From the NCBI GenBank assembly GCA_016200005.1, contig JACQFP010000013.1, positions 62,001-126,000 of the forward strand: a DNA stretch of 64,000 nt. Direction: 5' to 3'. Shown here one piece after another: positions 1-64,000 of the stretch. The position numbers and the translations under genes were made by a program. Below the pieces are notes generated by a model that did not search any database, was not told the DNA's origin, and saw only the letters and a list, made by a program, of their open reading frames with translations. The stretch comes from Verrucomicrobiota bacterium. GTDB lineage: Bacteria; Verrucomicrobiota; Verrucomicrobiia; Limisphaerales; PALSA-1396. Each line of letters begins with the position of its first letter. The stretch's first letter is position 1.

Positions 1-2
1 GC

Positions 3-1796
3 GGAGATGCCCGCACTAGACCGCAAGACATTCTATCGAGACACCAATATCGCAGCTCCGACGTGGTGGGGACAGTTCAGGGCACGAAAGGAGGCGGCTA
101 CGATACACCACGGCCATATCGCATGGGGCTGACAAACGCCAACGGTGGCACATCTTATGTGCCGGACTATATTGTCGCTGATATACAACCGGGCGATTGG
201 ATGAATTACACGCGCAACTTTCCCAACAGCGGGTGGAACGTTTATCTGCGCGTTTCCAGCGAGGGAGCACAGGCTGTCAGGTTTGACCAAGTCACCGGGG
301 ATATTACGCAATCCAACCAGCCGACGGCGTTGAAGGGACAGTTCCTGGTTCCCAACACTGAGAGCTGGACGCGCTGGCGCTACGTGCCGCTGACGGATGC
401 AGCCGGCAACCTCCAGACCCTGGCCTTGAATGGCACCAACACGCTGCGGTTGACGGCCAACGAGGTGAGGGTGTCTGAAACAGGCGTCACTGATACAGGC
501 GACTTGCAACTGAACTGGATGCTGTTTGTGCCCACGAACGGAGCACCTTCATCTGGCCCTTGGATCGCTTCGGCCCAACCCGCAGCAAAATCGGAGAATT
601 TTCATCCGGCGGGCACCGTGAAGATCGTGATCTTGGATCGGGGGACGGCGGTGGTACCGGGGAGCATCCAATTGCGCTTCGACGGCGTGAATGTGACGGG
701 ATCGTCCACCATCACGAATACGACCACCGAGGGAGCGGGGGCGACAGTGAGTTACGTTCCGGGGTTGTTGTTGCCGAAATCAACCCATAACCTGAGTGTG
801 GTGTACGGCGACGGCTCGACGACGCAATCGAACTACTGGACCTTCAAGGTGGATAATGTCGCGCTGTTGACCCCGGCCGACGGGCTTGCCGGCAGCCCCG
901 ATACGAATTTCACCGTCGATTTACACAAAGCCACCAATGGCGATCCCGCAACGTGTTCGGTTACACTCGTAGGGCCGGATGGTTCACAAAATAATGTGAC
1001 GCTAAACACTTTTGGAAACAATATTGCGCGGGCGGAACGCCAGTTGGCGGGTCTGATGATCAACTCGGATACTCAGTCACCGTTTGTGAATGAGGCAGAT
1101 ACCAACGGTGGTACTGCCGCGCTCACCTTCACAGCGCCGGTCATCAACTTTGACCAATGCGGCGGCGTCGGCGGAGGTGCTGCTACCGACCGCGGCTTCT
1201 TTCAAGATTCCAATGGCTTCCCAGACACCAATTATCCGGGTTTGTACCCGAGCCTTTGGTGCAATGGCGATTATGCTGTGCCTCAGCCCGACCACTTTGC
1301 CATTTCGGCTTCCATCAAACTTTATCTGCCTGCGGGCATCTACCGAATGGGAGTTAACAGTGATGATCAATTTGCCGTGAAGGCGGGCGGAGCCAATGGT
1401 ACAAACGTCTATATCGCCAGCTCGCAAAGTTACCCGGGTACCCGCGGCGATGGGCAATTTGAGTTCGTGATCCAGAACACCGGGGTTTACAAGTTCCGTC
1501 TCTTCCAGGAGGAAGGTGATGGCGACGCGGATTGCGAGTGGTATTGGGTGGATCGTACCACCGGTGTGCGGACTTTGATCACACCCACGCCTGTCCCATC
1601 CGTGTCATTGTTTTCCTGCACGACGGTCAACGGGAGCTACACGAACGATTTGACCGGGGTGATTGACACCGGGACGAAGACGGTGACGGTGCTGAAATCA
1701 GGGAACACACGCTTTTACAAGTTGAGCGCGGGTTCGGCGCTAAACATTACAAACGTTACTTTGTCGGGCGGCAACGTTGTGCTGAAATATCAATAA
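3..1796 (+). CDS. Secreted carbohydrate-binding/PA14-like protein, 5' end cut by window
   Basis: The reading frame is open to the left edge of the window, so this is the 3' part of a larger gene. The first visible codons (HQYRSSDVVGT, then QGTKGGGYDTPR) align with the middle of the paralogue that starts at 2263, so several hundred N-terminal residues are missing here. In order there is a CBM6-like jelly roll (around 'GDWMNYTRNFP'), an Ig-like stretch with 'LRFDGVNVTGSSTITNTT', a PA14-like region ('GIYRMGVNSDDQFAVKAGG', then 'GVYKFRLFQEEGDGDADCEWYWV'), and a C-terminal module ending RFYKLSAGSALNITNV...LKYQ. CBM6 and PA14 folds bind sugars, so an exported glycan-binding or polysaccharide-associated role is likely. 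No catalytic domain is visible in this part. Followed by a clear terminator at 1875-1914. Confidence 0.8.
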   Translation, partial: GDARTRPQDILSRHQYRSSDVVGTVQGTKGGGYDTPRPYRMGLTNANGGTSYVPDYIVADIQPGDWMNYTRNFPNSGWNVYLRVSSEGAQAVRFDQVTGDITQSNQPTALKGQFLVPNTESWTRWRYVPLTDAAGNLQTLALNGTNTLRLTANEVRVSETGVTDTGDLQLNWMLFVPTNGAPSSGPWIASAQPAAKSENFHPAGTVKIVILDRGTAVVPGSIQLRFDGVNVTGSSTITNTTTEGAGATVSYVPGLLLPKSTHNLSVVYGDGSTTQSNYWTFKVDNVALLTPADGLAGSPDTNFTVDLHKATNGDPATCSVTLVGPDGSQNNVTLNTFGNNIARAERQLAGLMINSDTQSPFVNEADTNGGTAALTFTAPVINFDQCGGVGGGAATDRGFFQDSNGFPDTNYPGLYPSLWCNGDYAVPQPDHFAISASIKLYLPAGIYRMGVNSDDQFAVKAGGANGTNVYIASSQSYPGTRGDGQFEFVIQNTGVYKFRLFQEEGDGDADCEWYWVDRTTGVRTLITPTPVPSVSLFSCTTVNGSYTNDLTGVIDTGTKTVTVLKSGNTRFYKLSAGSALNITNVTLSGGNVVLKYQ

Positions 1797-1879
1797 CTGG
1801 CGTTCCGTTCCGGCGTTGCGCGGTTGGGTAGAGCCGCGCGACTGGGGGTGGAGGTGTACAGCACGCATTCCACTGCGGG
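1660..1879 (+). repeat. Near-identical 3' gene cassette, copy 1
   Basis: These 220 nt match 5336-5555 with only three differences by direct comparison. The block covers the last 46 codons of the gene, the stop codon and the 3' untranslated region up to the terminator stem. Upstream of it the two genes are clearly more diverged. Confidence 0.9.
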
Positions 1880-1914
1880 AGATCACATCTGGGTTGTGGT
1901 CTCCCGCTTTCTTT
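1875..1914 (+). terminator. Rho-independent terminator
   Basis: A 12-bp stem (gcgggagatcac / gtggtctcccgc, one G-U pair) with loop atctgggtt is followed by TTTCTTT. It ends the first secreted-protein gene. The equivalent terminator at 5551-5588 has a different stem sequence that keeps the pairing. Confidence 0.85.
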
Positions 1915-2262
1915 AGCCATTGGATGATCGGGTAGGGCCCGGATATTTTGCAGACGCGAACGGCTTCGCTCCACACGGCGGAGTATTCGACCTCCGGGCG
2001 CACCGTATTTTGCCCAGGCCTGGTGGAGGATTGTATCACCTGAAATTTCCTCTTCGGTGGTCATCGGCTTCACGCGTCTTGCAAAATGCAAACCCAAGCC
2101 ATGCATTTTGCACGGTTTGGCGGTCATTCGTCGCATGACATTCAGGCGGTTAAAAAATGAAGCTGTTGATTTGCAGACAGTAAGGTGAGGTTGAGTTCCC
2201 ATGGCACGATAGCAGCTAAGTTCAAACTGACCACATACACGGTGGTGACACATTTTGTTATT
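1915..2262. other. Intergenic region between the two secreted paralogues
   Basis: No convincing gene. It holds a perfect 11-bp inverted repeat, tgcaaaatgca (2080-2090) and tgcattttgca (2102-2112), separated by 11 nt, which could be an operator or a palindromic element. Patches of this region resemble 5589-5770 downstream of the second paralogue (gcaaaa-gca, atttgcacg, a gaagttg-like stretch), suggesting that the flanks were duplicated together with the gene. No clear -35/-10 pair was found. Confidence 0.5.
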
Positions 2263-5200
2263 ATGAAATCAGCCACACGCAAACCGACGTCGGAAACTCG
2301 CTGCTCGTTCTCATCCTCTCCTGCCCTTGATTTTCTTCAAGTCGCTGCCTTATGGACGTTTCTGTTCTTGGCAGGCCGCGTCCAAGGCCAACTCGACGTG
2401 ACGTCCGACTTTAACAACACAAATACTGCGGCCTTGGGTTGGACTGCTTACGATCCCGGCACGGGGGGAGGCCAAGTCAATAGTCGGACATTCGTTCCGG
2501 ACGGTGCGAACGGTTTTGCTTATCGTTTGTTCGGGCCGCCCGGTCCCCAGTGTTCCACTTTATTGAACCGGGGTGGTGCCTACCGTGCGGAGCAGTACGC
2601 GGAGTTTTTTCAATCCGCGGATTTGATTAATTTTGACCCAAGGCCCTATCAGTCCCTCGCTTTATTGGGAGCAAGGATTGGATCGCCCGGTTATTTATCG
2701 ACCAGTGGTTACTTCTTCGGCTTGGATGCGGGCGGGCCTCGGACGCGGCAGCAATTCGTTTCCAACCTCGGATTCACAATCGAACTTAATTCCAGAATCG
2801 TGGACGCGTGGCGGGGTGGCGCGGCCACGATGACTGCGTTGCGACCATCGCAACATCTGCGCATCGCGTTTTTCGGCACCAATGGCCCGGGTAACATGAA
2901 CAATCTCCTGACGGGGGAGATCTACGATCCGACCGATCTATTGGAACCGCTGGTCAGAGTCAATTTCGACGATGCGCAAACGGGGTCGGCCCATACTAGT
3001 GGTGAAAATCTTCTCGCTTGGCTGAATCTGGACTACCACGAGCGTTGCGATTTCACTTGGGACAACTATCACGCGACAGCAAGCCGGAACACGCCGGTGG
3101 GTTTTCCGGGAACGCCGCAAGTCCGCAGTTTGGTGCCGGCGGCACAAACTCTCTTTTATTCCATCCCGACCACCAACCAGATTGCCTTTACGGCCACCAC
3201 TTTTACCACGAATCAGATCAACACCAGCACGATGAAGCTGTTGCTCAATAACGTGGATGTTTCCAGCGGTTTGAGTTTCACGGAAGTAAGGACGCCGCTG
3301 GTCGGCTCTCCCAACACCAACTTTACGGTGCGTTGGAACGGCACCCTCAGCAGCAATACGGTTTATCATGGTCAGATCACGCTGCTGGACACCAATGGCA
3401 AGGGCACCACGAACAACTGGTACTTTGACACCTACAAGTTCTTCGACCCCACCGACACAAATAACCCTTCTGGCTTCCTGCTCATCGAAGCCGAAGACTA
3501 TAATTACAACGCTGGTCAGTTTCAGGATTATCCGCCGGTTTCCGGAACGGACGATACGACGACTTCGGAGGACGGAGTTCTGAGTATTGATAATTCCGAT
3601 CCTGATCCTGCTAATTGGTCATATGCAAATCCACCGGCCTCTGAAGTTCTCGGACCGCAGGTCAAGGGTGGCGGACTCGGTTACTATAATCCGGATGGGG
3701 CGAGCGACATCGTGGGAACGCCAGAGGTTGACTTCCATGCCAGCAACACGGGCTTCAACCCAATCGAACAACAACAGTACCGCTCAGCAGACGCAGTTCG
3801 CACACAACAAGGTACCAAGGGCGGCGGATTCGACACTCCGCGCTCCTATCGTAAAGGCCTGCCGAACAACAACGCCGGCGTATCATATGTGCCGGATTAC
3901 ATGGTCACGGATATGCGTGTTGGAGATTGGCTGAATTACACGCGTGTTTTTCCGAGCAACACATATAACGTCTATTTGCGCGCCTCGAGCCAGGGTCGGC
4001 AGGACGTGCGTCTCGATCAGGTCACCGGCGACCGAACCCAACCTAATCAAACGACAGCTCTGAAAGGACAGTTTCTCGTGCCCAACACGGCGAGTTGGAC
4101 ACGGTTTCGTTATGTGCCTTTGACCGACGCCGCCGGGAATCTCCAGAAGTTGGCTTTGAGCGGAACCAACACACTGCGTTTGACAGCGAATCAGGTCCGG
4201 CACGGCAATACCGTCGGTATTGATCTGGGTGATTTGCAACTCAACTGGTTGCTCTTCGTACCGGTGGCTCCCGGCCTTCAAGGGCCGTACATCGCCTCCG
4301 CGTTGCCGTCGCAGAACTCCGAGAGTTTCAATCCGGATGGGACCATCCAGATCGTTATTCTGAATCGGGACACGGCGGTCGTTCCTGTCGGAATTCAACT
4401 GCGCCTCGACGGGGTAAACGTGACCGGATCGGTCACCGTCACCAACACCACCAGTGAAGGACCAGGTGCGACCGTTACTTATCGTCCTCCAAGCCTCCTT
4501 TTGCCGAACAGCGTCCACACGCTCAACATGGTTTTTGGCGACGGCCCGACAACGCAAACCAACAATTGGTCGTTCACTGTCAACCCCGAGGTGCCGCTGC
4601 TCTCCCCAAGCGACGCCGTGGGTGGACTCCCGGACGCTTTCTTCAGTGTCCAAATGCACAAGGCAAACAATACCGATGCCTCGGGTTGTTCGCTGGTCGG
4701 TGCGTTTGACAATACCATGCCTCGGGCCGAGCACCAGTTGAGCAATGGCATGATCAATCCTGATACCCAGGCCCCGTATGAAAATGAAGCGGCCAACCAG
4801 CCGAACAATATCGGTCTCTACACCGAGACCAACGCCATCAATTATGACCAATGTGGCCAGACCGACCCGCAAGTCGGATTGTTTGGAGGAGATGTGCCTT
4901 ATCCAGGGATGGATCCCGCGGTTTACTGCAATGGAAGCGGAGGGACCGCAAGCCCGGACAACTTTGCGATGGCAGCGACGATCAAACTGCAACTGGCGGC
5001 TGGGGTCTATCGAATGGGGGTCAACAATGATGACGGCTGGAGTATTTCCGCGGGTGGTCCTGGTGGCACTAATCAGTTTTTAGGCTACTGGGATAATCCC
5101 ATCCCTGGGGCCAGGAGTTCCCCGGACAGTGAGTTCGAGTTCGTCGTGCAGACGAGCGGTGTTTACAAGTTTCGTTTGGTGCACCAGGCAGACGATGGCG

Positions 5201-5472
5201 GGGGCAATGTCGAGTGGTACTGGGTCAACCGTACCAATGGCGTCAAAACCTTGGTCACGCCAACACCGGCTCCGTCCGTGTTGTTGTATTCCTCCACGAC
5301 CGTAAACGGGAGCTACACCAATGATTTGACCGGCGTGATTGACACCGGGACGAAGACGGTGACGGTGCCGAAATCAGGGAACACACGCTTTTACAAGTTG
5401 AGCGCGGGTTCGGCGCTAAACATTACAAACGTTACTTTGTCGGGCGGCAATGTTGTGCTGAAATATCAATAA
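2263..5472 (+). CDS. Large secreted carbohydrate-binding/PA14-like protein
   Basis: A 1069-residue exported protein. I chose the ATG at 2263 because it opens a signal peptide (hydrophobic 'VAALWTFLFLAGRVQG', cleavage near residue 42); a GTG 26 codons upstream would bury it. Domains in order: an N-terminal jelly-roll-like region (about 45-280), an Ig-like segment (about 290-400), a CBM6-like domain opening 'LLIEAEDYNYNAG' with 'GDWLNYTRVFP' (about 405-665), a second Ig-like segment (about 675-777), a PA14-like region (about 812-996: 'GVYRMGVNNDDGWSISAGG', 'SGVYKFRLVHQADDGGG'), and the C-terminal RFYKL module (about 1004-1069). It is a tandem paralogue of the gene ending at 1796. CBM6 and PA14 are sugar-binding folds, so glycan attachment or degradation outside the cell is probable; I see no hydrolase active site. 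Confidence 0.85.
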   Translation: MKSATRKPTSETRCSFSSSPALDFLQVAALWTFLFLAGRVQGQLDVTSDFNNTNTAALGWTAYDPGTGGGQVNSRTFVPDGANGFAYRLFGPPGPQCSTLLNRGGAYRAEQYAEFFQSADLINFDPRPYQSLALLGARIGSPGYLSTSGYFFGLDAGGPRTRQQFVSNLGFTIELNSRIVDAWRGGAATMTALRPSQHLRIAFFGTNGPGNMNNLLTGEIYDPTDLLEPLVRVNFDDAQTGSAHTSGENLLAWLNLDYHERCDFTWDNYHATASRNTPVGFPGTPQVRSLVPAAQTLFYSIPTTNQIAFTATTFTTNQINTSTMKLLLNNVDVSSGLSFTEVRTPLVGSPNTNFTVRWNGTLSSNTVYHGQITLLDTNGKGTTNNWYFDTYKFFDPTDTNNPSGFLLIEAEDYNYNAGQFQDYPPVSGTDDTTTSEDGVLSIDNSDPDPANWSYANPPASEVLGPQVKGGGLGYYNPDGASDIVGTPEVDFHASNTGFNPIEQQQYRSADAVRTQQGTKGGGFDTPRSYRKGLPNNNAGVSYVPDYMVTDMRVGDWLNYTRVFPSNTYNVYLRASSQGRQDVRLDQVTGDRTQPNQTTALKGQFLVPNTASWTRFRYVPLTDAAGNLQKLALSGTNTLRLTANQVRHGNTVGIDLGDLQLNWLLFVPVAPGLQGPYIASALPSQNSESFNPDGTIQIVILNRDTAVVPVGIQLRLDGVNVTGSVTVTNTTSEGPGATVTYRPPSLLLPNSVHTLNMVFGDGPTTQTNNWSFTVNPEVPLLSPSDAVGGLPDAFFSVQMHKANNTDASGCSLVGAFDNTMPRAEHQLSNGMINPDTQAPYENEAANQPNNIGLYTETNAINYDQCGQTDPQVGLFGGDVPYPGMDPAVYCNGSGGTASPDNFAMAATIKLQLAAGVYRMGVNNDDGWSISAGGPGGTNQFLGYWDNPIPGARSSPDSEFEFVVQTSGVYKFRLVHQADDGGGNVEWYWVNRTNGVKTLVTPTPAPSVLLYSSTTVNGSYTNDLTGVIDTGTKTVTVPKSGNTRFYKLSAGSALNITNVTLSGGNVVLKYQ

Positions 5473-5555
5473 CTGACGTTCCGTTCCGGCGTTGCGCGGT
5501 TGGGTAGAGCCGCGCGACTGGGGGTGGAGGTGTACAGCACGCATTCCACTGCGGG
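5336..5555 (+). repeat. Near-identical 3' gene cassette, copy 2
   Basis: Partner of 1660-1879: three mismatches in 220 nt, spanning the last 46 codons, the stop and the 3' untranslated region. Recent duplication or gene conversion is the simplest reading. Confidence 0.9.
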
Positions 5556-5588
5556 GACCACATCTGGGTTGTGGTCCCCGCTTTTTTT
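5551..5588 (+). terminator. Rho-independent terminator
   Basis: A perfect 11-bp stem (gcggggaccac / gtggtccccgc) with the same atctgggtt loop as the 1875 terminator, followed by seven Ts. Stem bases differ from copy 1 in a compensating way, which shows selection for the structure. Confidence 0.9.
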
Positions 5589-6167
5589 GCTATGGCCACC
5601 AAATTCTGACGGCGCTCGTCGCATCGCAAAACGCACGCTTCACTCCCGCAATTTGCACGATTCAACCGCTTCAGTCATCCGATCATCGCGACACAAAAAC
5701 TTGGAAGTTGCTGATCGGAATAGCAGGGTGAAGTTGCGTGCGCGCTATACTGTCTGCCAGAATTAGTTTCCGAATTGCCCCTCATCGCTTCCTTCTCCCC
5801 AACTGATGGGGGGGGAGAATTCCCCGAAAGGAAAGTTCGCGCATCAAACCCCTGAACCAGACGCGCGACGACGTAGCGCGGGTGTCTTCGCCTGCGAGTT
5901 GGCCAGGCGTCCCGCCGGGCGTTCGCGCTGGCAGCGGGACGCTGCCGCAACTCGCAGCCGGGACGGAGTGCGCTACAGGGTTCATGGGGAGGGTGGTCGA
6001 AGACCGGGTGAGGAGTCTGTGTGGTTCCATTCGGAAATTTATTTTGGCAACCGCGCTCATCATGACCGGGCTGCAACTCGTCGGGAACAGCGACGGTGAA
6101 CACGCGCGCACTCCAAACGCTTCGCGAAGCACGAGGGCGACAGGCAATCGCGCCAGCGTCTGGCGGT
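5589..6167. other. Intergenic region with palindromic elements
   Basis: No gene that I can support. The first 180 nt resemble patches of the region upstream of the second secreted paralogue. A hairpin ttctcccc-aactgat-ggggagaa type element lies at 5793-5819, and a long inverted-repeat element at 5873-5976. The rest shows only antisense open frames of low credibility. Confidence 0.5.
5873..5976. repeat. Nested inverted-repeat (REP/MITE-like) element
   Basis: Outer arms gtagcgc (5873-5879) and gcgctac (5970-5976). Inner arms ctgcgagttg (5892-5901) and caactcgcag (5948-5957) continue imperfectly toward a ttcg-centred loop through gcgtcccgc / gcgggacgc. This makes about a 100-nt imperfect hairpin between genes. 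Confidence 0.6.
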
Positions 6168-7388
6168 TCACCCGGCACTTTGCGGCTTGCCGGTGACGAC
6201 TGGCTGACTGGTTTTGCAAAGAAACTGCCACGCCAGAACCGCTGCGAGGAGCGCAACACCACCGCAAATCAGATAAGGCAGAGTCGGCATTATGGCAAAC
6301 GTGCTGGTGGCAAAGATCGGCCCGATGATGCGCGCCAGGCTGCCGATGCTTTGGGCGACGCCCAGGTTGGCGCCCTGTTCATTGGCCGGCGAGTTGAGCG
6401 AGATCAAACCGAAGACGGGCGGGCGGTTGATGCCGGAGCCGGCGGCAAACAGACCGAGACTGAGGAGCAGTCCGGCCATGTGCATCTGAAACGGCAACAA
6501 GGCGAGGCTCACCGCCACAATCAGGAGGCTGACGAAGATGAGGCGTTGTTCACCAAACCGTTTCACCAATCGCCCGATCAATCCACCCTGAATGACAGCG
6601 GCAATGACTCCGGCATAAGTGAACAAATAGCCGACGCGGTGATCCTTCTCTTGAAAGTGGAAGCCATGTTTCACCAGCAAAGGGAAAGTCGATTCAAAAC
6701 AGGTGAAGCAAAACGTCGCGAGAAAGAAGATGCCGATGAGCAGGCCGAGTTTGGGTTGACTGAGCGTGTGCGTCCATTGGGCGAATTTCGGCCGGGCGGT
6801 TGCCGGTTGGGACTGAGGATTCTTGCTTTCTCCGAGAATGAACCAACCCAGGATAAAATTCGCGGCGCAAAAGGAGGCGGCGACCCAGCCGGGGCCTTGT
6901 CGTCCGAAAGCGTCCGCGCTGAAGGCGCCGAGCGCCGGGCCGAAAATAAAACCGAGACCGAAGGCCATGCCGATGAGGCCCATGCCCGCCGAACGTTTGT
7001 CCGGCGGCGAAATGTCAGCGATGTAGGCCGAAGCGACGGAAAGATTCGCCCCGCAGATTCCCGCAAATACCCGCGAGGCCACGATCCCCCACAGCGCCGT
7101 CGAACCGGTCATCCCGGACGCGATGGCAAATAAAGCGTAAGAACCGGCGGCACCGGCGTTGCTGATGAGCATCACCGGGCGACGGCCAATGCGGTCGGAC
7201 AGCCGTCCCCACACCGGTGCAAAGAGAAACTGCATCGCAGAAAATGAAGCAATGATGACACCGATCAAAAAGCCTTTCGCACCGAAATCCTCCGTGTAGC
7301 CGGGCAGCAGGGGCAGAACAATGCCAAAACCGATCAAGTCGATGAACACCGAGAGAAAAATAATCGTCAGCGAGGTTTTTCTTTTCAT
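6168..7388 (-). CDS. MFS transporter, TetA/DHA1-like drug efflux family
   Basis: A 406-residue integral membrane protein with about 12 hydrophobic segments, the usual size for the family. The first helix reads 'FLSVFIDLIGFGIVLPLLPGY', and the loop 2-3 signature of the major facilitator superfamily is present at residues 61-74 (GRLSDRIGRRPVML). This resembles the tetracycline-resistance/DHA1 subgroup, which exports small molecules using the proton gradient. The substrate cannot be read from sequence, so resistance should not be assumed. Transcribed alone, divergently from dnaB, with a plausible promoter at 7452-7479. The long plus-strand frame over the same DNA is an antisense shadow. Confidence 0.88.
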   Translation of the reverse strand: MKRKTSLTIIFLSVFIDLIGFGIVLPLLPGYTEDFGAKGFLIGVIIASFSAMQFLFAPVWGRLSDRIGRRPVMLISNAGAAGSYALFAIASGMTGSTALWGIVASRVFAGICGANLSVASAYIADISPPDKRSAGMGLIGMAFGLGFIFGPALGAFSADAFGRQGPGWVAASFCAANFILGWFILGESKNPQSQPATARPKFAQWTHTLSQPKLGLLIGIFFLATFCFTCFESTFPLLVKHGFHFQEKDHRVGYLFTYAGVIAAVIQGGLIGRLVKRFGEQRLIFVSLLIVAVSLALLPFQMHMAGLLLSLGLFAAGSGINRPPVFGLISLNSPANEQGANLGVAQSIGSLARIIGPIFATSTFAIMPTLPYLICGGVALLAAVLAWQFLCKTSQPVVTGKPQSAG

Positions 7389-7451
7389 GCGGAGAGGTCA
7401 GACGCCGATTAGCGCGCGAGAACGACGATGGTGTGTCAAAAACATGCGCAA

Positions 7452-7479
7452 AGTGTAGTGACGAAAGTGCGCGAGTCAA
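7452..7479 (-). promoter_or_regulatory. Promoter for the MFS gene
   Basis: On the minus strand: TTGACT, 16 nt, TACACT. It lies 64 nt upstream of the ATG at 7388, in the divergent gap with dnaB. Confidence 0.5.
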
Positions 7480-7636
7480 GTGAGGGGGGCGCATTGTTAT
7501 CAACGTGTGAACAGGTGGTAGTAATTCCACGTTGCGCCGTTTTCTAATTTCCGTTCTGCTTTCCCGCATGATTGATTCAATTTCTGAAGGCGCCGGTGCG
7601 CCAGTTGATTTGAAGCGAACCCGCCGGAGAAAAGCC

Positions 7637-9031
7637 ATGTCCGTTGATGTCACCAAAGTGGATCGCCTGCCGCCGCACTCGGTCGAAGCGGAGCAGGGTG
7701 TGTTGGGTTGCGTCCTGTTGTCGCCCAACGAATGCCTGGGCGAGTGCATCGGGAAATTCAAGAAGGGCGGAGAGGAGTTTTACGACCTGCGTCATCAGTC
7801 GGTTTACCAGGTGCTGGTGGAAATGTACGATCAGAAGGAAGCGGTGGATCTGATCACGTTGCAACAACGGCTCAAGGACAAACAGCAATTGGAGCAGGTC
7901 GGCGGCCTGGCGTATCTGTCATCGCTGCCCGACGCCGTGCCGTCGGCCGCCAACCTGAGTTACTACCTGGACATCGTGTGGGAGAAATTCATTTTGCGGA
8001 AAATGATCCAGACCTGCACGGACGTGGTCGGCCGGGTTTATGATCACGAGGGCGACGTGGATGAACTGCTGGATGAGGTGGAGCGGGACATTTTGCACAT
8101 CAGCGAAGCGCGGGTGGAAGCTAGCGAGAATACCATCAAGGAACTGGTCAACCGCGCCATCACGACGATTGAGGATTTTCATCAGCGGCAGGGGAAGCTT
8201 ACGGGCGTGGGCACGGGCTTTGTGGACCTCGACAAGCTGACCAACGGTTTGCATCCGGGTGAAATGATTGTCATCGCGGCGCGGCCGAGCATGGGCAAGA
8301 CGTCGCTGGCCATGAACATCGCGGAGCATGTGGCCATCGATCTGAAATTGCCGGTGGGCGTGTTCAGCCTGGAAATGACGGCGGATGCCTTGGTCCTGCG
8401 ACTGTTGTGTTCGCGTTCGCGGGTCAATTTGCGAAACATTCGCGAAGGATTTTTGGCTGAAAGAGATTTCCCCAAACTCACGGGCACGGCCGGAAAGTTG
8501 TCCAGCGCGCCGCTGTTCATCGACGACACTTCCGCGCTGTCGATTTTGCAATTGCGGGCCAAGGCGCGGCGGATGCACCAGCAGTACGGCGTGAAGCTCT
8601 TTGTGGTTGACTACTTGCAACTGCTCCATTCTACTGCGCGCCGGGCAGAAAACCGGCAGCAGGAAATTGCGGACATTTCCAACGGCATCAAGGCGCTGGC
8701 CAAGGAACTGAAAGTTCCAATCATTGTTCTGAGCCAGTTGAATCGCGAGATGGAGCGGGACAAGAACCGCAAACCGAGGTTGTCGGATTTGCGCGAGTCC
8801 GGCGCGATTGAACAGGATGCAGACCTGGTAGGTTTGCTCTACAAACCCAGTGGCGGGGATGACGACGATGCGAGCACCAGTGATGAGCAGGATGCCGTAC
8901 CGTTAAACCTGTTGATTGCCAAGCAACGCAACGGTCCGACCGGCGATGTGAATTTAACGTTTCTTAAATCCTTTACGCGATTTGAAAGCGCCGCCAAAGT
9001 GAGTGACGACGATGTGCCGATGGCCAATTAG
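7637..9031 (+). CDS. dnaB: Replicative DNA helicase DnaB
   Basis: A 464-residue hexameric helicase that unwinds DNA at the replication fork. The N-terminal DnaB domain starts at 'PPHSVEAEQGVLGCVLLSP'. The RecA-like C-terminal domain has Walker A 'ARPSMGKTSLAMN' (about 212-224), Walker B 'LFVVDYLQLL' and the late motif 'LSQLNREME...LRESGAIEQDAD'. The start at 7637 is preferred over upstream TTG/ATG codons because GGAGA sits at a good distance before it and homologues begin near this point. No intein is visible. It ends 3 nt before bamA, so the two are probably cotranscribed. Confidence 0.96.
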   Translation: MSVDVTKVDRLPPHSVEAEQGVLGCVLLSPNECLGECIGKFKKGGEEFYDLRHQSVYQVLVEMYDQKEAVDLITLQQRLKDKQQLEQVGGLAYLSSLPDAVPSAANLSYYLDIVWEKFILRKMIQTCTDVVGRVYDHEGDVDELLDEVERDILHISEARVEASENTIKELVNRAITTIEDFHQRQGKLTGVGTGFVDLDKLTNGLHPGEMIVIAARPSMGKTSLAMNIAEHVAIDLKLPVGVFSLEMTADALVLRLLCSRSRVNLRNIREGFLAERDFPKLTGTAGKLSSAPLFIDDTSALSILQLRAKARRMHQQYGVKLFVVDYLQLLHSTARRAENRQQEIADISNGIKALAKELKVPIIVLSQLNREMERDKNRKPRLSDLRESGAIEQDADLVGLLYKPSGGDDDDASTSDEQDAVPLNLLIAKQRNGPTGDVNLTFLKSFTRFESAAKVSDDDVPMAN

Positions 9032-9034
9032 ACG

Positions 9035-11473
9035 ATGAAATTGTTGCTTCGCTACGGGGCGCCCATTTGGGTGCTGCTCTTCGTTTGGTTGCCGCTCGGC
9101 TCGGCGCAAACTGCCCCCGGCCTCCGCATCAAAAAGATTGAGATCAAGCACATCGGCCCGCCGGCCGTCAGTGAACAACTGATCAAGTCCAACATCCGCG
9201 TCAAAGAGGGCGATCCCTATCTCCGCACCAGCGTGGATGATGACGTCCGGAATCTCTACACCACCGGCTATTTCTACAACATCCGGGTGGCGGACAAGAT
9301 CGAGTCCGACGGTGTCGTACTGACCTACATCCTGCAAGGCAAGCCGCGCCTGACGGCGATAAAATTTGAGGGGAACAAGAAGTACAGCAATGAGAAACTG
9401 AAGAAGAAACTCACGTCCAAGGAAGGTGAACCGCTGGACGAACGAAAATTGTTCGTGGACAGCCAGGAGATTCAGAAGATGTATCAAAAGGCCGGCTACC
9501 CGCGCACGGAGGTCAAGGCGGTGCCGAGCATTGACGAGGCCACGGGCCGGGGCACCGCCACGTTTCAGATCAAGGAGAGCCGTAAAGTGAAAATCAAAGC
9601 GGTGGCGTTCGAGGGGGCACAAGCCTTCACCCAAAAAAAACTGCGCAAGCAGATCAAGACCCGCAAGCACTGGATGTTCTCCTGGATCACCGGCAGCGGC
9701 GTCTTCAAGGATGAGCAGTTTGAAGATGACAAGGAAAAGCTGGCGGAGTTTTACCGCAAAGAGGGCTACATTGATTTTGAAATCAAGGAGGTCAAATTAA
9801 TCACGCCGAGTGAACGCACCATGGAAATTCATTTCGTGATTTACGAAGGCAAGCGTTACAACGTCGGCGCGGTGGCCTTCAAGGGCAACACGGTTTTTAA
9901 CACGAGCGCGCTGACCAATGGCCTCCGGCAACTGCATTTTTTCAACCGCCGTAAAGGCAAGGCCGGAGCGCATGGACTGGAAATGGACGTCGGCGATATA
10001 TTTACTCCCGACGGACTCACCAAAGACATTGAGGCGATTGAAGATTATTACGGCGCCCAAGGCTACATCGACGTCAAGCAATCCACTGGCAATCTGAAGG
10101 TCACCAAGATTCCGAATACCGAGACCGGCACCATGGACCTGGAGTTTCAGATTGAGGAGGGACAGAAATCCTACATTGAAAAAATTGAAATCAAGGGCAA
10201 CACCAAGACCAAGGACAAGGTCATCCGTCGCGAGCTGGCCGTCTCACCGGGAGAGGTGTTCAACACTGTGCGCGTCAAGTTGAGCAAGCAGCGGTTGGAG
10301 AACCTGCAATTCTTCGAAAAGGTGGACACGCGTGACGAACCGAGCGACGCGGGCCCCACGCGCAAGAATCTAACGGTCGGCGTCGAGGAAAAAAGCACCG
10401 GTAATGTCACCTTCGGCGCGGGCTTCAGTTCCGTGGACAACATCGTCGGTTTTGTGGAGGTCACACAAGGCAATTTCGATTTGTTCCGTCCGCCGGTGTT
10501 CACGGGTGGCGGACAGAAGTTCCGGTTGCGGGTTCAGTACGGTGCGCAACGGCAGGACTACGTCTTGTCGTTTGTCGAACCGTGGTTTCTGAATCGGAAA
10601 CTGGCGTTGAGCGTCGATTTGTACCATCGCGAACTGAGTTTTCAGAGTCTGGAGAATTTGTATGACGAAACCCGCACGGGGATGCGCCTCGGCTTGACCC
10701 GCGCGCTGTGGAGTGATTTCCTCATCGGCGGCATCAGTTATACCATTGAAAACGTCGGCATCGTCAATCTGGCCCGGCCGAACCGCTCCACCGACACCAA
10801 CGGTGTGGTAACGCTTCAAGATCGGATTCCGCCGAGCATCCGGGCCGAGGAAGGCAACGCCCTGGTCTCCAAGATCGGCGCCTCGGTGGCGTATGACACC
10901 CGCAACAGCAATCTGCTGCCCAACAAAGGCGGACGCACGGAACTGCTGGGTGAAGTGGCCGGCGGCCCGTTTGGCGGCGAAAAGGATTTTTACAAATTGG
11001 AACTCAAGTCCACCTGGTACTTCAAAGGTTTCTTTGAAGGGCATGTTTTGGAATTGTCGGGACGGACAGGCGTCGCCGGCGGTCTGCAGGGCGACCCAGT
11101 GCCCTTTTACGAGCGCTGGTATCTGGGCGGCATTGATTCCTTGCGCGGTTTCAGATATCGGAGCATCTCGCCGCGTGATCCCGGGTTCAAGGAACCCATC
11201 GGCGGCAACACCTACTGGCTCGGTTCGGCGGAATACAGCGTGCCGATTATTGAACGTTTGCGCTTCGCCCTGTTCTATGACATCGGCGCTGTGACCGCGG
11301 ACTCTTATGATTTCCAATTCAGCAACTATAGTGACAACTGGGGATTGGGGCTTCGTCTCAACCTGCCCATCGGGCCGCTGCGCCTGGACTACGGCATCCC
11401 GATCACCCATGACCAGTTCAACAGCGGCACCGGCCGCTTCCAATTCAGTGTTGGTTATACGCGCCCCTTCTGA
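9035..11473 (+). CDS. bamA: Outer-membrane assembly factor BamA (Omp85)
   Basis: An 812-residue outer-membrane protein that folds and inserts beta-barrels. It has a signal peptide (cleavage near 'GSAQ-T'), then about five POTRA repeats over residues 27-445 (recurring 'KFEGNKKYSNEKLKKKL', 'GVAFKGNTVFNTSALTNGL'-type sequences), then a 16-stranded barrel domain. The barrel contains the Omp85 hallmark 'LRGFRYRS' near residue 700 and ends in an aromatic residue ('VGYTRPF'), as outer-membrane proteins usually do. The length matches the family. It follows dnaB by 3 nt and precedes skp by 12 nt. Confidence 0.96.
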   Translation: MKLLLRYGAPIWVLLFVWLPLGSAQTAPGLRIKKIEIKHIGPPAVSEQLIKSNIRVKEGDPYLRTSVDDDVRNLYTTGYFYNIRVADKIESDGVVLTYILQGKPRLTAIKFEGNKKYSNEKLKKKLTSKEGEPLDERKLFVDSQEIQKMYQKAGYPRTEVKAVPSIDEATGRGTATFQIKESRKVKIKAVAFEGAQAFTQKKLRKQIKTRKHWMFSWITGSGVFKDEQFEDDKEKLAEFYRKEGYIDFEIKEVKLITPSERTMEIHFVIYEGKRYNVGAVAFKGNTVFNTSALTNGLRQLHFFNRRKGKAGAHGLEMDVGDIFTPDGLTKDIEAIEDYYGAQGYIDVKQSTGNLKVTKIPNTETGTMDLEFQIEEGQKSYIEKIEIKGNTKTKDKVIRRELAVSPGEVFNTVRVKLSKQRLENLQFFEKVDTRDEPSDAGPTRKNLTVGVEEKSTGNVTFGAGFSSVDNIVGFVEVTQGNFDLFRPPVFTGGGQKFRLRVQYGAQRQDYVLSFVEPWFLNRKLALSVDLYHRELSFQSLENLYDETRTGMRLGLTRALWSDFLIGGISYTIENVGIVNLARPNRSTDTNGVVTLQDRIPPSIRAEEGNALVSKIGASVAYDTRNSNLLPNKGGRTELLGEVAGGPFGGEKDFYKLELKSTWYFKGFFEGHVLELSGRTGVAGGLQGDPVPFYERWYLGGIDSLRGFRYRSISPRDPGFKEPIGGNTYWLGSAEYSVPIIERLRFALFYDIGAVTADSYDFQFSNYSDNWGLGLRLNLPIGPLRLDYGIPITHDQFNSGTGRFQFSVGYTRPF

Positions 11474-11485
11474 TTTAATTCCCGC

Positions 11486-12121
11486 ATGAAAACATTTTTG
11501 AAAACCATCCTCCCGGCCTTCGCGCTCACCGTGCTGCTGGCCGGCTCGGCGTCCGCTCAAATCAAAATCGCCACCATCGATCTGCGGAAGACGTTTGATG
11601 GCTACTGGAAAACCAAACAGGCCGATGCCGCGCTCAAAGACCGGGCAGCGGACATGGATAAGGAACACAAGAAATTGATGGAGGAATACACCAAGGCGAA
11701 GGAGGATTACCAAAAGACCCTCACGTCCGCCAACGACTCGGCAATTGCGACCGAGGAAAAAGAAAAACGCAAAAAATCGGCGGAGACAAAATTGCTGGAA
11801 ATCAAGGAAAAGGAGCAGGAGATCACCACGTTCCGAACTCAGGCGCGCACCACTCTGGATGACCAGAGACGGCGGATGCGCGAGGACGTCCTGAAGGAAA
11901 TTCGCGAAGCCATCAACGGCAAGGCCAAATCCGCCGGTTATTCACTGGTAATTGATACGGCGTCGGAAAGTTTCAACAACACTCCCATCGTGATGTTTTC
12001 CAATGGCGAAAACGACATCACCGACGTCATCCTCTCCCAATTGAACGCCACGGCTCCCGTCGAGCTTCCCAAACCCGCCGAGAAAAAAGACGAGAAGAAA
12101 CCGGACGAAAAGAAAAAATAA
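11486..12121 (+). CDS. skp: Periplasmic chaperone Skp/OmpH
   Basis: A 211-residue periplasmic chaperone that carries unfolded outer-membrane proteins to the Bam complex. A signal peptide (residues 1-24, ending 'GSASA') is followed by the typical OmpH opening 'QIKIATIDLRKTF', a long charged coiled coil, and a C-terminal 'YSLVIDTASESFNNTPIV' strand region. The tail is extra: a lysine/glutamate-rich 'EKKDEKKPDEKKK' stretch beyond the usual 160-170 residues. Position directly after bamA matches the conserved bamA-skp pairing. Confidence 0.93.
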   Translation: MKTFLKTILPAFALTVLLAGSASAQIKIATIDLRKTFDGYWKTKQADAALKDRAADMDKEHKKLMEEYTKAKEDYQKTLTSANDSAIATEEKEKRKKSAETKLLEIKEKEQEITTFRTQARTTLDDQRRRMREDVLKEIREAINGKAKSAGYSLVIDTASESFNNTPIVMFSNGENDITDVILSQLNATAPVELPKPAEKKDEKKPDEKKK

Positions 12122-12165
12122 CGTCAGTCACGCGCCCGGGCGGGTGACAGGCGGCGTCCGTTTAC

Positions 12166-13347
12166 TCAACTCTGGCTCAACCGCTTCTTCGGCGCGTCGA
12201 ACAACAGCTCGTGGGCTTCCATGAGAAGCGCCGGAATCTGCTGCGCGAACGGGCTGCGGCTCAGACTCCGCCCGAGATTCAACTCCGCCACCTTCGCCGC
12301 GTTTTCACCGGGAAACCAGTGATCGCCCTGGCCAAGCAGATTGTAGCGCATCCGGCCCCACGCCACCAGGTCGAGCGACTTCGCATAAGTCCACAACCGC
12401 AGGATTTCGAGCAAATTGATCTCGCCCGGCACCTCCACATATTGCGGCAACCCCTCGAACCATCGCCGGCACCAGTCGGCACCCAGCGCACGATGCATTT
12501 CCGCCCGCAAACGTTTTTCTATTGGTGCAATCGTTTCCACGATCCGGTCGTAATAGTCGAGCGCCCGGATGTGTTCATCGAAGTCGCCTGGCCTGGAAGC
12601 CCCGCAGCTCAGGGTGTGGACTTGTGGCCGCGCGAGACAGTAAAGGTCGTTGAACTGCATCGGCGTTAATGGGGCGCACAGTTCAACCAGTTTTTTTGGC
12701 GGCTCATATAATTTCCCGCCTTTGTCGTTCGGGCTGATGATGAACACGCCCATGTCGCGGGCGTGCGCCGCCTCGATCGCCGGCCAGTTCAGATCGTTGA
12801 CGAAATACCAATGCACATTGAGATAGTCGAACTCGTCGCTGTTCACCGCATCCAGGATGATGTCCGTGGTGGCGTGGGTGGAAAAGCCGAGGAAACGGAT
12901 GCGCCCTTCCTTTTGCAATTTGCGGGCGGCAGCCACACAGCCATTCTGCTTGAGTGCGTGGTTCAGAAATTGACGATTGTTGACGCCGTGCAAAGCCAGC
13001 AAATCGACGTAATCGAGCCGGAGATATTTCATCGATTGGTCAAAGGTCTTCAGGAAATCCTCGGCGCGTTCCATGGGGGGTACTTTGGTCTGCACGATGA
13101 TTTTGTCGCGCGGCAACGTGGGCAGGACATTCCCAAGCTGCATCTCGGACGTGCCGTAACCGCGCGCTGTTTCGATGTGATTGATCCCTAATTCCACGGC
13201 GCGTCGGATGGTGGCCTCCAGATTTTCCTGATTCGCGCGCGGAATTTCGCGGGGCTCGACATCCTGCCATTTGAACTGGTAGCGCATGCCGCCGCAGGAA
13301 AAGACGGGCATCGCCAGTTCCGTGCGCCCGAAACGTCGGTATTGCAT
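12166..13347 (-). CDS. Aldo/keto reductase family protein
   Basis: A 393-residue (beta/alpha)8 NADPH-dependent oxidoreductase-type protein. The start at 13347 gives the family opening '[22 protein letters not shown]'. Catalytic tetrad positions: Tyr in '[10 protein letters not shown]', Lys in 'IIVQTKVPP' and His in 'DLLALHGVN' are present, but the usual Asp of 'DTAxxYG' is Glu here. NADP-site-like sequence follows at '[15 protein letters not shown]'. Beyond the barrel there is an extra alpha-helical C-terminal region of about 100 residues with two Cys ('HTLSCGAS', 'ADWCRRWF'). Convergent with skp. Substrate unknown. Confidence 0.88.
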
Positions 13348-13442
13348 CGGGCGAAAATAGGTCAGGCGGGTCACGTTCGCAACGCTGGAGAACCGTCGCC
13401 CAGCAGGTAAAAACTCGCCCGGTGAAATTCTCTAAAGTGTCG

Positions 13443-13471
13443 TTGACACACCGACGGACAAGGTCTAGTCT
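13443..13471 (+). promoter_or_regulatory. Promoter for the coiled-coil/lipoprotein pair
   Basis: TTGACA, 17 nt, TAGTCT, ending 33 nt before the ATG at 13505. The -35 is perfect; the -10 fits a TAGnnT pattern seen at other promoters in this window. Confidence 0.6.
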
Positions 13472-13504
13472 GCCTCGGTATTTTAACCCGTTTTAACACG
13501 AGCC

Positions 13505-14263
13505 ATGTTGATTAAGATTTGTTTAGCGATCGCCATTGCCGCCGGCCTTTTCGCTGCCGGCCTCAGTTTCGTGAAGGTAAAGGAAAAGATTACGACCATC
13601 ATGGCCGAGCGCGACAGTGAGCGCACGCAGAAGGAGGCCGCCCAAAAGGAGCTGGCCGAAACCAAAACGAAATTGGACACCACGACCAAGGACCTGGCCA
13701 AGACCAAAGAGGAGTTGACCACTACCAAGGACAGCCTGGAGAAGGAAACTGCCAAAGCCACCACTCAGGAAAAACGGGCCAACGGGCTGGCGGAGGAATT
13801 GGCCAAAACCAAAACGGAGCGGGACGACGCCCAGGCCGATCTGGCTGCGTGGAAGGCGTTGGGAATACCCGTCAATCAGATCAAGGTCTTGATCGCCAAC
13901 CTCAAGGAAACACAGGAGAAACTGGAAGCCTTGACGGCGGAGAAGAAAATCATTGAGCGTGAACTCGCCAGAACGAAAAGTGAACTGGCCAGATATTTAC
14001 CGGGTTGGGAGCCGCCGCGCTTGCCGGAAGGACTGAAAGGCAAAGTCTTGGTGGTCGATCCGAAGTGGGAATTCATCGTTCTGGATGTCGGTGAAAAACA
14101 AGGCGCGAAGGAGGATGGTGAACTGTTGGTGAATCGCGCCGGCCGGCTGGTCGCTAAAGTGCGGATCAAGAACGTTCAAACGGATCGCTCCATCGCCAAC
14201 GTTCTGCCCGGTTGGAAGCTGGGCGACGTGATGGAAGGCGATCAGGTTTTTCCCGGATTATGA
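13505..14263 (+). CDS. Membrane-anchored coiled-coil protein with C-terminal beta domain
   Basis: 252 residues. One N-terminal transmembrane or uncleaved signal segment (about 5-24, 'LAIAIAAGLFAAGLSF') is followed by a long coiled coil rich in Lys, Glu and Thr (about 25-165, repeated 'AKTKEELTTT'-like units), then a compact domain of about 75 residues ('KGKVLVVDPKWEFIVLDVG'... 'VMEGDQVFPGL'). The layout recalls MreC-type or other envelope scaffold proteins, but I do not recognise a named family. Overlaps the following lipoprotein gene by ATGA, so the two are translationally coupled. A second protein with a similar anchor and coil is encoded at 60187-60954. Confidence 0.75.
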   Translation: MLIKICLAIAIAAGLFAAGLSFVKVKEKITTIMAERDSERTQKEAAQKELAETKTKLDTTTKDLAKTKEELTTTKDSLEKETAKATTQEKRANGLAEELAKTKTERDDAQADLAAWKALGIPVNQIKVLIANLKETQEKLEALTAEKKIIERELARTKSELARYLPGWEPPRLPEGLKGKVLVVDPKWEFIVLDVGEKQGAKEDGELLVNRAGRLVAKVRIKNVQTDRSIANVLPGWKLGDVMEGDQVFPGL

Positions 14264-14439
14264 AGCGCCCCGTTCCCATCAGTCTGCGTTGGGCTGGTCT
14301 GGTTTTGTTGCTCGCATGGGTGGCGCTCGGGGGCAGTGGATGCGCCAGCACAGAGCCGGAAAACCTCTCTGCCAGACCATGGAACTCGCCGAAAGGCTGG
14401 GAGAATGGCTTTCCCGGATTCGTGAACGAAGGACGTTAA
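14260..14439 (+). CDS. Small lipoprotein
   Basis: 59 residues. A basic N-terminus and hydrophobic core ('WAGLVLLLAWVALGGSGC') lead to a lipobox-like Cys, followed by a short polar tail ('ASTEPENLSARPWNSPKGW...'). The start ATG overlaps the stop of the coiled-coil gene (ATGA). Likely a membrane lipoprotein partner of that protein; the specific function is unknown. The frame could be extended upstream, but only this ATG places the signal sequence at the N-terminus. Confidence 0.65.
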   Translation: MKRPVPISLRWAGLVLLLAWVALGGSGCASTEPENLSARPWNSPKGWENGFPGFVNEGR

Positions 14440-14461
14440 GCGGAAGCGGTCGGGCGTTTCG

Positions 14462-16027
14462 TTACTTGGCAAATTCCACACAGCGGGTTTCACGAATCAC
14501 CACAATCCGGATTTGGCCCGGGTACTGCAATTTCTCCTCGATTCTCCGGGCAATGTTTCGCGCCAGCGCGAAAGCTTCGTCATCGTCAGCCCGGTCCGGT
14601 TCGACGAACACGCGCAATTCACGGCCCGCCTGAATGGCGAAGCATTTTTCCACGCCCGCAAACGACCGGCCGATGTTTTCCAGGTCGCCCACGCGCTTCA
14701 GGTAAGTGGTCATCGTCTCGGAGCGCGCTCCCGGTCGCGACGCGCTGATGGCATCCGCCGCGCTGACCAATGTTCCCAACGGACCGATTGGCGGGACTTC
14801 GTTATGGTGGGACGCCACGCCATTGACCACCGCGTCGCACTCCCCGTAGCGCTTGATCAATTCCGCGCCGACGATGGCGTGCGCGCCTTCCACTTCATGA
14901 CTGACTGCCTTGCCGATGTCGTGCAGCAGCCCGGCCCGCTTCGCCTGGGCGATGTCGAGGCCCAACTCCGCCGCCATCAATCCCATCAGGTGCGCGACTT
15001 CCACGGAGTGGTCGAGGACGTTTTGAGAGTAACTGTGTCGAAAGCGCAATCGGCCCAGCAGTTTGACAATCTCCTGATGCATCGGCGGCAGGCCGGCCCT
15101 GAGCACGGCCTCTTCACCGGCGCGGATGATGGTTTCATCCATTTCCTGGGTGACTTTGGCGACGATTTCTTCGATGCGGGTCGGGTGGATGCGTCCGTCG
15201 AGAATCAAGCGCTCCATCGCGCCGCGGGCGATTTCGCGCCGCACCGGATCAAAACCGGAAAGCACCACCGCGTTGGGGGTGTCATCAATCAGCACAGTGA
15301 CGCCGGTGGCGGCTTCAAAGGCGCGGATGTTGCGGCCTTCCCGCCCGATGATCCGCCCTTTGATTTCATCGCCGGACAACGCCACGGTCGCGGTGCTGAT
15401 TTCAAAGGAGTGTTCGCCCGCGTAACGCTGAATGGCCAGGCTGATGATGCGCCGCGCCTTTTCTTCCGCGCGGGTCTGGGCTTCCTCAAGAATATGATGG
15501 CTCAGGTTGCTTGCCTCGCGCAATGCCGCCTGCTCCGCTTCCTTCATGACCCACGCGCGCGCCTCGGCTTCACTCATGCGTGAGAGGGCCTGTAATTGTT
15601 CGCGCCGTAAGCGCGTCAGTTCGTTCAGCTCTTGTTGTCGGGTTTCCAGCGCTTGCGCCTTTATTTCAAGAGCCGCCATTTGTTCGCGCAACGTTTTCTC
15701 CGCCGCCACCACGCCTTCCAGTTGGCGATTGATCAGGGCATCGCGCTCATTGAGGCGGTGCTCGAGTTCGTTCAGTTCCTGCCGTCGAGTGATGAAGGAG
15801 TGTTCGGTCTGTTCGCGGAGTTTGAGCGCTTCTTCGTTGGCGCTCAGACGGGCTTCGCGCAAGAGGGCTTCGGCCTCGCGGCGCGCAGCTTCGATGCCGG
15901 TCTGCGCTTGAAGGGATCGCGACGCCTCCCAACTGTGATGTTTCCACCACAGCAGGAGATAACACAACCCGGCGCCGCCTGCGAAAAAGGCGACACCTTC
16001 CGCCCAGATATTGGCCACCAAAATCAT
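14462..16027 (-). CDS. rny: Ribonuclease Y
   Basis: A 521-residue membrane-anchored endoribonuclease that initiates mRNA decay. An N-terminal membrane segment ('VAFFAGGAGLCYLLLWW') precedes a long coiled coil (about 40-190), a KH RNA-binding domain with 'GRIIGREGRNIRAFE' (about 218-232), and an HD domain with 'LLHDIGKAVSHEVEGAHA' carrying the metal-binding His-Asp pair (about 365-385). Length and order match the family. The ATG at 16027 overlaps the stop of the fau gene (ATGA), so it is the third gene of rarA-fau-rny; a start further upstream would run deeper into fau. Confidence 0.95.
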   Translation of the reverse strand: MILVANIWAEGVAFFAGGAGLCYLLLWWKHHSWEASRSLQAQTGIEAARREAEALLREARLSANEEALKLREQTEHSFITRRQELNELEHRLNERDALINRQLEGVVAAEKTLREQMAALEIKAQALETRQQELNELTRLRREQLQALSRMSEAEARAWVMKEAEQAALREASNLSHHILEEAQTRAEEKARRIISLAIQRYAGEHSFEISTATVALSGDEIKGRIIGREGRNIRAFEAATGVTVLIDDTPNAVVLSGFDPVRREIARGAMERLILDGRIHPTRIEEIVAKVTQEMDETIIRAGEEAVLRAGLPPMHQEIVKLLGRLRFRHSYSQNVLDHSVEVAHLMGLMAAELGLDIAQAKRAGLLHDIGKAVSHEVEGAHAIVGAELIKRYGECDAVVNGVASHHNEVPPIGPLGTLVSAADAISASRPGARSETMTTYLKRVGDLENIGRSFAGVEKCFAIQAGRELRVFVEPDRADDDEAFALARNIARRIEEKLQYPGQIRIVVIRETRCVEFAK

Positions 16028-16626
16028 TCCAAAACCGCGCGCCGGCTGCCGACCTTCTGCCAACGCGTCGGGGTCAAGATGCAACTTAAACGTATGTCAT
16101 GCGGCTCGACTGGGATTGTGCCAATGATCTGTTGATCGAAAGCCACTCCGCACGTCGTTCCGTGATGATTCGCCAGCCACCGGTCATAAAATCCTTTTCC
16201 CCGGCCCAACCGGCGTCCATTCAGGTCGAATCCTACACCCGGAACCAGAATCAAGTCCAGCCGGTTTAATGGTATTTCGGGACACGGGTCAGCAGGCTCG
16301 CGCACGCCAAACTGTCCGGGTTGAACCTCTTTGGCCGGTTCCCGAATCACGCGCGCGACAAAACGATTCTGATCGGGGACAAAACGAGGCAGGGCGATCG
16401 TCTTGCCGGCGGACAAGCCGTCCGCAACCAGCGGCCAGACATCCGGCTCATCCGGCAGCGGCGCGTAAAACAGAATGGCTCTCGCCTGCTGCCAAACTTC
16501 CTGCTGTTCCAATCGCGCACAAATCCGTGCGGAAGCGACTGTTCTTTCATCGGGTGACAGTTGCCGTAGCTTCGAGCGAACTTCGGCTCGGAGCGCCGTT
16601 TTCAATTCCTGAATCGGGGCGCTCAT
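16024..16626 (-). CDS. fau: 5-formyltetrahydrofolate cyclo-ligase
   Basis: 200 residues. It converts 5-formyl-THF to 5,10-methenyl-THF using ATP, rescuing folate from a dead-end form. Family features: N-terminal 'LKTALRAEVRSKLRQLSPDERT', the middle 'FYAPLPDEPDVWPL', and the ATP/folate-site signature 'GVGFDLNGRRLGRGKGFYDRWL' in two parts near residues 135-155. The ATG at 16626 overlaps the rarA stop and its own stop overlaps the rny start, both as ATGA, implying coupled translation. In many bacteria this gene lies next to the 6S RNA gene. Confidence 0.94.
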   Translation of the reverse strand: MSAPIQELKTALRAEVRSKLRQLSPDERTVASARICARLEQQEVWQQARAILFYAPLPDEPDVWPLVADGLSAGKTIALPRFVPDQNRFVARVIREPAKEVQPGQFGVREPADPCPEIPLNRLDLILVPGVGFDLNGRRLGRGKGFYDRWLANHHGTTCGVAFDQQIIGTIPVEPHDIRLSCILTPTRWQKVGSRRAVLE

Positions 16627-18008
16627 TGCTTGTGCGCTTGCCCGCTCAACTTGGCTTCGGCAATCAACGCGCGCCACTTCTCCACCCGCTCCTTGATTTT
16701 CTTTTCTGCGCCTTGATCCGTCGGTTCGTAATAACGTTTGACGGCGCCCAAGTAATCCTGGGGTACGAAATGACCGGGGAAAGTGTGCGCGTATTGATAA
16801 CCCTCGCCATGTCCCAATTTTTTCGCGCCCGCATAATGTGCGTCGCGCAAGTGTTCCGGGACGGCCAGCGTGCGCCCAGCTCGGACATCTTCCAGCGCCG
16901 CGTCAATGGAGGTGATGCTCGTGTTGCTCTTGTTCGCGGTGGCGATGTAGATGGCGGCCTCGGCAATCGGAATCCGCGCTTCGGGCCAGCCGATGAACTC
17001 TGCCGCTTGATGGGCTGCATTCGCCAGGATGAGCGCCATCGGGTCGGCCAAACCCACGTCTTCGGCGGCGCAAATGACGATGCGCCGTGTGATGAAGCGC
17101 GGGTCTTCACCGGCATGAATCATTTTGGCCAGCCAATACAGTGTCGCGTCAGGGTCGCTGCCACGCATCGATTTGATGAACGCCGAGATGGTGTCGTAAT
17201 GCGCGTCGCCATCGCCATCATAGACAATGGCCTTGCGCTGGATGCTTTGTTCGGCAACGGCCAGATTGATGTGAATCACACCGTCCCGGTCCGGTTCGGT
17301 GGTGAGGGCGGCAATTTCCAACGCGTTCAATGCCTTCCGCGCATCGCCGTCGGAAATTGTGGCCAGGTGTCGCAAGGCATTTTCGTCCGCGTGAATTTTC
17401 AGATGGCCCAGACCGCGCTCGGAATCGACGAGCGCCCGCTTAATCAGTTCACAAATCTCCTTTTCCGTCAACGGTCGCAGCTCAAAGATCTGAGAGCGCG
17501 ATACCAGCGGCGAGTTGACGAAGAAGAAAGGATTGTGGGTTGTCGCTCCAATGAGGCGGACATTGCCGTTCTCCACGTCGGGCAGGAGGACATCCTGTTG
17601 CGCCTTGTTGAAACGGTGGATTTCGTCGATGAACAAAATTGTAGCCTGGCCGGTGTTGGCCAGGCGATTGGCTGCCGCCGAGAGAACCCGCCGCATGTCG
17701 GCCACGTTGGATTCCACCCCGCTCAATCGCTCAAACTTGTTCCTGGTCTGGCGGGCGATGATTTGGGCGAGTGATGTTTTGCCGGTGCCGGGCGGGCCGT
17801 AAAAGATCAGGGACTGGATGCGGTCGGATTCGATTGCGCGTCGTAACAACTGTCCGGGGCCGAGCACGTGCGTTTGCCCGACGATTTCCGCGAGATTGCG
17901 CGGACGCATCCGGGCTGCCAGCGGCGTGGCAGAAAATGGCTTCGTTTCTCCGGCGGTCGGAGCGCCAGTCGTTTCGGGCGGGGGCGCAAACAAATCATCC
18001 CGTGACAT
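16623..18008 (-). CDS. rarA: Replication-associated recombination protein RarA (MgsA)
   Basis: A 461-residue AAA+ ATPase of the clamp-loader/RuvB type that acts at stalled replication forks. Visible motifs: 'RPRNLAEIVGQTHVLGPG' near the N-terminus, Walker A 'GPPGTGKTS' (about 70), Walker B 'LFIDEIHR' (about 123), sensor 'IGATTHNPFF', and the C-terminal RarA region ('YAHTFPGHFVPQDYLG'). I use the ATG at 18008; another ATG three codons upstream is possible and neither has a strong ribosome-binding site. First gene of an overlapping operon with fau and rny. Confidence 0.95.
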   Translation of the reverse strand: MSRDDLFAPPPETTGAPTAGETKPFSATPLAARMRPRNLAEIVGQTHVLGPGQLLRRAIESDRIQSLIFYGPPGTGKTSLAQIIARQTRNKFERLSGVESNVADMRRVLSAAANRLANTGQATILFIDEIHRFNKAQQDVLLPDVENGNVRLIGATTHNPFFFVNSPLVSRSQIFELRPLTEKEICELIKRALVDSERGLGHLKIHADENALRHLATISDGDARKALNALEIAALTTEPDRDGVIHINLAVAEQSIQRKAIVYDGDGDAHYDTISAFIKSMRGSDPDATLYWLAKMIHAGEDPRFITRRIVICAAEDVGLADPMALILANAAHQAAEFIGWPEARIPIAEAAIYIATANKSNTSITSIDAALEDVRAGRTLAVPEHLRDAHYAGAKKLGHGEGYQYAHTFPGHFVPQDYLGAVKRYYEPTDQGAEKKIKERVEKWRALIAEAKLSGQAHKQ

Positions 18009-18041
18009 GCATATCATTTACCAGTTGTGTGCGGGTTTACC

Positions 18042-18075
18042 AAAAACAAAAAAGCCCGACTTTGATGGTCGAGCT
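18042..18075 (-). terminator. Intrinsic terminator upstream of rarA
   Basis: On the minus strand: an 8-bp stem AGCTCGAC / GTCGGGCT (one G-U), loop CATCAAA, followed by TTTTTTGTTTTT. It ends a transcript arriving from upstream of rarA. Confidence 0.7.
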
Positions 18076-18100
18076 TCAACTTGATTCTACCTTGGGCAAC

Positions 18101-18220
18101 AAAAAAATACCCCACCGTAATGCCGTGTGTAACAGTTCCTTTGAACTACTAGGGAACAGGTGGAACCCGATCGATTGTTTTCGACTTCCAGTGAAGGCCT
18201 GTCGGCCATAACCGAAATAG
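18101..18220 (-). ncRNA. Candidate structured RNA (6S-like?) upstream of rarA-fau
   Basis: The minus strand from about 18220 reads through possible closing pairs: TATTTCG with the later GGGGTA region, and GCCG with CGGC. Internal hairpins are CTTC-ACTG-GAAG and GTTCC...GGAAC, and the stretch ends GGTGGGGTA followed by seven Ts. The closing stem is better on this strand because G-U pairs become A-C mismatches on the other. There is no ORF. The neighbours rarA and fau are classic neighbours of the 6S RNA gene ssrS, which is why I suggest it; the length to the first T-run (about 120 nt) is short for 6S, while reading to the terminator at 18042 gives about 180 nt. The exact ends are a guess. Confidence 0.3.
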
Positions 18221-18450
18221 AGGCTCCGTGTTTTTTTAACTACGGTTCAAGGACTTTGTTGCTGATCACGAACATGGCAGGGTAAATCCAAAGTCATTTC
18301 CAAAGAACGCGGCGGTGGGAGCGGATTCTCTAGTTCAATATCCCAATCGCCCTTGCTGGATAAAGTTTGAACCGGATGTCGCCATTTTACAAGCTGGATT
18401 TTCAAAAATCTGCGCGCGGTTCTTAGGCAGGGTCGATTGCTTGATGATGT

Positions 18451-18484
18451 GAAGCCGGGTGCTTATCCGTGGCTTCGTTTTTTT
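18451..18484 (+). terminator. Intrinsic terminator with no upstream gene
   Basis: Stem gaagcc / ggcttc (18451-18456 and 18471-18476) with a GC-containing loop, followed by GTTTTTTT. It points to a plus-strand transcript in this gap, upstream of and separate from the gene at 18639. Confidence 0.6.
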
Positions 18485-18638
18485 AAGCGCTTTTGTCACC
18501 CTTCCATGGTAAGAGTGATCCATAGTTCGTGTTAATGTGCTTGATTGGCCTGAGAGTAGCTCAGGTTTGAAGCAATGCAGATATGCGACCTTGGCGCGAG
18601 CCGTGACGCGTGGTTGATAAGTTTTGACTGAAGCTGGC

Positions 18639-20150
18639 ATGAGAAACCTGCAAATCATAAGGCGACCATTCCGACCCTTCGCCTTGGCTGGATTGGGCCT
18701 TCTGATGGCGTTGAACGCTCCTGCGGCTGGCACCGTCACCGTCTGTAACGAAGCGAGCTTGGACGCGGCATTGACCAATGGCGGAACGGTGGCATTTGCT
18801 TGCGACGGCACGATCACCATCACCTCTACAAAAGTAATTTCTTTGGACACCGTCTTGGACGCCACCGGCCACACGGTCGCGATCAGCGGGAACAACTCCG
18901 TCCGCCTTTTCACCGTCAACCCGGCGGTCAACCTCTCCGTTTATAACCTGACGCTGGTCAACGGTCGGAGCACCAATGGCGGCGCCATCTACAACAGTGG
19001 CACGTTGGTTGTATCCAACAGCGCGCTCTCCGGAAATTCGGTCAGCAACTCGGCTAGCGGATTAGGAGGCGCCATTTACAATAATAATCTCGCCACTCTC
19101 ATCGCAGTGAACTCCAGCTTCTTCAATAATGGTTGCCGGGGAGGCGACGGGGCGAACAACACGGCGGTCAACGGCACCGGTTTCCCCGGCCAGGTCGGTG
19201 CGGGTGGCGGCATTTACAATGACGCCGGAAACATCAGTGTGACCAATTGCACTTTCGCAGGCAACACCTCGACCGGAGGCCGCGGCGGTAATGGCGGCGA
19301 CGCTTTTTTGATCCTGCCGGCAGGCAACGGCGGGGCCGGAGGCGCGGCCGCTGGCGGTGCGATTTCGATTGGGGGTGGAGTGTTGACTGTCGTTAACAGC
19401 ACCTTTGTCAGCAATAGTTGCGCGGGTGGCAACGGAGGCACCAACGGCAACGGTGGCGGTGGCGTCCGCGGCAACGGCGGCGATGCCAGCGGAGGCGCCA
19501 TCGACCACAGCGGGATTTCAGCAAATTTGATCAATGCGACTTTCTTCGGCAACGGATGCACTGGTGGAACCGGCAATACCAATGGAAATCGTTTGGGAGG
19601 AAATCTTCGGAACGGCGCCGCCAGTTTGATGACGTTGAAGAACACCATCGTGGCTGGAAGTTCCGCCGGCACCAACGCTTCCGGCGCGATCACTGACGGC
19701 GGAAACAACATCAGTTCAGACCTGAGTTGCAATCTTACCAATGTCGGCAGTTTGAATAATACGGATCCTCGCTTGGGCCCGTTGGCCGATAATGGCGGCC
19801 CTACGCTCACCAAGGCATTGCTGCAAAACAGCCCGGCCATTGATGCCGGTAACAGCGCCGTCGCTCTGCCGACTGATCAGCGCGGCTCTCCGCGATTTGG
19901 CGCGTGCGACATTGGCGCTTTCGAAATGACGCCGCCCACAATTCTTTCATCCGTCTATCTTCCGAATGGTCACCTGCGTTTGCAATGTTCTGGAGTCATC
20001 GGCCCAAGCTACTTCATTCACGCCTCAACGAACCTGGCGAGTTGGGTGCAGTTGACGGATTTAGTCCCACTCACCAACCGGATCTTTGACATTGAAGATG
20101 CGAATGCTTCCAACTTTTTGATTCGGTTCTACCGGTTGCAGGCTCACTAG
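18639..20150 (+). CDS. Secreted beta-helix protein with choice-of-anchor Q region
   Basis: 503 residues. Signal peptide: 'FALAGLGLLMALNAPAAG', cleavage near residue 33. The body has repeated 'GGAIYNSGTLVVSNS' and 'NGGRGGNGGDA'-like glycine/asparagine-rich rungs, typical of parallel beta-helix proteins of the polymorphic outer-membrane-protein type. Near the C-terminus is 'NGGPTLTKALLQNSPAIDAG...DQRG...CDIGAFE', the choice-of-anchor Q motif found in exported proteins. It ends with a short module 'YFIHASTNLASWVQL...IRFYRLQAH' shared in pattern with other secreted proteins here. Surface-exposed; adhesion or polysaccharide binding is possible, but no activity is evident. The start at 18639 is the ATG directly before the signal sequence. 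Confidence 0.82.
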   Translation: MRNLQIIRRPFRPFALAGLGLLMALNAPAAGTVTVCNEASLDAALTNGGTVAFACDGTITITSTKVISLDTVLDATGHTVAISGNNSVRLFTVNPAVNLSVYNLTLVNGRSTNGGAIYNSGTLVVSNSALSGNSVSNSASGLGGAIYNNNLATLIAVNSSFFNNGCRGGDGANNTAVNGTGFPGQVGAGGGIYNDAGNISVTNCTFAGNTSTGGRGGNGGDAFLILPAGNGGAGGAAAGGAISIGGGVLTVVNSTFVSNSCAGGNGGTNGNGGGGVRGNGGDASGGAIDHSGISANLINATFFGNGCTGGTGNTNGNRLGGNLRNGAASLMTLKNTIVAGSSAGTNASGAITDGGNNISSDLSCNLTNVGSLNNTDPRLGPLADNGGPTLTKALLQNSPAIDAGNSAVALPTDQRGSPRFGACDIGAFEMTPPTILSSVYLPNGHLRLQCSGVIGPSYFIHASTNLASWVQLTDLVPLTNRIFDIEDANASNFLIRFYRLQAH

Positions 20151-20247
20151 CTGGTTCTTGCGCGCAGCAGGATTGTAACGGGTCCGCGCTCATCGGCAAC
20201 ATCAGCCCACGGCGCTGAAATTCCGATAGCGCCTCTTATCGGCCCGC

Positions 20248-21723
20248 CTACTTTGAATCCAATTTGGACGCGTCAAAGTTGGGATTGGGCTGCGGCATCT
20301 GCGCCGCGACTTGTTTGCGCCAGGCATGGAGTTGCTGACGCAGCTCCTCCGCTTGGGCTGGCAACGAGGCCGCCAGATTGTTCTGTTCACTCAGATCAGT
20401 CTTGAGGTTGTAAAGCTCCACATGATTGTCCTCGAGGAACTCCAGGAGTTTAAATTCGCCCGCCCGGACGGCGCTGACGGGTGTCGTGGTCGGATAATAG
20501 TGCGGATAGTGAAAGTAAAGCGCGGCGCGCGAAGAATGTGCAGCCGGTGACCTGAGCAACGGCATGAGACTGACGCCGTCGTCTGGCGCATCCGTAGTTT
20601 TCATTCCGGTTATTTCGAGCAGGGTTTTGAATAGATCGGTGCTGACAACCGGCTCGTGACAAATTGCGTCCGCCAGCGTCACACCCGGCCAGCGAATGAT
20701 CAGCGGCACGCGGAGGCCGCCTTCGTAAAGCGCCCCTTTGCCCGACCGCAACGGATAATTGTCCGTAACAAACCTGCCGCTCGAATCCTTGAGGTAACCG
20801 CCATTGTCGGAGGTGAAGATGACGACAGTGCGGTCGGCCAGATTGCGGCTTGCCAGCCGCGCGAGGAGACGACCGACGCTCTCGTCCAGGCTTTGAATCA
20901 TCGCGGCGTAACTGGCGTTCTCATGATGCATCTGCGGCGAAATCTTCTTGGCGAAGTGCGCCACCAGGTCGGACTTGGCCTCAATCGGCGCGTGCGGCGC
21001 ATGATGGGCCAGATAAAGAAAGAAGGGCCGTCCCTGCGCGCTGTCGATGATCTTCAACGCCTCATCGGTCAGCCGGTCCGTCAGGTATTCGCCGGACCGA
21101 CCAAACTCCAAATGCGGTACATAACGAAACTCGCCGCCAAAATGCTGGCTGCCGCGATACGGATAAAAGTAAGTTTGCGGCGCGCCCCAGTGGGTGCCGC
21201 CGATGTTGATATCGAAGCCGTGTGTCTCCGGATAAAACGCCGCCTCGCCCAGATGCCATTTGCCGACCAGCGCCGTAAGATACCCGGCGGACTGGAGCGT
21301 CTTGGCCACGGTCGTTTCCGTGTGCGGCAGATTCGCCACGGTCACGGGCGGAATGAGCTTGCGGTTGCGCGGTGGATTCGCTGCGGCTTCGTACCACGTC
21401 GTGAGATGTAATCGCGCGGGGTGTTTGCCAGTCATCAAACTGGCGCGGGTGGGTGAACAGACGGGTGCGGCGGCATAGGCGTCGGTAAACCTGACGCCCT
21501 GGCGCGCCAGCCGGTCAATGTTGGGTGTTTCGTGCAGGTCGCCGCCGTAACAACCGACGTCCGACCAGCCCAGGTCGTCGGCGAGGATGAACAGAATGTT
21601 GAGTGGTTTCGGAGCGGCACCGTGGAGCCGACCCGGGATCAGCCACAGCCCACAGCCGATGCACGCTGATAGGAGGGCCAGCCAGTTTCTCCAGCTTTTC
21701 CGAAACACAAACGCTTTATTCAT
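20248..21723 (-). CDS. Arylsulfatase-type sulfatase (formylglycine enzyme)
   Basis: A 491-residue exported hydrolase of the alkaline-phosphatase superfamily. Signal peptide, then 'NILFILADDLGWSDVGCYGG' with the metal-binding Asp pair (49-50), then the sulfatase signature C89-S-P-T-R93 followed by 'ASLMTGKHPARL'; the Cys is converted to formylglycine in active enzymes. 'VIFTSDNGG' supplies further metal ligands. Closest in look to arylsulfatase A / N-acetylgalactosamine-6-sulfatase-like enzymes that desulfate polysaccharides. The start at 21723 opens the signal peptide. No maturase gene is in this window, so maturation must rely on a gene elsewhere. Confidence 0.92.
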   Translation of the reverse strand: MNKAFVFRKSWRNWLALLSACIGCGLWLIPGRLHGAAPKPLNILFILADDLGWSDVGCYGGDLHETPNIDRLARQGVRFTDAYAAAPVCSPTRASLMTGKHPARLHLTTWYEAAANPPRNRKLIPPVTVANLPHTETTVAKTLQSAGYLTALVGKWHLGEAAFYPETHGFDINIGGTHWGAPQTYFYPYRGSQHFGGEFRYVPHLEFGRSGEYLTDRLTDEALKIIDSAQGRPFFLYLAHHAPHAPIEAKSDLVAHFAKKISPQMHHENASYAAMIQSLDESVGRLLARLASRNLADRTVVIFTSDNGGYLKDSSGRFVTDNYPLRSGKGALYEGGLRVPLIIRWPGVTLADAICHEPVVSTDLFKTLLEITGMKTTDAPDDGVSLMPLLRSPAAHSSRAALYFHYPHYYPTTTPVSAVRAGEFKLLEFLEDNHVELYNLKTDLSEQNNLAASLPAQAEELRQQLHAWRKQVAAQMPQPNPNFDASKLDSK

Positions 21724-21947
21724 GATTGCCAATGACCGTATCGGGGTCTCGCTGGCTTGCAAAGCATGGAAACCCTGGCTTAAGAATCCATCCGGTTGCC
21801 AAATCATCATCTGCACTCAACAGCTTGTGCTGTCCCCGGCGGCCAAGGCCGAAGTCCATTCCTTGAGGGTCAATCCGTGGTTGGAAACATTCCTGTTGGC
21901 GGCGCTTGCCTTGAACACGCGGCTTGAACGCTTCAAAACATTAACGC

Positions 21948-21976
21948 TTCAACGCTCGCCGGTTCCAAGCTAAACT
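21948..21976 (+). promoter_or_regulatory. Promoter for queE
   Basis: TTCAAC, 17 nt, TAAACT, ending 9 nt before the queE ATG. This would leave almost no leader. Confidence 0.45.
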
Positions 21977-21985
21977 GGCCGGGCG

Positions 21986-22735
21986 ATGTCCGACACGCTG
22001 GTCATCAACGAAATCTACCTGAGCTTGCAAGGCGAAAGCACATTCGCCGGGCTGCCGTGCGTGTTCGTCCGACTCACCGCTTGCGACTTGCGTTGTTCCT
22101 ATTGCGATTCCGCCTACGCGTTCAAGAAGGGGACGAAGATGACGCTGGAGGAAGTGCGCTGCGCGATTCAGCGGCTGGCGAAACCGTTCGCAGACCGGGC
22201 ATCACGCGTTACGAGTCACGCATCACGCCTCCCCCTCGTCGAACTTACCGGCGGCGAACCGCTCTTGCAGCCAGAGGTTCTTCCGCTGATGAAAGCGCTG
22301 TGTGACGATGGCTTTACCGTGTTGATCGAGACCAGCGGCGCGCATGACATTTCGAAGATCGACCCGCGCGTCCGGCGGATCATGGATTTGAAATGCCCCA
22401 GCAGCGGCGAGGTCGAGCGCAATCGCTGGGCGAATCTGCCGCACCTCAAGAACACTGATGAAATCAAGTTCGTCATGGGAACGCTGGAAGATTACGGCTG
22501 GGCGAAACAAAAAATCGTGGAGCACAAACTCGATTCCGTTTGTCCCATCTTATTCTCGTGGGTGGAGCCGCTGACACGAGCGCAACAGGACAACTCGTTG
22601 AAGGCAGTTCCCGCCGGCCAGACGCCGATCTCGCGCCGCGAACTGGCGGAGAAAATCATCGCCGACGCGCTGCCGGTGCGGTTTCAGGCGCAACTGCACA
22701 AAGTCATCTGGCCGCCCGACAAACGAGGAGTGTAG
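21986..22735 (+). CDS. queE: 7-carboxy-7-deazaguanine synthase QueE
   Basis: A 249-residue radical-SAM enzyme that converts 6-carboxytetrahydropterin to 7-carboxy-7-deazaguanine in queuosine/deazapurine synthesis. The opening 'INEIYLSLQGESTFAGLPCVFVR' is typical. The iron-sulfur cluster Cys are C33, C37 and C40 in CDLRCSYC, and the SAM-binding 'ELTGGEPLLQ' follows. Between them, residues about 70-83 ('RASRVTSHASRLP') come from a four-unit heptamer array (22201-22228) that looks like an in-frame insertion. No other queuosine gene is nearby; the next gene, 28 nt downstream, is an aminotransferase. Confidence 0.93.
   Translation: MSDTLVINEIYLSLQGESTFAGLPCVFVRLTACDLRCSYCDSAYAFKKGTKMTLEEVRCAIQRLAKPFADRASRVTSHASRLPLVELTGGEPLLQPEVLPLMKALCDDGFTVLIETSGAHDISKIDPRVRRIMDLKCPSSGEVERNRWANLPHLKNTDEIKFVMGTLEDYGWAKQKIVEHKLDSVCPILFSWVEPLTRAQQDNSLKAVPAGQTPISRRELAEKIIADALPVRFQAQLHKVIWPPDKRGV
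22201..22228 (+). repeat. Heptamer array inside queE
   Basis: Four 7-nt units: atcacgc, gttacga, gtcacgc, atcacgc. The reverse complement is GCGTGAN, related to the CGTGAAR array after clpX. It is translated as part of QueE. Confidence 0.65.
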
Positions 22736-22763
22736 CCGCCGGCTTGAGGAGGCGGAATACCAC

Positions 22764-24146
22764 ATGACTACAAACCAAGTTCTCGCCCAACTCCGCGCTT
22801 ACGAATCGCGCAACGTCACGTTCATCGAACCGGACGGCTCGTGGCCGATTGTCTGGGAGCGTGCCGATGGAGTTCACGTTTGGGATACCGAAGGGAAAAA
22901 GCATCTCGACCTCACGGCCGCGTTTGGAGTTGCCGCGGCGGGACACGCCAACCCGCGCGTGGTCAAAGCCGGTCAACGTCAAATGGCGAGACTGTTGCAC
23001 ACGATGGGCGACGTTCATCCTCACGCGTTGAAAGCGGAACTGGCGCGCGAATTGAGCCGGATTACGTTCGAGCGTTGGGGGAGGATAAACCCGAAATCCG
23101 AAATCCGAAATCCGAAATCAGGCAAAAGCATTTTCTGCAACTCCGGTTTTGAAGCGGTCGAGGCCGCGCTTAAAACTGCGCTGCTCGCCACGAGCAAACG
23201 CGGCATCCTTGCATTCGAGGGCGCGTATCACGGACTCGGCTACGGCGCGCTCAACGCCACGCATCGCGACCATTTCCGCGCGCCGTTCCGCTCGCAACTC
23301 GGAAAGTTCGGACATTTCGTTCCGTTCCCCGTAGCCGCCGACGTGAGGCTCACTTCCGAAAATCCGAAATCTGAAATCCGAAATCCGAAATTTTCAGAGC
23401 CTCCTGACGTCGGCTGCCACGAAATTGAAAGGATAATCCGCCGCTTGTTACACCGCGAGAAAATCGGTGCAATTCTCGTCGAACCGATTCAAGGGCGCGG
23501 TGGTATCAACATTCCGCCGCCGGAATTCCTGCCGTTATTGCGCCAGCTTTGCGACGAGCACCGCGCCCTTTTGATCCTCGATGAGATTTACACTGGGTTT
23601 GGGCGCACGGGAAAATGGTTCGCGTGCGAACACACGCAGACTATTCCCGATTTGATTTGCCTTGGCAAAGCGTTGACCGGCGGATTCCCGTTGTCAGCGT
23701 GCGTTGGGCGCACAAAGATCATGGATGCGGCGTGGCCGGTGTCCACAGGCGAAGCAATTCACACGAGCACGTTTCTCGGCCATCCCGTCGGCTGCGCAAT
23801 GGCGCTGGCGCAAATCGCCGAGATCAAACGGTTGAAACTCGTCGAGCGCAGCGCCCAACTGGGGAAGGCTCTGCTGGCGCGTCTCAACTCCATTCACGGT
23901 TCACGTTTCACGGCTCGCGCCCGCGGCCTCGGCCTGATGGCAGGTTTGGAACTCGGCCGCGCTGATGGCTCGCCGGCGACAACCGAGGTTTCGCGCGTCA
24001 TCAAAGCGATGCTGCATCGCGGTTTCATTCTGTTGCCGGAGGGCGAGCATGGCAACGTGATCAGCTTCACGCCGCCACTGACGATTACAGAGACGCAGTT
24101 GTCCGCGACGGTGAAGGAATTGGGAAAATGTTTAACCGCAGATTGA
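22764..24146 (+). CDS. Class III PLP-dependent aminotransferase
   Basis: A 460-residue fold-type I enzyme of the ornithine/4-aminobutyrate aminotransferase group. Signatures: 'FCNSGFEAVEAALK' (PLP phosphate site), 'LILDEIYTGFGRTGKWFA' (Asp contacting the PLP ring nitrogen), and 'LGKALTGGFPLSA' with the Schiff-base Lys near residue 302. The amino donor and acceptor cannot be told. The protein carries three stretches coded by heptamer repeats: 'NPKSEIRNPKSG' (about 109-120), 'NPKSEIRNPKF' (about 200-210) and 'IHGSRFTAR' (about 377-385). Its stop codon also lies in a dispersed GCAGATTGA repeat, so the extreme C-terminus may be repeat-derived. All motifs are intact, so it is probably active. Confidence 0.88.
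   Translation: MTTNQVLAQLRAYESRNVTFIEPDGSWPIVWERADGVHVWDTEGKKHLDLTAAFGVAAAGHANPRVVKAGQRQMARLLHTMGDVHPHALKAELARELSRITFERWGRINPKSEIRNPKSGKSIFCNSGFEAVEAALKTALLATSKRGILAFEGAYHGLGYGALNATHRDHFRAPFRSQLGKFGHFVPFPVAADVRLTSENPKSEIRNPKFSEPPDVGCHEIERIIRRLLHREKIGAILVEPIQGRGGINIPPPEFLPLLRQLCDEHRALLILDEIYTGFGRTGKWFACEHTQTIPDLICLGKALTGGFPLSACVGRTKIMDAAWPVSTGEAIHTSTFLGHPVGCAMALAQIAEIKRLKLVERSAQLGKALLARLNSIHGSRFTARARGLGLMAGLELGRADGSPATTEVSRVIKAMLHRGFILLPEGEHGNVISFTPPLTITETQLSATVKELGKCLTAD
23087..23121 (+). repeat. AAATCCG heptamer array inside the aminotransferase gene
   Basis: Five units (aaacccg, three aaatccg, aaatcag) translated in frame as an NPKSEIRNPKS-type peptide just before the PLP-phosphate motif. 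Confidence 0.8.
23361..23388 (+). repeat. Second AAATCCG-type heptamer array in the same gene
   Basis: Four units (aatccga, aatctga, aatccga, aatccga) with a degenerate unit on each side, again read in frame as NPKSEIRNPK. Confidence 0.8.
23892..23919 (+). repeat. TTCACGN heptamer array in the same gene
   Basis: Units attcacg, gttcacg, tttcacg and a degenerate gctcgcg. This is the reverse complement type of the CGTGAAR repeats after clpX. Confidence 0.6.
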
Positions 24147-24212
24147 CTCAAATGAACGCAGATAGAACCCTTCATTCAGGAGCCTGGCTTCGGCCCATCT
24201 GCGTCAATCTGC
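24138..24212. repeat. GCAGATTGAC / GTCAATCTGC inverted repeat at gene 3' end
   Basis: gcagattgac...aacgcagat (24138-24163) faces atctgcgtcaatctgc (24197-24212). The aminotransferase stop codon lies inside the left arm. Related words recur at 24406-24421 and 25353-25366. Confidence 0.55.
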
Positions 24213-24303
24213 ACTGCTATACTGGAAAGTATTGTTGGCGTGACAAAGTTTTTGTGAGCGGCACTTCTTCCTCTCTCCACGACGCAGGAGTGGGGAGAGG
24301 ACC

Positions 24304-24376
24304 GAGGAGAGGGGCAATCCAAAAACAAACGCCCCTCCTCTCCCCGGCCCTCTCCTCCATCCGATGGAGGAGAGGG
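24304..24376. repeat. Double hairpin element upstream of rsmA
   Basis: Stem 1 is gaggagaggggc (24304-24315) with gcccctcctctc (24331-24342). Stem 2 is ccctctcctcc (24348-24358), loop atccgat, ggaggagaggg (24366-24376); both are perfect. A relative with loop aactgat lies at 5793-5819. Confidence 0.7.
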
Positions 24377-24435
24377 AGAAGGTTTTGTTGCGGCTCGGCC
24401 GCGCTGCGTTCATCTGCGGTTTCAATTCCAATCCG

Positions 24436-25257
24436 ATGAAACTCAGCGAAATGCGCGAACTGCTGAGCACGCGGGGAATCCGGCTGACGAAATCCCTCGG
24501 CCAGAATTTTCTGCACGACGGCAATCAACTTCGCCGCATTGTCGCCGCCGCCGAATTGACCAAGTCTGACAAAGTCTTGGAAATCGGGCCGGGACTGGGG
24601 CCGTTGACGGAGTTGTTGTTAGCGCAGACCGGCGAGGTCCTGGCGATTGAAAAAGACCGGCGGCTGTTCGAGTTTCTACAAGAGCACTTTTCTAGCGCGA
24701 AGAACCTGAGCTTATTGCGCGACGATGCCTTGGACTATTTGCAACGGGAACCGCGTGATTGGAGCGACTGGAAACTCGTTGCCAACCTGCCCTATTCCGT
24801 CGCTACGGCAATTCTCGTGGAACTGGCGCAATGTGAACGTGGCCCACAGCGGATGGTCGTAACATTGCAGCTTGAAGTGGCGCAACGACTCGTGGCGCAG
24901 GCGGGCAGCCACGCTTACGGAGTGCTCGCATTGCTGATTCAATTGCGATACGACCCGAAGGACCATTTCAAGATTCCAGCGAGTTGTTTTTTTCCGCAAC
25001 CTGATGTTGATTCAGCCTGCGTCACTTTGATTCGGCGATCCCGGCCACTCCTGACAAGCGAGCAAAGCGAAACATTTACAAAAATTGTCAAACGCGCGTT
25101 TTCGCAGCGTCGCAAGATGATGTTCAAACTGCTGAAGCAGGACTGGCCCGAGGAAAGACTAACGGCCGCATTCACCGCACAGCAAATTTCGACCGGGGAA
25201 CGTGCCGAAGAATTGTGCTTGGAAGAATTCGTCGCGCTGGCGGAAAAACTTGATTAA
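24436..25257 (+). CDS. rsmA: 16S rRNA dimethyladenosine transferase RsmA (KsgA)
   Basis: A 273-residue SAM-dependent methyltransferase that dimethylates two adjacent adenines near the 3' end of 16S rRNA. Motifs: 'KSLGQNFLHDGNQLRRIV' at the N-terminus, SAM site 'VLEIGPGLGPLTELLL' (about 50-65), catalytic 'LVANLPYSVATAIL' (about 117-130) and 'CFFPQPDVDSACVTL'. The ATG at 24436 (MKLSEMREL) gives the usual family N-terminus; an upstream ATG at 24364 lies inside the hairpin element and is unlikely. Confidence 0.95.
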   Translation: MKLSEMRELLSTRGIRLTKSLGQNFLHDGNQLRRIVAAAELTKSDKVLEIGPGLGPLTELLLAQTGEVLAIEKDRRLFEFLQEHFSSAKNLSLLRDDALDYLQREPRDWSDWKLVANLPYSVATAILVELAQCERGPQRMVVTLQLEVAQRLVAQAGSHAYGVLALLIQLRYDPKDHFKIPASCFFPQPDVDSACVTLIRRSRPLLTSEQSETFTKIVKRAFSQRRKMMFKLLKQDWPEERLTAAFTAQQISTGERAEELCLEEFVALAEKLD

Positions 25258-25340
25258 GGTTTGCGGGCACATCTCAAGTTTTTCGAGCTGTGTTATCTCA
25301 AGCAGACCGAACGAGCATTCGTCAGTTGAAATAATTACGA

Positions 25341-26024
25341 TCACTTCGTCTTCACCGCAGATGAATTAGTATAGGGACTCCAATGCAATTTTCTAAAATC
25401 CTCGTAATTGAAAGATTCCACGTGGCCGTTTACAAAGGCGACGTGCATTTGATAATGGCGGCGTGTCGCAGCCATTTCTGGTCCACCTGCGGCATTCCAT
25501 CCTGCGTCACTCTCAAATAACAGAACGGTTTCCGGCTCGATTTCGGCGCAGTCTTTTAGCCCGTCAAGATTGCGATTCATCGCATAACTGCAAGTTTGTT
25601 TCTTGGGAGCAGCACGACAATGAAAGCTGGCTTTGTTCGTGGACTGGATGGCATCGCACCATCGGCTCGCAGGAGGAAACAGGTCGTCGTGATCGCCTGT
25701 GTAGATTCTAAGTTCCAAGGCGAGCTCTTTCATGTTGTTCATGCAACTCATGTCATCGGCCATGGCTTGCGCCGCACGAAACGCTGAAATTATCGTGAAA
25801 ACACAAAACCCAAAAACGCAGGAGGAAAAAATCAGACTGAAGATCGCTTTGCGAAAAGCTGTCTTGCTGGCGCCGTCATTTCTAATTCGAATCAAAGCCC
25901 TGATGGAATAAATTATCGCCGGCAAGGATGTGATACCGCAAATGATACTCGCGACTCCAAGCATCAAGGCGTCTTTGGCCAGCTTCTCAGCTTTCGACTG
26001 CGTGACTGGCGGATCATCAGGCAT
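25341..26024 (-). CDS. DUF4190/DUF1559-like membrane protein
   Basis: 227 residues, starting at the ATG at 26024. Two hydrophobic segments near the N-terminus ('ALMLGVASIICGITSLPAIIY', 'AIFSLIFSSCVFGFCVFTII') resemble a DUF4190-type membrane region. The rest is extracytoplasmic, with four Cys and a pilin-accessory-like ending ('LLFESDAGWNAAGG...HYQMHVAFVNGHVESF') similar to the 'VAFxDGHVE' tails of DUF1559 proteins common in Planctomycetes and Verrucomicrobia. The last eight residues are encoded across a dispersed ACCGCAGATGAA repeat (25353-25366). Function unknown. Confidence 0.72.
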   Translation of the reverse strand: MPDDPPVTQSKAEKLAKDALMLGVASIICGITSLPAIIYSIRALIRIRNDGASKTAFRKAIFSLIFSSCVFGFCVFTIISAFRAAQAMADDMSCMNNMKELALELRIYTGDHDDLFPPASRWCDAIQSTNKASFHCRAAPKKQTCSYAMNRNLDGLKDCAEIEPETVLLFESDAGWNAAGGPEMAATRRHYQMHVAFVNGHVESFNYEDFRKLHWSPYTNSSAVKTK

Positions 26025-26157
26025 GAAAAGACTTCTACGCCTCCACAAAACTAAGGCCAAGAACAATCTCTTTACCACCAGCGTTGAAGCTCGCATACAA
26101 TTTTTTGCGAACTTCTTTATTCTTGTGTTGTCCGATAAGTTACTTGGACAGTTGATT

Positions 26158-26667
26158 ATGACAGAAGAAATCTTTGACGTCGTCAACGACCGGGACGAAA
26201 TCATCGGCCGGCAAACGCGCCGCGAGGTGCATGGGCTCGGTTTGAAACATCGCGCTGTTCACGTGCTGGTCTTCAATGCGCGCGGCGAGGTCTTCTTGCA
26301 AAAGCGGTCGCTGAAGAAAGATTGCTTTCCAGGCAAATGGGATTCGTCGGCTTCCGGCCATCTGGACTGCGGCGAAACTTACGACGCCTGCGCAGTCCGC
26401 GAACTCCGTGAGGAGATCGGCCTTGAAATCCAAACGCCACTGAAGCGACTCTTCAAGATCGACGCGTGTGCTGACACCGGTCAGGAATTCGTCTGGATTT
26501 ATCGTTGCGAGGCAGAAGGCCCGTTCACTTTGCACCCGGAGGAAATTGAGCGTGGGGACTGGTTCACGCCGGCGGCCGTCAAGCAATGGATGTTGGAACG
26601 TCCGGACGATTTCGCCGGCGCGCTGTTGCTGATTTGGAAAAGGCTGACCACGGATGAACGAGGATAA
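26158..26667 (+). CDS. Nudix hydrolase
   Basis: 169 residues. The start MTEEIFDVVNDRDEIIG at 26158 matches relatives of the isopentenyl-diphosphate-isomerase-like/YfcD Nudix branch. The Nudix box is complete: G67, E73, R81, E82, E85, E86, G88 in 'GHLDCGETYDACAVRELREE' and onward. These enzymes cleave nucleoside diphosphates linked to another group, and the acidic box residues bind Mg2+. The substrate cannot be read. Followed by a stem-loop and the clpP promoter. Confidence 0.9.
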   Translation: MTEEIFDVVNDRDEIIGRQTRREVHGLGLKHRAVHVLVFNARGEVFLQKRSLKKDCFPGKWDSSASGHLDCGETYDACAVRELREEIGLEIQTPLKRLFKIDACADTGQEFVWIYRCEAEGPFTLHPEEIERGDWFTPAAVKQWMLERPDDFAGALLLIWKRLTTDERG

Positions 26668-26681
26668 AACCGGGTTCGATA

Positions 26682-26701
26682 AGTCTTCGAAATCGAAGAC
26701 T
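26682..26701. other. Perfect 8-bp stem-loop after the Nudix gene
   Basis: agtcttcg, loop aaat, cgaagact. There is no T-run, so it is a weak terminator or mRNA 3' stabiliser. Confidence 0.45.
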
Positions 26702-26711
26702 GTTCCCGCAC

Positions 26712-26740
26712 TTGACGCCTCCGCATTCGTTCGTTAGGTT
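26712..26740 (+). promoter_or_regulatory. Promoter for clpP-clpX
   Basis: TTGACG, 17 nt, TAGGTT, 20 nt upstream of the clpP ATG. It follows the TTGAC-N17-TAGnnT pattern of other promoters here. No CIRCE-like operator was seen. Confidence 0.6.
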
Positions 26741-26760
26741 GCGCTGCCAGTTAAAAATTT

Positions 26761-27390
26761 ATGCAAAATTTTCTTGTTCCGATCGTGGTTGAGCAGACAG
26801 GACGCGGTGAGCGCAGTTGGGACATTTACTCGCGCCTGCTCGTGGACCGCATCATTTTTCTCGGCACGCCGATTGACGACATGGTTTCCAATATCATCAT
26901 CGCCCAGTTGCTATTTCTGCAAATGAGCGATCCGAAAAAGGACATTCACCTTTACATCAATTCCCCGGGAGGCAGCGTTTCCGCGGGGTTGGCGGTTTAC
27001 GACACGATGCAGTTTCTTACGTGCGACGTGAATACATACTGCATCGGCCAGGCGGCGAGCATGGGGGCGGTCCTGCTCTGCGGCGGCACGAAAGGCAAAC
27101 GCTACGCGCTGCCGAACTCGAACATCATGATTCACCAACTGTTGGGCGGTGCGGAAGGCGCGGCGAGCGATGTCGAAATCCGCGTCAAATATATGCTCAA
27201 GCTCAAGCAGCGGCTCAACTCCATCCTCGCCAAACACACGGGTCAAACGGAGGAAGCGGTGGAAAAAGCGTGTGACCGCGACAATTTCATGACGCCTGAC
27301 GAAGCGAAGGAATTTGGGTTGGTGGACGAGGTCGTCGTTTCGCGAAAGCAAGTCCCTGGGTTGCCGGATAAAACATCGGTGGTTGCCTGA
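26761..27390 (+). CDS. clpP: ATP-dependent Clp protease proteolytic subunit ClpP
   Basis: A 209-residue serine peptidase that forms the 14-mer degradation chamber. The catalytic triad is visible: Ser100 in GQAASMGA, His125 in NIMIHQLLG and Asp174 in '[12 protein letters not shown]'. The oxyanion-strand region '[20 protein letters not shown]' is intact. Length matches the family. clpX follows 39 nt downstream, giving the standard clpP-clpX operon. Confidence 0.97.
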
Positions 27391-27429
27391 TGCACGCTCA
27401 GCCTTCACCCATCAACTGACCAACCCTCC

Positions 27430-28720
<1,291 letters not shown>

Positions 28721-28725
<5 letters not shown>

Positions 28726-28790
28726 AACGTGAAACGTGAAGCGTGAAACGTGAAGCGTGAAACGTGAAACGTGAAACGTGAAGCGTGAGA
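28721..28790 (+). repeat. Ten-copy CGTGAAR heptamer tandem array
   Basis: Ten contiguous 7-nt units, each cgtgaaa or cgtgaag, the last being cgtgaga. The array begins 5 nt before the end of clpX and supplies its stop codon. A short inverted pair (cacgcat, cacgttt) follows at about 28816-28829, next to the deaminase 3' end. Confidence 0.95.
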
Positions 28791-28829
28791 ACGACTTGAG
28801 CGGTGAAGCCCCGTTTCACGCATCACGTT

Positions 28830-29267
28830 TCATTCCCCGATATCTTCATTCCAAAGTTCAGGACGAGCTGCGATGAAATCGCGCATGAGTTGGATGCACG
28901 CCGCGTCTTGTAACACCTCCACGACCACGCCCTGCGAGCGCAAATAATCTTCCGGCCCTTTGAACGTCACGTTTTCGCCAACGACGATGCGGGGAATCTT
29001 GTAGAGCAACGCCGCGCCGCTGCACATCGGGCAGGGTGATAGTGTCGAGTAAAGCGTGCAGCGTTCATAGACCGACGCCTTGAGCCGGCCCGCGTTCTCC
29101 AGACAATTCATCTCTGCGTGATGGATGCTGCTGCCGCGCTGCACACGCTGATTGTGTCCACGCCCGATGATGTTCCCGTCGCACACCAGTACCGAGCCAA
29201 TGGGAATGCCGCCTTCGGCCAAACCTCTCCTCGCTTCCTCAATCGCGGCTTGGAGAAATGCGTCCAC
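28830..29267 (-). CDS. Cytosine deaminase-like nucleobase/nucleoside deaminase
   Basis: A 145-residue zinc-dependent deaminase of the CDA fold. Zinc-site motifs are H50-A51-E52 ('IHHAEMNCLENAGR') and PCxxC at 78-82 ('LSPCPMCSGAALLYKIPRI'). The sequence around both resembles the yeast cytosine deaminase (Fcy1) branch, so cytosine to uracil salvage is the best guess; guanine or tRNA-adenosine deaminase are alternatives in the same superfamily. Convergent with clpX across the heptamer array. Confidence 0.85.
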   Translation of the reverse strand: MDAFLQAAIEEARRGLAEGGIPIGSVLVCDGNIIGRGHNQRVQRGSSIHHAEMNCLENAGRLKASVYERCTLYSTLSPCPMCSGAALLYKIPRIVVGENVTFKGPEDYLRSQGVVVEVLQDAACIQLMRDFIAARPELWNEDIGE

Positions 29268-29307
29268 AAGTAATCTTTCAGCGGTGGTCGGCGACCGCCG
29301 CTACAAT

Positions 29308-30411
29308 TCAAATCGCAGCGGCGATGGCGTCGCCCATCTCGCGCGTGCCGATTTTGCGGGTGTTTTCCTCGCTCGCGCTGAAAATGTCGCCGGTGCGGTT
29401 GCCCGCGTTGATGACTTTGGTCACGGCGGCTTCAATCGCCGCCGCCGCGTCGCTCAAGCCAAAGGTGTGGCGAAGCATGAGCGCGGACGACAGGATTTGC
29501 GCAATCGGGTTCGCCAGGTTTTTGCCGGCGATATCCGGCGCGGTGCCGCCGGCGGGTTCGTAGAAACCAAAAGTGTTTCCGCCGCTCGTCGCGCCGAGAC
29601 TGGCACTGGGCAACATACCGAGCGAACCGGCCAGCGCCGCCGCTTCGTCACTCAAAATGTCACCGAACATATTCTCGCAAAGCATCACATCGAACTGCGC
29701 CGGGCGGAGCATGAGTTGCATCGCGCCGTTGTCCACGAACATGTGTTCCAGCGCCACGTCGGGATATTGCCCGCCGACGCGCGTGACGACCTCGCGCCAC
29801 AGCACGCCGTTCTCCAGCACGTTCGCCTTGTCAATGCTGGTGACCTTTTTGCGGCGCGACTGCGCGGCTTGGAATGCGACGTGCGCGATGCGCTCAATTT
29901 CCGGCGTGGTGTAAACCATGGTGTCAATCGCTCGGTGACCACCGGGAATTGCCTCCGTCCTTTTCGGCTGGCCGAAATACAGGCCCCCCGTCAACTCGCG
30001 CACGACGAGGATGTCAATACCGTTGCCCTGGCGTTCCTTGGCAAGCGGACAGGCGTGGGCGAGGGCTTTGGGAAGTTTCACCGGACGCAGATTGGCGAAC
30101 AGGCCGAACTCCTTGCGAATGCGGAGCAACGCGGCGCGTTCGGGACGTTCCTCCTTCGGAACCGTCGAGTCGCGGTCGGGCAAACCGACTGAGCCGAACA
30201 AAATCGCAGCGGAGTTCTTGCACAGCGTGAGCGTGGCGTCTGGCAGGGCCTTGCCGGCGGCGTCAATTCCCGCCCACCCAACGGGCGCTTCGGTGATATC
30301 GAGTTTGAATCCAAATTTGTTTTCTGCACAATGGAGAACCCTGATGGCTTCGCGCATGACTTCCGGGCCGATGCCGTCGCCGGCCAACGCTGCGATTTTG
30401 AAATTTTTCAT
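29308..30411 (-). CDS. leuB: 3-isopropylmalate dehydrogenase
   Basis: A 367-residue NAD-dependent beta-decarboxylating dehydrogenase, third step of leucine synthesis. The start at 30411 gives 'MKNFKIAALAGDGIGPEVM'. Substrate-binding residues appear in 'ALLRIRKEFGLFANLRPVK' and 'RELTGGLYFGQPK', metal ligands in 'LCENMFGDILSDEAAAL', and the NAD-binding 'GTAPDIAGKNLANP' near the C-terminus. The 'LTGGLYFG' loop argues for LeuB over isocitrate or tartrate dehydrogenase. No other leu genes are adjacent. Its promoter is at 30437-30464. Confidence 0.94.
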   Translation of the reverse strand: MKNFKIAALAGDGIGPEVMREAIRVLHCAENKFGFKLDITEAPVGWAGIDAAGKALPDATLTLCKNSAAILFGSVGLPDRDSTVPKEERPERAALLRIRKEFGLFANLRPVKLPKALAHACPLAKERQGNGIDILVVRELTGGLYFGQPKRTEAIPGGHRAIDTMVYTTPEIERIAHVAFQAAQSRRKKVTSIDKANVLENGVLWREVVTRVGGQYPDVALEHMFVDNGAMQLMLRPAQFDVMLCENMFGDILSDEAAALAGSLGMLPSASLGATSGGNTFGFYEPAGGTAPDIAGKNLANPIAQILSSALMLRHTFGLSDAAAAIEAAVTKVINAGNRTGDIFSASEENTRKIGTREMGDAIAAAI

Positions 30412-30436
30412 GGATAAATTTGCCGCGGGAATTGGG

Positions 30437-30464
30437 ATGCTAATGATTCGGCGCGTCCTGGCAA
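30437..30464 (-). promoter_or_regulatory. Promoter for leuB
   Basis: Minus strand TTGCCA, 16 nt, TAGCAT, 25 nt upstream of the ATG; the -10 again begins TAG and ends T. Confidence 0.45.
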
Positions 30465-30505
30465 AGGAATTTTGCAACACAGGATAAGCCAGGGGCCGCA
30501 GCGCG

Positions 30506-31615
30506 TTAGTACCCTGACACCATGTTTACGCTGACCATGCGGGGCGCGATGCGGGCGAGTTCTTTTCCATTCTTGTCGTACACAATGCCGAGCAATTGAT
30601 GCGCGCCGGGCGTGGCCAGATCGCCCGGCCATTGCGCCGTCATGCGCCGGAAATTGCCTTCAGGTTCAAACGTCTCCAGTTTTCCTGGATACTCTCCGAG
30701 GGTTGAACCATTCAGGCCGATGATCCGGAAGATCACCTTGCCGATCTGGTCGGATTGGTCCGGCGGCAGCGCCAGGTAACCGGTGACTTGTGGTTTCGTG
30801 TTCTGTCCCCAAGCGGTGTCGCAACGCATCGGCAGCATTACCGGGCCGCACGCTTTCCAGTCGGCGGGTTGGAGTTTGTCCACGAGCTGGATCTTGCCCA
30901 GACTGGCGGGTTGCTGGACGGACAATGGGCTGCCATAGACGAAGGAACGAAAAATGCGCGGACCGCCGTCGCTGTAACAAAGCTCGGCGTCGAGCGCGAT
31001 GATTTCATTCAGCTTTGGTTTGAAGTTCGGAAAATTCGCCCACGGCAATTTGAACTCCACATCCATCCCCACCTTGGTGCGGCGCGCGCCGACCTGGACT
31101 CCGGTTTTGGGAATGGCTTGGAGAAAACCAGGCCGCAGACAGAAGCGCGGTTGCACTTCCGCCATTTTCAAACCGCTCCAGTAGCAATGCACCGCGCCGG
31201 GATTTGCATTCGTGGGCCACGCCTGGCTGCGAAAGTCGGCGTTTTGCCGCGTGTCGAAATACCATTCCACCGCGTCGCCTTCCCAGAGATGATTGTCGTC
31301 GGCGCTGCTGAATGGTTTGGTGTCCAGCGTGCGGAGGCCGGCGTAAAAAGCCTCGTCGTCCCACATGTAAAAGAACTGCGCGGCGCGGTTTTTCAAATCC
31401 GCGTTGAAATATTCGACCGGCGTGCAGAACGCGCCTTTGAATTCGGTGAGATCGCCGTCGATCTTCATGTTGGCGGGTGCGCGCGTCGCCAGGCCGCGCA
31501 CGCCAGGCGCCAGTCGGTTGCGGTCGGCGGCAACTGCGCTGATCCAACTGCTGAGCGCGATGGAAGCGACGATGACGGCCTCCAGGAGTTTGATGAGTGA
31601 ACGATTATTTTTCAT
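30506..31615 (-). CDS. Secreted CBM9-like sugar-binding protein
   Basis: 369 residues. N-terminal signal peptide ('LEAVIVASIALSSWISAVAA'). The region about 45-235 looks like a carbohydrate-binding family 9 jelly roll: 'MKIDGDLTEFKGAF', 'FFYMWDDEAFYAGLRTLD', 'DAVEWYFDTRQ' and 'DVEFKLPWANF' are in the order seen in CBM9 proteins. The last 130 residues form a separate domain of unknown type. CBM9 modules bind sugar chain ends; here the protein stands alone without a catalytic partner. It starts at 31615, and leuB lies downstream on the same strand, probably separately transcribed. Confidence 0.75.
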   Translation of the reverse strand: MKNNRSLIKLLEAVIVASIALSSWISAVAADRNRLAPGVRGLATRAPANMKIDGDLTEFKGAFCTPVEYFNADLKNRAAQFFYMWDDEAFYAGLRTLDTKPFSSADDNHLWEGDAVEWYFDTRQNADFRSQAWPTNANPGAVHCYWSGLKMAEVQPRFCLRPGFLQAIPKTGVQVGARRTKVGMDVEFKLPWANFPNFKPKLNEIIALDAELCYSDGGPRIFRSFVYGSPLSVQQPASLGKIQLVDKLQPADWKACGPVMLPMRCDTAWGQNTKPQVTGYLALPPDQSDQIGKVIFRIIGLNGSTLGEYPGKLETFEPEGNFRRMTAQWPGDLATPGAHQLLGIVYDKNGKELARIAPRMVSVNMVSGY

Positions 31616-31693
31616 GGGTCAGGAATCGCGGCCATTTAGACGACCCGCCATGCGTCGCGCAAGCGGAAAAACCGGAATCGAGTTAGCGGGAGG

Positions 31694-32443
31694 CTAACCG
31701 GTCTTCACCGCGTAATTGATGCTCATGATGCCGCCCAGCAGATTGATGATGCGCACCTCCTTGAACGGCATCCGGCGCATCCTGGCGGCCACGCCCTGTT
31801 GGGCGGGAAAACGTTTCAACGATTCCAAGATGTAAGCGTAGGTTTGCGCATCGCCGAAAAAAACCCGGCCAAATAGAGGCACGAACATTTTCAAATAAGC
31901 GAAATACAGCCCGCGCCAGCAGGCGTTGTCCGGCTTGCCAAAATCCAGCACCAGCACGCGCCCGCCGGGTTTGGCCACGCGGCACATCTCGCGCAGACCC
32001 GTTTCCCAACTCGCGAGATTGCGCAGGCCATAACCGATGGTGACAATATCGAAGCTTGCGTCGGGAAAGGGGATGTGCTCCGCATCGGCCTGAATGAATC
32101 GAAGAGGTTCAAGGCCGTTTGTTTGATTCACCGCCGGACCAAGTGCCAATTCCCGGCCAAGCTTTACGGCGACCTCCAGCATCGCGGCGCTAAAATCGAG
32201 TCCCACGACTGCGGCACCGCGCCGGGCGAGAGCCAATGCAACATCGCCTGTGCCGCAACACAGGTCGAGGGCGCGCTCGGCAGGCTGCGGGTTGGCACGC
32301 TGAATGAGTCGCTTTTTCCACCAGCGATGCAGGCCGCCGCTTTGCAGGTCATTGATGAGGTTGTAACGGGGCGCAATCGTGGTGAAAAGTTCCTTCACCC
32401 GTGCGGCGCGCTGCATTCCCGGCTCGTAAAACTTGTTGGTCAT
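31694..32443 (-). CDS. ubiE: Demethylmenaquinone methyltransferase (UbiE/MenG)
   Basis: A 249-residue SAM-dependent methyltransferase for the last step of menaquinone synthesis. UbiE signatures: 'FTTIAPRYNLINDLQSGGLHRWWKK', SAM motif I 'LDLCCGTGDVALALARRG', and 'YGLRNLASWETGLREMCRV...GGRVLVLDFGKP', plus 'YAYILESLKRFPAQQGVAARM' near the C-terminus. Length is normal. No men or ubi genes flank it, so the quinone type is inferred from the lineage rather than context. Confidence 0.93.
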   Translation of the reverse strand: MTNKFYEPGMQRAARVKELFTTIAPRYNLINDLQSGGLHRWWKKRLIQRANPQPAERALDLCCGTGDVALALARRGAAVVGLDFSAAMLEVAVKLGRELALGPAVNQTNGLEPLRFIQADAEHIPFPDASFDIVTIGYGLRNLASWETGLREMCRVAKPGGRVLVLDFGKPDNACWRGLYFAYLKMFVPLFGRVFFGDAQTYAYILESLKRFPAQQGVAARMRRMPFKEVRIINLLGGIMSINYAVKTG

Positions 32444-32683
32444 CTGCCCGGAAGATTAGCACAGTGCCGGAAACGAAACGACGATAACCATGGGTTTTGG
32501 GTGCCGCTAAATGGGGGTTAAAGAAAAGACACGGCCTGGCAAAAAACGAGACAATCAAAAAGCTAATCAGAGCATGAAAAATGTTGCTCAACGTCCGGAC
32601 TTCACCTATAAGTCCAGCCAGGTGGCTGGCGGATTTAGACAGAATGCGCTGGCAAATCGTATTTCAAACCACTATTGCCGAAA

Positions 32684-33184
32684 ATGAAACTATTCGGGAA
32701 ATCGGAAACCAAGAAGCCGGCGAAGTCAGCGCAATCATCGTCGCCGGCAGCACCGGTGGAGGGTTCCTCCCCGCCGAAAAAAATCCTGGTGGTGGATGAC
32801 GACCTGGTGATCGTCAAGACGCTGACACTTAAACTGGAAGCCAACGGCTACCGAGTGTTAAGCGCACACGATGGCTCGACTGCGGTGACTTTGGTTCGAC
32901 AGGAAAATCCGGACATTGTCATTTTGGATGTCAATTTCCCGCCAGAGGTCGGCATGAGTTGGGATGGGTTTAAGATCATGGAGTGGTTTCAGGGGCGGGC
33001 AACGGGCGGGCGACTAATCCCCGTCGTTATCATCACCGGCGAGGACTCGATAAAGAACCGGGAACGCGCCATTGCTGCCGGGGCCACTTCCTTCTACCAA
33101 AAACCGCTCGACATGGAAGAACTTTTGACGGGAATCCGGGAAATTCTTGCCGCACTGGCTGGCAAGAGTTCAGCCAAGCAGTAG
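32684..33184 (+). CDS. Single-domain response regulator
   Basis: 166 residues. A flexible N-terminal extension (about 1-30, Ser/Pro/Lys-rich) precedes a receiver domain: acidic pocket 'ILVVDDD' (D38-D39), phosphoacceptor Asp82 in 'VILDVNFP', Thr in 'VVIITGED' and Lys in 'SFYQKPLD'. After Asp82 the loop is longer than usual ('FPPEVGMSWDGFKIMEWFQG'). No output domain is present, so it probably relays a phosphate or acts by protein contacts. No kinase is adjacent. The ATG at 32684 is used. Confidence 0.86.
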   Translation: MKLFGKSETKKPAKSAQSSSPAAPVEGSSPPKKILVVDDDLVIVKTLTLKLEANGYRVLSAHDGSTAVTLVRQENPDIVILDVNFPPEVGMSWDGFKIMEWFQGRATGGRLIPVVIITGEDSIKNRERAIAAGATSFYQKPLDMEELLTGIREILAALAGKSSAKQ

Positions 33185-33252
33185 CTTTGTTGTTGAGCCA
33201 TTCTTAACCACCCCGGCGGGAACTGCAATCCAAGGCCATCTGCTTCACGTCG

Positions 33253-34905
33253 TCACTCCCGCTCGTAAATTCTTCGTAGTTCCTGTGGTGAAGTTCCCAG
33301 ACGATATTGCGTCGTCACTCGCCACATCCGCAAGTAAGTCCGCAGGACCCCCAGCTTCGCAAACCGCCGCGCCGAGGTGACGAGGGTGGCGTCCGCCAGC
33401 GCGAGACGACCTCGCTGGCGCAAGCGGCGACACAGTTCGAACTCTTCCATCAGTGGCAAGTCCGGAACACCGCCAACCGCTTCCAAATCCTCGCGCCGAA
33501 CAAACAACGCCTGATCGCCCGCGACGCGTTGCCCAAGGTAAAGCCGCACTGCGCATTTGAAACGCGAACCCCACAAAAGCGGACTTCCGTCACGAAACAT
33601 TTTCCAGTAGCCGCCGCCCACCACACGCGCGTCGCGGAAGGAATTAATCGCCGCCTGTCCGGCGTTCGGCGGCAACCACGTATCCGCGTGTAACATGAGG
33701 ATCACATCGCCCTTTGCCTGCGCCGCACCCAGCCGCATTTGCCCGCCGCGTCCCGGCGCGCTCGTGAGCACATGACAGCCCATATTGATGGCCACTTCCC
33801 GTGTCTGATCGCGGCTGCCACCATCGACGACGATGATTTCACAGACTTCGGGTATCTGCTTGGCGCGACGTACCGTTTCGCCAAGCGACTCAGCTTCGTT
33901 GAGCGCCGGGATGACGACGGAGATTGTTTCGGGGAGCGAGCGTGGCTGCGCCTGTCTGTCATCTCCACGCCAGAATAAAACAGCTCCCATCGACGCCCAA
34001 AACAAGCTCACCAAAAAAGTCAGCAGCGATGCCGCCACCGCATCCGCAGGCGAAATCCCGTACAGCCCCAGCAAAGCAAGCGAAGCACCTTCGCGCACCC
34101 CCAGACCCGACACCGTCATCGGTAGTGCGCTCACCGCGGAAATCGCTGGCAACGTCCAAATCAATTTGCCCCACGGCAAGGGTGATCTGGCAACCGCTTC
34201 CAAGTTTAGGGCAAGCACACCGCTTAACGCTGCTTGCACAAGGAAGCCGCAAAGCAAACCTTGTGTCGCGATCCGCGGAGAAGCAATCAAACGCTGTCCT
34301 CCCTCCACCAATACGCGCGCCCATCGAGTCCAAGCCGGTTCGTCTCTGCCGCGCAACAGCAATCCGAGGCAAACCGCGGCCAAACCCAAAATGGCCCATG
34401 CCCAACTCACGGGCCAACGCCAGGCAATCGTTTCTCCATTCACGAACGCGCCGTTAACGGTCGCTAAAGTAAACGCCAGTGCGGCAAACACAACCAACCC
34501 GCAAAATCCGAGCAATCGATCCAGCGGCGCCGCCCCAAAAACAACAGCCGCCGGCAACCGATACCAGCGCGCGTAGAGAGCCGACTTGGCCACGTCACCA
34601 CCCACCGCGCCGAACAAGAGGGTGTAAAAAAAATGCCCAATCAGCGCCACCCGCGCCGTGGCCGCCAGGTGAACTGTGCTGCCAGTCAACCGCAACATCA
34701 GGTGCCATCGCCAGGCGCCCGGTAAAAAAATCAATCCATACAGAACGATCGCGGCGACGAACCAGCCGATATGCAGGTTGCGGAAGGTCGCCGCCAAGGC
34801 GCCAACGTCAACGCCACGAAATACAACGAACAAAGCAACGGCGGACACCGCGATGCAACCCAATCGAATCCACGCGCGCGATTTTGTCATCGGCACCGTT
34901 TCCAT
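33253..34905 (-). CDS. Membrane flippase-like (LPG_synthase_TM) domain fused to GT2 glycosyltransferase
   Basis: About 550 residues. The N-terminal part (about 10-320) has eight or more hydrophobic helices and resembles the lysylphosphatidylglycerol synthase transmembrane/UPF0104 family ('GHFFYTLLFGAVGGDVAKSALY', 'LDRLLGFCGLVVFAAL', 'MTVSGLGVREGASLALL'). The C-terminal part (about 325-550) is a GT-A glycosyltransferase 2: 'TISVVIPALNEAESLGETV', 'IIVVDGGSRDQT', 'LMLHADTWLPP' and 'GDQALFVRREDLEAVGG', the look of the TIGR04283 group. The frame is continuous, so the fusion is real in this sequence. It probably glycosylates a lipid at the membrane and moves it. ATGs at 34905 and 34890 are both possible starts. 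Confidence 0.85.
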   Translation of the reverse strand: METVPMTKSRAWIRLGCIAVSAVALFVVFRGVDVGALAATFRNLHIGWFVAAIVLYGLIFLPGAWRWHLMLRLTGSTVHLAATARVALIGHFFYTLLFGAVGGDVAKSALYARWYRLPAAVVFGAAPLDRLLGFCGLVVFAALAFTLATVNGAFVNGETIAWRWPVSWAWAILGLAAVCLGLLLRGRDEPAWTRWARVLVEGGQRLIASPRIATQGLLCGFLVQAALSGVLALNLEAVARSPLPWGKLIWTLPAISAVSALPMTVSGLGVREGASLALLGLYGISPADAVAASLLTFLVSLFWASMGAVLFWRGDDRQAQPRSLPETISVVIPALNEAESLGETVRRAKQIPEVCEIIVVDGGSRDQTREVAINMGCHVLTSAPGRGGQMRLGAAQAKGDVILMLHADTWLPPNAGQAAINSFRDARVVGGGYWKMFRDGSPLLWGSRFKCAVRLYLGQRVAGDQALFVRREDLEAVGGVPDLPLMEEFELCRRLRQRGRLALADATLVTSARRFAKLGVLRTYLRMWRVTTQYRLGTSPQELRRIYERE

Positions 34906-35048
34906 TCGGGCCAACTCTAAAGACGCAAGGCCGAAGTCAAAGACCAAAGTCGAAGAAACAGTTGCGAGCCAGCGCGTCGTTTGCGGCCAGCAAACGACCT
35001 ATTTTTTCTCTGTCATTTTTCGGCGCGGCTCATTATATTCCAAGCTCG

Positions 35049-37508
35049 ATGAAACACCGTCTCTCCAAACTGATTTGTTTGCTGCTGGGTGGCAGTTGCG
35101 CGCTGGCCAAGATTACCCCAGAACAGGCCAAGACTCTGCCGCCGCCGGCTGCGCACCAGATCAATTTCACGGAGGAGATCAAGCCGATCATCGAAGCCAG
35201 TTGCATCAAATGTCACGGGCGCGGTCGGGACAAAGGCGGCTTGCTGATGGACACGCGCGAAACTTTTTTGAAGGGCGGCGATTCCGGGCCGACAGTTGTT
35301 GTCGGCAAGAGCGCGGAGAGTCATCTCATCGAGCTGGTGGCTGGACTCGATCCCGACAGCATCATGCCCAAAAAGGGTTCGAAACTGAAACCGGAACAAA
35401 TCGGTGTGTTGCGCGCCTGGATCGATCAAGGTTTGACATGGGATTCGGGCGTCTCTTTCGGAAAACTCGAACCGATCAATCTGAAACCGAAACGTCCGGC
35501 AATGCCGGCCGGTAACAAGAGCGAAAATCCAATTGACCGCTTCCTTAATCCCTACTTTGCCGCGCACAAAATCAAACCGCCCAAACCGGTCGATGATCAT
35601 GTGTTCGCGCGGCGGGTTTATCTGGATGTGATCGGTCTGCTGCCGACGCCGGAGGAGTTGGAGAAATTCATTACCGACCAGCGCGCGGACAAACGCCAGC
35701 GCCTCGTCCAGCGTCTGTTGGCGGACAACCGCAATTACGCCGAGCACTGGCTGACGTTCTGGAACGACCTGTTGCGAAATGATTATCGCGGCACCGGTTA
35801 CATCGACGGCGGTCGCAAGCAGATCACCGACTGGCTTTATGCCGCGCTCGCGAAAAACCTGCCTTACGACCAATTCGTCGCGCAGTTGATCAATCCCACG
35901 CCCGCATCCGAAGGTTTCACCAAAGGCATTGTCTGGCGCGGTGTGGTCAACGCTTCGCAAACGCCGCAGATGCAGGCGGCGCAAAGCATCTCGCAGGTAT
36001 TCATGGGCGTGAACCTCAAGTGCGCTTCGTGTCACGACAGTTTGATCAACGACTGGACGCTCGCCGACGCTTATGGACTGGCGGGAATTTATTCTGACGG
36101 GCCGCTGGAAATGGTCCATTGCGACAAGCCCACCGGCAAGAAAGCTGATTTGAGATTCATTTACCCTGAGCTGGGCAATATCGATCCCCAAGCGGACAAA
36201 CCGGCGCGCCTCAAGCAACTGGCCGAACTGGTCACCCAAAAACAAGATGGGCGACTGACACGGACAATCGTCAATCGGCTCTGGCAGAAATTCATGGGGC
36301 GTGGACTTGTCGAGCCGGTGGATGACATGGAGACGCCGGCGTGGAACCAGGATTTGTTGGACTGGCTGGGGGAGGATTTGGCGGCGAACGGCTACGGCCT
36401 CAAGAAAACCATCGAGCGGATTCTCACGTCGCGCGCCTACCAGTTGCCTGCGGTCAGCGCAAATGAAGGCGATCGTCAGGACTACGTGTTTCGCGGGCCG
36501 CTGGTGCGCCGCATGTCCGCCGAACAATTCCGCGACGCTCTTGGTGCGTTGACCGGCATCTGGTACAGCCAGCCCGCGGTCAAAATAAATTACGTGGACG
36601 AAACCGCCATCAAATCCTTTTCTTCATCGGCCAAGGGAAACTGGATTTGGAAGGAAGCCGGCGCCGCCCAGTCTGCCGCCCCCGAAACCATTTATTTGAG
36701 GAAAACAATCACGTTTCCCGAATTGCCAACCGAAGCCCGCGCCCTCGCCACCTGCGACAACGTTTACACCCTTTTCATCAACGGGAAAAAAGTGATGTCC
36801 GGCGATACTTGGGGACAGCCGGGGGTGGTGGACATCCGTCCGCACCTTGTCAAAGGCGAGAACGTGATCGCAGTCAAAGCCGTCAACGAAGGCGATCAGC
36901 CGAATCCCGCCGGCTTTTTCTTCTTCGCCAGCGTGCGGCAAGATCACGATGACCGGCCCGCGACCGTCATGGATTTTGCCAGCGACAGTTCCTGGACGTG
37001 GTCGGCGCAGGAAGTCGATGGCTGGCAGAAAACCGGCTTTGTAGCGCAGGATTGGAAACCGGCTGCGGAACTGGGCGGCATCAACACCGCTCCCTGGGAA
37101 TTGGAACCTCAGTTCACCACGGCGATGGCGACTCCGCCACCATCCGGCAAAGTTCGCGCGGCCCTGGTCAACGCCGATTCGCTGATGGTGGCGCTGGGCC
37201 GGCCGAATCGTGAACAAGTCATGACCGTTCGCGCTTCCGCCGCCACCACCTTGCAGGCATTGGAACTGACCAACGGGCGCGAGCTGGCGGATTTGATTCA
37301 ACGCGGCGCGGCGAAGTCGATGGCCGCTCATCCGTCTTCGGACCTCGAGTTGATTCAACAACTTTACGCGCAAGCGTTGGGACGCAAGCCGACGGCGCCA
37401 GAACTGGAACTGGCGCAAGGGTTGGTCGGCAATCCCGTCCAGCCGGCGGGCGTGGAGGATTTGCTGTGGGCCTTGACAATGTTACCGGAATTTCAACTGA
37501 TTTATTGA
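35049..37508 (+). CDS. PSCyt1-DUF1549-DUF1553 exported protein
   Basis: 819 residues. Signal peptide (1-20). A planctomycete-type cytochrome c domain follows with heme motif CIKCH ('IIEASCIKCHGRGRDKGG'), then DUF1549 ('NPIDRFLNPYFAAHKI...FARRVYLDVIGLLPTPEEL') containing a second CASCH motif, then DUF1553 ('TRTIVNRLWQKFMGRGLVEPVDDM', 'LVRRMSAEQFRDALGAL'). DUF1553 is interrupted by an insert of about 180 residues (roughly 520-700, 'TIYLRKTITF...TLFINGKKVMSG...LVKGENVIAVKAVNEG') that looks like a galactose-binding-like beta domain. The family is abundant in Planctomycetes and Verrucomicrobia and is coupled to polysaccharide use, but its reaction is not established. The DUF1501 partner follows after 10 nt. 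Confidence 0.92.
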   Translation: MKHRLSKLICLLLGGSCALAKITPEQAKTLPPPAAHQINFTEEIKPIIEASCIKCHGRGRDKGGLLMDTRETFLKGGDSGPTVVVGKSAESHLIELVAGLDPDSIMPKKGSKLKPEQIGVLRAWIDQGLTWDSGVSFGKLEPINLKPKRPAMPAGNKSENPIDRFLNPYFAAHKIKPPKPVDDHVFARRVYLDVIGLLPTPEELEKFITDQRADKRQRLVQRLLADNRNYAEHWLTFWNDLLRNDYRGTGYIDGGRKQITDWLYAALAKNLPYDQFVAQLINPTPASEGFTKGIVWRGVVNASQTPQMQAAQSISQVFMGVNLKCASCHDSLINDWTLADAYGLAGIYSDGPLEMVHCDKPTGKKADLRFIYPELGNIDPQADKPARLKQLAELVTQKQDGRLTRTIVNRLWQKFMGRGLVEPVDDMETPAWNQDLLDWLGEDLAANGYGLKKTIERILTSRAYQLPAVSANEGDRQDYVFRGPLVRRMSAEQFRDALGALTGIWYSQPAVKINYVDETAIKSFSSSAKGNWIWKEAGAAQSAAPETIYLRKTITFPELPTEARALATCDNVYTLFINGKKVMSGDTWGQPGVVDIRPHLVKGENVIAVKAVNEGDQPNPAGFFFFASVRQDHDDRPATVMDFASDSSWTWSAQEVDGWQKTGFVAQDWKPAAELGGINTAPWELEPQFTTAMATPPPSGKVRAALVNADSLMVALGRPNREQVMTVRASAATTLQALELTNGRELADLIQRGAAKSMAAHPSSDLELIQQLYAQALGRKPTAPELELAQGLVGNPVQPAGVEDLLWALTMLPEFQLIY

Positions 37509-37518
37509 GGAATGGACT

Positions 37519-39009
37519 ATGGAAGCGAATGACACTTGGAGCCGTCGTGAATTTTTGAAGACTGCGAGCACGGCAACACTCGCGGCATTGGCCGCCGGTT
37601 ATCCGCGCGCCATCCTCGCCGACGAGGCGAAAGAGGGAAAAATCAAACCGACCGCCGACACGGTGATTGTGTTGTGGATGGCCGGCGGCATGGCCCACAC
37701 GGAAACCTTCGATCCCAAACTATACACGCCGTTCGAGAAGGGGTTGGAGTCCAAACAGGTGCTGAGCACGTTCCCGAGCATCCCCACCGCCGTCGATCAC
37801 ATCAAATTCTCTGAAGGTCTGGAAAAAATCGCCCAGGTCATGGATCGCGGCACATTGATCCGCTCCTACACTGCCGGCGATCTCGGATTTATTTTGCACT
37901 CGCGCCATCAATATCAATGGCACACGGGCTACGCGCCACCGCAAACGGTCGCGGCGCCGCACCTCGGTTCGATCATCGCCCGCACGCTCGGCCCGTTGAA
38001 CCCCGCGGTGCCGGCATTCATCGACATCGGCCAGCGATTCGACGTGGGCGAAGGCGAGGAACTCAAGGCGTTTCACACCGCCGGCTTTCTCGGCAGTGAA
38101 CATGGTCCGTTCATCATTCCGCATCCAGATCAGGCGGCGGAGAGCGTCCGGCCACCGGCGGGTATGAGCCCGGCGCGCTTCGAAGACCGCAACAAGTTTT
38201 ACAAACGATTGTTGGAGAAAAGCCCGATTGGCCAATACGGCAGCGGCTACCAAAAGGAATCGCTGCTCCGCTCGTTGGACAATGCGCATCGGCTGCTCAG
38301 TTCACCCGCGGCCAAGGCGTTTGACCTTTCGCTCGAACCCAAGGAATCGCTCGCCAAGTACGTTTCCGGCGCTTACGAATCCGGCGCGTCCTTTACGCGT
38401 GATGGTGCCTATGAAAAACAAACGATGGGCCGGTTTGGTCTGGGCTGTCTGCTGGCGCGTCGTCTCACCGAGGTGGGCGCGCGGTTCATCGAGGTGACGA
38501 CCGAATACATTCCGTTTGTTAACTGGGACACGCACGAGAACGGCCACACCCGGCTCGTGGACTTGAAGAAGCAGATCGACGGGCCGATCGCGCAACTCGT
38601 GCTCGACTTGGAAGAGCGCGGCCTCTTGAACCGCACGTTGATCGTGCTGGCGAGTGAATTCAGCCGCGACCTGATGACGGAAGGCAAGCCAGGCAAGGAA
38701 GTCAAAAACCAGGTCGAGGTCCCGGACAAGATTCAGGAACTGAAACATTACGGCATGCACCGGCATTTCACCGACGCCGGTTGCGTGCTGCTCTTTGGCG
38801 GCGGCATCAAACGCGGACATCTGCACGGGCTGACGGCGGACGAGCGTCCCTGCAAGACTGTCAAAGACCGCGTCGTGATCGAAGACCTGCACGCTTCGAT
38901 TCTGCGCGCGGTGGGAATCTCGCCCAAGCTGAAGTACGAAATCGAGAAGCGTCCGTTTTACGTGACGCGGGACGGCGAGGGCAAACCGATCATGGACCTG
39001 TTTGCATAA
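37519..39009 (+). CDS. DUF1501 protein, Tat-exported
   Basis: 496 residues. A twin-arginine signal ('SRREFLKTASTATLAALAAG') marks export in a folded state. The body is a DUF1501 domain, a relative of the alkaline phosphatase/sulfatase fold: 'VIVLWMAGGMAHTETFDPK', 'GTLIRSYTAGDLGF', 'FVNWDTHENG' and 'TLIVLASEFSRD'. AGGAA precedes the ATG. Always paired with DUF1549/DUF1553 proteins in this lineage, as here, so the two are expected to work together outside the cytoplasmic membrane. Enzymatic activity is unproven. Confidence 0.93.
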   Translation: MEANDTWSRREFLKTASTATLAALAAGYPRAILADEAKEGKIKPTADTVIVLWMAGGMAHTETFDPKLYTPFEKGLESKQVLSTFPSIPTAVDHIKFSEGLEKIAQVMDRGTLIRSYTAGDLGFILHSRHQYQWHTGYAPPQTVAAPHLGSIIARTLGPLNPAVPAFIDIGQRFDVGEGEELKAFHTAGFLGSEHGPFIIPHPDQAAESVRPPAGMSPARFEDRNKFYKRLLEKSPIGQYGSGYQKESLLRSLDNAHRLLSSPAAKAFDLSLEPKESLAKYVSGAYESGASFTRDGAYEKQTMGRFGLGCLLARRLTEVGARFIEVTTEYIPFVNWDTHENGHTRLVDLKKQIDGPIAQLVLDLEERGLLNRTLIVLASEFSRDLMTEGKPGKEVKNQVEVPDKIQELKHYGMHRHFTDAGCVLLFGGGIKRGHLHGLTADERPCKTVKDRVVIEDLHASILRAVGISPKLKYEIEKRPFYVTRDGEGKPIMDLFA

Positions 39010-39056
39010 GGGCGACGTTGTTTGATCAGCCGTGAAACCCGCTCGCGTCGATTGAA

Positions 39057-39296
39057 TTATGATCGGCGCTGGTCATAAGGCGGGCCATCCTTCGCGAGAA
39101 AATTCAAAAAGATATCGTTTGCTCCCGGCCGGTCGAATCTAACCAACATCCGGACGTTGGTCAGCCCATGCTCCCTGCAAATTCGCTCAGCCACGCTCGA
39201 ACTGATAAAATCAAACGCGTCTTCGGAGTCGGATGTCCATTCACCAATCCCTTTATAAAACAGCAGTGTTTCCCTGCTCTGTACAAGTATTCTCAT
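39057..39296 (-). CDS. Small conserved-looking hypothetical protein
   Basis: 79 residues from the ATG at 39296: 'MRILVQSRETLLFYKGIGEW', then an acidic 'SEDAFDFISSSVAERICREHG' helix and 'NVRMLVRFDRPGANDI'. The mix of an opening beta strand, a 'W(T/S)xDxxDAxxF' turn, a helix and a final strand resembles small single-domain proteins that I associate with Verrucomicrobia, but I cannot name the family. A longer start at 39413 is possible but would add a poorly conserved-looking N-terminus. Soluble; function unknown. Confidence 0.55.
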   Translation of the reverse strand: MRILVQSRETLLFYKGIGEWTSDSEDAFDFISSSVAERICREHGLTNVRMLVRFDRPGANDIFLNFLAKDGPPYDQRRS

Positions 39297-39715
39297 TTCA
39301 CGATCAAACACGGTAGAAACCAACCGGGAATTGACTAGATAGACGGTTTCCGGGAAAAAAGAAAGAGAATTCACAATTTTTTTGCAGCCCACAATGCCGC
39401 CGGCCCGAGGCAACCATGACTATGGGAAGCGACGACTGCTTTTCCCCGCTTTGATTCACAGGCATCGGGCGGTCGAGTGGAGAAAATTGACTGGTCAGGT
39501 GGTTTGTCAAGGAATGCGACTGGCGCATTGTGAACCTGAGAGCGTTAATTCTCAATTGCTTGCGACGGATGGCCACCCGCACGTAAAAAGAATTCCCTTC
39601 GCGTTAACCAACCCAGGAGCCTCATTTTCTCCGTCGGTCGATACCCGGATTCTATTCATCAGCGATAAGGATTGAACCGTCGCCGAATTTGACGGATAAG
39701 AACCCAACTCAAATT
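39297..39715. other. Divergent intergenic region
   Basis: 419 nt between a minus-strand small gene and a plus-strand glycoside-hydrolase-like gene. Only weak -35-like words (TTGACT at 39487, TTGTCA at 39503, TTGAAC near 39673) without convincing -10 partners. No RNA or ORF that I can support. Confidence 0.4.
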
Positions 39716-41332
39716 ATGAAACGATTTGTTGTGATTCTCGCTCTGTTGCCCAGCCTGATGGCTTGCGCCGTCGAAACCCAAAAGTTTGCCAGCCATTTTA
39801 CGATGCAGGCACCAGAAATCCCGGCCGCGGTCCGGCAGGAAGCCAGACCCCAACCGTGGGATGGCAAGGAGCGCGGACCCGTCGCGGGGCTGAAAGTTTA
39901 TGCCAGGGAAAAATCCGGCGCGGTATGGCTCGGCAGCGATCAAGGCGCCGCGCGGTTTGATCCCAAGAGCAGCTTTCGCTGGGACCGCTGGCAATATTTC
40001 TTTGGTCGCCGCTGGCTGTTGGACAACGAGGTGAAGAACATTTACGTGGAGGAAACCGGCGCGGGGTGCAAGGTGTGGGTTCGCACAAAAACGGGCGTCT
40101 CGCTCATCGAATGGCGACCGATGACGCTGGAGCAAAAGGCAAAGTCATTCGACGAGCGAGTGGAAAAACGCCACGTGCGGCACGGCATGGTCGCGAATTC
40201 CGGATTGCGCGTTGCGGGTGACCTGTCCACCAACGTCAAACACGACAATGACAACGACGGACTCTGGACGGCGATGTATCTGGGCGCGGAGGCGTTTCGT
40301 TATGCGGCAACGCATGACGCGGACGCCCGAGCCAAAGCCCAGCGCTCAGTACGGTTGTTGATGCGATTGGAAGCGATCACTGGCAAACCTGGTTTTTATG
40401 CGCGTTCCTTTGTTTCGGTGGATGAACCGCGTCCGCAAGGCGGCGAGTGGCATCCCACGCCCGACGGAAAATGGCTGTGGAAAGGCGACACCAGCTCCGA
40501 TGAAAGCGTGGGGCATTACTACGGTTACGCCATTTATTACGATCTCGTGGCCGACGACACCGAGAAGGAACAAATTCGAAAAGTCGTCGCGCGCCTCACC
40601 GATCACTTGATTGACCACGATTACAACCTGGTGGATCTGGACGGCAAACCGACGCGCTGGGGCGAATGGTCGGAGAGTTTCTTCAAAACCGAGGAAGGCC
40701 AATACGAATCGGCATTGCGCTCCATTGAATTGCTCTCCTTTTTGAAAACGGCGCATCACATTACGGGAAACCAAAAGTATGACGATGCTTACCAGGATCG
40801 CGTCCGGCGTGGGTACGCGGAGAACACGCGCCTCTATCGACGTTGGAAAGGCGGTGGCGAAATTAATTTCTCGGACGATGAACTTGCCTATCTGTCTTAT
40901 GATCCGCTGTTGCGCTACGAGAAAGACGCCAAGCTGAGGGAAATCTATCTGGACAGTCTGCGATTTACCTGGAGCCAAATCCGATCGGACATGAATCCGC
41001 TGTGGAATTACATTTCCGTGGCCAGTGGTGCCGGACCGATGACTCCTGAAATCCGTGAAGAATCAAAACGCACACTGGATCGGATCCCGATGGACTTGAT
41101 CGAGTGGGGCGTGAAAAACTCACAGCGCCTGGATGTAAAAATTCGCCCGGACGTGGACCGATTCAATGGCACCCAACTGACTGAAGTCGTCGCCCCAGAT
41201 GAGCGGCCGGTCAGCAAGTGGAACGGCAACCCGTACCATCCCGACGGCGGTGGCAATGGCAGCGGGGAGGATGACGGCGCGTTTTTTCTTCTCCCGTACT
41301 GGATGGGCCGTTACCACGGCTGGGTGAAATGA
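39716..41332 (+). CDS. Exported (alpha/alpha)-barrel protein with propeller-like N-terminus
   Basis: 538 residues, start at 39716 giving a signal peptide ('FVVILALLPSLMACAVE'). Residues about 60-140 contain 'GAVWLGSDQGAARFDP' and 'CKVWVRTKTGVSLIEWRP', the pattern of regulator-propeller blades (WLGTxxGLxR), but only about two blades are present. The remainder is helical with 'HDNDNDGLWTAMYLGAEAFRYAATHD', 'GFYARSFVSVDEPRPQGGEWH' and 'SSDESVGHYYGYAIYYDLVAD', typical of an (alpha/alpha)6-barrel glycoside-hydrolase-like fold. Asp/Glu residues in 'SSDESVGHY' and 'WGEWSESFF' are candidate active-site positions. Likely a polysaccharide-active enzyme; the exact family is uncertain. Confidence 0.7.
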   Translation: MKRFVVILALLPSLMACAVETQKFASHFTMQAPEIPAAVRQEARPQPWDGKERGPVAGLKVYAREKSGAVWLGSDQGAARFDPKSSFRWDRWQYFFGRRWLLDNEVKNIYVEETGAGCKVWVRTKTGVSLIEWRPMTLEQKAKSFDERVEKRHVRHGMVANSGLRVAGDLSTNVKHDNDNDGLWTAMYLGAEAFRYAATHDADARAKAQRSVRLLMRLEAITGKPGFYARSFVSVDEPRPQGGEWHPTPDGKWLWKGDTSSDESVGHYYGYAIYYDLVADDTEKEQIRKVVARLTDHLIDHDYNLVDLDGKPTRWGEWSESFFKTEEGQYESALRSIELLSFLKTAHHITGNQKYDDAYQDRVRRGYAENTRLYRRWKGGGEINFSDDELAYLSYDPLLRYEKDAKLREIYLDSLRFTWSQIRSDMNPLWNYISVASGAGPMTPEIREESKRTLDRIPMDLIEWGVKNSQRLDVKIRPDVDRFNGTQLTEVVAPDERPVSKWNGNPYHPDGGGNGSGEDDGAFFLLPYWMGRYHGWVK

Positions 41333-41405
41333 ATTCCGAAATCAGAAACCCCAATTCCGAAACCCGGAGTTGCGCAGAGTCCATCCAGGAACCGTCCAAG
41401 TTGCT

Positions 41406-41445
41406 TGGACAAGTTTATGTTGCACCTGCAACACAAACTTGTCCA
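41406..41445. repeat. 40-nt near-perfect palindrome
   Basis: tggacaagtttatgttgca (41406-41424), two bases, tgcaacacaaacttgtcca (41427-41445): 18 of 19 positions pair. It lies between convergent genes (the barrel protein and the Fur regulator). There is no T-run, so a bidirectional terminator is possible but unproven. Confidence 0.75.
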
Positions 41446-41508
41446 GTTGGGTTCATGGTCGCCGTGGTTCTTTTGATGTCGGTTGCTGTAGGGGAATGAG
41501 AAATGTCG

Positions 41509-41979
41509 TTAACACTTATTCTTGCAGGCACCGAGCTTCTTCAACTCCTCGCACGTGCCGGTGATTTGCAGACGCTGTGACTTGAGCGAAAAACCGAGCT
41601 TGTGTGTGATCTCGTTTTCAATCCGCGAAATCTTCTCGCTTTCGAACTCGACGATTTTCTCGCAGTCCTGGCAGATGAGGTGGTTGTGGTTCGGATGTTC
41701 GGCGTAGTTGGGGTCGTAAAACTTGTGGTCCTTGCCGAAATCCATTTCGCGCACCAGTCCACTCTCGGTCAGCAAAGGCAAGGTGCGGTACACCGTGGCC
41801 CGCGAAACCGACTTGTCCAGGCGGCGTGACCATTCCAGCAACTGCTCGGCGGTGAAATGCTCGTCCGTGTCGAACACCGTGTTCACGATGGCCTGTCGTT
41901 GCGAAGTGATGCGCAGGTTCTTGTTCGCCAGAAACCGCAGAAATCTCTGTTTACTCGACTCTTTACTCGCTACCGACAT
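41509..41979 (-). CDS. Fur-family transcriptional regulator
   Basis: 156 residues. Winged-helix DNA-binding domain with 'LRITSQRQAIVNTVF' and the recognition helix 'SRATVYRTLPLLTESGLV', then a dimerisation/metal domain with 'HPNHNHLICQDCEKIVEF' (His cluster and C103/C106) and a C-terminal pair of Cys ('GTCEELKKLGACKNKC') fitting the structural zinc site. Fur, PerR and Zur cannot be told apart here. The ATG at 41979 lies only 6 nt after a near-consensus promoter, so the mRNA seems to be leaderless. Confidence 0.92.
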   Translation of the reverse strand: MSVASKESSKQRFLRFLANKNLRITSQRQAIVNTVFDTDEHFTAEQLLEWSRRLDKSVSRATVYRTLPLLTESGLVREMDFGKDHKFYDPNYAEHPNHNHLICQDCEKIVEFESEKISRIENEITHKLGFSLKSQRLQITGTCEELKKLGACKNKC

Positions 41980-41985
41980 GGCGAA

Positions 41986-42013
41986 ATTATAGGTCAACCA
42001 ACGGCCAAGTCAA
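41986..42013 (-). promoter_or_regulatory. Strong promoter of the Fur-family gene (leaderless)
   Basis: Minus strand TTGACT, 16 nt, TATAAT, then 6 nt to the ATG. Transcription would start at or next to the A of the start codon. The spacer repeats TTGG/TTGACC words that could serve as an autoregulatory site. Confidence 0.7.
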
Positions 42014-42058
42014 CGCGGGCGTTGGTCGTTGCTGCCTGACCTGGAGGTCAGAGAGGAT

Positions 42059-42126
42059 GTTGGAGTTCACGCTTCAGCGTGTCAGGTTGGCGGCGCGAAA
42101 TCACAAGCTGAAGCTTGAACTCCAAC
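42059..42126. repeat. Imperfect inverted repeat (GTTGGAGTTCANGCTTCAGC)
   Basis: The left arm, about 42059-42081 (gttggagttcacgcttcagcg), faces the right arm, 42102-42126, which is its near-complement (cgctgaagc/aagctgaagcttgaactccaac). A smaller hairpin ctgacc-tgga-ggtcag precedes it at 42036-42051. Confidence 0.65.
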
Positions 42127-42214
42127 CTCAGACCGTCGTCCGAGGGTGCATGATACTCGATCCCCGCCGGCGGCCGTAACCGTTGAATAATCAGTTCGCA
42201 CGACGCCACTGAGA

Positions 42215-42242
42215 ACTTGCAACGTGCAACCGGCAACCTGAA
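42215..42242 (+). repeat. ACNTGCA heptamer array upstream of cinA
   Basis: Four 7-nt units: acttgca, acgtgca, accggca, acctgaa. A fourth consensus type of heptamer array in the window, ending 12 nt before the cinA start. Confidence 0.55.
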
Positions 42243-42254
42243 ACTCCCGTCGCT

Positions 42255-43523
42255 GTGCACATCGAAATCATCAACACCGGCAGCGAGCTGATGCTCGGGT
42301 TCGTGCTCAACACCCATCAACAATGGCTCTGTCGCCAACTCGGCAACCTCGGTTACACCGTCAACCGGCAGGTCGCCGTTGCCGACGAAAGCCCGCCCAT
42401 TCTGGAGGCCGTGAAGGAAGCGTTGACGCGCGCCGACCTCGTGATCACGACCGGCGGCCTCGGCCCGACCTCCGACGATCTCACCCGTGACCTCATTGCG
42501 CAGTTGCTGGGGAAAAAACTGATTGAGGACGCGAGCATTCTGGCAAGGATCGAAGAGCTTTTCGCGAAACTCAAACGGCCGATGCCGAGCAGCACCAGAG
42601 TCCAGGCGCTCGTGCCGGAAGGCGCCATCGTGTTGCCAAACCATAACGGCACGGCTCCGGGGTTGGCGATCGCAGTGAACCCGAATCCTTATCGAATGGG
42701 AGGAGTGGCGAGTTTGCTAATCATGCTGCCCGGACCGCCGCGCGAATTGCGACCCATGTTTACCGTGCAGGTCGTTCCGCTGCTCCGAAAATATTTTCCA
42801 CTGGAGAGGGCGTTTGTTTGTCGCACTTTGAAAACCACCGGGCTGGGAGAATCCATCGTTCAGGAAAAAATCGTCGGTCCGTTGAAGCCGCTGACGGACG
42901 CCGGGCTGGTCATCGGTTACTGCGCGCGGATCGGCGAAGTGGATGTCCGCCTCGTTGCCAATGGTCAACGTGCGGCGCAAACCGTCGCCGATGCCGAGCA
43001 GATCATTCGCGGAATCATCGGCAGGAACATTTTTGGCGTGGGCGAGGATGAACTGGAGCAGGTGATCATCCAACGGCTGACGGAACAAAAGGAAACATTG
43101 TCACTGGCCGAATCCTGCACCGGCGGTCACCTCGCGAATCGGCTGACCAACGTTCCCGGCGCTTCGGAGGCTTTTCTCGCCGGCCTTGTCACCTATAGCA
43201 ACGAAGCCAAAATCCGTCTGCTCGGTGTTCGCCCGGAAACCCTGGCGCAACATGGCGCCGTCAGCGAAGCGACCGCCCGCGAAATGGCCGAGGGCGCGCG
43301 CCAAAGAAATCAAACCGATTACGCCATCGCCGTCACCGGCATTGCCGGACCGGGCGGCGGCACCGACGCCAAGCCAGTCGGCACCGTGTTCATTGCCCTG
43401 GCCACGCCGCGAACGACCACGGTCGCACAGCTGCTCAACCGTTACGACCGCGAAACCTTCAAGCAGGTTACTTCACAACAGGCGCTGGAAATGTTGCGGC
43501 GAACGATGATGGCGGCGAGTTGA
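42255..43523 (+). CDS. cinA: CinA-family protein (competence/damage-inducible; NMN deamidase)
   Basis: 422 residues, starting at a GTG. The N-terminal molybdopterin-binding-like domain (about 1-170) opens 'MHIEIINTGSELMLGFVLNTH' with 'LVITTGGLGPTSDDLTRD' and 'NHNGTAPGLAI'. The C-terminal CinA domain (about 265-420) has 'LSLAESCTGGHLANRLTNVPGAS', 'FLAGLVTYSNEAKIRLLGV' and 'AVTGIAGPGGGTDAKPVGTVFIAL'. Members recycle NMN to NaMN (C-terminal domain) and hydrolyse ADP-ribose (N-terminal domain), in NAD salvage. Both domains look intact. Stands alone; recA is not adjacent. Confidence 0.93.
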   Translation: MHIEIINTGSELMLGFVLNTHQQWLCRQLGNLGYTVNRQVAVADESPPILEAVKEALTRADLVITTGGLGPTSDDLTRDLIAQLLGKKLIEDASILARIEELFAKLKRPMPSSTRVQALVPEGAIVLPNHNGTAPGLAIAVNPNPYRMGGVASLLIMLPGPPRELRPMFTVQVVPLLRKYFPLERAFVCRTLKTTGLGESIVQEKIVGPLKPLTDAGLVIGYCARIGEVDVRLVANGQRAAQTVADAEQIIRGIIGRNIFGVGEDELEQVIIQRLTEQKETLSLAESCTGGHLANRLTNVPGASEAFLAGLVTYSNEAKIRLLGVRPETLAQHGAVSEATAREMAEGARQRNQTDYAIAVTGIAGPGGGTDAKPVGTVFIALATPRTTTVAQLLNRYDRETFKQVTSQQALEMLRRTMMAAS

Positions 43524-43707
43524 GTTAGCGCAGATCCTTCGCCGAGACGCGCAAACGCCAGATGCGCTTTTGGGACAAAGGCCAGCCTAACGGCGATTGG
43601 AGTCCGGTGGCAAAAATCACCATCGGCGTGTAAAGCAAAGGACTGTGGCGCGATGCTCATGGCGTTGTCGAGCCTTCTCCGGGCTGTTCAGCGCGCCGCG
43701 CGAATTT

Positions 43708-44303
43708 AAATTCCAAGTGTGTTCAAGACCTCCTGCAACGGTCCGGCTGGAAGTGGCTGCCCGTGGGTCGCGGTGATTTGAAAAAGAAGAACGAGCCGGA
43801 AGATGTTTTTCACTACGCCTTGGCAGTTTTCATTCGCCGACGTATCGAGAGCGTTGCGCTGAGTTTCTGAAAATTGATTTTCACGCCTGCCCCTGACGAG
43901 CGATTTGAAAATGTTCCGTCGTGCTCGCCGCAAAGAGGGCGCGGAACTGGTCGCCCTGTATCTCATGGAATCACCCAGGTTCGACAACTTCAAAACGACG
44001 TTTCCGCTGAAGGGCAATGACACCGTGGAAAAGGTCCAATACACGGACGACGACAAGCGTGTCTGGATCAACGCGTGGCAATTGTTCGGCGGCGTCTCAA
44101 AAGCGGTTTGGGAATTTCATTTGCGTGGCCATCAGGTCTGCGAGAAGTGGCTGAAAGTTCGCAGAGGACGAAAATGTGTTTACGCCGATTGTCAGCACTT
44201 CCAACAAATTATCGTTGCCTTGAACGAAACGATTCGCTTCCCAGAAGAGATTGACGATGCGATTGAGAAAAGCGGCGGCCGGCCAATGAAATCAGGACAC
44301 TGA
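43708..44303 (+). pseudogene. Frameshifted C-terminal remnant of a type ISP restriction-modification enzyme
   Basis: Three reading frames in succession spell one protein end. From 43742: 'SGWKWLPVGRGDL' and 'EPEDVFHYALAVF'. A shift near 43834 gives 'TYRERCAEFLKIDF'. A second shift near 43885 gives 'LPLTSDLKMF', then the open frame to 44303 with 'EGAELVALYLMESP', 'KGNDTVEKVQYTDDDKRVWIN', 'VWEFHLRGHQVCEKWLK' and 'QQIIVALNETI'. This order is that of the C-terminal specificity domain of type ISP / N6-adenine methylase-helicase enzymes. The methylase, helicase and nuclease parts are absent, so it is a dead remnant of a defence gene. The left boundary is uncertain. Confidence 0.8.
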
Positions 44304-44365
44304 TTCATGGCGAGGAGTGTCTTGGTTGACAGAACGCGGTCTCCCTACGAGCAAACTCCAGTCCG

Positions 44366-46261
44366 CTACCTTGTGAATTGCTTCATCTTGCCGAGCGTGT
44401 CGAGCAGTTGCGCCTGACGCGCGCTGATCGCCTCGCGCTGGTTCAGCAGTGGAGTGTAGTTCTGGTCGAACACGGTCATTTCCGTGTTGTAGGTCTCCGT
44501 GCCGAAAGTCGTCGTCATTTTTCCGTCTTCAATCGCGGCGTTGTCCCAGCTTGCGATAAACACAAACGGGCGCGGCTCCGCGGACAGCAGCGGGATGCCT
44601 TGCGTATAATCGGAGAGCGGGTTTTCCACGCCCATGTAGGTGAGAATGGTCGAAGGCACGTCCATGTGACTGGTCAGGCGTTCGATCTTGCGTGGCGCTT
44701 CACCGGGAATGTGCGCGACCATGAAGGTTTTGGTCTGATACTTGTCGAACGAACTGTCATGTCCGAAAAGTCCCAGCTCGCGGAACTCCTCGCCGTGATC
44801 GCCCAGCATAAACACCAGCGTGTTGTTCATCAACCCGCGATCTTCCATCGCCTTGAGCACGCGTTCGATCTCCGCGTCCACGTAATGCAGGCTGTTCTTG
44901 TAGCGGTTTTTGATTTGCTCCATCTGCGCGGGCGCATGGGCCAGCTTGATGTAATTCAAGTCCTCGCTCACGCCGCCGGTGTCAAAAACCGCATGGTTTG
45001 GCGGGTAATAATACGGCTGATGCGAAGCAATATAGAACATGAAACCAAAGAAAGGTTTTTTGTTCTCATCGACAAACCGGATCAACTCATCCGTCATCAA
45101 CCGGTCGCGGTCAACCCGCTCGCCCTTCCAACTGTCAGTGATCGCCTCCGGCACGTCCACGAAACACGTGCTGCGAAATTCCGGATAGTTCAGGCTTGTG
45201 CCGCAGAGGATGCGGAAGTTGTAGCCCAGCGGCTTGAGCGACCTGATGAGCACCGGGCCTTGGCGTTCGGCGAGGGCGCGTTGCCAGTACGTCCCGTAAA
45301 TGCCGTGGATCAATCCAAAGATGCCGTAGCGAGTGGTGTTGCCCGCGCTGTAGTTCTGATTGAAGACCAGGTTCGTCGCGCCCCAGTGCGACAGAAACGG
45401 CATCACATCGGGCGTCAACATGTCGAAGCGGCCGCCTTCCACAGCAATGATGAGAATATTCGGATGCGGAGCGTCGGGACGAAATCGCAGCGGCGCCTTG
45501 GGATAATCGAATGAACCTGCGCCATTGTGCATTTTGAGGCCCACGATGGCGGAAGTTTTGATGCCCAAGAGCTGGTGGCCAAGTTTCCTCATGGTCAGCG
45601 GTTGATACAACGGCAGGAGTTGCCTTACCCGGAGGATCTCCTGGTTGTCGCGCAGGTCGCCGACCGCGTACCCCGCTTTATCAAGGGCGATCAGGCTTAA
45701 AACCACGGCGCCACAACACAGCGACGCCTTCTTGTTTCGCGACGCGGCTGCATTCGGCCGCCTTCCCAACCACGGCAAGGCGAACACCGCAAACGCGATC
45801 TCCGCCGCGAAGATGAGGATCACAATCAACAGCGTCGTGAGCACAGTGCTGCGTCCTGCGATCACGTTGTCGGCCGATCCGGGTGTGGTGATGAGATTCC
45901 AGACCACCGCGTTGAAATGGAACCGCCAGAGGCTGTAGATGACCGAATCGGCGTAGATGAAGAAGTTAAGGAATCCGAACAAGACGACTGCCGCCGTCAG
46001 GGTCACCCATCCGCGCCGCGCCACCAACGCGAGCAGAGATAAAATGAGCGGGACGAGCGCCAACATCGCAAAGTTGGCCGCGAACGCGAGCAGTGTCGCC
46101 AGCCAGCCCGGAAACGATGTGCCTTGGGGAACGTTCGAAAGATAGGCGTGACCCACGACCATGAGCATCCCGACATTGAAGAGGTAGAAATAAACCAGCG
46201 CCTCCGCATTGGCTGCTGTTCCAGAATTGCCAGCAGAGCGATTTATTTCCTCAGTGTTCAA
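44366..46261 (-). CDS. PbgA/YejM-like inner-membrane sulfatase-fold protein
   Basis: 631 residues. About five N-terminal transmembrane helices, including '[19 protein letters not shown]', which parallels the E. coli YejM/PbgA segment 'HLNPIVWQL'. A periplasmic alkaline-phosphatase-superfamily domain follows: '[15 protein letters not shown]', nucleophile region '[18 protein letters not shown]', '[15 protein letters not shown]' and '[11 protein letters not shown]'. E. coli YejM senses lipopolysaccharide and controls its synthesis, while LtaS relatives move phosphoglycerol; either is possible. It starts at a TTG overlapping the end of the upstream phosphoesterase by 11 nt, so the pair is cotranscribed. 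First part of an envelope-modification cluster. Confidence 0.83.
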
Positions 46262-47654
46262 TTTTCTGAAGGGGCTGGGGATAAGAAGAGCCTTGGCGAG
46301 TGGCCGAAAGGAGAACCGGCGGACGCGGTTGTTGCGTGAAGTCGAAGCAGTCGATCATGTCGTCGGCATTTTCGTCACGCGCCATCATCGGCTTGAGGCC
46401 GAACCGTTCCTCAACCAGGCGCAGCCACGATTCAAAGGCGTGAACGGTGTGATCGATGTAGCCTTGTTTCGCATACGGGCTGATCACCAGTCCGGGCACT
46501 CGGATGCCGAGGCCGTACTTGTCAACTTTGGGCGGAGGCACATGATCATAGAAACCGCCCCAGTCGTCCCAACAGATGAAAATTGCAGTTGAGCTCCAGT
46601 TCGGACTTTGCATCACAGCATTCACCAGGCCCGTGACGTACGCCATGCCGGCGCGCACGCTGTTGGGCGCGTGCTCACTGGTGGAGCTTGAGGGAATGAC
46701 CCAGCACACCTGTGGCAGCTTTCCATTTTTGGCGTCCACGTAGAATTGCGAGGAATCGACCAGCCGGTTGCGCTGGTGCGGGTCTTTCATCACTTTGGGA
46801 AACCGGGGCAGGGGATTCCAATGACTAAATCGATGTGGGCTTTGTTCCTGATCCGATTGGGAACCGACAACGTGAGCATCCTCGGTGTCGGGCAGCTTGC
46901 CTGAAGTCACGTAATATTTCCAATCAATCTTGCCGCTGGTCAAAGATTCAGTGATTTGAGGAAAAGTGAATTCCTTGGGTGTGCCGCCCCTGAATCGACC
47001 TGAGAAAGTTGACTTCAGAGAAAACCGCGGGGTGACGAACCCGCCGCTCTGTGCCGCAAGTATGTAGAGGTGTGCCGGCAAGCTGTAAGAGGCGACCGAT
47101 TCGAAGAAGTGATCTTGCAGCACGAACAGACGCGCATAGTTCCAGTAATTCGGAATCTCATGGTAATCGTGATAACCCATCACATCTCGAGGGTTATTGC
47201 CAACCGCCGGATCAAGGTCGGACGGAAGATCGTGCTTGGGATCATGCGTATTGACGACTTTTCCTTTGTAAGCTTCCTGTAAAAAGCCATCCATTTTTCC
47301 CCCATTTATATCAGCCCAGGCATTGTCCCAGTCGTGCGGACCCCCGCGGTTGATTTCGTTCGTGTCGTGATATGAATGCAAAGGCGGCCCGTGTTGGGGA
47401 TCGGGCACGCTTGCCCCTTTGGGGATACCGTCGGCGCCGGGGTAGGTGCCAAAATAGTGATCAAAACTCCGGTTTTCCTGGACGATAAAAACGAAGTGCT
47501 CGATCTTTTCCAGCCCCGGCGGTGGGCTGAAAGTCCGGCCCGGTCGCGACGCTTGCCGCAGCCGCGAATTCCTATAGGCACAAAGCGTAGTAATCGCGAG
47601 CAATGTAACAATCGCCAGGCAGCCGAAACGGAAGAAATAAACTTTCGTGCGCAT
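46251..47654 (-). CDS. Phospholipase C/acid phosphatase-type phosphoesterase
   Basis: 467 residues, start at 47654 opening a hydrophobic export or anchor sequence ('[18 protein letters not shown]'). The PF04185-type catalytic domain opens '[27 protein letters not shown]', and metal/phosphate site residues appear at '[26 protein letters not shown]', '[16 protein letters not shown]' and '[18 protein letters not shown]'. Bacterial members are phospholipases C and acid phosphatases acting outside the cytoplasm. It overlaps the PbgA-like gene, suggesting joint action on membrane or LPS phosphate groups. Confidence 0.88.
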
Positions 47655-47759
47655 TACCGGTCGCTTCGTACCTGCCTGAACCACCGCGACCTTAGTTAGT
47701 CCGACAGCAATCTGGTTGTTTCGTTCGATTTGATCGTACGACTGCACATTGCCGTCAGG

Positions 47760-47789
47760 TTGACAGCCCTGTATTCTCCTCTTTAAGCT
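47760..47789 (+). promoter_or_regulatory. Promoter of the tandem kinase (leaderless)
   Basis: TTGACA, 18 nt, TAAGCT, then 6 nt to the GTG start at 47796, so the transcript should begin at about the start codon. Confidence 0.55.
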
Positions 47790-47795
47790 CGCGCT

Positions 47796-49229
47796 GTGAT
47801 TCAGCTCGAAAAAGACGGTGTCCGATGGACCGTGGCGCCAGCTTTTGAACCGTTACTCGCAAAAACGCTTGCCGACCCAGGTCAGGTCATCAAAAAAACT
47901 CCCGCCAAACTGGTGACCGTCCATCAAATCAACGGGCTGACCGTTTTCGTTAAAAGATATCTTAACGCGGCCAAGGGATTGCGTCCGCTGAAATTCTACT
48001 TCAAACCGTCCGAGGCCAGAAGCGAGTGGGCGCTGGCCGCGCGAGTCGCCGCCCTCGGCATCCCCGTCGTGCCCCACCTCGCCATGGGCGAACAATGGAC
48101 GGCGACTGGTCTGCAACAAAGCATCCTCGTCACCCAGGGATTCGACGGCGTGCGGCTGGACAAATTTCCGCACCAGGAAACCGACGAATTACACACCGCG
48201 CTCGCGCGGCTCTTGCGCACCATGCACGACAAGGGTGTATTGCAACGCGACTTGCATCACAATATTCTGGTCAAGGCCTGCCCGCTGGAGTTGTGCCGCA
48301 TCGACGTGGACCGCAGCGAGCTGTTGCCGCCGTTGACGGAAGAACAACGCATCGAAAACCTGGCCTACCTCAATATTTTTGTGCTGTTGCGACCAAAATT
48401 CTTTGAAACTTATGGCGCCGATGCCGGGTTGATTTCAAGAATTCAAGAACGCAGCCAGGTCATTCGCCGGGGTTTGTGGATGCGACGCTCCAGCCGCTGT
48501 TTGGAAGACAATCTTCGGTTTACTGCAAAAACAATTGGCGGATTGCGTTGGTGGGTGCGCCTGGAGTTCTTCGACGATAAATTGCGCGCGCTGCTGGAGA
48601 ATCCCGATACCGCCTTGGAGAACTGCGCCAAGCTTTTCAAGTCCGGCCCGAACCGGCAATCGACGGTTGGCAGCTTCGACGGACTGGTTTTGAAACGATT
48701 CAACATCAAGAATCGTTTGAACTATGTGAAGGACTTGTTTCGTCCTTCGCGCGCCTTTCGCGCCTATCAAAAGGCGTATCACCTGGAATTGCTCGGCTTC
48801 CCAACGCCGCGACCGCTCGCCGCCGCCGAGCGACGCGTATTGCGGGTGTTGACGCGCAGTTATCTGGTCAGCGCAGAAATTCCCGGTGCTACTGATCTCG
48901 GAGTTCTTTTGCGTCCGGCGCAGCGCCCGCCGCGCGACCTTGTGAAACAGACCGCGGAACTGATCGCTCAACTGCATGAGGAAGGTTTCTCCCACAGCGA
49001 TTTGAAAGAAACCAATATCGTCCGCGACCACACCGGCAAGTTGTTCCTGCTCGATCTTGATGCGCTGAGTTACGTCAGACAGTTGCCCGACCAACTTGCG
49101 GCTGCGGATCTTGATCGTCTCGCGCGCGCCGCCGCCAAATATCCCAACGTGGCACGAACCGACCGCGTCCTTTTCCTTCGCGCCTATTGCCAGGCGCGGA
49201 AAATCAAGCGAGTACCGCGCGGCGCGTGA
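47796..49229 (+). CDS. Tandem two-domain InaA/WaaP-like lipopolysaccharide kinase
   Basis: 477 residues containing two protein-kinase-like domains in one chain. Domain 1 (about 1-220): '[16 protein letters not shown]' (ATP-site Lys), catalytic loop '[13 protein letters not shown]' where the usual His is replaced by Gln, metal Asp in '[11 protein letters not shown]'. Domain 2 (about 275-460): '[14 protein letters not shown]', catalytic loop '[14 protein letters not shown]', metal Asp in 'LFLLDLDAL'. The Kdo/heptose kinase (WaaP, KdkA, InaA) family phosphorylates the inner core of LPS. Domain 1 may have altered activity or bind substrate. It starts at a GTG with no ribosome-binding site and is probably leaderless. 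It abuts the next, convergent kinase with no gap. Confidence 0.8.
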
Positions 49230-50042
49230 TTAGTTGATTGGCTTCTGAACTTTCGGCCACCGCTGTTTCCCATACGCAAAAACTTTGTGCGCCAATTGCT
49301 TCACGGCGGTGTCCACTTTGGTTTTGGCAAGATACAGCTTTAGAAACTCAAGCCGCTCGCCGAGGGTACAGAATTCCATGGCTGACTTGTCGAGCAAAGC
49401 CAGGTCCTTGAGCTGTCGCCGCCCTCGCAGCGGCGACCAGCGATCAAACTGCCCGCGCGGGCAATCAATGAACCACAACTTCGGCCCGTTCGGAGGCGCA
49501 AATTCGACGAGCACATTCCGCCATACCAGATCATGATGGAAAAATCTGGCCGAGTGCATCCGGCGAGTCAGCGTGGCAAGCTGCGTGAGCAGGTGCGCCC
49601 GAATGTTTCTGAATTCGACCGTGGTGCGGGTGGGGCAATGTTTCCGCATGAATTCGACGAGGTTGCCGGAGTTGGAAAGCGCTTTAGTAACGATGAACGC
49701 GCGTCGAAGCCGGCCCAACCCATCCCGCTGCTCACCGCAGGCAATGCGCTCGGCGCACGGGATGCCGAGTTGCTCGAAGGCCTTGTAGTTTTCGAATTCG
49801 CACCGGGCTTTGGAGGAGCGCCAAAGGTATCGCCACGATGGCCCGGCGAACTCGTATTGTTTGTAAAAAACCTGGAGTGATGAACCGTCGGCAAGTTCAA
49901 ACGTCTTTTGTTGAACCAGGGCGCGCCGGTTCGGATCGCCTTTCCCGCGGAAGAAATCGATGACGCGGGAACACGAATCCAGCCGAAGGCGCTCGAAGGC
50001 AGATTTATATCTCGCATCGACAACAAGCCAATCCATACCCAT
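49230..50042 (-). CDS. InaA/KdkA-like lipopolysaccharide kinase
   Basis: 270 residues, one kinase-like domain. 'FYKQYEF' holds the ATP-site Lys, 'ARCEFENYKAFEQLGIPCAERIA' the helix C region, the catalytic loop is 'FFHHDLVWRNVLV' (HxD present), and the metal-binding motif is 'FIDCPRGQF' in place of DFG, as is usual in LPS core kinases. Expected to phosphorylate a sugar of the lipid A core at the inner membrane. Its stop codon touches that of the tandem kinase at 49227-49229. Start ATG at 50042 with GGAAG close upstream; an in-frame ATG two codons later is an alternative. Confidence 0.82.
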   Translation of the reverse strand: MGMDWLVVDARYKSAFERLRLDSCSRVIDFFRGKGDPNRRALVQQKTFELADGSSLQVFYKQYEFAGPSWRYLWRSSKARCEFENYKAFEQLGIPCAERIACGEQRDGLGRLRRAFIVTKALSNSGNLVEFMRKHCPTRTTVEFRNIRAHLLTQLATLTRRMHSARFFHHDLVWRNVLVEFAPPNGPKLWFIDCPRGQFDRWSPLRGRRQLKDLALLDKSAMEFCTLGERLEFLKLYLAKTKVDTAVKQLAHKVFAYGKQRWPKVQKPIN

Positions 50043-50349
50043 GATTCTTCCAGTGATGTACTGCGGCCTTTCAACACGGCCTTACCGCCGCTCCGGCCAT
50101 GACACCGCAATTCTCAAAACCATGCGAATCAATTTCTTTGCTTTGCTTTCACCACCAATGGGCCTTATCATTGTCTTTAAGTGGGCGGTTAGGTTTGGAA
50201 CTTGTCGAGACCAAAAGTTTTGGGAAACTCGGCTCCGTCAACTGATTTGCCCACTTGGAAGAATCAGTTTAGCAGCAAGTGAAACTGTTGAGTTCGTGGG
50301 CGATTGCTTTGACTCAGAAATCAAAACCGCCTGAGCGAAAGAGGAATTA
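50043..50349. other. Intergenic region with a doubtful 68-codon frame
   Basis: 307 nt between divergent genes. A plus-strand frame from an ATG near 50121 ('MRINFFALLSPPMGLIIVF...') could encode a short membrane peptide, but it has no ribosome-binding site and no recognisable family. GAGGA at 50341-50345 serves the next gene. Confidence 0.4.
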
Positions 50350-51159
50350 GTGAAGCCATTTGCAATCATGGCGTTTATGTCGTCCATGGCAGTAGTTCGT
50401 CTGCTTGCCGAAGATTCCGACCAGCCTCAACAAGCGGTGAATATCACGACAAGAGGCTCATTTAACTTTGGCTTGGTTGATGGCTTCTTGCAGACCCCGG
50501 CGGGCGGCAGGCCGGGCACATCGACTCACCAGCGGCCAACTCTTGCAGACCTCAACATTCGCGACGTGGGATTCTATGACATGCGACTAGATCTACAATG
50601 GCAGCATTTCGATTTCTACGGCGGTTATCAAATCATCGGATTGGATGGATCGGGGAATCTGGCGCGTTCGTTGATAAGCCACGGCGTTTCGTTTGCAGCC
50701 GGCGATCAATTCACAACGCAAAATCAATTTAACTGGTTTAACTTCGGCGGCGGATGGAGATTCGACTTGCTTGATGGCAGGCTGGAACTATTCCCGAAGA
50801 CACAACTGGCGGTGCTTGATTTCAGTTATCAGCTTTCGACGGCCACCCAGACCGCCCGCCGAAGCTATGCAAAGGGCGCCGGCCGATTTGGACTCGAAAG
50901 CGCTTACTGCTTGAACCCAATCGTCAGCTTTCACTTCAGCGGCGACGCTTCGATACCGCTTTCCAACACTCCGCAAATTGCCACGCTGACCGCGACAGTT
51001 AATTTCAAACTGGCGCCCAAGCGCCATCGGGTCAATCCGAGTGTGTTCATTGGTGGTGGTGGGGAATTGATTGATTATCGCGACAATCAAAGACTCCCGA
51101 ACCATGTCCGTGCAGAAATTGGTCCGTTCATTACCGCCGGCGCGGCGATTTCGTTCTGA
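50350..51159 (+). CDS. Outer-membrane beta-barrel protein
   Basis: 269 residues from a GTG preceded by GAGGA. The N-terminal signal ('AIMAFMSSMAVVRLLAED') is followed by alternating hydrophobic/polar strands rich in Phe, Tyr and Trp ('DVGFYDMRLDLQWQHFDFYGGYQIIG', 'WFNFGGGWRFDLLDGRLELFPKTQLAVLDFSYQL') and ends in a C-terminal Phe ('GPFITAGAAISF'), the recognition signal for Bam-dependent insertion. No pore family is identifiable. Its place among LPS kinases suggests an envelope role. Confidence 0.75.
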   Translation: MKPFAIMAFMSSMAVVRLLAEDSDQPQQAVNITTRGSFNFGLVDGFLQTPAGGRPGTSTHQRPTLADLNIRDVGFYDMRLDLQWQHFDFYGGYQIIGLDGSGNLARSLISHGVSFAAGDQFTTQNQFNWFNFGGGWRFDLLDGRLELFPKTQLAVLDFSYQLSTATQTARRSYAKGAGRFGLESAYCLNPIVSFHFSGDASIPLSNTPQIATLTATVNFKLAPKRHRVNPSVFIGGGGELIDYRDNQRLPNHVRAEIGPFITAGAAISF

Positions 51160-51245
51160 CTGCACCATCTTTCATTCACTATGTGGTCGGGAGCCGTGAA
51201 TTCCATTTTGTATTGTCGCTAACTGTGCCATACGATGCGGGCCGC

Positions 51246-51893
51246 ATGAGCATCGAGACGTACCGCGACAAGCTTCAAAGCGCCAGGAAAGCCGAAAAGT
51301 ATGCCACGCGTTTCGAGCGCGGACCGCGTCAGCGCATCGATCAGCGGGAGCAACGCGCCGTGCGGCAAATTCTCGGCGAACTGACTGAGTGCCGGAGCGT
51401 TTTGGATGTTCCGTCGGGCGCGGGGCGTTTCCTCGCAGCGCTGGGAGCACAGGACAGGCTGGTGATCGAGGGTGATGTGGCACAAGAGATTCTCGTCTTT
51501 TCGCGCAATCGAGCGGAGAAATCGAGCGTGAACAGCCGGTTCGTGCGGGCTGACGCGGCGCATTTGCCGCTGGCCAATGGCGCGGTGGATTGCGTGTTTT
51601 GCAACCGGCTGTTGCATCACATTCTGTCGGCGCAGCAACGCGCCATTTTCCTCCGTGAGTTGCATCGCGTCGCACGGCGTTATGTTGTGGTCTCGTTTTT
51701 TGATTATCACGCCTTTGGGGCGGTGCGACGATTGCTCAAAACCTTGAAAGGTCGCAAGCCCCCTTATCAGGATCAACCGACGCTCGCCCAGTTCCGTCAG
51801 GAGGTGAGCGACTGCGGTTTTCGCGTCAACAAAGTCGTGCCAACCGGTCCGTTTTGGGTGGCGCAGAAATATTTTGTGCTGGAGAAAACGTAA
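51246..51893 (+). CDS. Class I SAM-dependent methyltransferase
   Basis: 215 residues. Motif I is 'VLDVPSGAGRFLAALGA', the acidic residue at the end of strand 2 is in 'LVIEGDVAQEIL', motif IV is 'DCVFCNRLLHHI', and a C-terminal 'FFDYHAFGAVRRLLKTL...QFRQEVSDCGF' region follows. The ATG at 51246 (MSIETYRDKLQSARKAEKYA) is preferred over an in-frame start 63 nt upstream because the motif spacing then matches the family. A possible promoter TTGTAT-N17-TACGAT lies at 51208-51236. Substrate unknown; an LPS or lipid target is suggested only by context. Confidence 0.82.
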   Translation: MSIETYRDKLQSARKAEKYATRFERGPRQRIDQREQRAVRQILGELTECRSVLDVPSGAGRFLAALGAQDRLVIEGDVAQEILVFSRNRAEKSSVNSRFVRADAAHLPLANGAVDCVFCNRLLHHILSAQQRAIFLRELHRVARRYVVVSFFDYHAFGAVRRLLKTLKGRKPPYQDQPTLAQFRQEVSDCGFRVNKVVPTGPFWVAQKYFVLEKT

Positions 51894-51960
51894 ATTCGGG
51901 CGCATTCGACCACACACAATTTGATCCAACCTTTGTCCGGCATTACCACGGGGCGCGAAG

Positions 51961-53673
51961 TTAATCCAAATAGCCCAATTTTCGCAGCCGTTCCTCAACC
52001 AGCGCGGAATCTTTGTCCGAATACTCCGGTTGGCTGCTCGATGGCGACGCGGGCCGGGCTGTCTCCGATTCACGGCGCGGCGGATACGCGCGGAGAAACT
52101 CCTCATTCAACGCCGCGAGGATCGGCTCGGCGTCAATGTCGTCGCCAATCGGCAGGCCGAAGAGTTGCAGCACGGTGGCCGCAATGGACTCGATGGGTTG
52201 CGGCGACAGTTTGGTCCCGGCGTTGACGTTCGCGCCTCGCAACAGAACGATTCCTTCCGGCTCGTGGCCGCCGTCGCGGAGGACCTGGTGGTTTGAGGAA
52301 ATCAATTCTCTCGAGCGCAGGTCGCGGCGGAAACTCGGTGGCACATCGAACGGCTTGGACAGAATCGCCACCAGGTCCGGGCCGGAATCCGCATGAGCGC
52401 CGCGATACAAATCTTCGCCGAGATGGATTTCGGCAAATTGCTTGCCACCATCCTGCGATTTCAACGTGGCGAGTTCGGTCGCAATTCGTTCACGCAGCGA
52501 TTTCCATTCGGACTCCGGGACGATGCCTTCCGGATAACGACCAGCGCAGTTGATTCGGATGCCAACTGCGCGTGACTCCAGCGGGTCGGCCCACACTTTG
52601 GTTTTTCGCCAGTCCACGAAACCGAATTTGGAATCGATGGGCAGGCCGAAGCGATGCTTCCACACGCGCGGGAAATTGCCGTGGACGACCCGCTTCCAAT
52701 GCCACGCCGGCAGCAATCGCAAGTAACCTTGTTGTTCGAGCCAGCGATTGGAGTGAAAGAATGCGCCGGGCATCGGCCCAAATCCGTGATCGGAGACAAT
52801 TGCCAGCGCGCAATCCTCACCTGCCTGTTCCACGAGCCGTCCGATCTGCGCGTCCAGTTGGCGGAAAAGCAATCGCACTCGCGCGCCGATTTGCTTTTCT
52901 TCCTCGGTCTTCAATTCGCCTTCGAGCGCGGGGTCGGAAAATTTCCAGCAGTAATGTTGCAAGCGGTCGAGCACGAGCCAGACGACCATAAAGAACTGCC
53001 ACGATTGTGTTTTCATCAGCCGCAACGCGACGTCGGCATGGTGAATCAGTACGCGCTCGTTCTCATCAATGAAGGCAAGCATTTCCCTCGCGTAATTCGC
53101 CGTGCCCGGCAACGCGCCGGGATAGTTTAGCACGTCGATGACGAAATCTTTGAAGTCCGCCGCCAGTTCGGGCGGATACGTGGACAGGCCGGTGGCTTCC
53201 GGCGAGAGCGCGTCGCTCGTGATAAAGCCGTCCACCGGATAGACTGGATAACTGAGCGGCACATTGAACACGCCGACGCGTTTGCCGTGACGATTGAGCC
53301 GTTGCCACAGCGTCGGGCTGGCGACATCGCGCGAGTTGTTGAGTCGCCGCTGATAATAATCGCCCGCCGGCGCGTGGCGAAAATGGTAGATGCCGTGTTT
53401 GCCGGGATTCGTGCCGGTGACGAGGCTGGCCCAGGCAGGCGGTGTCAACGCGGGAATTGTGGAATTCAAGACGCCCCACGCGCCTTCGTCCCGCATTCGT
53501 CTCAGCACCGGCATGTCGCCGCGCTCGATCCAGCGCGATAGATTGGTCCAGGTCGCGCCGTCGAGGCCGAGGATCAATATGCGTTCGGCGGGTTTGATTG
53601 AGTGTGACGCGGAATTCACCGGGCGCTGATATAACAAGCGCGCAAATGAGTCACAAGGAAAAGGTCTGCGCAT
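51961..53673 (-). CDS. Type I phosphodiesterase/nucleotide pyrophosphatase-family protein (paralogue A)
   Basis: 570 residues from the ATG at 53673, with GGGAAGAAG upstream. Alkaline-phosphatase superfamily (PF01663-like): metal site 'LILGLDGATWTNLSRWI', nucleophile Thr region 'STIPALTPPAWASLVTG', 'LWQRLNRHGKRVGVFNVPLSYP', and 'ALAIVSDHGFGPMPG' supplying Asp-His metal ligands. No signal peptide is evident, so it may act in the cytoplasm. Such proteins are common in archaea, Planctomycetes and Verrucomicrobia; substrates are mostly unknown. Divergent from its paralogue with a 48-nt shared promoter region. Confidence 0.88.
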   Translation of the reverse strand: MRRPFPCDSFARLLYQRPVNSASHSIKPAERILILGLDGATWTNLSRWIERGDMPVLRRMRDEGAWGVLNSTIPALTPPAWASLVTGTNPGKHGIYHFRHAPAGDYYQRRLNNSRDVASPTLWQRLNRHGKRVGVFNVPLSYPVYPVDGFITSDALSPEATGLSTYPPELAADFKDFVIDVLNYPGALPGTANYAREMLAFIDENERVLIHHADVALRLMKTQSWQFFMVVWLVLDRLQHYCWKFSDPALEGELKTEEEKQIGARVRLLFRQLDAQIGRLVEQAGEDCALAIVSDHGFGPMPGAFFHSNRWLEQQGYLRLLPAWHWKRVVHGNFPRVWKHRFGLPIDSKFGFVDWRKTKVWADPLESRAVGIRINCAGRYPEGIVPESEWKSLRERIATELATLKSQDGGKQFAEIHLGEDLYRGAHADSGPDLVAILSKPFDVPPSFRRDLRSRELISSNHQVLRDGGHEPEGIVLLRGANVNAGTKLSPQPIESIAATVLQLFGLPIGDDIDAEPILAALNEEFLRAYPPRRESETARPASPSSSQPEYSDKDSALVEERLRKLGYLD

Positions 53674-53721
53674 GAAAACTTCTTCCCGCAACTGAGTCGT
53701 TCAGTTTAAGCTGAAGCCGGG

Positions 53722-55155
53722 ATGCCTCCGAAAATCGAAAAAGTTTTGGTGATTGGGCTGGATTGCGCCGAGCCGTCGCTTGTGTTTGACAAGTGGCGCG
53801 ATCAATTGCAGAACCTGCGCGCGCTGATGGAGCGCGGTGTCTGGTCCACGATGAACAGCACGGTGCCGCCGATCACCGTGCCCGCGTGGGCCTGCATGAT
53901 GTCCAGCAAAGACCCCGGCACGCTTGGCGTTTACGGCTTTCGCAACCGCAAGGATTACAGCTACGCCGGGCTGACGTTCGCCACGGCAACTTCAATTCGC
54001 GAGCCGCGGTTGTGGGATATTTTGTCCAAGGCCGGCAAGCGCGTCGTGGTGCTCGGCGTGCCGCAAACGTATCCGATCTCGCCGGTCAACGGCGCAATGG
54101 TCAGTTGCTTCCTCACGCCCGATCCGGCAACGAGTCAATACACTCATCCGCCGGAGTTGCGGGACGAGATCGACGCCGTCCTCGGCAGGAATGAATACAT
54201 GGTGGACGTTTCCGATTATCGCACCGACAACAAGAAGAACGTGCTCCGTGAGATTTATCAGATGACCGAGCGGCGCTTCAAACTGGCGAAACATTTTCTG
54301 CAGACGAAGCCGTGGGACTTTTTCATGCTCGTGGAGATGGGTGTGGATCGCATTCACCATGCGTTCTGGAAGTACTTTGATCCGCAGCACAGGAAGCACG
54401 AGCCGAACTCGCAGTTCGCCAATGCCATTCGCGATTACTACGTTTTCGTGGACGGGTTGATTGGGGATCTGGTGAACGCGATTCCACAAAGCGACCGTAA
54501 GCGAACGGCCATTCTGGTTGTCTCGGATCACGGCGCCAAACGCATCGACGGCGGCATCGCGGTGAACGAATGGTTGATCCGCGAGGGGTACCTGACTGTT
54601 ACGGAATATCCACAGCAACCGAAGGCACTCGGCAAACTCGTTGCCGAAAACAAAGTGAACTGGAATGCGACGAAAGCCTGGAGCGAGGGCGGATATTACG
54701 CGCGCGTTTTCCTCAACGTCAAAGGCCGCGAGCCGCAGGGCGTGATCGAGCCAAAGTATTACGAAGCCGTGCGAGATGAATTGATTCGCAAGCTCGAGGC
54801 GCTCGGCGACGAGAACGGAAGGCCCATCGGCACTCGCGTTTATCGGCCGGAAAAGTTGTATCGCAAATGCAACGGCGTCTGGCCCGATCTTGTTGTGATC
54901 TTCGGCGACCTATATTGGCGTTCCATCGGCAGCATCGGTTACAACGCGGTCCACGTGTTTGAGAATGACACCGGGCCGGACGATGCGAACCACGCGCAGG
55001 ATGCGATGTTTGTGCTGAACCTGCCGGGACTGAAGCCGGGAAAGATTCCGCCGCTGGACATTCTCGATATCGCGCCGACGTTGCTAAAGCTCTACGGCCT
55101 GGCGATACCATCGGACATGCAAGGTAAGCCGCTGCCCGTTGTCAATGATGCGTAA
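53722..55155 (+). CDS. Type I phosphodiesterase/nucleotide pyrophosphatase-family protein (paralogue B)
   Basis: 477 residues. Same fold and motif order as paralogue A: 'VLVIGLDCAEPSLVFDKW', 'STVPPITVPAWACMMSS' with the nucleophile Thr, 'LWDILSKAGKRVVVLGVPQTYP', 'FFMLVEMGVDRIHHAFWKY', 'ILVVSDHGAKRIDGGIAVNEWL', and a late His in 'GYNAVHVFENDTGPDDANHAQDAMF' (split). It lacks the long C-terminal tail of paralogue A. The genes share a 48-nt divergent promoter region and are therefore probably coexpressed. Confidence 0.88.
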   Translation: MPPKIEKVLVIGLDCAEPSLVFDKWRDQLQNLRALMERGVWSTMNSTVPPITVPAWACMMSSKDPGTLGVYGFRNRKDYSYAGLTFATATSIREPRLWDILSKAGKRVVVLGVPQTYPISPVNGAMVSCFLTPDPATSQYTHPPELRDEIDAVLGRNEYMVDVSDYRTDNKKNVLREIYQMTERRFKLAKHFLQTKPWDFFMLVEMGVDRIHHAFWKYFDPQHRKHEPNSQFANAIRDYYVFVDGLIGDLVNAIPQSDRKRTAILVVSDHGAKRIDGGIAVNEWLIREGYLTVTEYPQQPKALGKLVAENKVNWNATKAWSEGGYYARVFLNVKGREPQGVIEPKYYEAVRDELIRKLEALGDENGRPIGTRVYRPEKLYRKCNGVWPDLVVIFGDLYWRSIGSIGYNAVHVFENDTGPDDANHAQDAMFVLNLPGLKPGKIPPLDILDIAPTLLKLYGLAIPSDMQGKPLPVVNDA

Positions 55156-55209
55156 CTGGTTCTTCGCCAACCCGGTCAAACACGACTCGCTCAAGTGCTG
55201 CAGCGTTTA

Positions 55210-55950
55210 CTACGGCGAGCGCAAAGTTGAGGAGATCAATTGAAGTTTCTCGCCCTTCGCCATGCTCTTGATGACACCGACACCCGGGGCATACCATTTC
55301 TTTTCCGTCGTCGAGTCCAACGACGTGGATTCAAGAATTTCAATCGCGTTCGCATACTGACCCGCCGGAACCTTCACGCTCAGACCGACGCCGATGACCA
55401 TGTCCGTTTCATCTGCAATGGGCGCGATGTCTTCCTGCTTGAATGTGTCGTTAAGCTCCGGATTGGCGGGCATGAACAGGGTCGGCGCGGAGGCATTGCC
55501 CGTGCCGGGCGGGTCCGAGGGCAACGTGGCGCCGCCCACCAGCCAGCTTCCCTCGTGGTTGGTGATCACGCCGTTCTCATAAATGTCCACGATCTCGCCA
55601 AAATAGTACACACTGCCATTGTCGGATTGGGCGAAGAAATTGCGTGAAATCTCCACAAGCTGGCCGTCATCGAAGGACATTTCCTGCAGGACGCGGCAGG
55701 TCACCAGGCCAAGATTGAAGATAAAGCTGCGGGTGTCAGTGGTGTAAAGATCCACCACCACCTCTTTGGACTTTCCGCTCTTCCCTTGATAGACTTTCAC
55801 CGCATTGGTCTGAAACGGGAAGAACTGGTTGGTAAAAGTTTGCGAAGCGCTGAACGTCGGCGGCGGATTGGTAGGCGGAACGACCGCGTAGATGGCCGAA
55901 GCCATTGAGATGGACACGATGGTGGCGAGTAACGAGTTCTTTCTTTTCAT
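55210..55950 (-). CDS. Secreted hypothetical protein
   Basis: 246 residues from the ATG at 55950, which opens a signal peptide ('LLATIVSISMASAIYAV'). The mature part has 'PPTNPPPTFSASQTF' then a mostly beta region ('EVVVDLYTTDTRSFIFNLGLVTCRVLQEM', 'VYYFGEIVDIYENGVITNHEG') and an acidic stretch, 'ELNDTFKQEDIAPIADETDMV'. A Lys/Tyr/Pro pattern near the end ('TEKKWYAPGVGVIKSM') resembles the tail of secreted proteins where 'WYAPGVGxVK' recurs. No family named. Longer starts would run antisense over serA's upstream region and are rejected. Confidence 0.7.
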   Translation of the reverse strand: MKRKNSLLATIVSISMASAIYAVVPPTNPPPTFSASQTFTNQFFPFQTNAVKVYQGKSGKSKEVVVDLYTTDTRSFIFNLGLVTCRVLQEMSFDDGQLVEISRNFFAQSDNGSVYYFGEIVDIYENGVITNHEGSWLVGGATLPSDPPGTGNASAPTLFMPANPELNDTFKQEDIAPIADETDMVIGVGLSVKVPAGQYANAIEILESTSLDSTTEKKWYAPGVGVIKSMAKGEKLQLISSTLRSP

Positions 55951-56139
55951 CAGTTTGATCGCTTTTTGTTTTGAGATTGAGATTATGACAACCTTGCACT
56001 GCAACGGTTCAAACAAAACCGGATTGAACTGCGACGTCCAGCTTTTTTTTGAAATTGTCAGCGCGACTGTTTGGCTTGATCTAGGCCGCACTGGACGCGA
56101 GGGCCGCAATGCACTGCTAAATTCCTCCTGATTGAGGAT

Positions 56140-56168
56140 TTGACCTGCCGGCCACCTTCCCCTAGAGT
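56140..56168 (+). promoter_or_regulatory. Promoter for serA
   Basis: TTGACC, 17 nt, TAGAGT, 14 nt upstream of the serA ATG. Third clear TAGnnT -10 in the window. Confidence 0.65.
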
Positions 56169-56182
56169 CCGCACTCCATTTT

Positions 56183-57772
56183 ATGAACGTTTTGATTTGC
56201 GACCCCATTTCGCCCAAAGGGATTGCGCTGCTGCAACAACGACCGGAGTTCAAGGTCACTGTGTTGCAGAAGCGGCTGCCCGAGGCGGAGTTGTTGCCGT
56301 TGGTGGCCGATGCGGTCGCCATGGTGGTCCGGTCTGAAACCAAGGTGACCCGCAAGGTCATCGAAGCCGCGTCAAAGCTGCGCGTCGTCGGTCGCGCCGG
56401 TGTGGGCGTTGATAATGTCGATGTCGAGGCCGCCACGCAACGCGGCATCGTGGTGATGAACACGCCGAGCGGTAACACCATCTCAACCGCGGAACTGACC
56501 TTCTCCATGTTGATGGCGCTGGCGCGCAAGATCCCCCAGGCCCATGCGTCGATGAAAGCCGGTGAATGGAACCGTAAAGTGTTTCAGGGGGTGGAACTTT
56601 ACAACAAAACCCTCGGCATCCTCGGCATGGGGCGCATCGGCAGCGAAGTGGCCCGGCGCGCCATCGTCTTCGGCATGCGCGTGCTGGCTTACGATCCGTA
56701 CCTGACGTTGTCCCGCGCTAATGCCATGCAGGTGGAGTTGACCGAACTGAACGACATTTTCGCCCGGGCTGATTTCATCACGGTGCACATGCCCTTGAGC
56801 GATGAAACCAAAGGCATGCTCAACGCCGCGGCGTTTGCGAAGATGAAGCGCGGTGTGCGCGTCCTCAACTGCGCCCGCGGCGGCATCCTCAACGAGGCCG
56901 ACTTGTTCGCCGCGATTCAAAGCGGCCAGGTGGCGGGCGCGGCGCTGGATGTTTATGAAACCGAACCGCCGCCGGGAAATTTTCCGTTGCGCGATTTGCC
57001 GCAGGTCATCATGACGCCGCACCTCGGCGCGAGCACCGAGGAAGCGCAGGAAAATGTCGGCATTGAAGTGGCGGAAGCCATCACTGATTATTTGCTGAAC
57101 GGCGCCGTGCGCAACGCCGTCAATCTTCCCAACCTCGACGCCAAGACCTACGCGCTCGTGAAGCCGTATTTGAATCTCGCGGAAAAACTCGGGCGACTGA
57201 TCGCGCAACTGGCGCCCAAGCGCAACGAGCGGCTCGTGATCACTTATGGCGGCAAGGCGACGGAAGTGCCCGGCGATCCGATCACCCGTTTTGTGCTGAA
57301 AGGATTTCTCGAATCGGCGGGCGGCAAGGATGTCAACCAGGTCAACGTCCGCACGCTCGCCAACTCGCTGGGGTTGCGCGTCGAAGAAATCAAGTCCAAC
57401 GAGGAAACCGATTTCAGCCAATGGTTGCATGTGGCGGTTTACGCCGGCGATCAGAAGATTTCTGCGGGCGGCACGTTTTACGGAACAAAAAACCAGCCGC
57501 GCATTGTCCGCCTGAACGGTCAGCCGGTGGAAATTGTGCCGGAAGGCGTGTTGTTTCTGATGAACAACAAGGACCGGCCCGGCATCGTTGGTTACCTCGG
57601 CACGCTGATGGGCCGGCATAACGTAAACATTGCGAGCATGAGTCTGGGACGCGATATTGCCGGTGGCCATGCTTTGACCGTGTTGAATCTCGACAGCGTG
57701 CCGCCGCCGGCGGTATTGGAGGAAATCCAGAAAGACCCGGACATCAGCAACGTGCGCGTGGTGAAGCTTTAG
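56183..57772 (+). CDS. serA: D-3-phosphoglycerate dehydrogenase
   Basis: 529 residues, the long form of the enzyme for the first committed step of serine synthesis. NAD-binding motif 'LGILGMGRIGSEVARRA' (about 146-162). Catalytic Arg in 'LNCARGGILNEADL', Glu in 'DVYETEPPPG' and His in 'MTPHLGASTEEAQE'. After the catalytic region come the intervening ASB domain (about 320-450) and a C-terminal ACT domain ('DRPGIVGYLGTLMGRHNVNIASM'), the usual site of serine feedback. A PpiC-type foldase gene follows 30 nt downstream. Confidence 0.96.
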   Translation: MNVLICDPISPKGIALLQQRPEFKVTVLQKRLPEAELLPLVADAVAMVVRSETKVTRKVIEAASKLRVVGRAGVGVDNVDVEAATQRGIVVMNTPSGNTISTAELTFSMLMALARKIPQAHASMKAGEWNRKVFQGVELYNKTLGILGMGRIGSEVARRAIVFGMRVLAYDPYLTLSRANAMQVELTELNDIFARADFITVHMPLSDETKGMLNAAAFAKMKRGVRVLNCARGGILNEADLFAAIQSGQVAGAALDVYETEPPPGNFPLRDLPQVIMTPHLGASTEEAQENVGIEVAEAITDYLLNGAVRNAVNLPNLDAKTYALVKPYLNLAEKLGRLIAQLAPKRNERLVITYGGKATEVPGDPITRFVLKGFLESAGGKDVNQVNVRTLANSLGLRVEEIKSNEETDFSQWLHVAVYAGDQKISAGGTFYGTKNQPRIVRLNGQPVEIVPEGVLFLMNNKDRPGIVGYLGTLMGRHNVNIASMSLGRDIAGGHALTVLNLDSVPPPAVLEEIQKDPDISNVRVVKL

Positions 57773-57802
57773 TCCGGCAGTAACAAAACAACTGATAATA
57801 AT

Positions 57803-58945
57803 ATGAACAAACCAAAAAAAATCGTCGCCCTTTTGCTCGGCATTACAGCGCTTGCTTTAACGAGTCTGACCGCCGCCGAGAAACCGGCCGACAAACCGGA
57901 GGCGAAAGATGCGCCCGCCAAGACCGACGCCGCTCCTGCCGCCAAACCCGCGCCGCTGTTTGCTGATCCCGTCATCGTGAAGGGCAAGGGTTTTGAACTA
58001 AAGCGCAGCCAGTTGGACGAGGTTGCGACCGGGCTGAAGGCCACCATGGCGGCGCGCGGTCAAAACGTCACGGAGGGCCAGGCGGCGTTGCTCGAAAAAC
58101 AATTGCTGGAGCGCCTGATTCAAATCCAGCTTCTGCTCACCAAGGCCACGGACGCCGACAAAACCAAAGGCAAGGAAATGAGCGAAAAACGTTTCGCCAC
58201 TTTCAAGAGCCGCGCGCCTTCGGAAGAAGTGCTGGTCCGCCAGTTGAAGTCCATGGGCATGACGGTGGAGCAAATGCAAGCCCGGCTGCTCGACGAGGCC
58301 ACGGGCGAGGCGGTTTTGGAACGTGAACTGAAATCCAAAATCACCGTGACCGATGACCAGGTCAAAAAATATTACGACGAGAACCCCGCGCAATTCGAAG
58401 AGCCGGAGATGGTGCGCGCCAGTCACATCCTGCTCGGCACCCGCGACTCCATCACCGGCGGAGAGTTGTCAGAGGAAAAAAAGGCGGCGAAGAAAAAGGA
58501 GATGGAGGACATCCTGAAGCGCGCCCGCGCCGGCGAGGATTTTGCCAAGCTGGCCAAGGAATTCTCGGAGGACACCGGTTCGAAGGACAAGGGCGGCGAA
58601 TACACGTTTCCGCGCGGCCAAATGGTGCCCGAGTTTGAAAAAGTCGCGTTTGCGCTCGGCACGAATCAAATCAGCGACATCGTCACCACGCAGTTTGGCT
58701 ATCACGTCATCAAGCTGAGCGAAAAGAAACCGGCGCGCAAGGTGCCGTTGGCCGAGGTGACCAAGGAAGTCAAAGACGGCCTGACGAATCAAGAAGTTCA
58801 AAAGCAGTTGCCGGAGTATTTCGAGAAACTCAAGAAGGAGGCGAACGTGGAGATTCTGGATGAGAAGCTGAAGGCGAACGATAATCCACCGGCAGCCGTG
58901 GAGAAACCTGCGGAGAAGCCCGCTCCAAAACCAGAGAACAAATAA
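57803..58945 (+). CDS. PpiC/SurA-type periplasmic peptidyl-prolyl isomerase
   Basis: 380 residues. Signal peptide ('IVALLLGITALALTSLTAAE'), a Lys/Ala/Pro-rich linker (about 25-50), an N-terminal SurA-like helical chaperone domain, then one parvulin domain (about 205-312): 'VRASHILLGT', 'GEDFAKLAKEFSEDTGSKDKGGE', 'FPRGQMVPEFEKVAFAL' and 'TQFGYHVIKL'. A second Pro/Lys/Ala-rich tail ends the protein. Helps fold exported or outer-membrane proteins. Probably cotranscribed with serA. Confidence 0.9.
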   Translation: MNKPKKIVALLLGITALALTSLTAAEKPADKPEAKDAPAKTDAAPAAKPAPLFADPVIVKGKGFELKRSQLDEVATGLKATMAARGQNVTEGQAALLEKQLLERLIQIQLLLTKATDADKTKGKEMSEKRFATFKSRAPSEEVLVRQLKSMGMTVEQMQARLLDEATGEAVLERELKSKITVTDDQVKKYYDENPAQFEEPEMVRASHILLGTRDSITGGELSEEKKAAKKKEMEDILKRARAGEDFAKLAKEFSEDTGSKDKGGEYTFPRGQMVPEFEKVAFALGTNQISDIVTTQFGYHVIKLSEKKPARKVPLAEVTKEVKDGLTNQEVQKQLPEYFEKLKKEANVEILDEKLKANDNPPAAVEKPAEKPAPKPENK

Positions 58946-58972
58946 CCTGCAACGAAGGGCGGCTGCCGCCGC

Positions 58973-59413
58973 TCAATACTTCTTGGAAAACTTCTTTCGC
59001 GATTCTTCTTCGCTGGCTGGAACGGATGGCGGGTTCGCTGTGGCGCTGGTAGCCGGTTCGGTGGGCGTGGTGGCTCCTGGCTTGTTCGCTGTGGCCGTCG
59101 TCTGATGTGCCGGCGCGTTGACGGCTTCCACATAAGCCAGGTGCAGCATCATCAGGCTTTGCTTGAGCAGGGCTTCCTCCTGCTTTTCCAGGTTGCCCTT
59201 GGTTTTGACCTCCAGCATTTCCAATTGATCGATGAACATTTTTGCGCCATCCAGTTCCCGGATGTGTTGGCCGGTTTCCGGATGCGGCACTTTGCCCAGC
59301 AGCATCATCGCCAGGTTGGTTTGTTGAACGATCATGTTGGCGAACAGAGCGGACCTCATTTCTTCGCCGCTGGCGTAGGCCGGCGCGTTGTCGTGTGCGG
59401 GTGTTTCGTTCAT
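58973..59413 (-). CDS. DUF1844 protein
   Basis: 146 residues. The DUF1844 core is clear: 'LFANMIVQQTNLAMMLLGKVPHPETGQ', 'DGAKMFIDQLEMLEVKTKGNLEKQEEALLKQSL' in pieces. It is followed by a low-complexity Ala/Thr/Pro tail ending 'KKFSKKY'. Function unknown; common in Verrucomicrobia, Planctomycetes and Acidobacteria. The ATG at 59413 overlaps the stop of the Lon-domain gene by ATGA, so the two are translationally coupled. Confidence 0.87.
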   Translation of the reverse strand: MNETPAHDNAPAYASGEEMRSALFANMIVQQTNLAMMLLGKVPHPETGQHIRELDGAKMFIDQLEMLEVKTKGNLEKQEEALLKQSLMMLHLAYVEAVNAPAHQTTATANKPGATTPTEPATSATANPPSVPASEEESRKKFSKKY

Positions 59414-60099
59414 GCGATGTTGTCCTTTCCCTGGTCGCGAATTTCCGCCAGCAGGAAGTGAATCAAATGTTTGAGGCGTTCCCGCAGATCGGCGGTTTCC
59501 AGAATGGTTTGCCGTTCCACCGGGCCGGCCAGGACGGCGCAGGAAATCAAATCAGCAGCCTGCTCCGGATCCGTCAATTTATCCAGGTAGTCGAGCACGT
59601 CCTTGAACGAAAAATTCGCCGGGGCCGGGTGATCGGCGAACTTTTTGGTCGTCTTGGACTGCGAGATCACTGGAAAAGGAAAAGGCAAACCCAGCCGCAT
59701 TCGCTCCTCCAGCAATTCACGGACTTTGGCCATCAACGCATCCACCGCCACGTTGTCGGTGGCGGCGGACAGCAACGGCCGGATGCGCTGGATTCGATAG
59801 GGCTTGTAGCGCACCGTCTCCGCCAATTCCACGCGCGTAATCCCTTGCAGAATTACATGCGAGCTGCCGTCCTTGTGTCCTACCGAGACGCGGATCAGAC
59901 CCAACCCCGCCACCGCGGAGGGCGTTTCGCGGGTGCGCCCCGGTTTTTGCATCGCCACCGTGAACATCCGGTGCGAATGGAGCGAATCCGCCAGCATCTG
60001 GCGGTAACGCGGCTCGAAAATGTAGAGCGGAATGAGCGCCTGCGGGAACAACGTGGCGTTGGGCAGGGTCATCACCGGCACCTCGTGCGGCAACTTCAT
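59410..60099 (-). CDS. Lon N-terminal (LON substrate-binding) domain protein
   Basis: 229 residues. The PUA-like Lon N-terminal domain fills the protein: 'VPVMTLPNATLFPQALIPLYIFEPRYRQML', 'FTVAMQKPGRTRETPSAVAGLGLIRVSV' and 'HVILQGITRVELAE'. No ATPase or protease part follows, so this is a stand-alone LON domain, likely a substrate- or regulator-binding protein. Coupled to a downstream DUF1844 gene by an ATGA overlap, a pairing that hints at a shared role. Confidence 0.9.
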   Translation of the reverse strand: MKLPHEVPVMTLPNATLFPQALIPLYIFEPRYRQMLADSLHSHRMFTVAMQKPGRTRETPSAVAGLGLIRVSVGHKDGSSHVILQGITRVELAETVRYKPYRIQRIRPLLSAATDNVAVDALMAKVRELLEERMRLGLPFPFPVISQSKTTKKFADHPAPANFSFKDVLDYLDKLTDPEQAADLISCAVLAGPVERQTILETADLRERLKHLIHFLLAEIRDQGKDNIA

Positions 60100-60186
60100 G
60101 CCTACAATCTAGGCGGACGCGTTTATTAATCAAGACTGAGATAGAGGCTTGCCAACTGGATTCAAAAACTCCATGTTTAGCGCCTT

Positions 60187-60954
60187 ATGAAAACAAAACT
60201 GGGATACATCATACTGGTTCTGGCTTGCGTGGTGCTCGTTGGGATTTTGATCTACAACAACAAACAAGCCACCGACCAGCGAAAGAATGACGAGGCGAAA
60301 ATCCTCAACCTTTCCAATCAATGGGTGGAAACCAGCGCCAAATTGGACGAACAAAAACAGGTCAATCTGACCTTGGAAGGGGAATTGACCAAAACCAAGG
60401 CCGAGGGCGCCAGCCTTTCCAACAACCTGAACGTGGTTTCCTCCAACCTCGCCAAGACCGCTGAGGAACTCAAGGCCGCCCGCGAAGAAATGGCCAAACG
60501 CGATGCCAAGATCGCCGAATTGGAAACGCAAAAAGAGGCGCTCGACAAACAGGCTGTGGACTTGAAGACCTCCATCGGCAACCTCGAAGGCAAGATTGCC
60601 GACACGCAGAAGAAACTGGCGGCATCCGAGGGTGACAAGGCTTTTCTCGAAAAAGAACTCAAGCGGATGATGGCCGAAAAAGCCGAACTGGAACGCCAGT
60701 TCAATGACCTCGCCGTCTTGCGCGCCCAAGTCAGCAAACTGAAAGAGGAGCTTTCCATCGCGCGACGTCTGGAATGGATTCGCCAGGGCCTCTACGGGAC
60801 GCAGGACGTCAAGGGCGCGCAAAAACTGATGCAAGGCATCGCGCCAGCGACCGCGCCGCGGACCAACGCCTTCGACCTGAACGTGGAAGTCAACGCCGAC
60901 GGCACCGTCAAAGTGATTCCGCCCAAGACCAACACCCCGGCGCCGCCCAAATGA
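60187..60954 (+). CDS. Membrane-anchored coiled-coil protein
   Basis: 255 residues. One N-terminal membrane segment (about 6-23, 'GYIILVLACVVLVGILIY') then a coiled coil from about 28 to 195 ('SNQWVETSAKLDEQKQVNLTL', 'KAAREEMAKRDAKIAELETQKEAL') and a Pro/Thr/Lys-rich C-terminal tail with 'NVEVNADGTVKVIPPK'. Similar in plan to the protein at 13505-14263 but lacking its C-terminal beta domain. The stop overlaps the moaA start (ATGA). Function unknown; a spacer or periplasmic scaffold is possible. Confidence 0.75.
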   Translation: MKTKLGYIILVLACVVLVGILIYNNKQATDQRKNDEAKILNLSNQWVETSAKLDEQKQVNLTLEGELTKTKAEGASLSNNLNVVSSNLAKTAEELKAAREEMAKRDAKIAELETQKEALDKQAVDLKTSIGNLEGKIADTQKKLAASEGDKAFLEKELKRMMAEKAELERQFNDLAVLRAQVSKLKEELSIARRLEWIRQGLYGTQDVKGAQKLMQGIAPATAPRTNAFDLNVEVNADGTVKVIPPKTNTPAPPK

Positions 60955-62126
60955 TCCGCGCGAATTTGCTCATCGATTCGCATGGCCGCATCTTGCGCGA
61001 CCTGCGCGTGAGCATTACCGATCGCTGCAATTTCCGGTGCCTGTATTGCCTGCCGGAAACCGAGGCGGCGCAAAATTTTTATCGGGGTCGCTGGGCAACT
61101 TTGCCCAACCCCGCGCCCATCGCGCACCGATGGCAGCCTCGGTCGAACATCCTGACTTTCGAGGAAATCGAGCGCGTCGTGCGGCTCGCCGTTGATCTGG
61201 GCATTCAGAAAGTCCGGCTCACCGGCGGCGAACCGCTCTTGCGTCACGACGTGGAACAACTCGTCGCGCGGGTTGCCAGAATCCCCGGCATCGAAGACCT
61301 CGCGATGACGACGAACGGATTTCTCTTTCCACAAAAGGCCCGTGCTCTTCGCGACGCCGGACTACGACGCATCAGCTTCAGTCTCGACTCCCTCGACCGC
61401 GAGAACTTCAAAAAGATGACCGGTCGCGACGGCTTGGACGAAGTATTGACGGGCATCAGCCTGGCGCAGGAACTTGGTTTTAATCCCGTGAAGGTCAACG
61501 CCGTCATCATCCGCGGCATCAACGACCACGAGATCGAATCGCTCGCCGGCTTTGCGCGCGAACGCAATCTGAGTTTTCGATTTATTGAATTCATGCCGCT
61601 CGATTCCGCGCGCGCCTGGCAAAAGGAACTCGTCATGAACGGTCGCGATATTTTGCGGCGACTTCAGACGCATTTCTCCAACTCCGGTGGCAGCCGAGGT
61701 AACGAGGCTCTGATATCTTCCCCTGAACTCTCAACCCTCAACTCTCAACCAGACGGTCAAAGCCTCGTTGCCTCGACTGCCACGAAGCGCACGGCGCTCT
61801 TGCCGGTGCAATCGGACAACCAATCCGAGACCGCCAAGCGCTGGAAATTCTCTGACGGACGCGGAGAGATCGGCATCATCGCGCCGGTGAGTGAACCCTT
61901 CTGCGGCCATTGCAATCGGCTCCGCCTCACCGCCGACGGCAAAATCCGCACCTGCCTATTCAGTGTGGTCGAACACGACTTGCGCTCGCTGTTGCGCGAT
62001 GAGACGAACGACGAGGAGATCGCTGGCTGGCTGCAATCCGTCGTCTGGCAAAAGGAAGACCGTCATCACATCGGCGAGCCGGAGTTTGTGCAACCGGAGC
62101 GGACGATGAGTTGTATTGGCGGTTAG
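60951..62126 (+). CDS. moaA: GTP 3',8-cyclase MoaA
   Basis: A 391-residue radical-SAM enzyme starting molybdenum-cofactor synthesis. N-terminal cluster 'SITDRCNFRCLYCLPE' (three Cys), SAM-binding 'VRLTGGEPLLRHDV', 'DLAMTTNGFLF', C-terminal cluster 'FCGHCNRLRLTADGKIRTC', and the conserved Gly-Gly end ('MSCIGG'). It is longer than usual (about 330) because of two inserts: about 30 residues after the first Cys cluster (near 40-65, with a hairpin at 61084-61112) and about 45 residues near 243-288 encoded by an inverted-repeat element with a heptamer array. Both are in frame and all catalytic motifs are intact. The ATG at 60951 overlaps the upstream stop. No other moa genes are nearby. Confidence 0.93.
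   Translation: MIRANLLIDSHGRILRDLRVSITDRCNFRCLYCLPETEAAQNFYRGRWATLPNPAPIAHRWQPRSNILTFEEIERVVRLAVDLGIQKVRLTGGEPLLRHDVEQLVARVARIPGIEDLAMTTNGFLFPQKARALRDAGLRRISFSLDSLDRENFKKMTGRDGLDEVLTGISLAQELGFNPVKVNAVIIRGINDHEIESLAGFARERNLSFRFIEFMPLDSARAWQKELVMNGRDILRRLQTHFSNSGGSRGNEALISSPELSTLNSQPDGQSLVASTATKRTALLPVQSDNQSETAKRWKFSDGRGEIGIIAPVSEPFCGHCNRLRLTADGKIRTCLFSVVEHDLRSLLRDETNDEEIAGWLQSVVWQKEDRHHIGEPEFVQPERTMSCIGG
61084..61112. repeat. Hairpin-forming insert in moaA
   Basis: ggggt, a 3-nt bulge, tgggca, 4-nt loop, tgccca, acccc. It lies in the part of moaA coding for the first extra loop. Confidence 0.55.
61687..61783. repeat. Inverted-repeat element inserted in frame in moaA
   Basis: 23-nt arms at 61687-61709 and 61761-61783 are complementary at 21 of 23 positions (gtggcagccgaggtaacgag... 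and its near complement). They flank a 51-nt core holding a heptamer array of aactctc, aaccctc, aactctc, aaccaga (61726-61753). The whole is 97 nt, MITE-like in form with no transposase. Confidence 0.85.
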
Positions 62127-62166
62127 GACGGCTTACCTTTCGACAGTTCGTCGAAAAGAACGGTTC

Positions 62167-63858
62167 ATGAACAATTACAGACCTCGCTTTGGGTTGCTCG
62201 CCTCGATCGTCGTTCCCTTGTGCGCATCCATCTCAATCAACATGGCGCAGGCGGACGCGCCCACCTTCCGCTGGGCACAGAAAGCGGGTGGAGTCGCAAA
62301 CGATTATGCATCTCGTGTTGCCATTGATCCTGATGGCAATACGTTTGTTGTCGGCACAACCGAAAGTACCAATGCCATTATCGGCAGCTTCGTGCTGACT
62401 AACAGCGGCGTCTTCATCGCGAAGTTTGACGCCGCTGGCGTCGCGCAGTGGGTGAAACAGATCGGGCCTCGTACCAATCTCGGCGCCACACAAACTCAAA
62501 GAATCGGGACGGATGAAGCTGGCAACAGTTATGTGACCAGCACGTTCCTTCGGTTTGTCGATTTTGGCGGAACTTCACTCACGAATGGTGGCAACTCAGG
62601 TAGAGACGTGTTCATAGCGAAGTATGACGGTGCGGGCAACTTGGTCTGGGCCACCCAAGCCGGGGGGAATGGCGTAACAAACACCGTCTCGGATGCGGGC
62701 TTTGCCGTGGATGCGACTGGAAATACTTTCATTACTGGACGGTATGGTCCAACGCCGTGCTATTTCGGCACGAATGTGCTCGGAACAAACAACGGTTATG
62801 TCAGCAGTTATGTTGCGAAGTGCGACCCGGCAGGTAATTGGGTCTGGGCCAGAGACCCGAACGGCTTGCCATCCTCCAATTTCGCCGACCCCGCGGCCAT
62901 CACCGTCGAATCGTCGTACAACTACTATCTTTGTGGATCATTCCAATCGACAACTGTGACGTTCGGATCCTTCACATTAACAAACGCTGGAAACCAAGAT
63001 GCATTTGTAATCAAGTGCGACAATGAAGGGACTGTCCTATGGGCAAGACGAGCAGGGGGCAGCGATTGGGATGGTGCCATTGATCTCAAGCTGGATGCCT
63101 TGGGAAACGCGTACGTTTTAGGCTATGCCAATGCCAACGCTTCAACATTGAGTCCCATTACTATCGACGGCTTGACTGTGACGAACGCGGGATTTTTCCT
63201 GCTAAAATACGATGCGAGTGGCACTACAATCTGGGCCCGGAATGCGTCTGACTTCGGTCCTGGCCTCATCATTTATCCGGAAGGTACGTTTGGAATTGCA
63301 GTGGACGCGGTGGGAAATTCCTACTTGAGTGGGCGATTTTTCAATACTCTCGCATTCGATGGCATTATTCTCACGAATGTTGGAGGCAGTTATACTAACC
63401 CAAATGGATACCCATCCGCATTTGTCGCTAAATACGATGTCTCCGGCGGGGCGTTGTGGGGCAAACAATTCGGAGGCGGAAAAGATTTCAGCGGCAACTA
63501 CATCGATGTTTTCTCTGGGATCTCTGCGGACGCTGAGGGCAACTGCGCCGTAATCGGTTACTTTTCACTTACCAACGCTCCGTTTGACAACATCACGCTA
63601 TCAACCAGCGGCAACGATGACGTCTTTGTAGCGCGCATCGACGCCGACCCACCGCGGCTCAATATCATTCTTGCACGGAACACCGCCGTCATCTCTTGGC
63701 CGACAAATCAACCGGGTTTCCAACTCGAAAGCGCAACCGCTTTGCCAGCGGGTACCAACTGGTCACCAGTGACAAATCTAGTCGGGATCGTTGGCTATCG
63801 GAACTTCGTTACGAATGAAGTTGCGGCTGACGCCCAATTCTTCCGATTGCAGAGGTAG
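62167..63858 (+). CDS. Secreted SBBP-repeat beta-propeller-like protein
   Basis: 563 residues from the ATG at 62167, which opens a signal peptide ('LLASIVVPLCASISINMAQAD'). The body has about nine imperfect repeats of the SBBP type: 'VAIDPDGNTFVVGTTES', 'FIAKFDAAGVAQWVKQIG', 'AVDATGNTFITGRYG', 'FVIKCDNEGTVLWARRAGG', 'LKLDALGNAYVLGYAN', suggesting a propeller. The C-terminus has a short module ('WPTNQPGFQLESATALPAGTNWSP...AQFFRLQR') like those ending other secreted proteins here. Likely extracellular or surface-bound; no enzymatic motif. Confidence 0.8.
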   Translation: MNNYRPRFGLLASIVVPLCASISINMAQADAPTFRWAQKAGGVANDYASRVAIDPDGNTFVVGTTESTNAIIGSFVLTNSGVFIAKFDAAGVAQWVKQIGPRTNLGATQTQRIGTDEAGNSYVTSTFLRFVDFGGTSLTNGGNSGRDVFIAKYDGAGNLVWATQAGGNGVTNTVSDAGFAVDATGNTFITGRYGPTPCYFGTNVLGTNNGYVSSYVAKCDPAGNWVWARDPNGLPSSNFADPAAITVESSYNYYLCGSFQSTTVTFGSFTLTNAGNQDAFVIKCDNEGTVLWARRAGGSDWDGAIDLKLDALGNAYVLGYANANASTLSPITIDGLTVTNAGFFLLKYDASGTTIWARNASDFGPGLIIYPEGTFGIAVDAVGNSYLSGRFFNTLAFDGIILTNVGGSYTNPNGYPSAFVAKYDVSGGALWGKQFGGGKDFSGNYIDVFSGISADAEGNCAVIGYFSLTNAPFDNITLSTSGNDDVFVARIDADPPRLNIILARNTAVISWPTNQPGFQLESATALPAGTNWSPVTNLVGIVGYRNFVTNEVAADAQFFRLQR

Positions 63859-63904
63859 TCTGTCAGCTTGACCAGATCGCCCGCCTGATGCTTAACTTGT
63901 CACC

Positions 63905-64000
63905 ATGCCGACTTACGAGTACGTCTGTGAGAAGTGTAATCATCAATTTGAGAAAGTTCAGTCCATCGCCGACAAGCCGTTGACGGTGTGCCCGAAGGAA
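63905..64000 (+). CDS. FmdB-family zinc-ribbon protein, cut by window end
   Basis: Starts MPTYEYVCEKCNHQFEKV and runs off the window after 32 codons. The CxxC (VCEKCNHQFE) and the 'ADKPLTVCPKE' leading to the second Cys pair are the pattern of FmdB/zinc-ribbon regulatory proteins, which are 60-110 residues long. Only the first half is visible. Confidence 0.8.
   Translation, partial: MPTYEYVCEKCNHQFEKVQSIADKPLTVCPKE

Follow-up and report, generated by a model that had tools for sequence, protein, structure and literature searches.

A 6S RNA gene with a predicted boxA-bearing leader in a Limisphaerales bacterium and its relatives

6S RNA reversibly silences the main RNA polymerase and is among the most widespread bacterial regulators, with a biogenesis that is known from few models. 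The boxA element is best known from ribosomal RNA operons, where the antitermination complex is made up of NusA, NusB, S10, NusG, SuhB and S4. As described for E. coli and B. subtilis, 6S RNA acts by sequestering the RNA polymerase holoenzyme and is released by pRNA (PMC11077062); its gene is followed by fau in E. coli and adjoins rarA in lactic acid bacteria (PMC8414754). For rRNA leaders, it has been proposed that boxA bound by NusB–S10 anchors the leader at the polymerase and that boxC then pairs with the emerging trailer, and the gap between boxA and boxC is 18–19 nt in enterobacterial rRNA leaders (PMC10250234). In this work, we compare these systems with a 6S RNA locus of the Limisphaerales whose predicted leader carries a boxA.

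The locus lies within a 64-kb window (that is, the whole stretch of DNA that was analysed), in a gap at 18018–18623 between rarA on the minus strand and a plus-strand open reading frame that starts at 18624. A sequence-only reading had guessed that this gap holds a 6S RNA gene, and this proved correct: a full-length 6S RNA gene (ssrS) occupies the minus strand from 18286 to 18105. The search that this reading had proposed, with Rfam model RF00013, was decisive, with a score of 82 bits (gathering threshold 46.4) over model positions 1–187 of 187 and E-values of 1.3e-14 in the 64-kb window and 1.6e-16 in the gap alone. No other match in the window reaches the Rfam gathering level, a permissive Rfam search of the gap alone returned nothing above chance besides 6S, with other families far below their cut-offs, and the 6S match is the only one found in the genome (6.5 Mb) to which the window belongs. 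The gene itself is an ordinary member of a known family, with the following parts:

18105–18286, minus strand: 6S RNA (ssrS), 182 nt, 5' end at 18286; supported by the RF00013 match, conservation and covariation
18276–18282, minus strand: 5' strand of the 6S closing helix, CCCTGCC; helix 1 of the Rfam structure
18110–18116, minus strand: 3' strand of the 6S closing helix, GGTGGGG, then a T-rich tract; from the alignment-projected structure
18242–18254, minus strand: predicted pRNA template, by analogy with E. coli; product RNA 5'-ACGGUUCAAGGAC, starting opposite U45

The foldable minus-strand stretch that had first drawn attention to the gap is the 6S RNA itself, which in isolation folds with a minimum free energy of −56.7 kcal/mol (z = −2.9), better than all 200 shuffles. 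Conservation across relatives, whose absence would have counted against the guess, was found in the order and beyond: there is a 6S match in 116 of 146 genomes of the same order (102 of these above the cut-off) and in 76 of the 145 genomes of a phylum-wide sample. For covariation, 28 members of the order were aligned and the Rfam structure from the window's own match was projected onto the alignment, so that 87.5% of the alignment cells pair. Two-sided changes occur in 22 of 47 pairs, compared to a mean of 12.6 in shuffles and 5–14 in slid controls, and the covariation score is 0.223, compared to 0.131 for shuffled alignments and 0.04–0.06 with the partners slid; none of 500 shuffles was as good as the real alignment, which places the covariation beyond every shuffle and slide control. 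The long double-stranded rod with a large central single-stranded bubble is thus borne out by covariation and by the folding z-score.

Within the 28 aligned sequences of the order, the closing-helix cores CCCT and GGGG are invariant, as is T45, and the predicted template strand CCTTGAACCGTA, on the 5' side of the bubble, is nearly so. Position U45 is where we presume the pRNA to begin, by analogy with U44 of E. coli, which makes 18242–18254 the predicted template site. In two genomes of the order (G067 and G128), we also observed a second, weaker 6S match on another contig, and these may be second 6S copies.

The genes and the terminator downstream of 6S lie on its own strand, in the order terminator, rarA, fau and rny:

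18042–18077, minus strand: intrinsic terminator between 6S and rarA; hairpin 18077–18051 and T-run
16623–18017, minus strand: rarA (MgsA), replication-associated recombination protein A; start codon at 18017; Pfam MgsA_C (E 3e-68) and AAA
16024–16677, minus strand: fau, 5-formyltetrahydrofolate cyclo-ligase; Pfam PF01812 (E 2e-43)
14462–16084, minus strand: rny, RNase Y, a possible processing enzyme (role in 6S processing hypothetical); Pfam RNase_Y_N (E 5e-33)

Pfam matches confirm that rarA and fau directly follow, as the sequence-only reading had said, and its use of this synteny as a cue for 6S was sound, the neighbours known from E. coli and from lactic acid bacteria both being present here. 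The arrangement is shared by relatives: rarA is directly downstream of 6S on the same strand in 40 of the 70 loci from the order, fau comes after rarA in 20 of 22 rarA-bearing order loci with long flanks, and rny comes after fau in many relatives; in the wider phylum, rarA follows 6S in 15 of 29 loci. The gap had also been described as free of genes, and there is no convincing protein gene between rarA and the open reading frame at 18624; a protein-coding reading of the gap was rejected, its open reading frames being short, overlapping on both strands and without support.

Terminators had been claimed for both strands, and the claim stood for the minus strand, where the hairpin at 18077–18051 has a z-score of −3.2 and a terminator occupies the equivalent place in the same-genus relative L003. 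The sequence of the latter is different and its place the same, which suggests that 6S and rarA form units of their own here. Across the order, 18 of 70 loci have a separate terminator hairpin at most 120 nt after 6S (0–1 in shuffles), and in 42 of 70 the closing helix runs straight into a T-rich tract (9 or more T of 14); the tract that follows GGGG in relatives has a mean of 8.8 T of 14, compared to 4.6 further downstream. On the plus strand, the claim held only in part: a terminator-like hairpin at 18450–18477 followed by seven T (to 18484) is present but weak (z = −1.95, with 12 of 200 shuffles as good), and the same-genus relative shows no counterpart to it. For these two reasons, the idea that a plus-strand RNA gene ends at this hairpin was rejected.

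Two observations concern the edges of the gap. No plus-strand gene lies before the hairpin at 18450–18484, which may protect the gene that starts at 18624 against antisense transcription from the direction of 6S; that open reading frame (18624–20150) encodes a predicted secreted protein of 508 aa, Gly-/Asn-rich and repeat-like, with no Pfam match. At the other edge, TTGGTA-N17-TAAATG (18045–18018, minus strand) lies directly after the terminator T-run and could be rarA's own promoter, and a similar sequence can be seen by eye in relatives.

Upstream of 6S are a predicted boxA leader and promoter, both absent from the sequence-only reading:

18298–18308, minus strand: boxA GTTCTTTGGAA, 11 nt upstream of the 6S 5' end and within the predicted 5' leader
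18364–18392, minus strand: predicted 6S promoter, TTGTAA (18392–18387), 17 nt, CAAACT (18369–18364); at the position of the relatives' promoter

More than roughly 35 nt upstream of 6S, sequences from the same genus hardly align, and GTTCTTTGGAAATGACTTTG(G/A)A beside 6S is conserved. Across the order, [GT]NTCTTT occurs within 80 nt upstream of 6S in 66 of 70 loci, compared to a mean of 4.5 and a maximum of 10 in dinucleotide shuffles, and the strict form GNTCTTT occurs within 60 nt in 64 of 70 loci, or 36 of 40 families. In these loci, matches to TCTTTG concentrate 20–40 nt before 6S when the transcribed orientation is read, and no peak of this kind is seen for the reverse complement. The first motif column is G in 64 of 65 cases, and the 6S-associated motif across the order reads G(T/C/A)TCTTTG(G/A)(A/C)A, at a distance of 3–33 nt (median 17) from the 6S 5' end and a median of 21 nt from the first C of the closing strand. 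As the bare pattern is common, with hits across the window at chance level, the evidence is its conserved position and not any single match.

We identify this motif as boxA by comparison with the rRNA leaders of the same order. There, GCTCTTTGAAAATTGA, GTTCTTTGAGAATTGG, GCTCTTTGAAAATTGG and GCTCTTTGAAAGTTGA lie about 120–150 nt before 16S, a G[CT]TCTTTGANA-type motif is found in the 16S leaders of the order relatives L077, L083, L087, L093 and L099, and related copies of boxA lie in the spacer before 23S in order relatives. The gammaproteobacterial consensus is GYTCTTTAANA (PMC5725501). The 6S boxA often has G or C after TCTTTG, whereas the rRNA boxA has A there. The comparison rests on relatives because the assembly yielded no 16S operon for the window's genome; NusB-family genes are encoded in the genome. 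Within the same order, boxA occurs within 80 nt upstream of none of 30 tmRNA genes and of 2 of 30 RNase P RNA genes, and it is therefore not a general feature of stable RNA genes.

The distribution of the motif is wide but has gaps. Four of the 40 families of the order are without it, and in the other orders of this class none of seven loci has a boxA within 80 nt, so 6S does not depend on boxA everywhere. In other classes of the phylum, the motif precedes 6S in 14 of 22 loci, and the association of boxA with 6S would be either an old trait that some members of the phylum have since lost or replaced, or one that was gained more than once. A locus labelled Desulfobacterales (L145, 3906–4110, minus strand) has a 6S RNA that reaches the Rfam threshold and is immediately preceded by GATCTTTGACAATG; here the association may extend beyond Verrucomicrobiota or the bin may be contaminated. 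It is the only one of four pattern matches labelled as other phyla to reach that threshold, the other three being L130, L154 and L170.

The promoter is seen most clearly in relatives, where CTTGAG lies mostly 30–45 nt before boxA in 52 of 64 loci (1.4 expected) and a pair resembling TTGAGA-N16/17-GATAGT precedes boxA in 38 of 64 (0.9 expected). With the promoter upstream of it, boxA falls inside the predicted 5' leader and would be transcribed, lying downstream of the predicted start site. The pair at this position in the window, TTGTAA-N17-CAAACT, is a weak match that did not pass the pair test. In three loci from other orders of the class (L111, L126 and L128), the place of the boxA leader appears to be taken by a TTGACN-N17-TAGNNT promoter-like pair that directly adjoins the 6S 5' end; compared to the boxA-bearing loci, this suggests two ways of making 6S within one class.

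With a probability of about three in four, by our own estimate from sequence comparisons, 6S is transcribed here as a 5'-extended precursor with a boxA leader that recruits NusB–S10 and an rRNA-type Nus complex. RNA polymerase would start at the upstream promoter, and NusB–S10 would bind boxA in the nascent leader and, with other Nus factors, form an rRNA-type antitermination complex. This complex would keep Rho off the untranslated transcript and retain the 5' strand of the closing helix close to the RNA exit channel until its 3' partner has come out, allowing the long-range terminal helix to form, after which the 6S precursor would be trimmed at its 5' end. Mature 6S would then mimic an open promoter and sequester the primary-sigma holoenzyme as growth slows, and would be released by synthesis of the predicted pRNA, with rarA–fau expressed as a separate unit after the terminator. 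Given the median gaps of 17 nt from boxA to the 6S 5' end and 21 nt to the closing strand, the first long-range strand of 6S takes up roughly the position that boxC has in rRNA leaders. Nevertheless, boxA could act on something other than folding. The wider proposal, that 6S in Limisphaerales and several other Verrucomicrobiota classes is the product of a boxA-dependent rRNA-type Nus complex, which tethers the closing helix to the polymerase by its 5' strand, chaperones the long-range helix and ties the 6S level to the factors of rRNA synthesis, is in our judgement an even bet.

The proximity of the motif to the 6S 5' end, and the promoter-like pair that abuts 6S at the motif's place in some loci of the class's other orders, would also suit an ordinary 6S gene in which GNTCTTTG is a promoter DNA element or a regulator site and not an RNA signal. 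This we consider unlikely, as a distance of 3–33 nt to the 6S 5' end is too variable for the core promoter of a fixed start, relatives have a separate and well-conserved promoter upstream of the motif, the motif is the boxA of rRNA leaders in the same order, and its peak appears in one orientation only. If it is an RNA signal, it might still direct an RNase such as RNase Y to trim the 5' end of the 6S precursor, instead of acting through Nus factors, and this would fit both the 5'-extended precursor that the promoter position implies and the presence of rny downstream in the same gene cluster. However, we know of no RNase that recognises TCTTTG, and the identity with rRNA boxA, together with the near absence of the motif before tmRNA and RNase P RNA, points to Nus factors, so that a trimming signal is given very little weight.

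A boxA could also work in the opposite direction and lower 6S expression instead of raising it, as boxA repression has been reported for suhB (PMC5725501). The spacing of boxA here, however, resembles the rRNA arrangement. In addition, 6S is a short, untranslated and normally abundant RNA, and a repressive boxA seems improbable to us.

A full-text search of the open-access literature found no report linking boxA with 6S RNA; a paper on invE regulation in Shigella sonnei that mentions both terms appears to be unrelated, and the survey of boxA targets in gammaproteobacteria states that non-coding RNAs were not considered (PMC5725501). As far as the open-access literature goes, the boxA-bearing 6S leader is new. 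Recruitment of a Nus complex by a conserved boxA in this leader would make 6S a non-rRNA, non-coding target of that complex and would tie 6S control to the machinery of ribosome synthesis. With about 180 nt, 6S would also provide a small natural test of boxA tethering as a chaperone of long-range helices, an effect that is difficult to separate out in 16S rRNA, and boxA combined with rarA synteny should help to find 6S genes that fall below the Rfam threshold.

Compared to 6S RNA elsewhere (E. coli ssrS upstream of fau, B. subtilis 6S-1 and the lactic-acid-bacterial 6S near rarA), the gene described here has the same full-length model match, closing helices, central bubble, conserved predicted template strand and rarA/fau context. 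It differs from E. coli ssrS, which has no exact (mismatch-free) boxA upstream, in its predicted boxA leader and in a predicted promoter set back from the 6S 5' end. With the rrn leader, it shares the core of the 16S-leader boxA of the same order and a similar spacing to the following strand of a long-range helix, but its boxA precedes a 0.18-kb regulatory RNA and not an rRNA operon, with no boxB or boxC identified. As in suhB and other gammaproteobacterial gene leaders (PMC5725501), boxA here lies in the predicted 5' leader of a non-rRNA gene; whereas those targets are protein genes, the one described here is 6S RNA.
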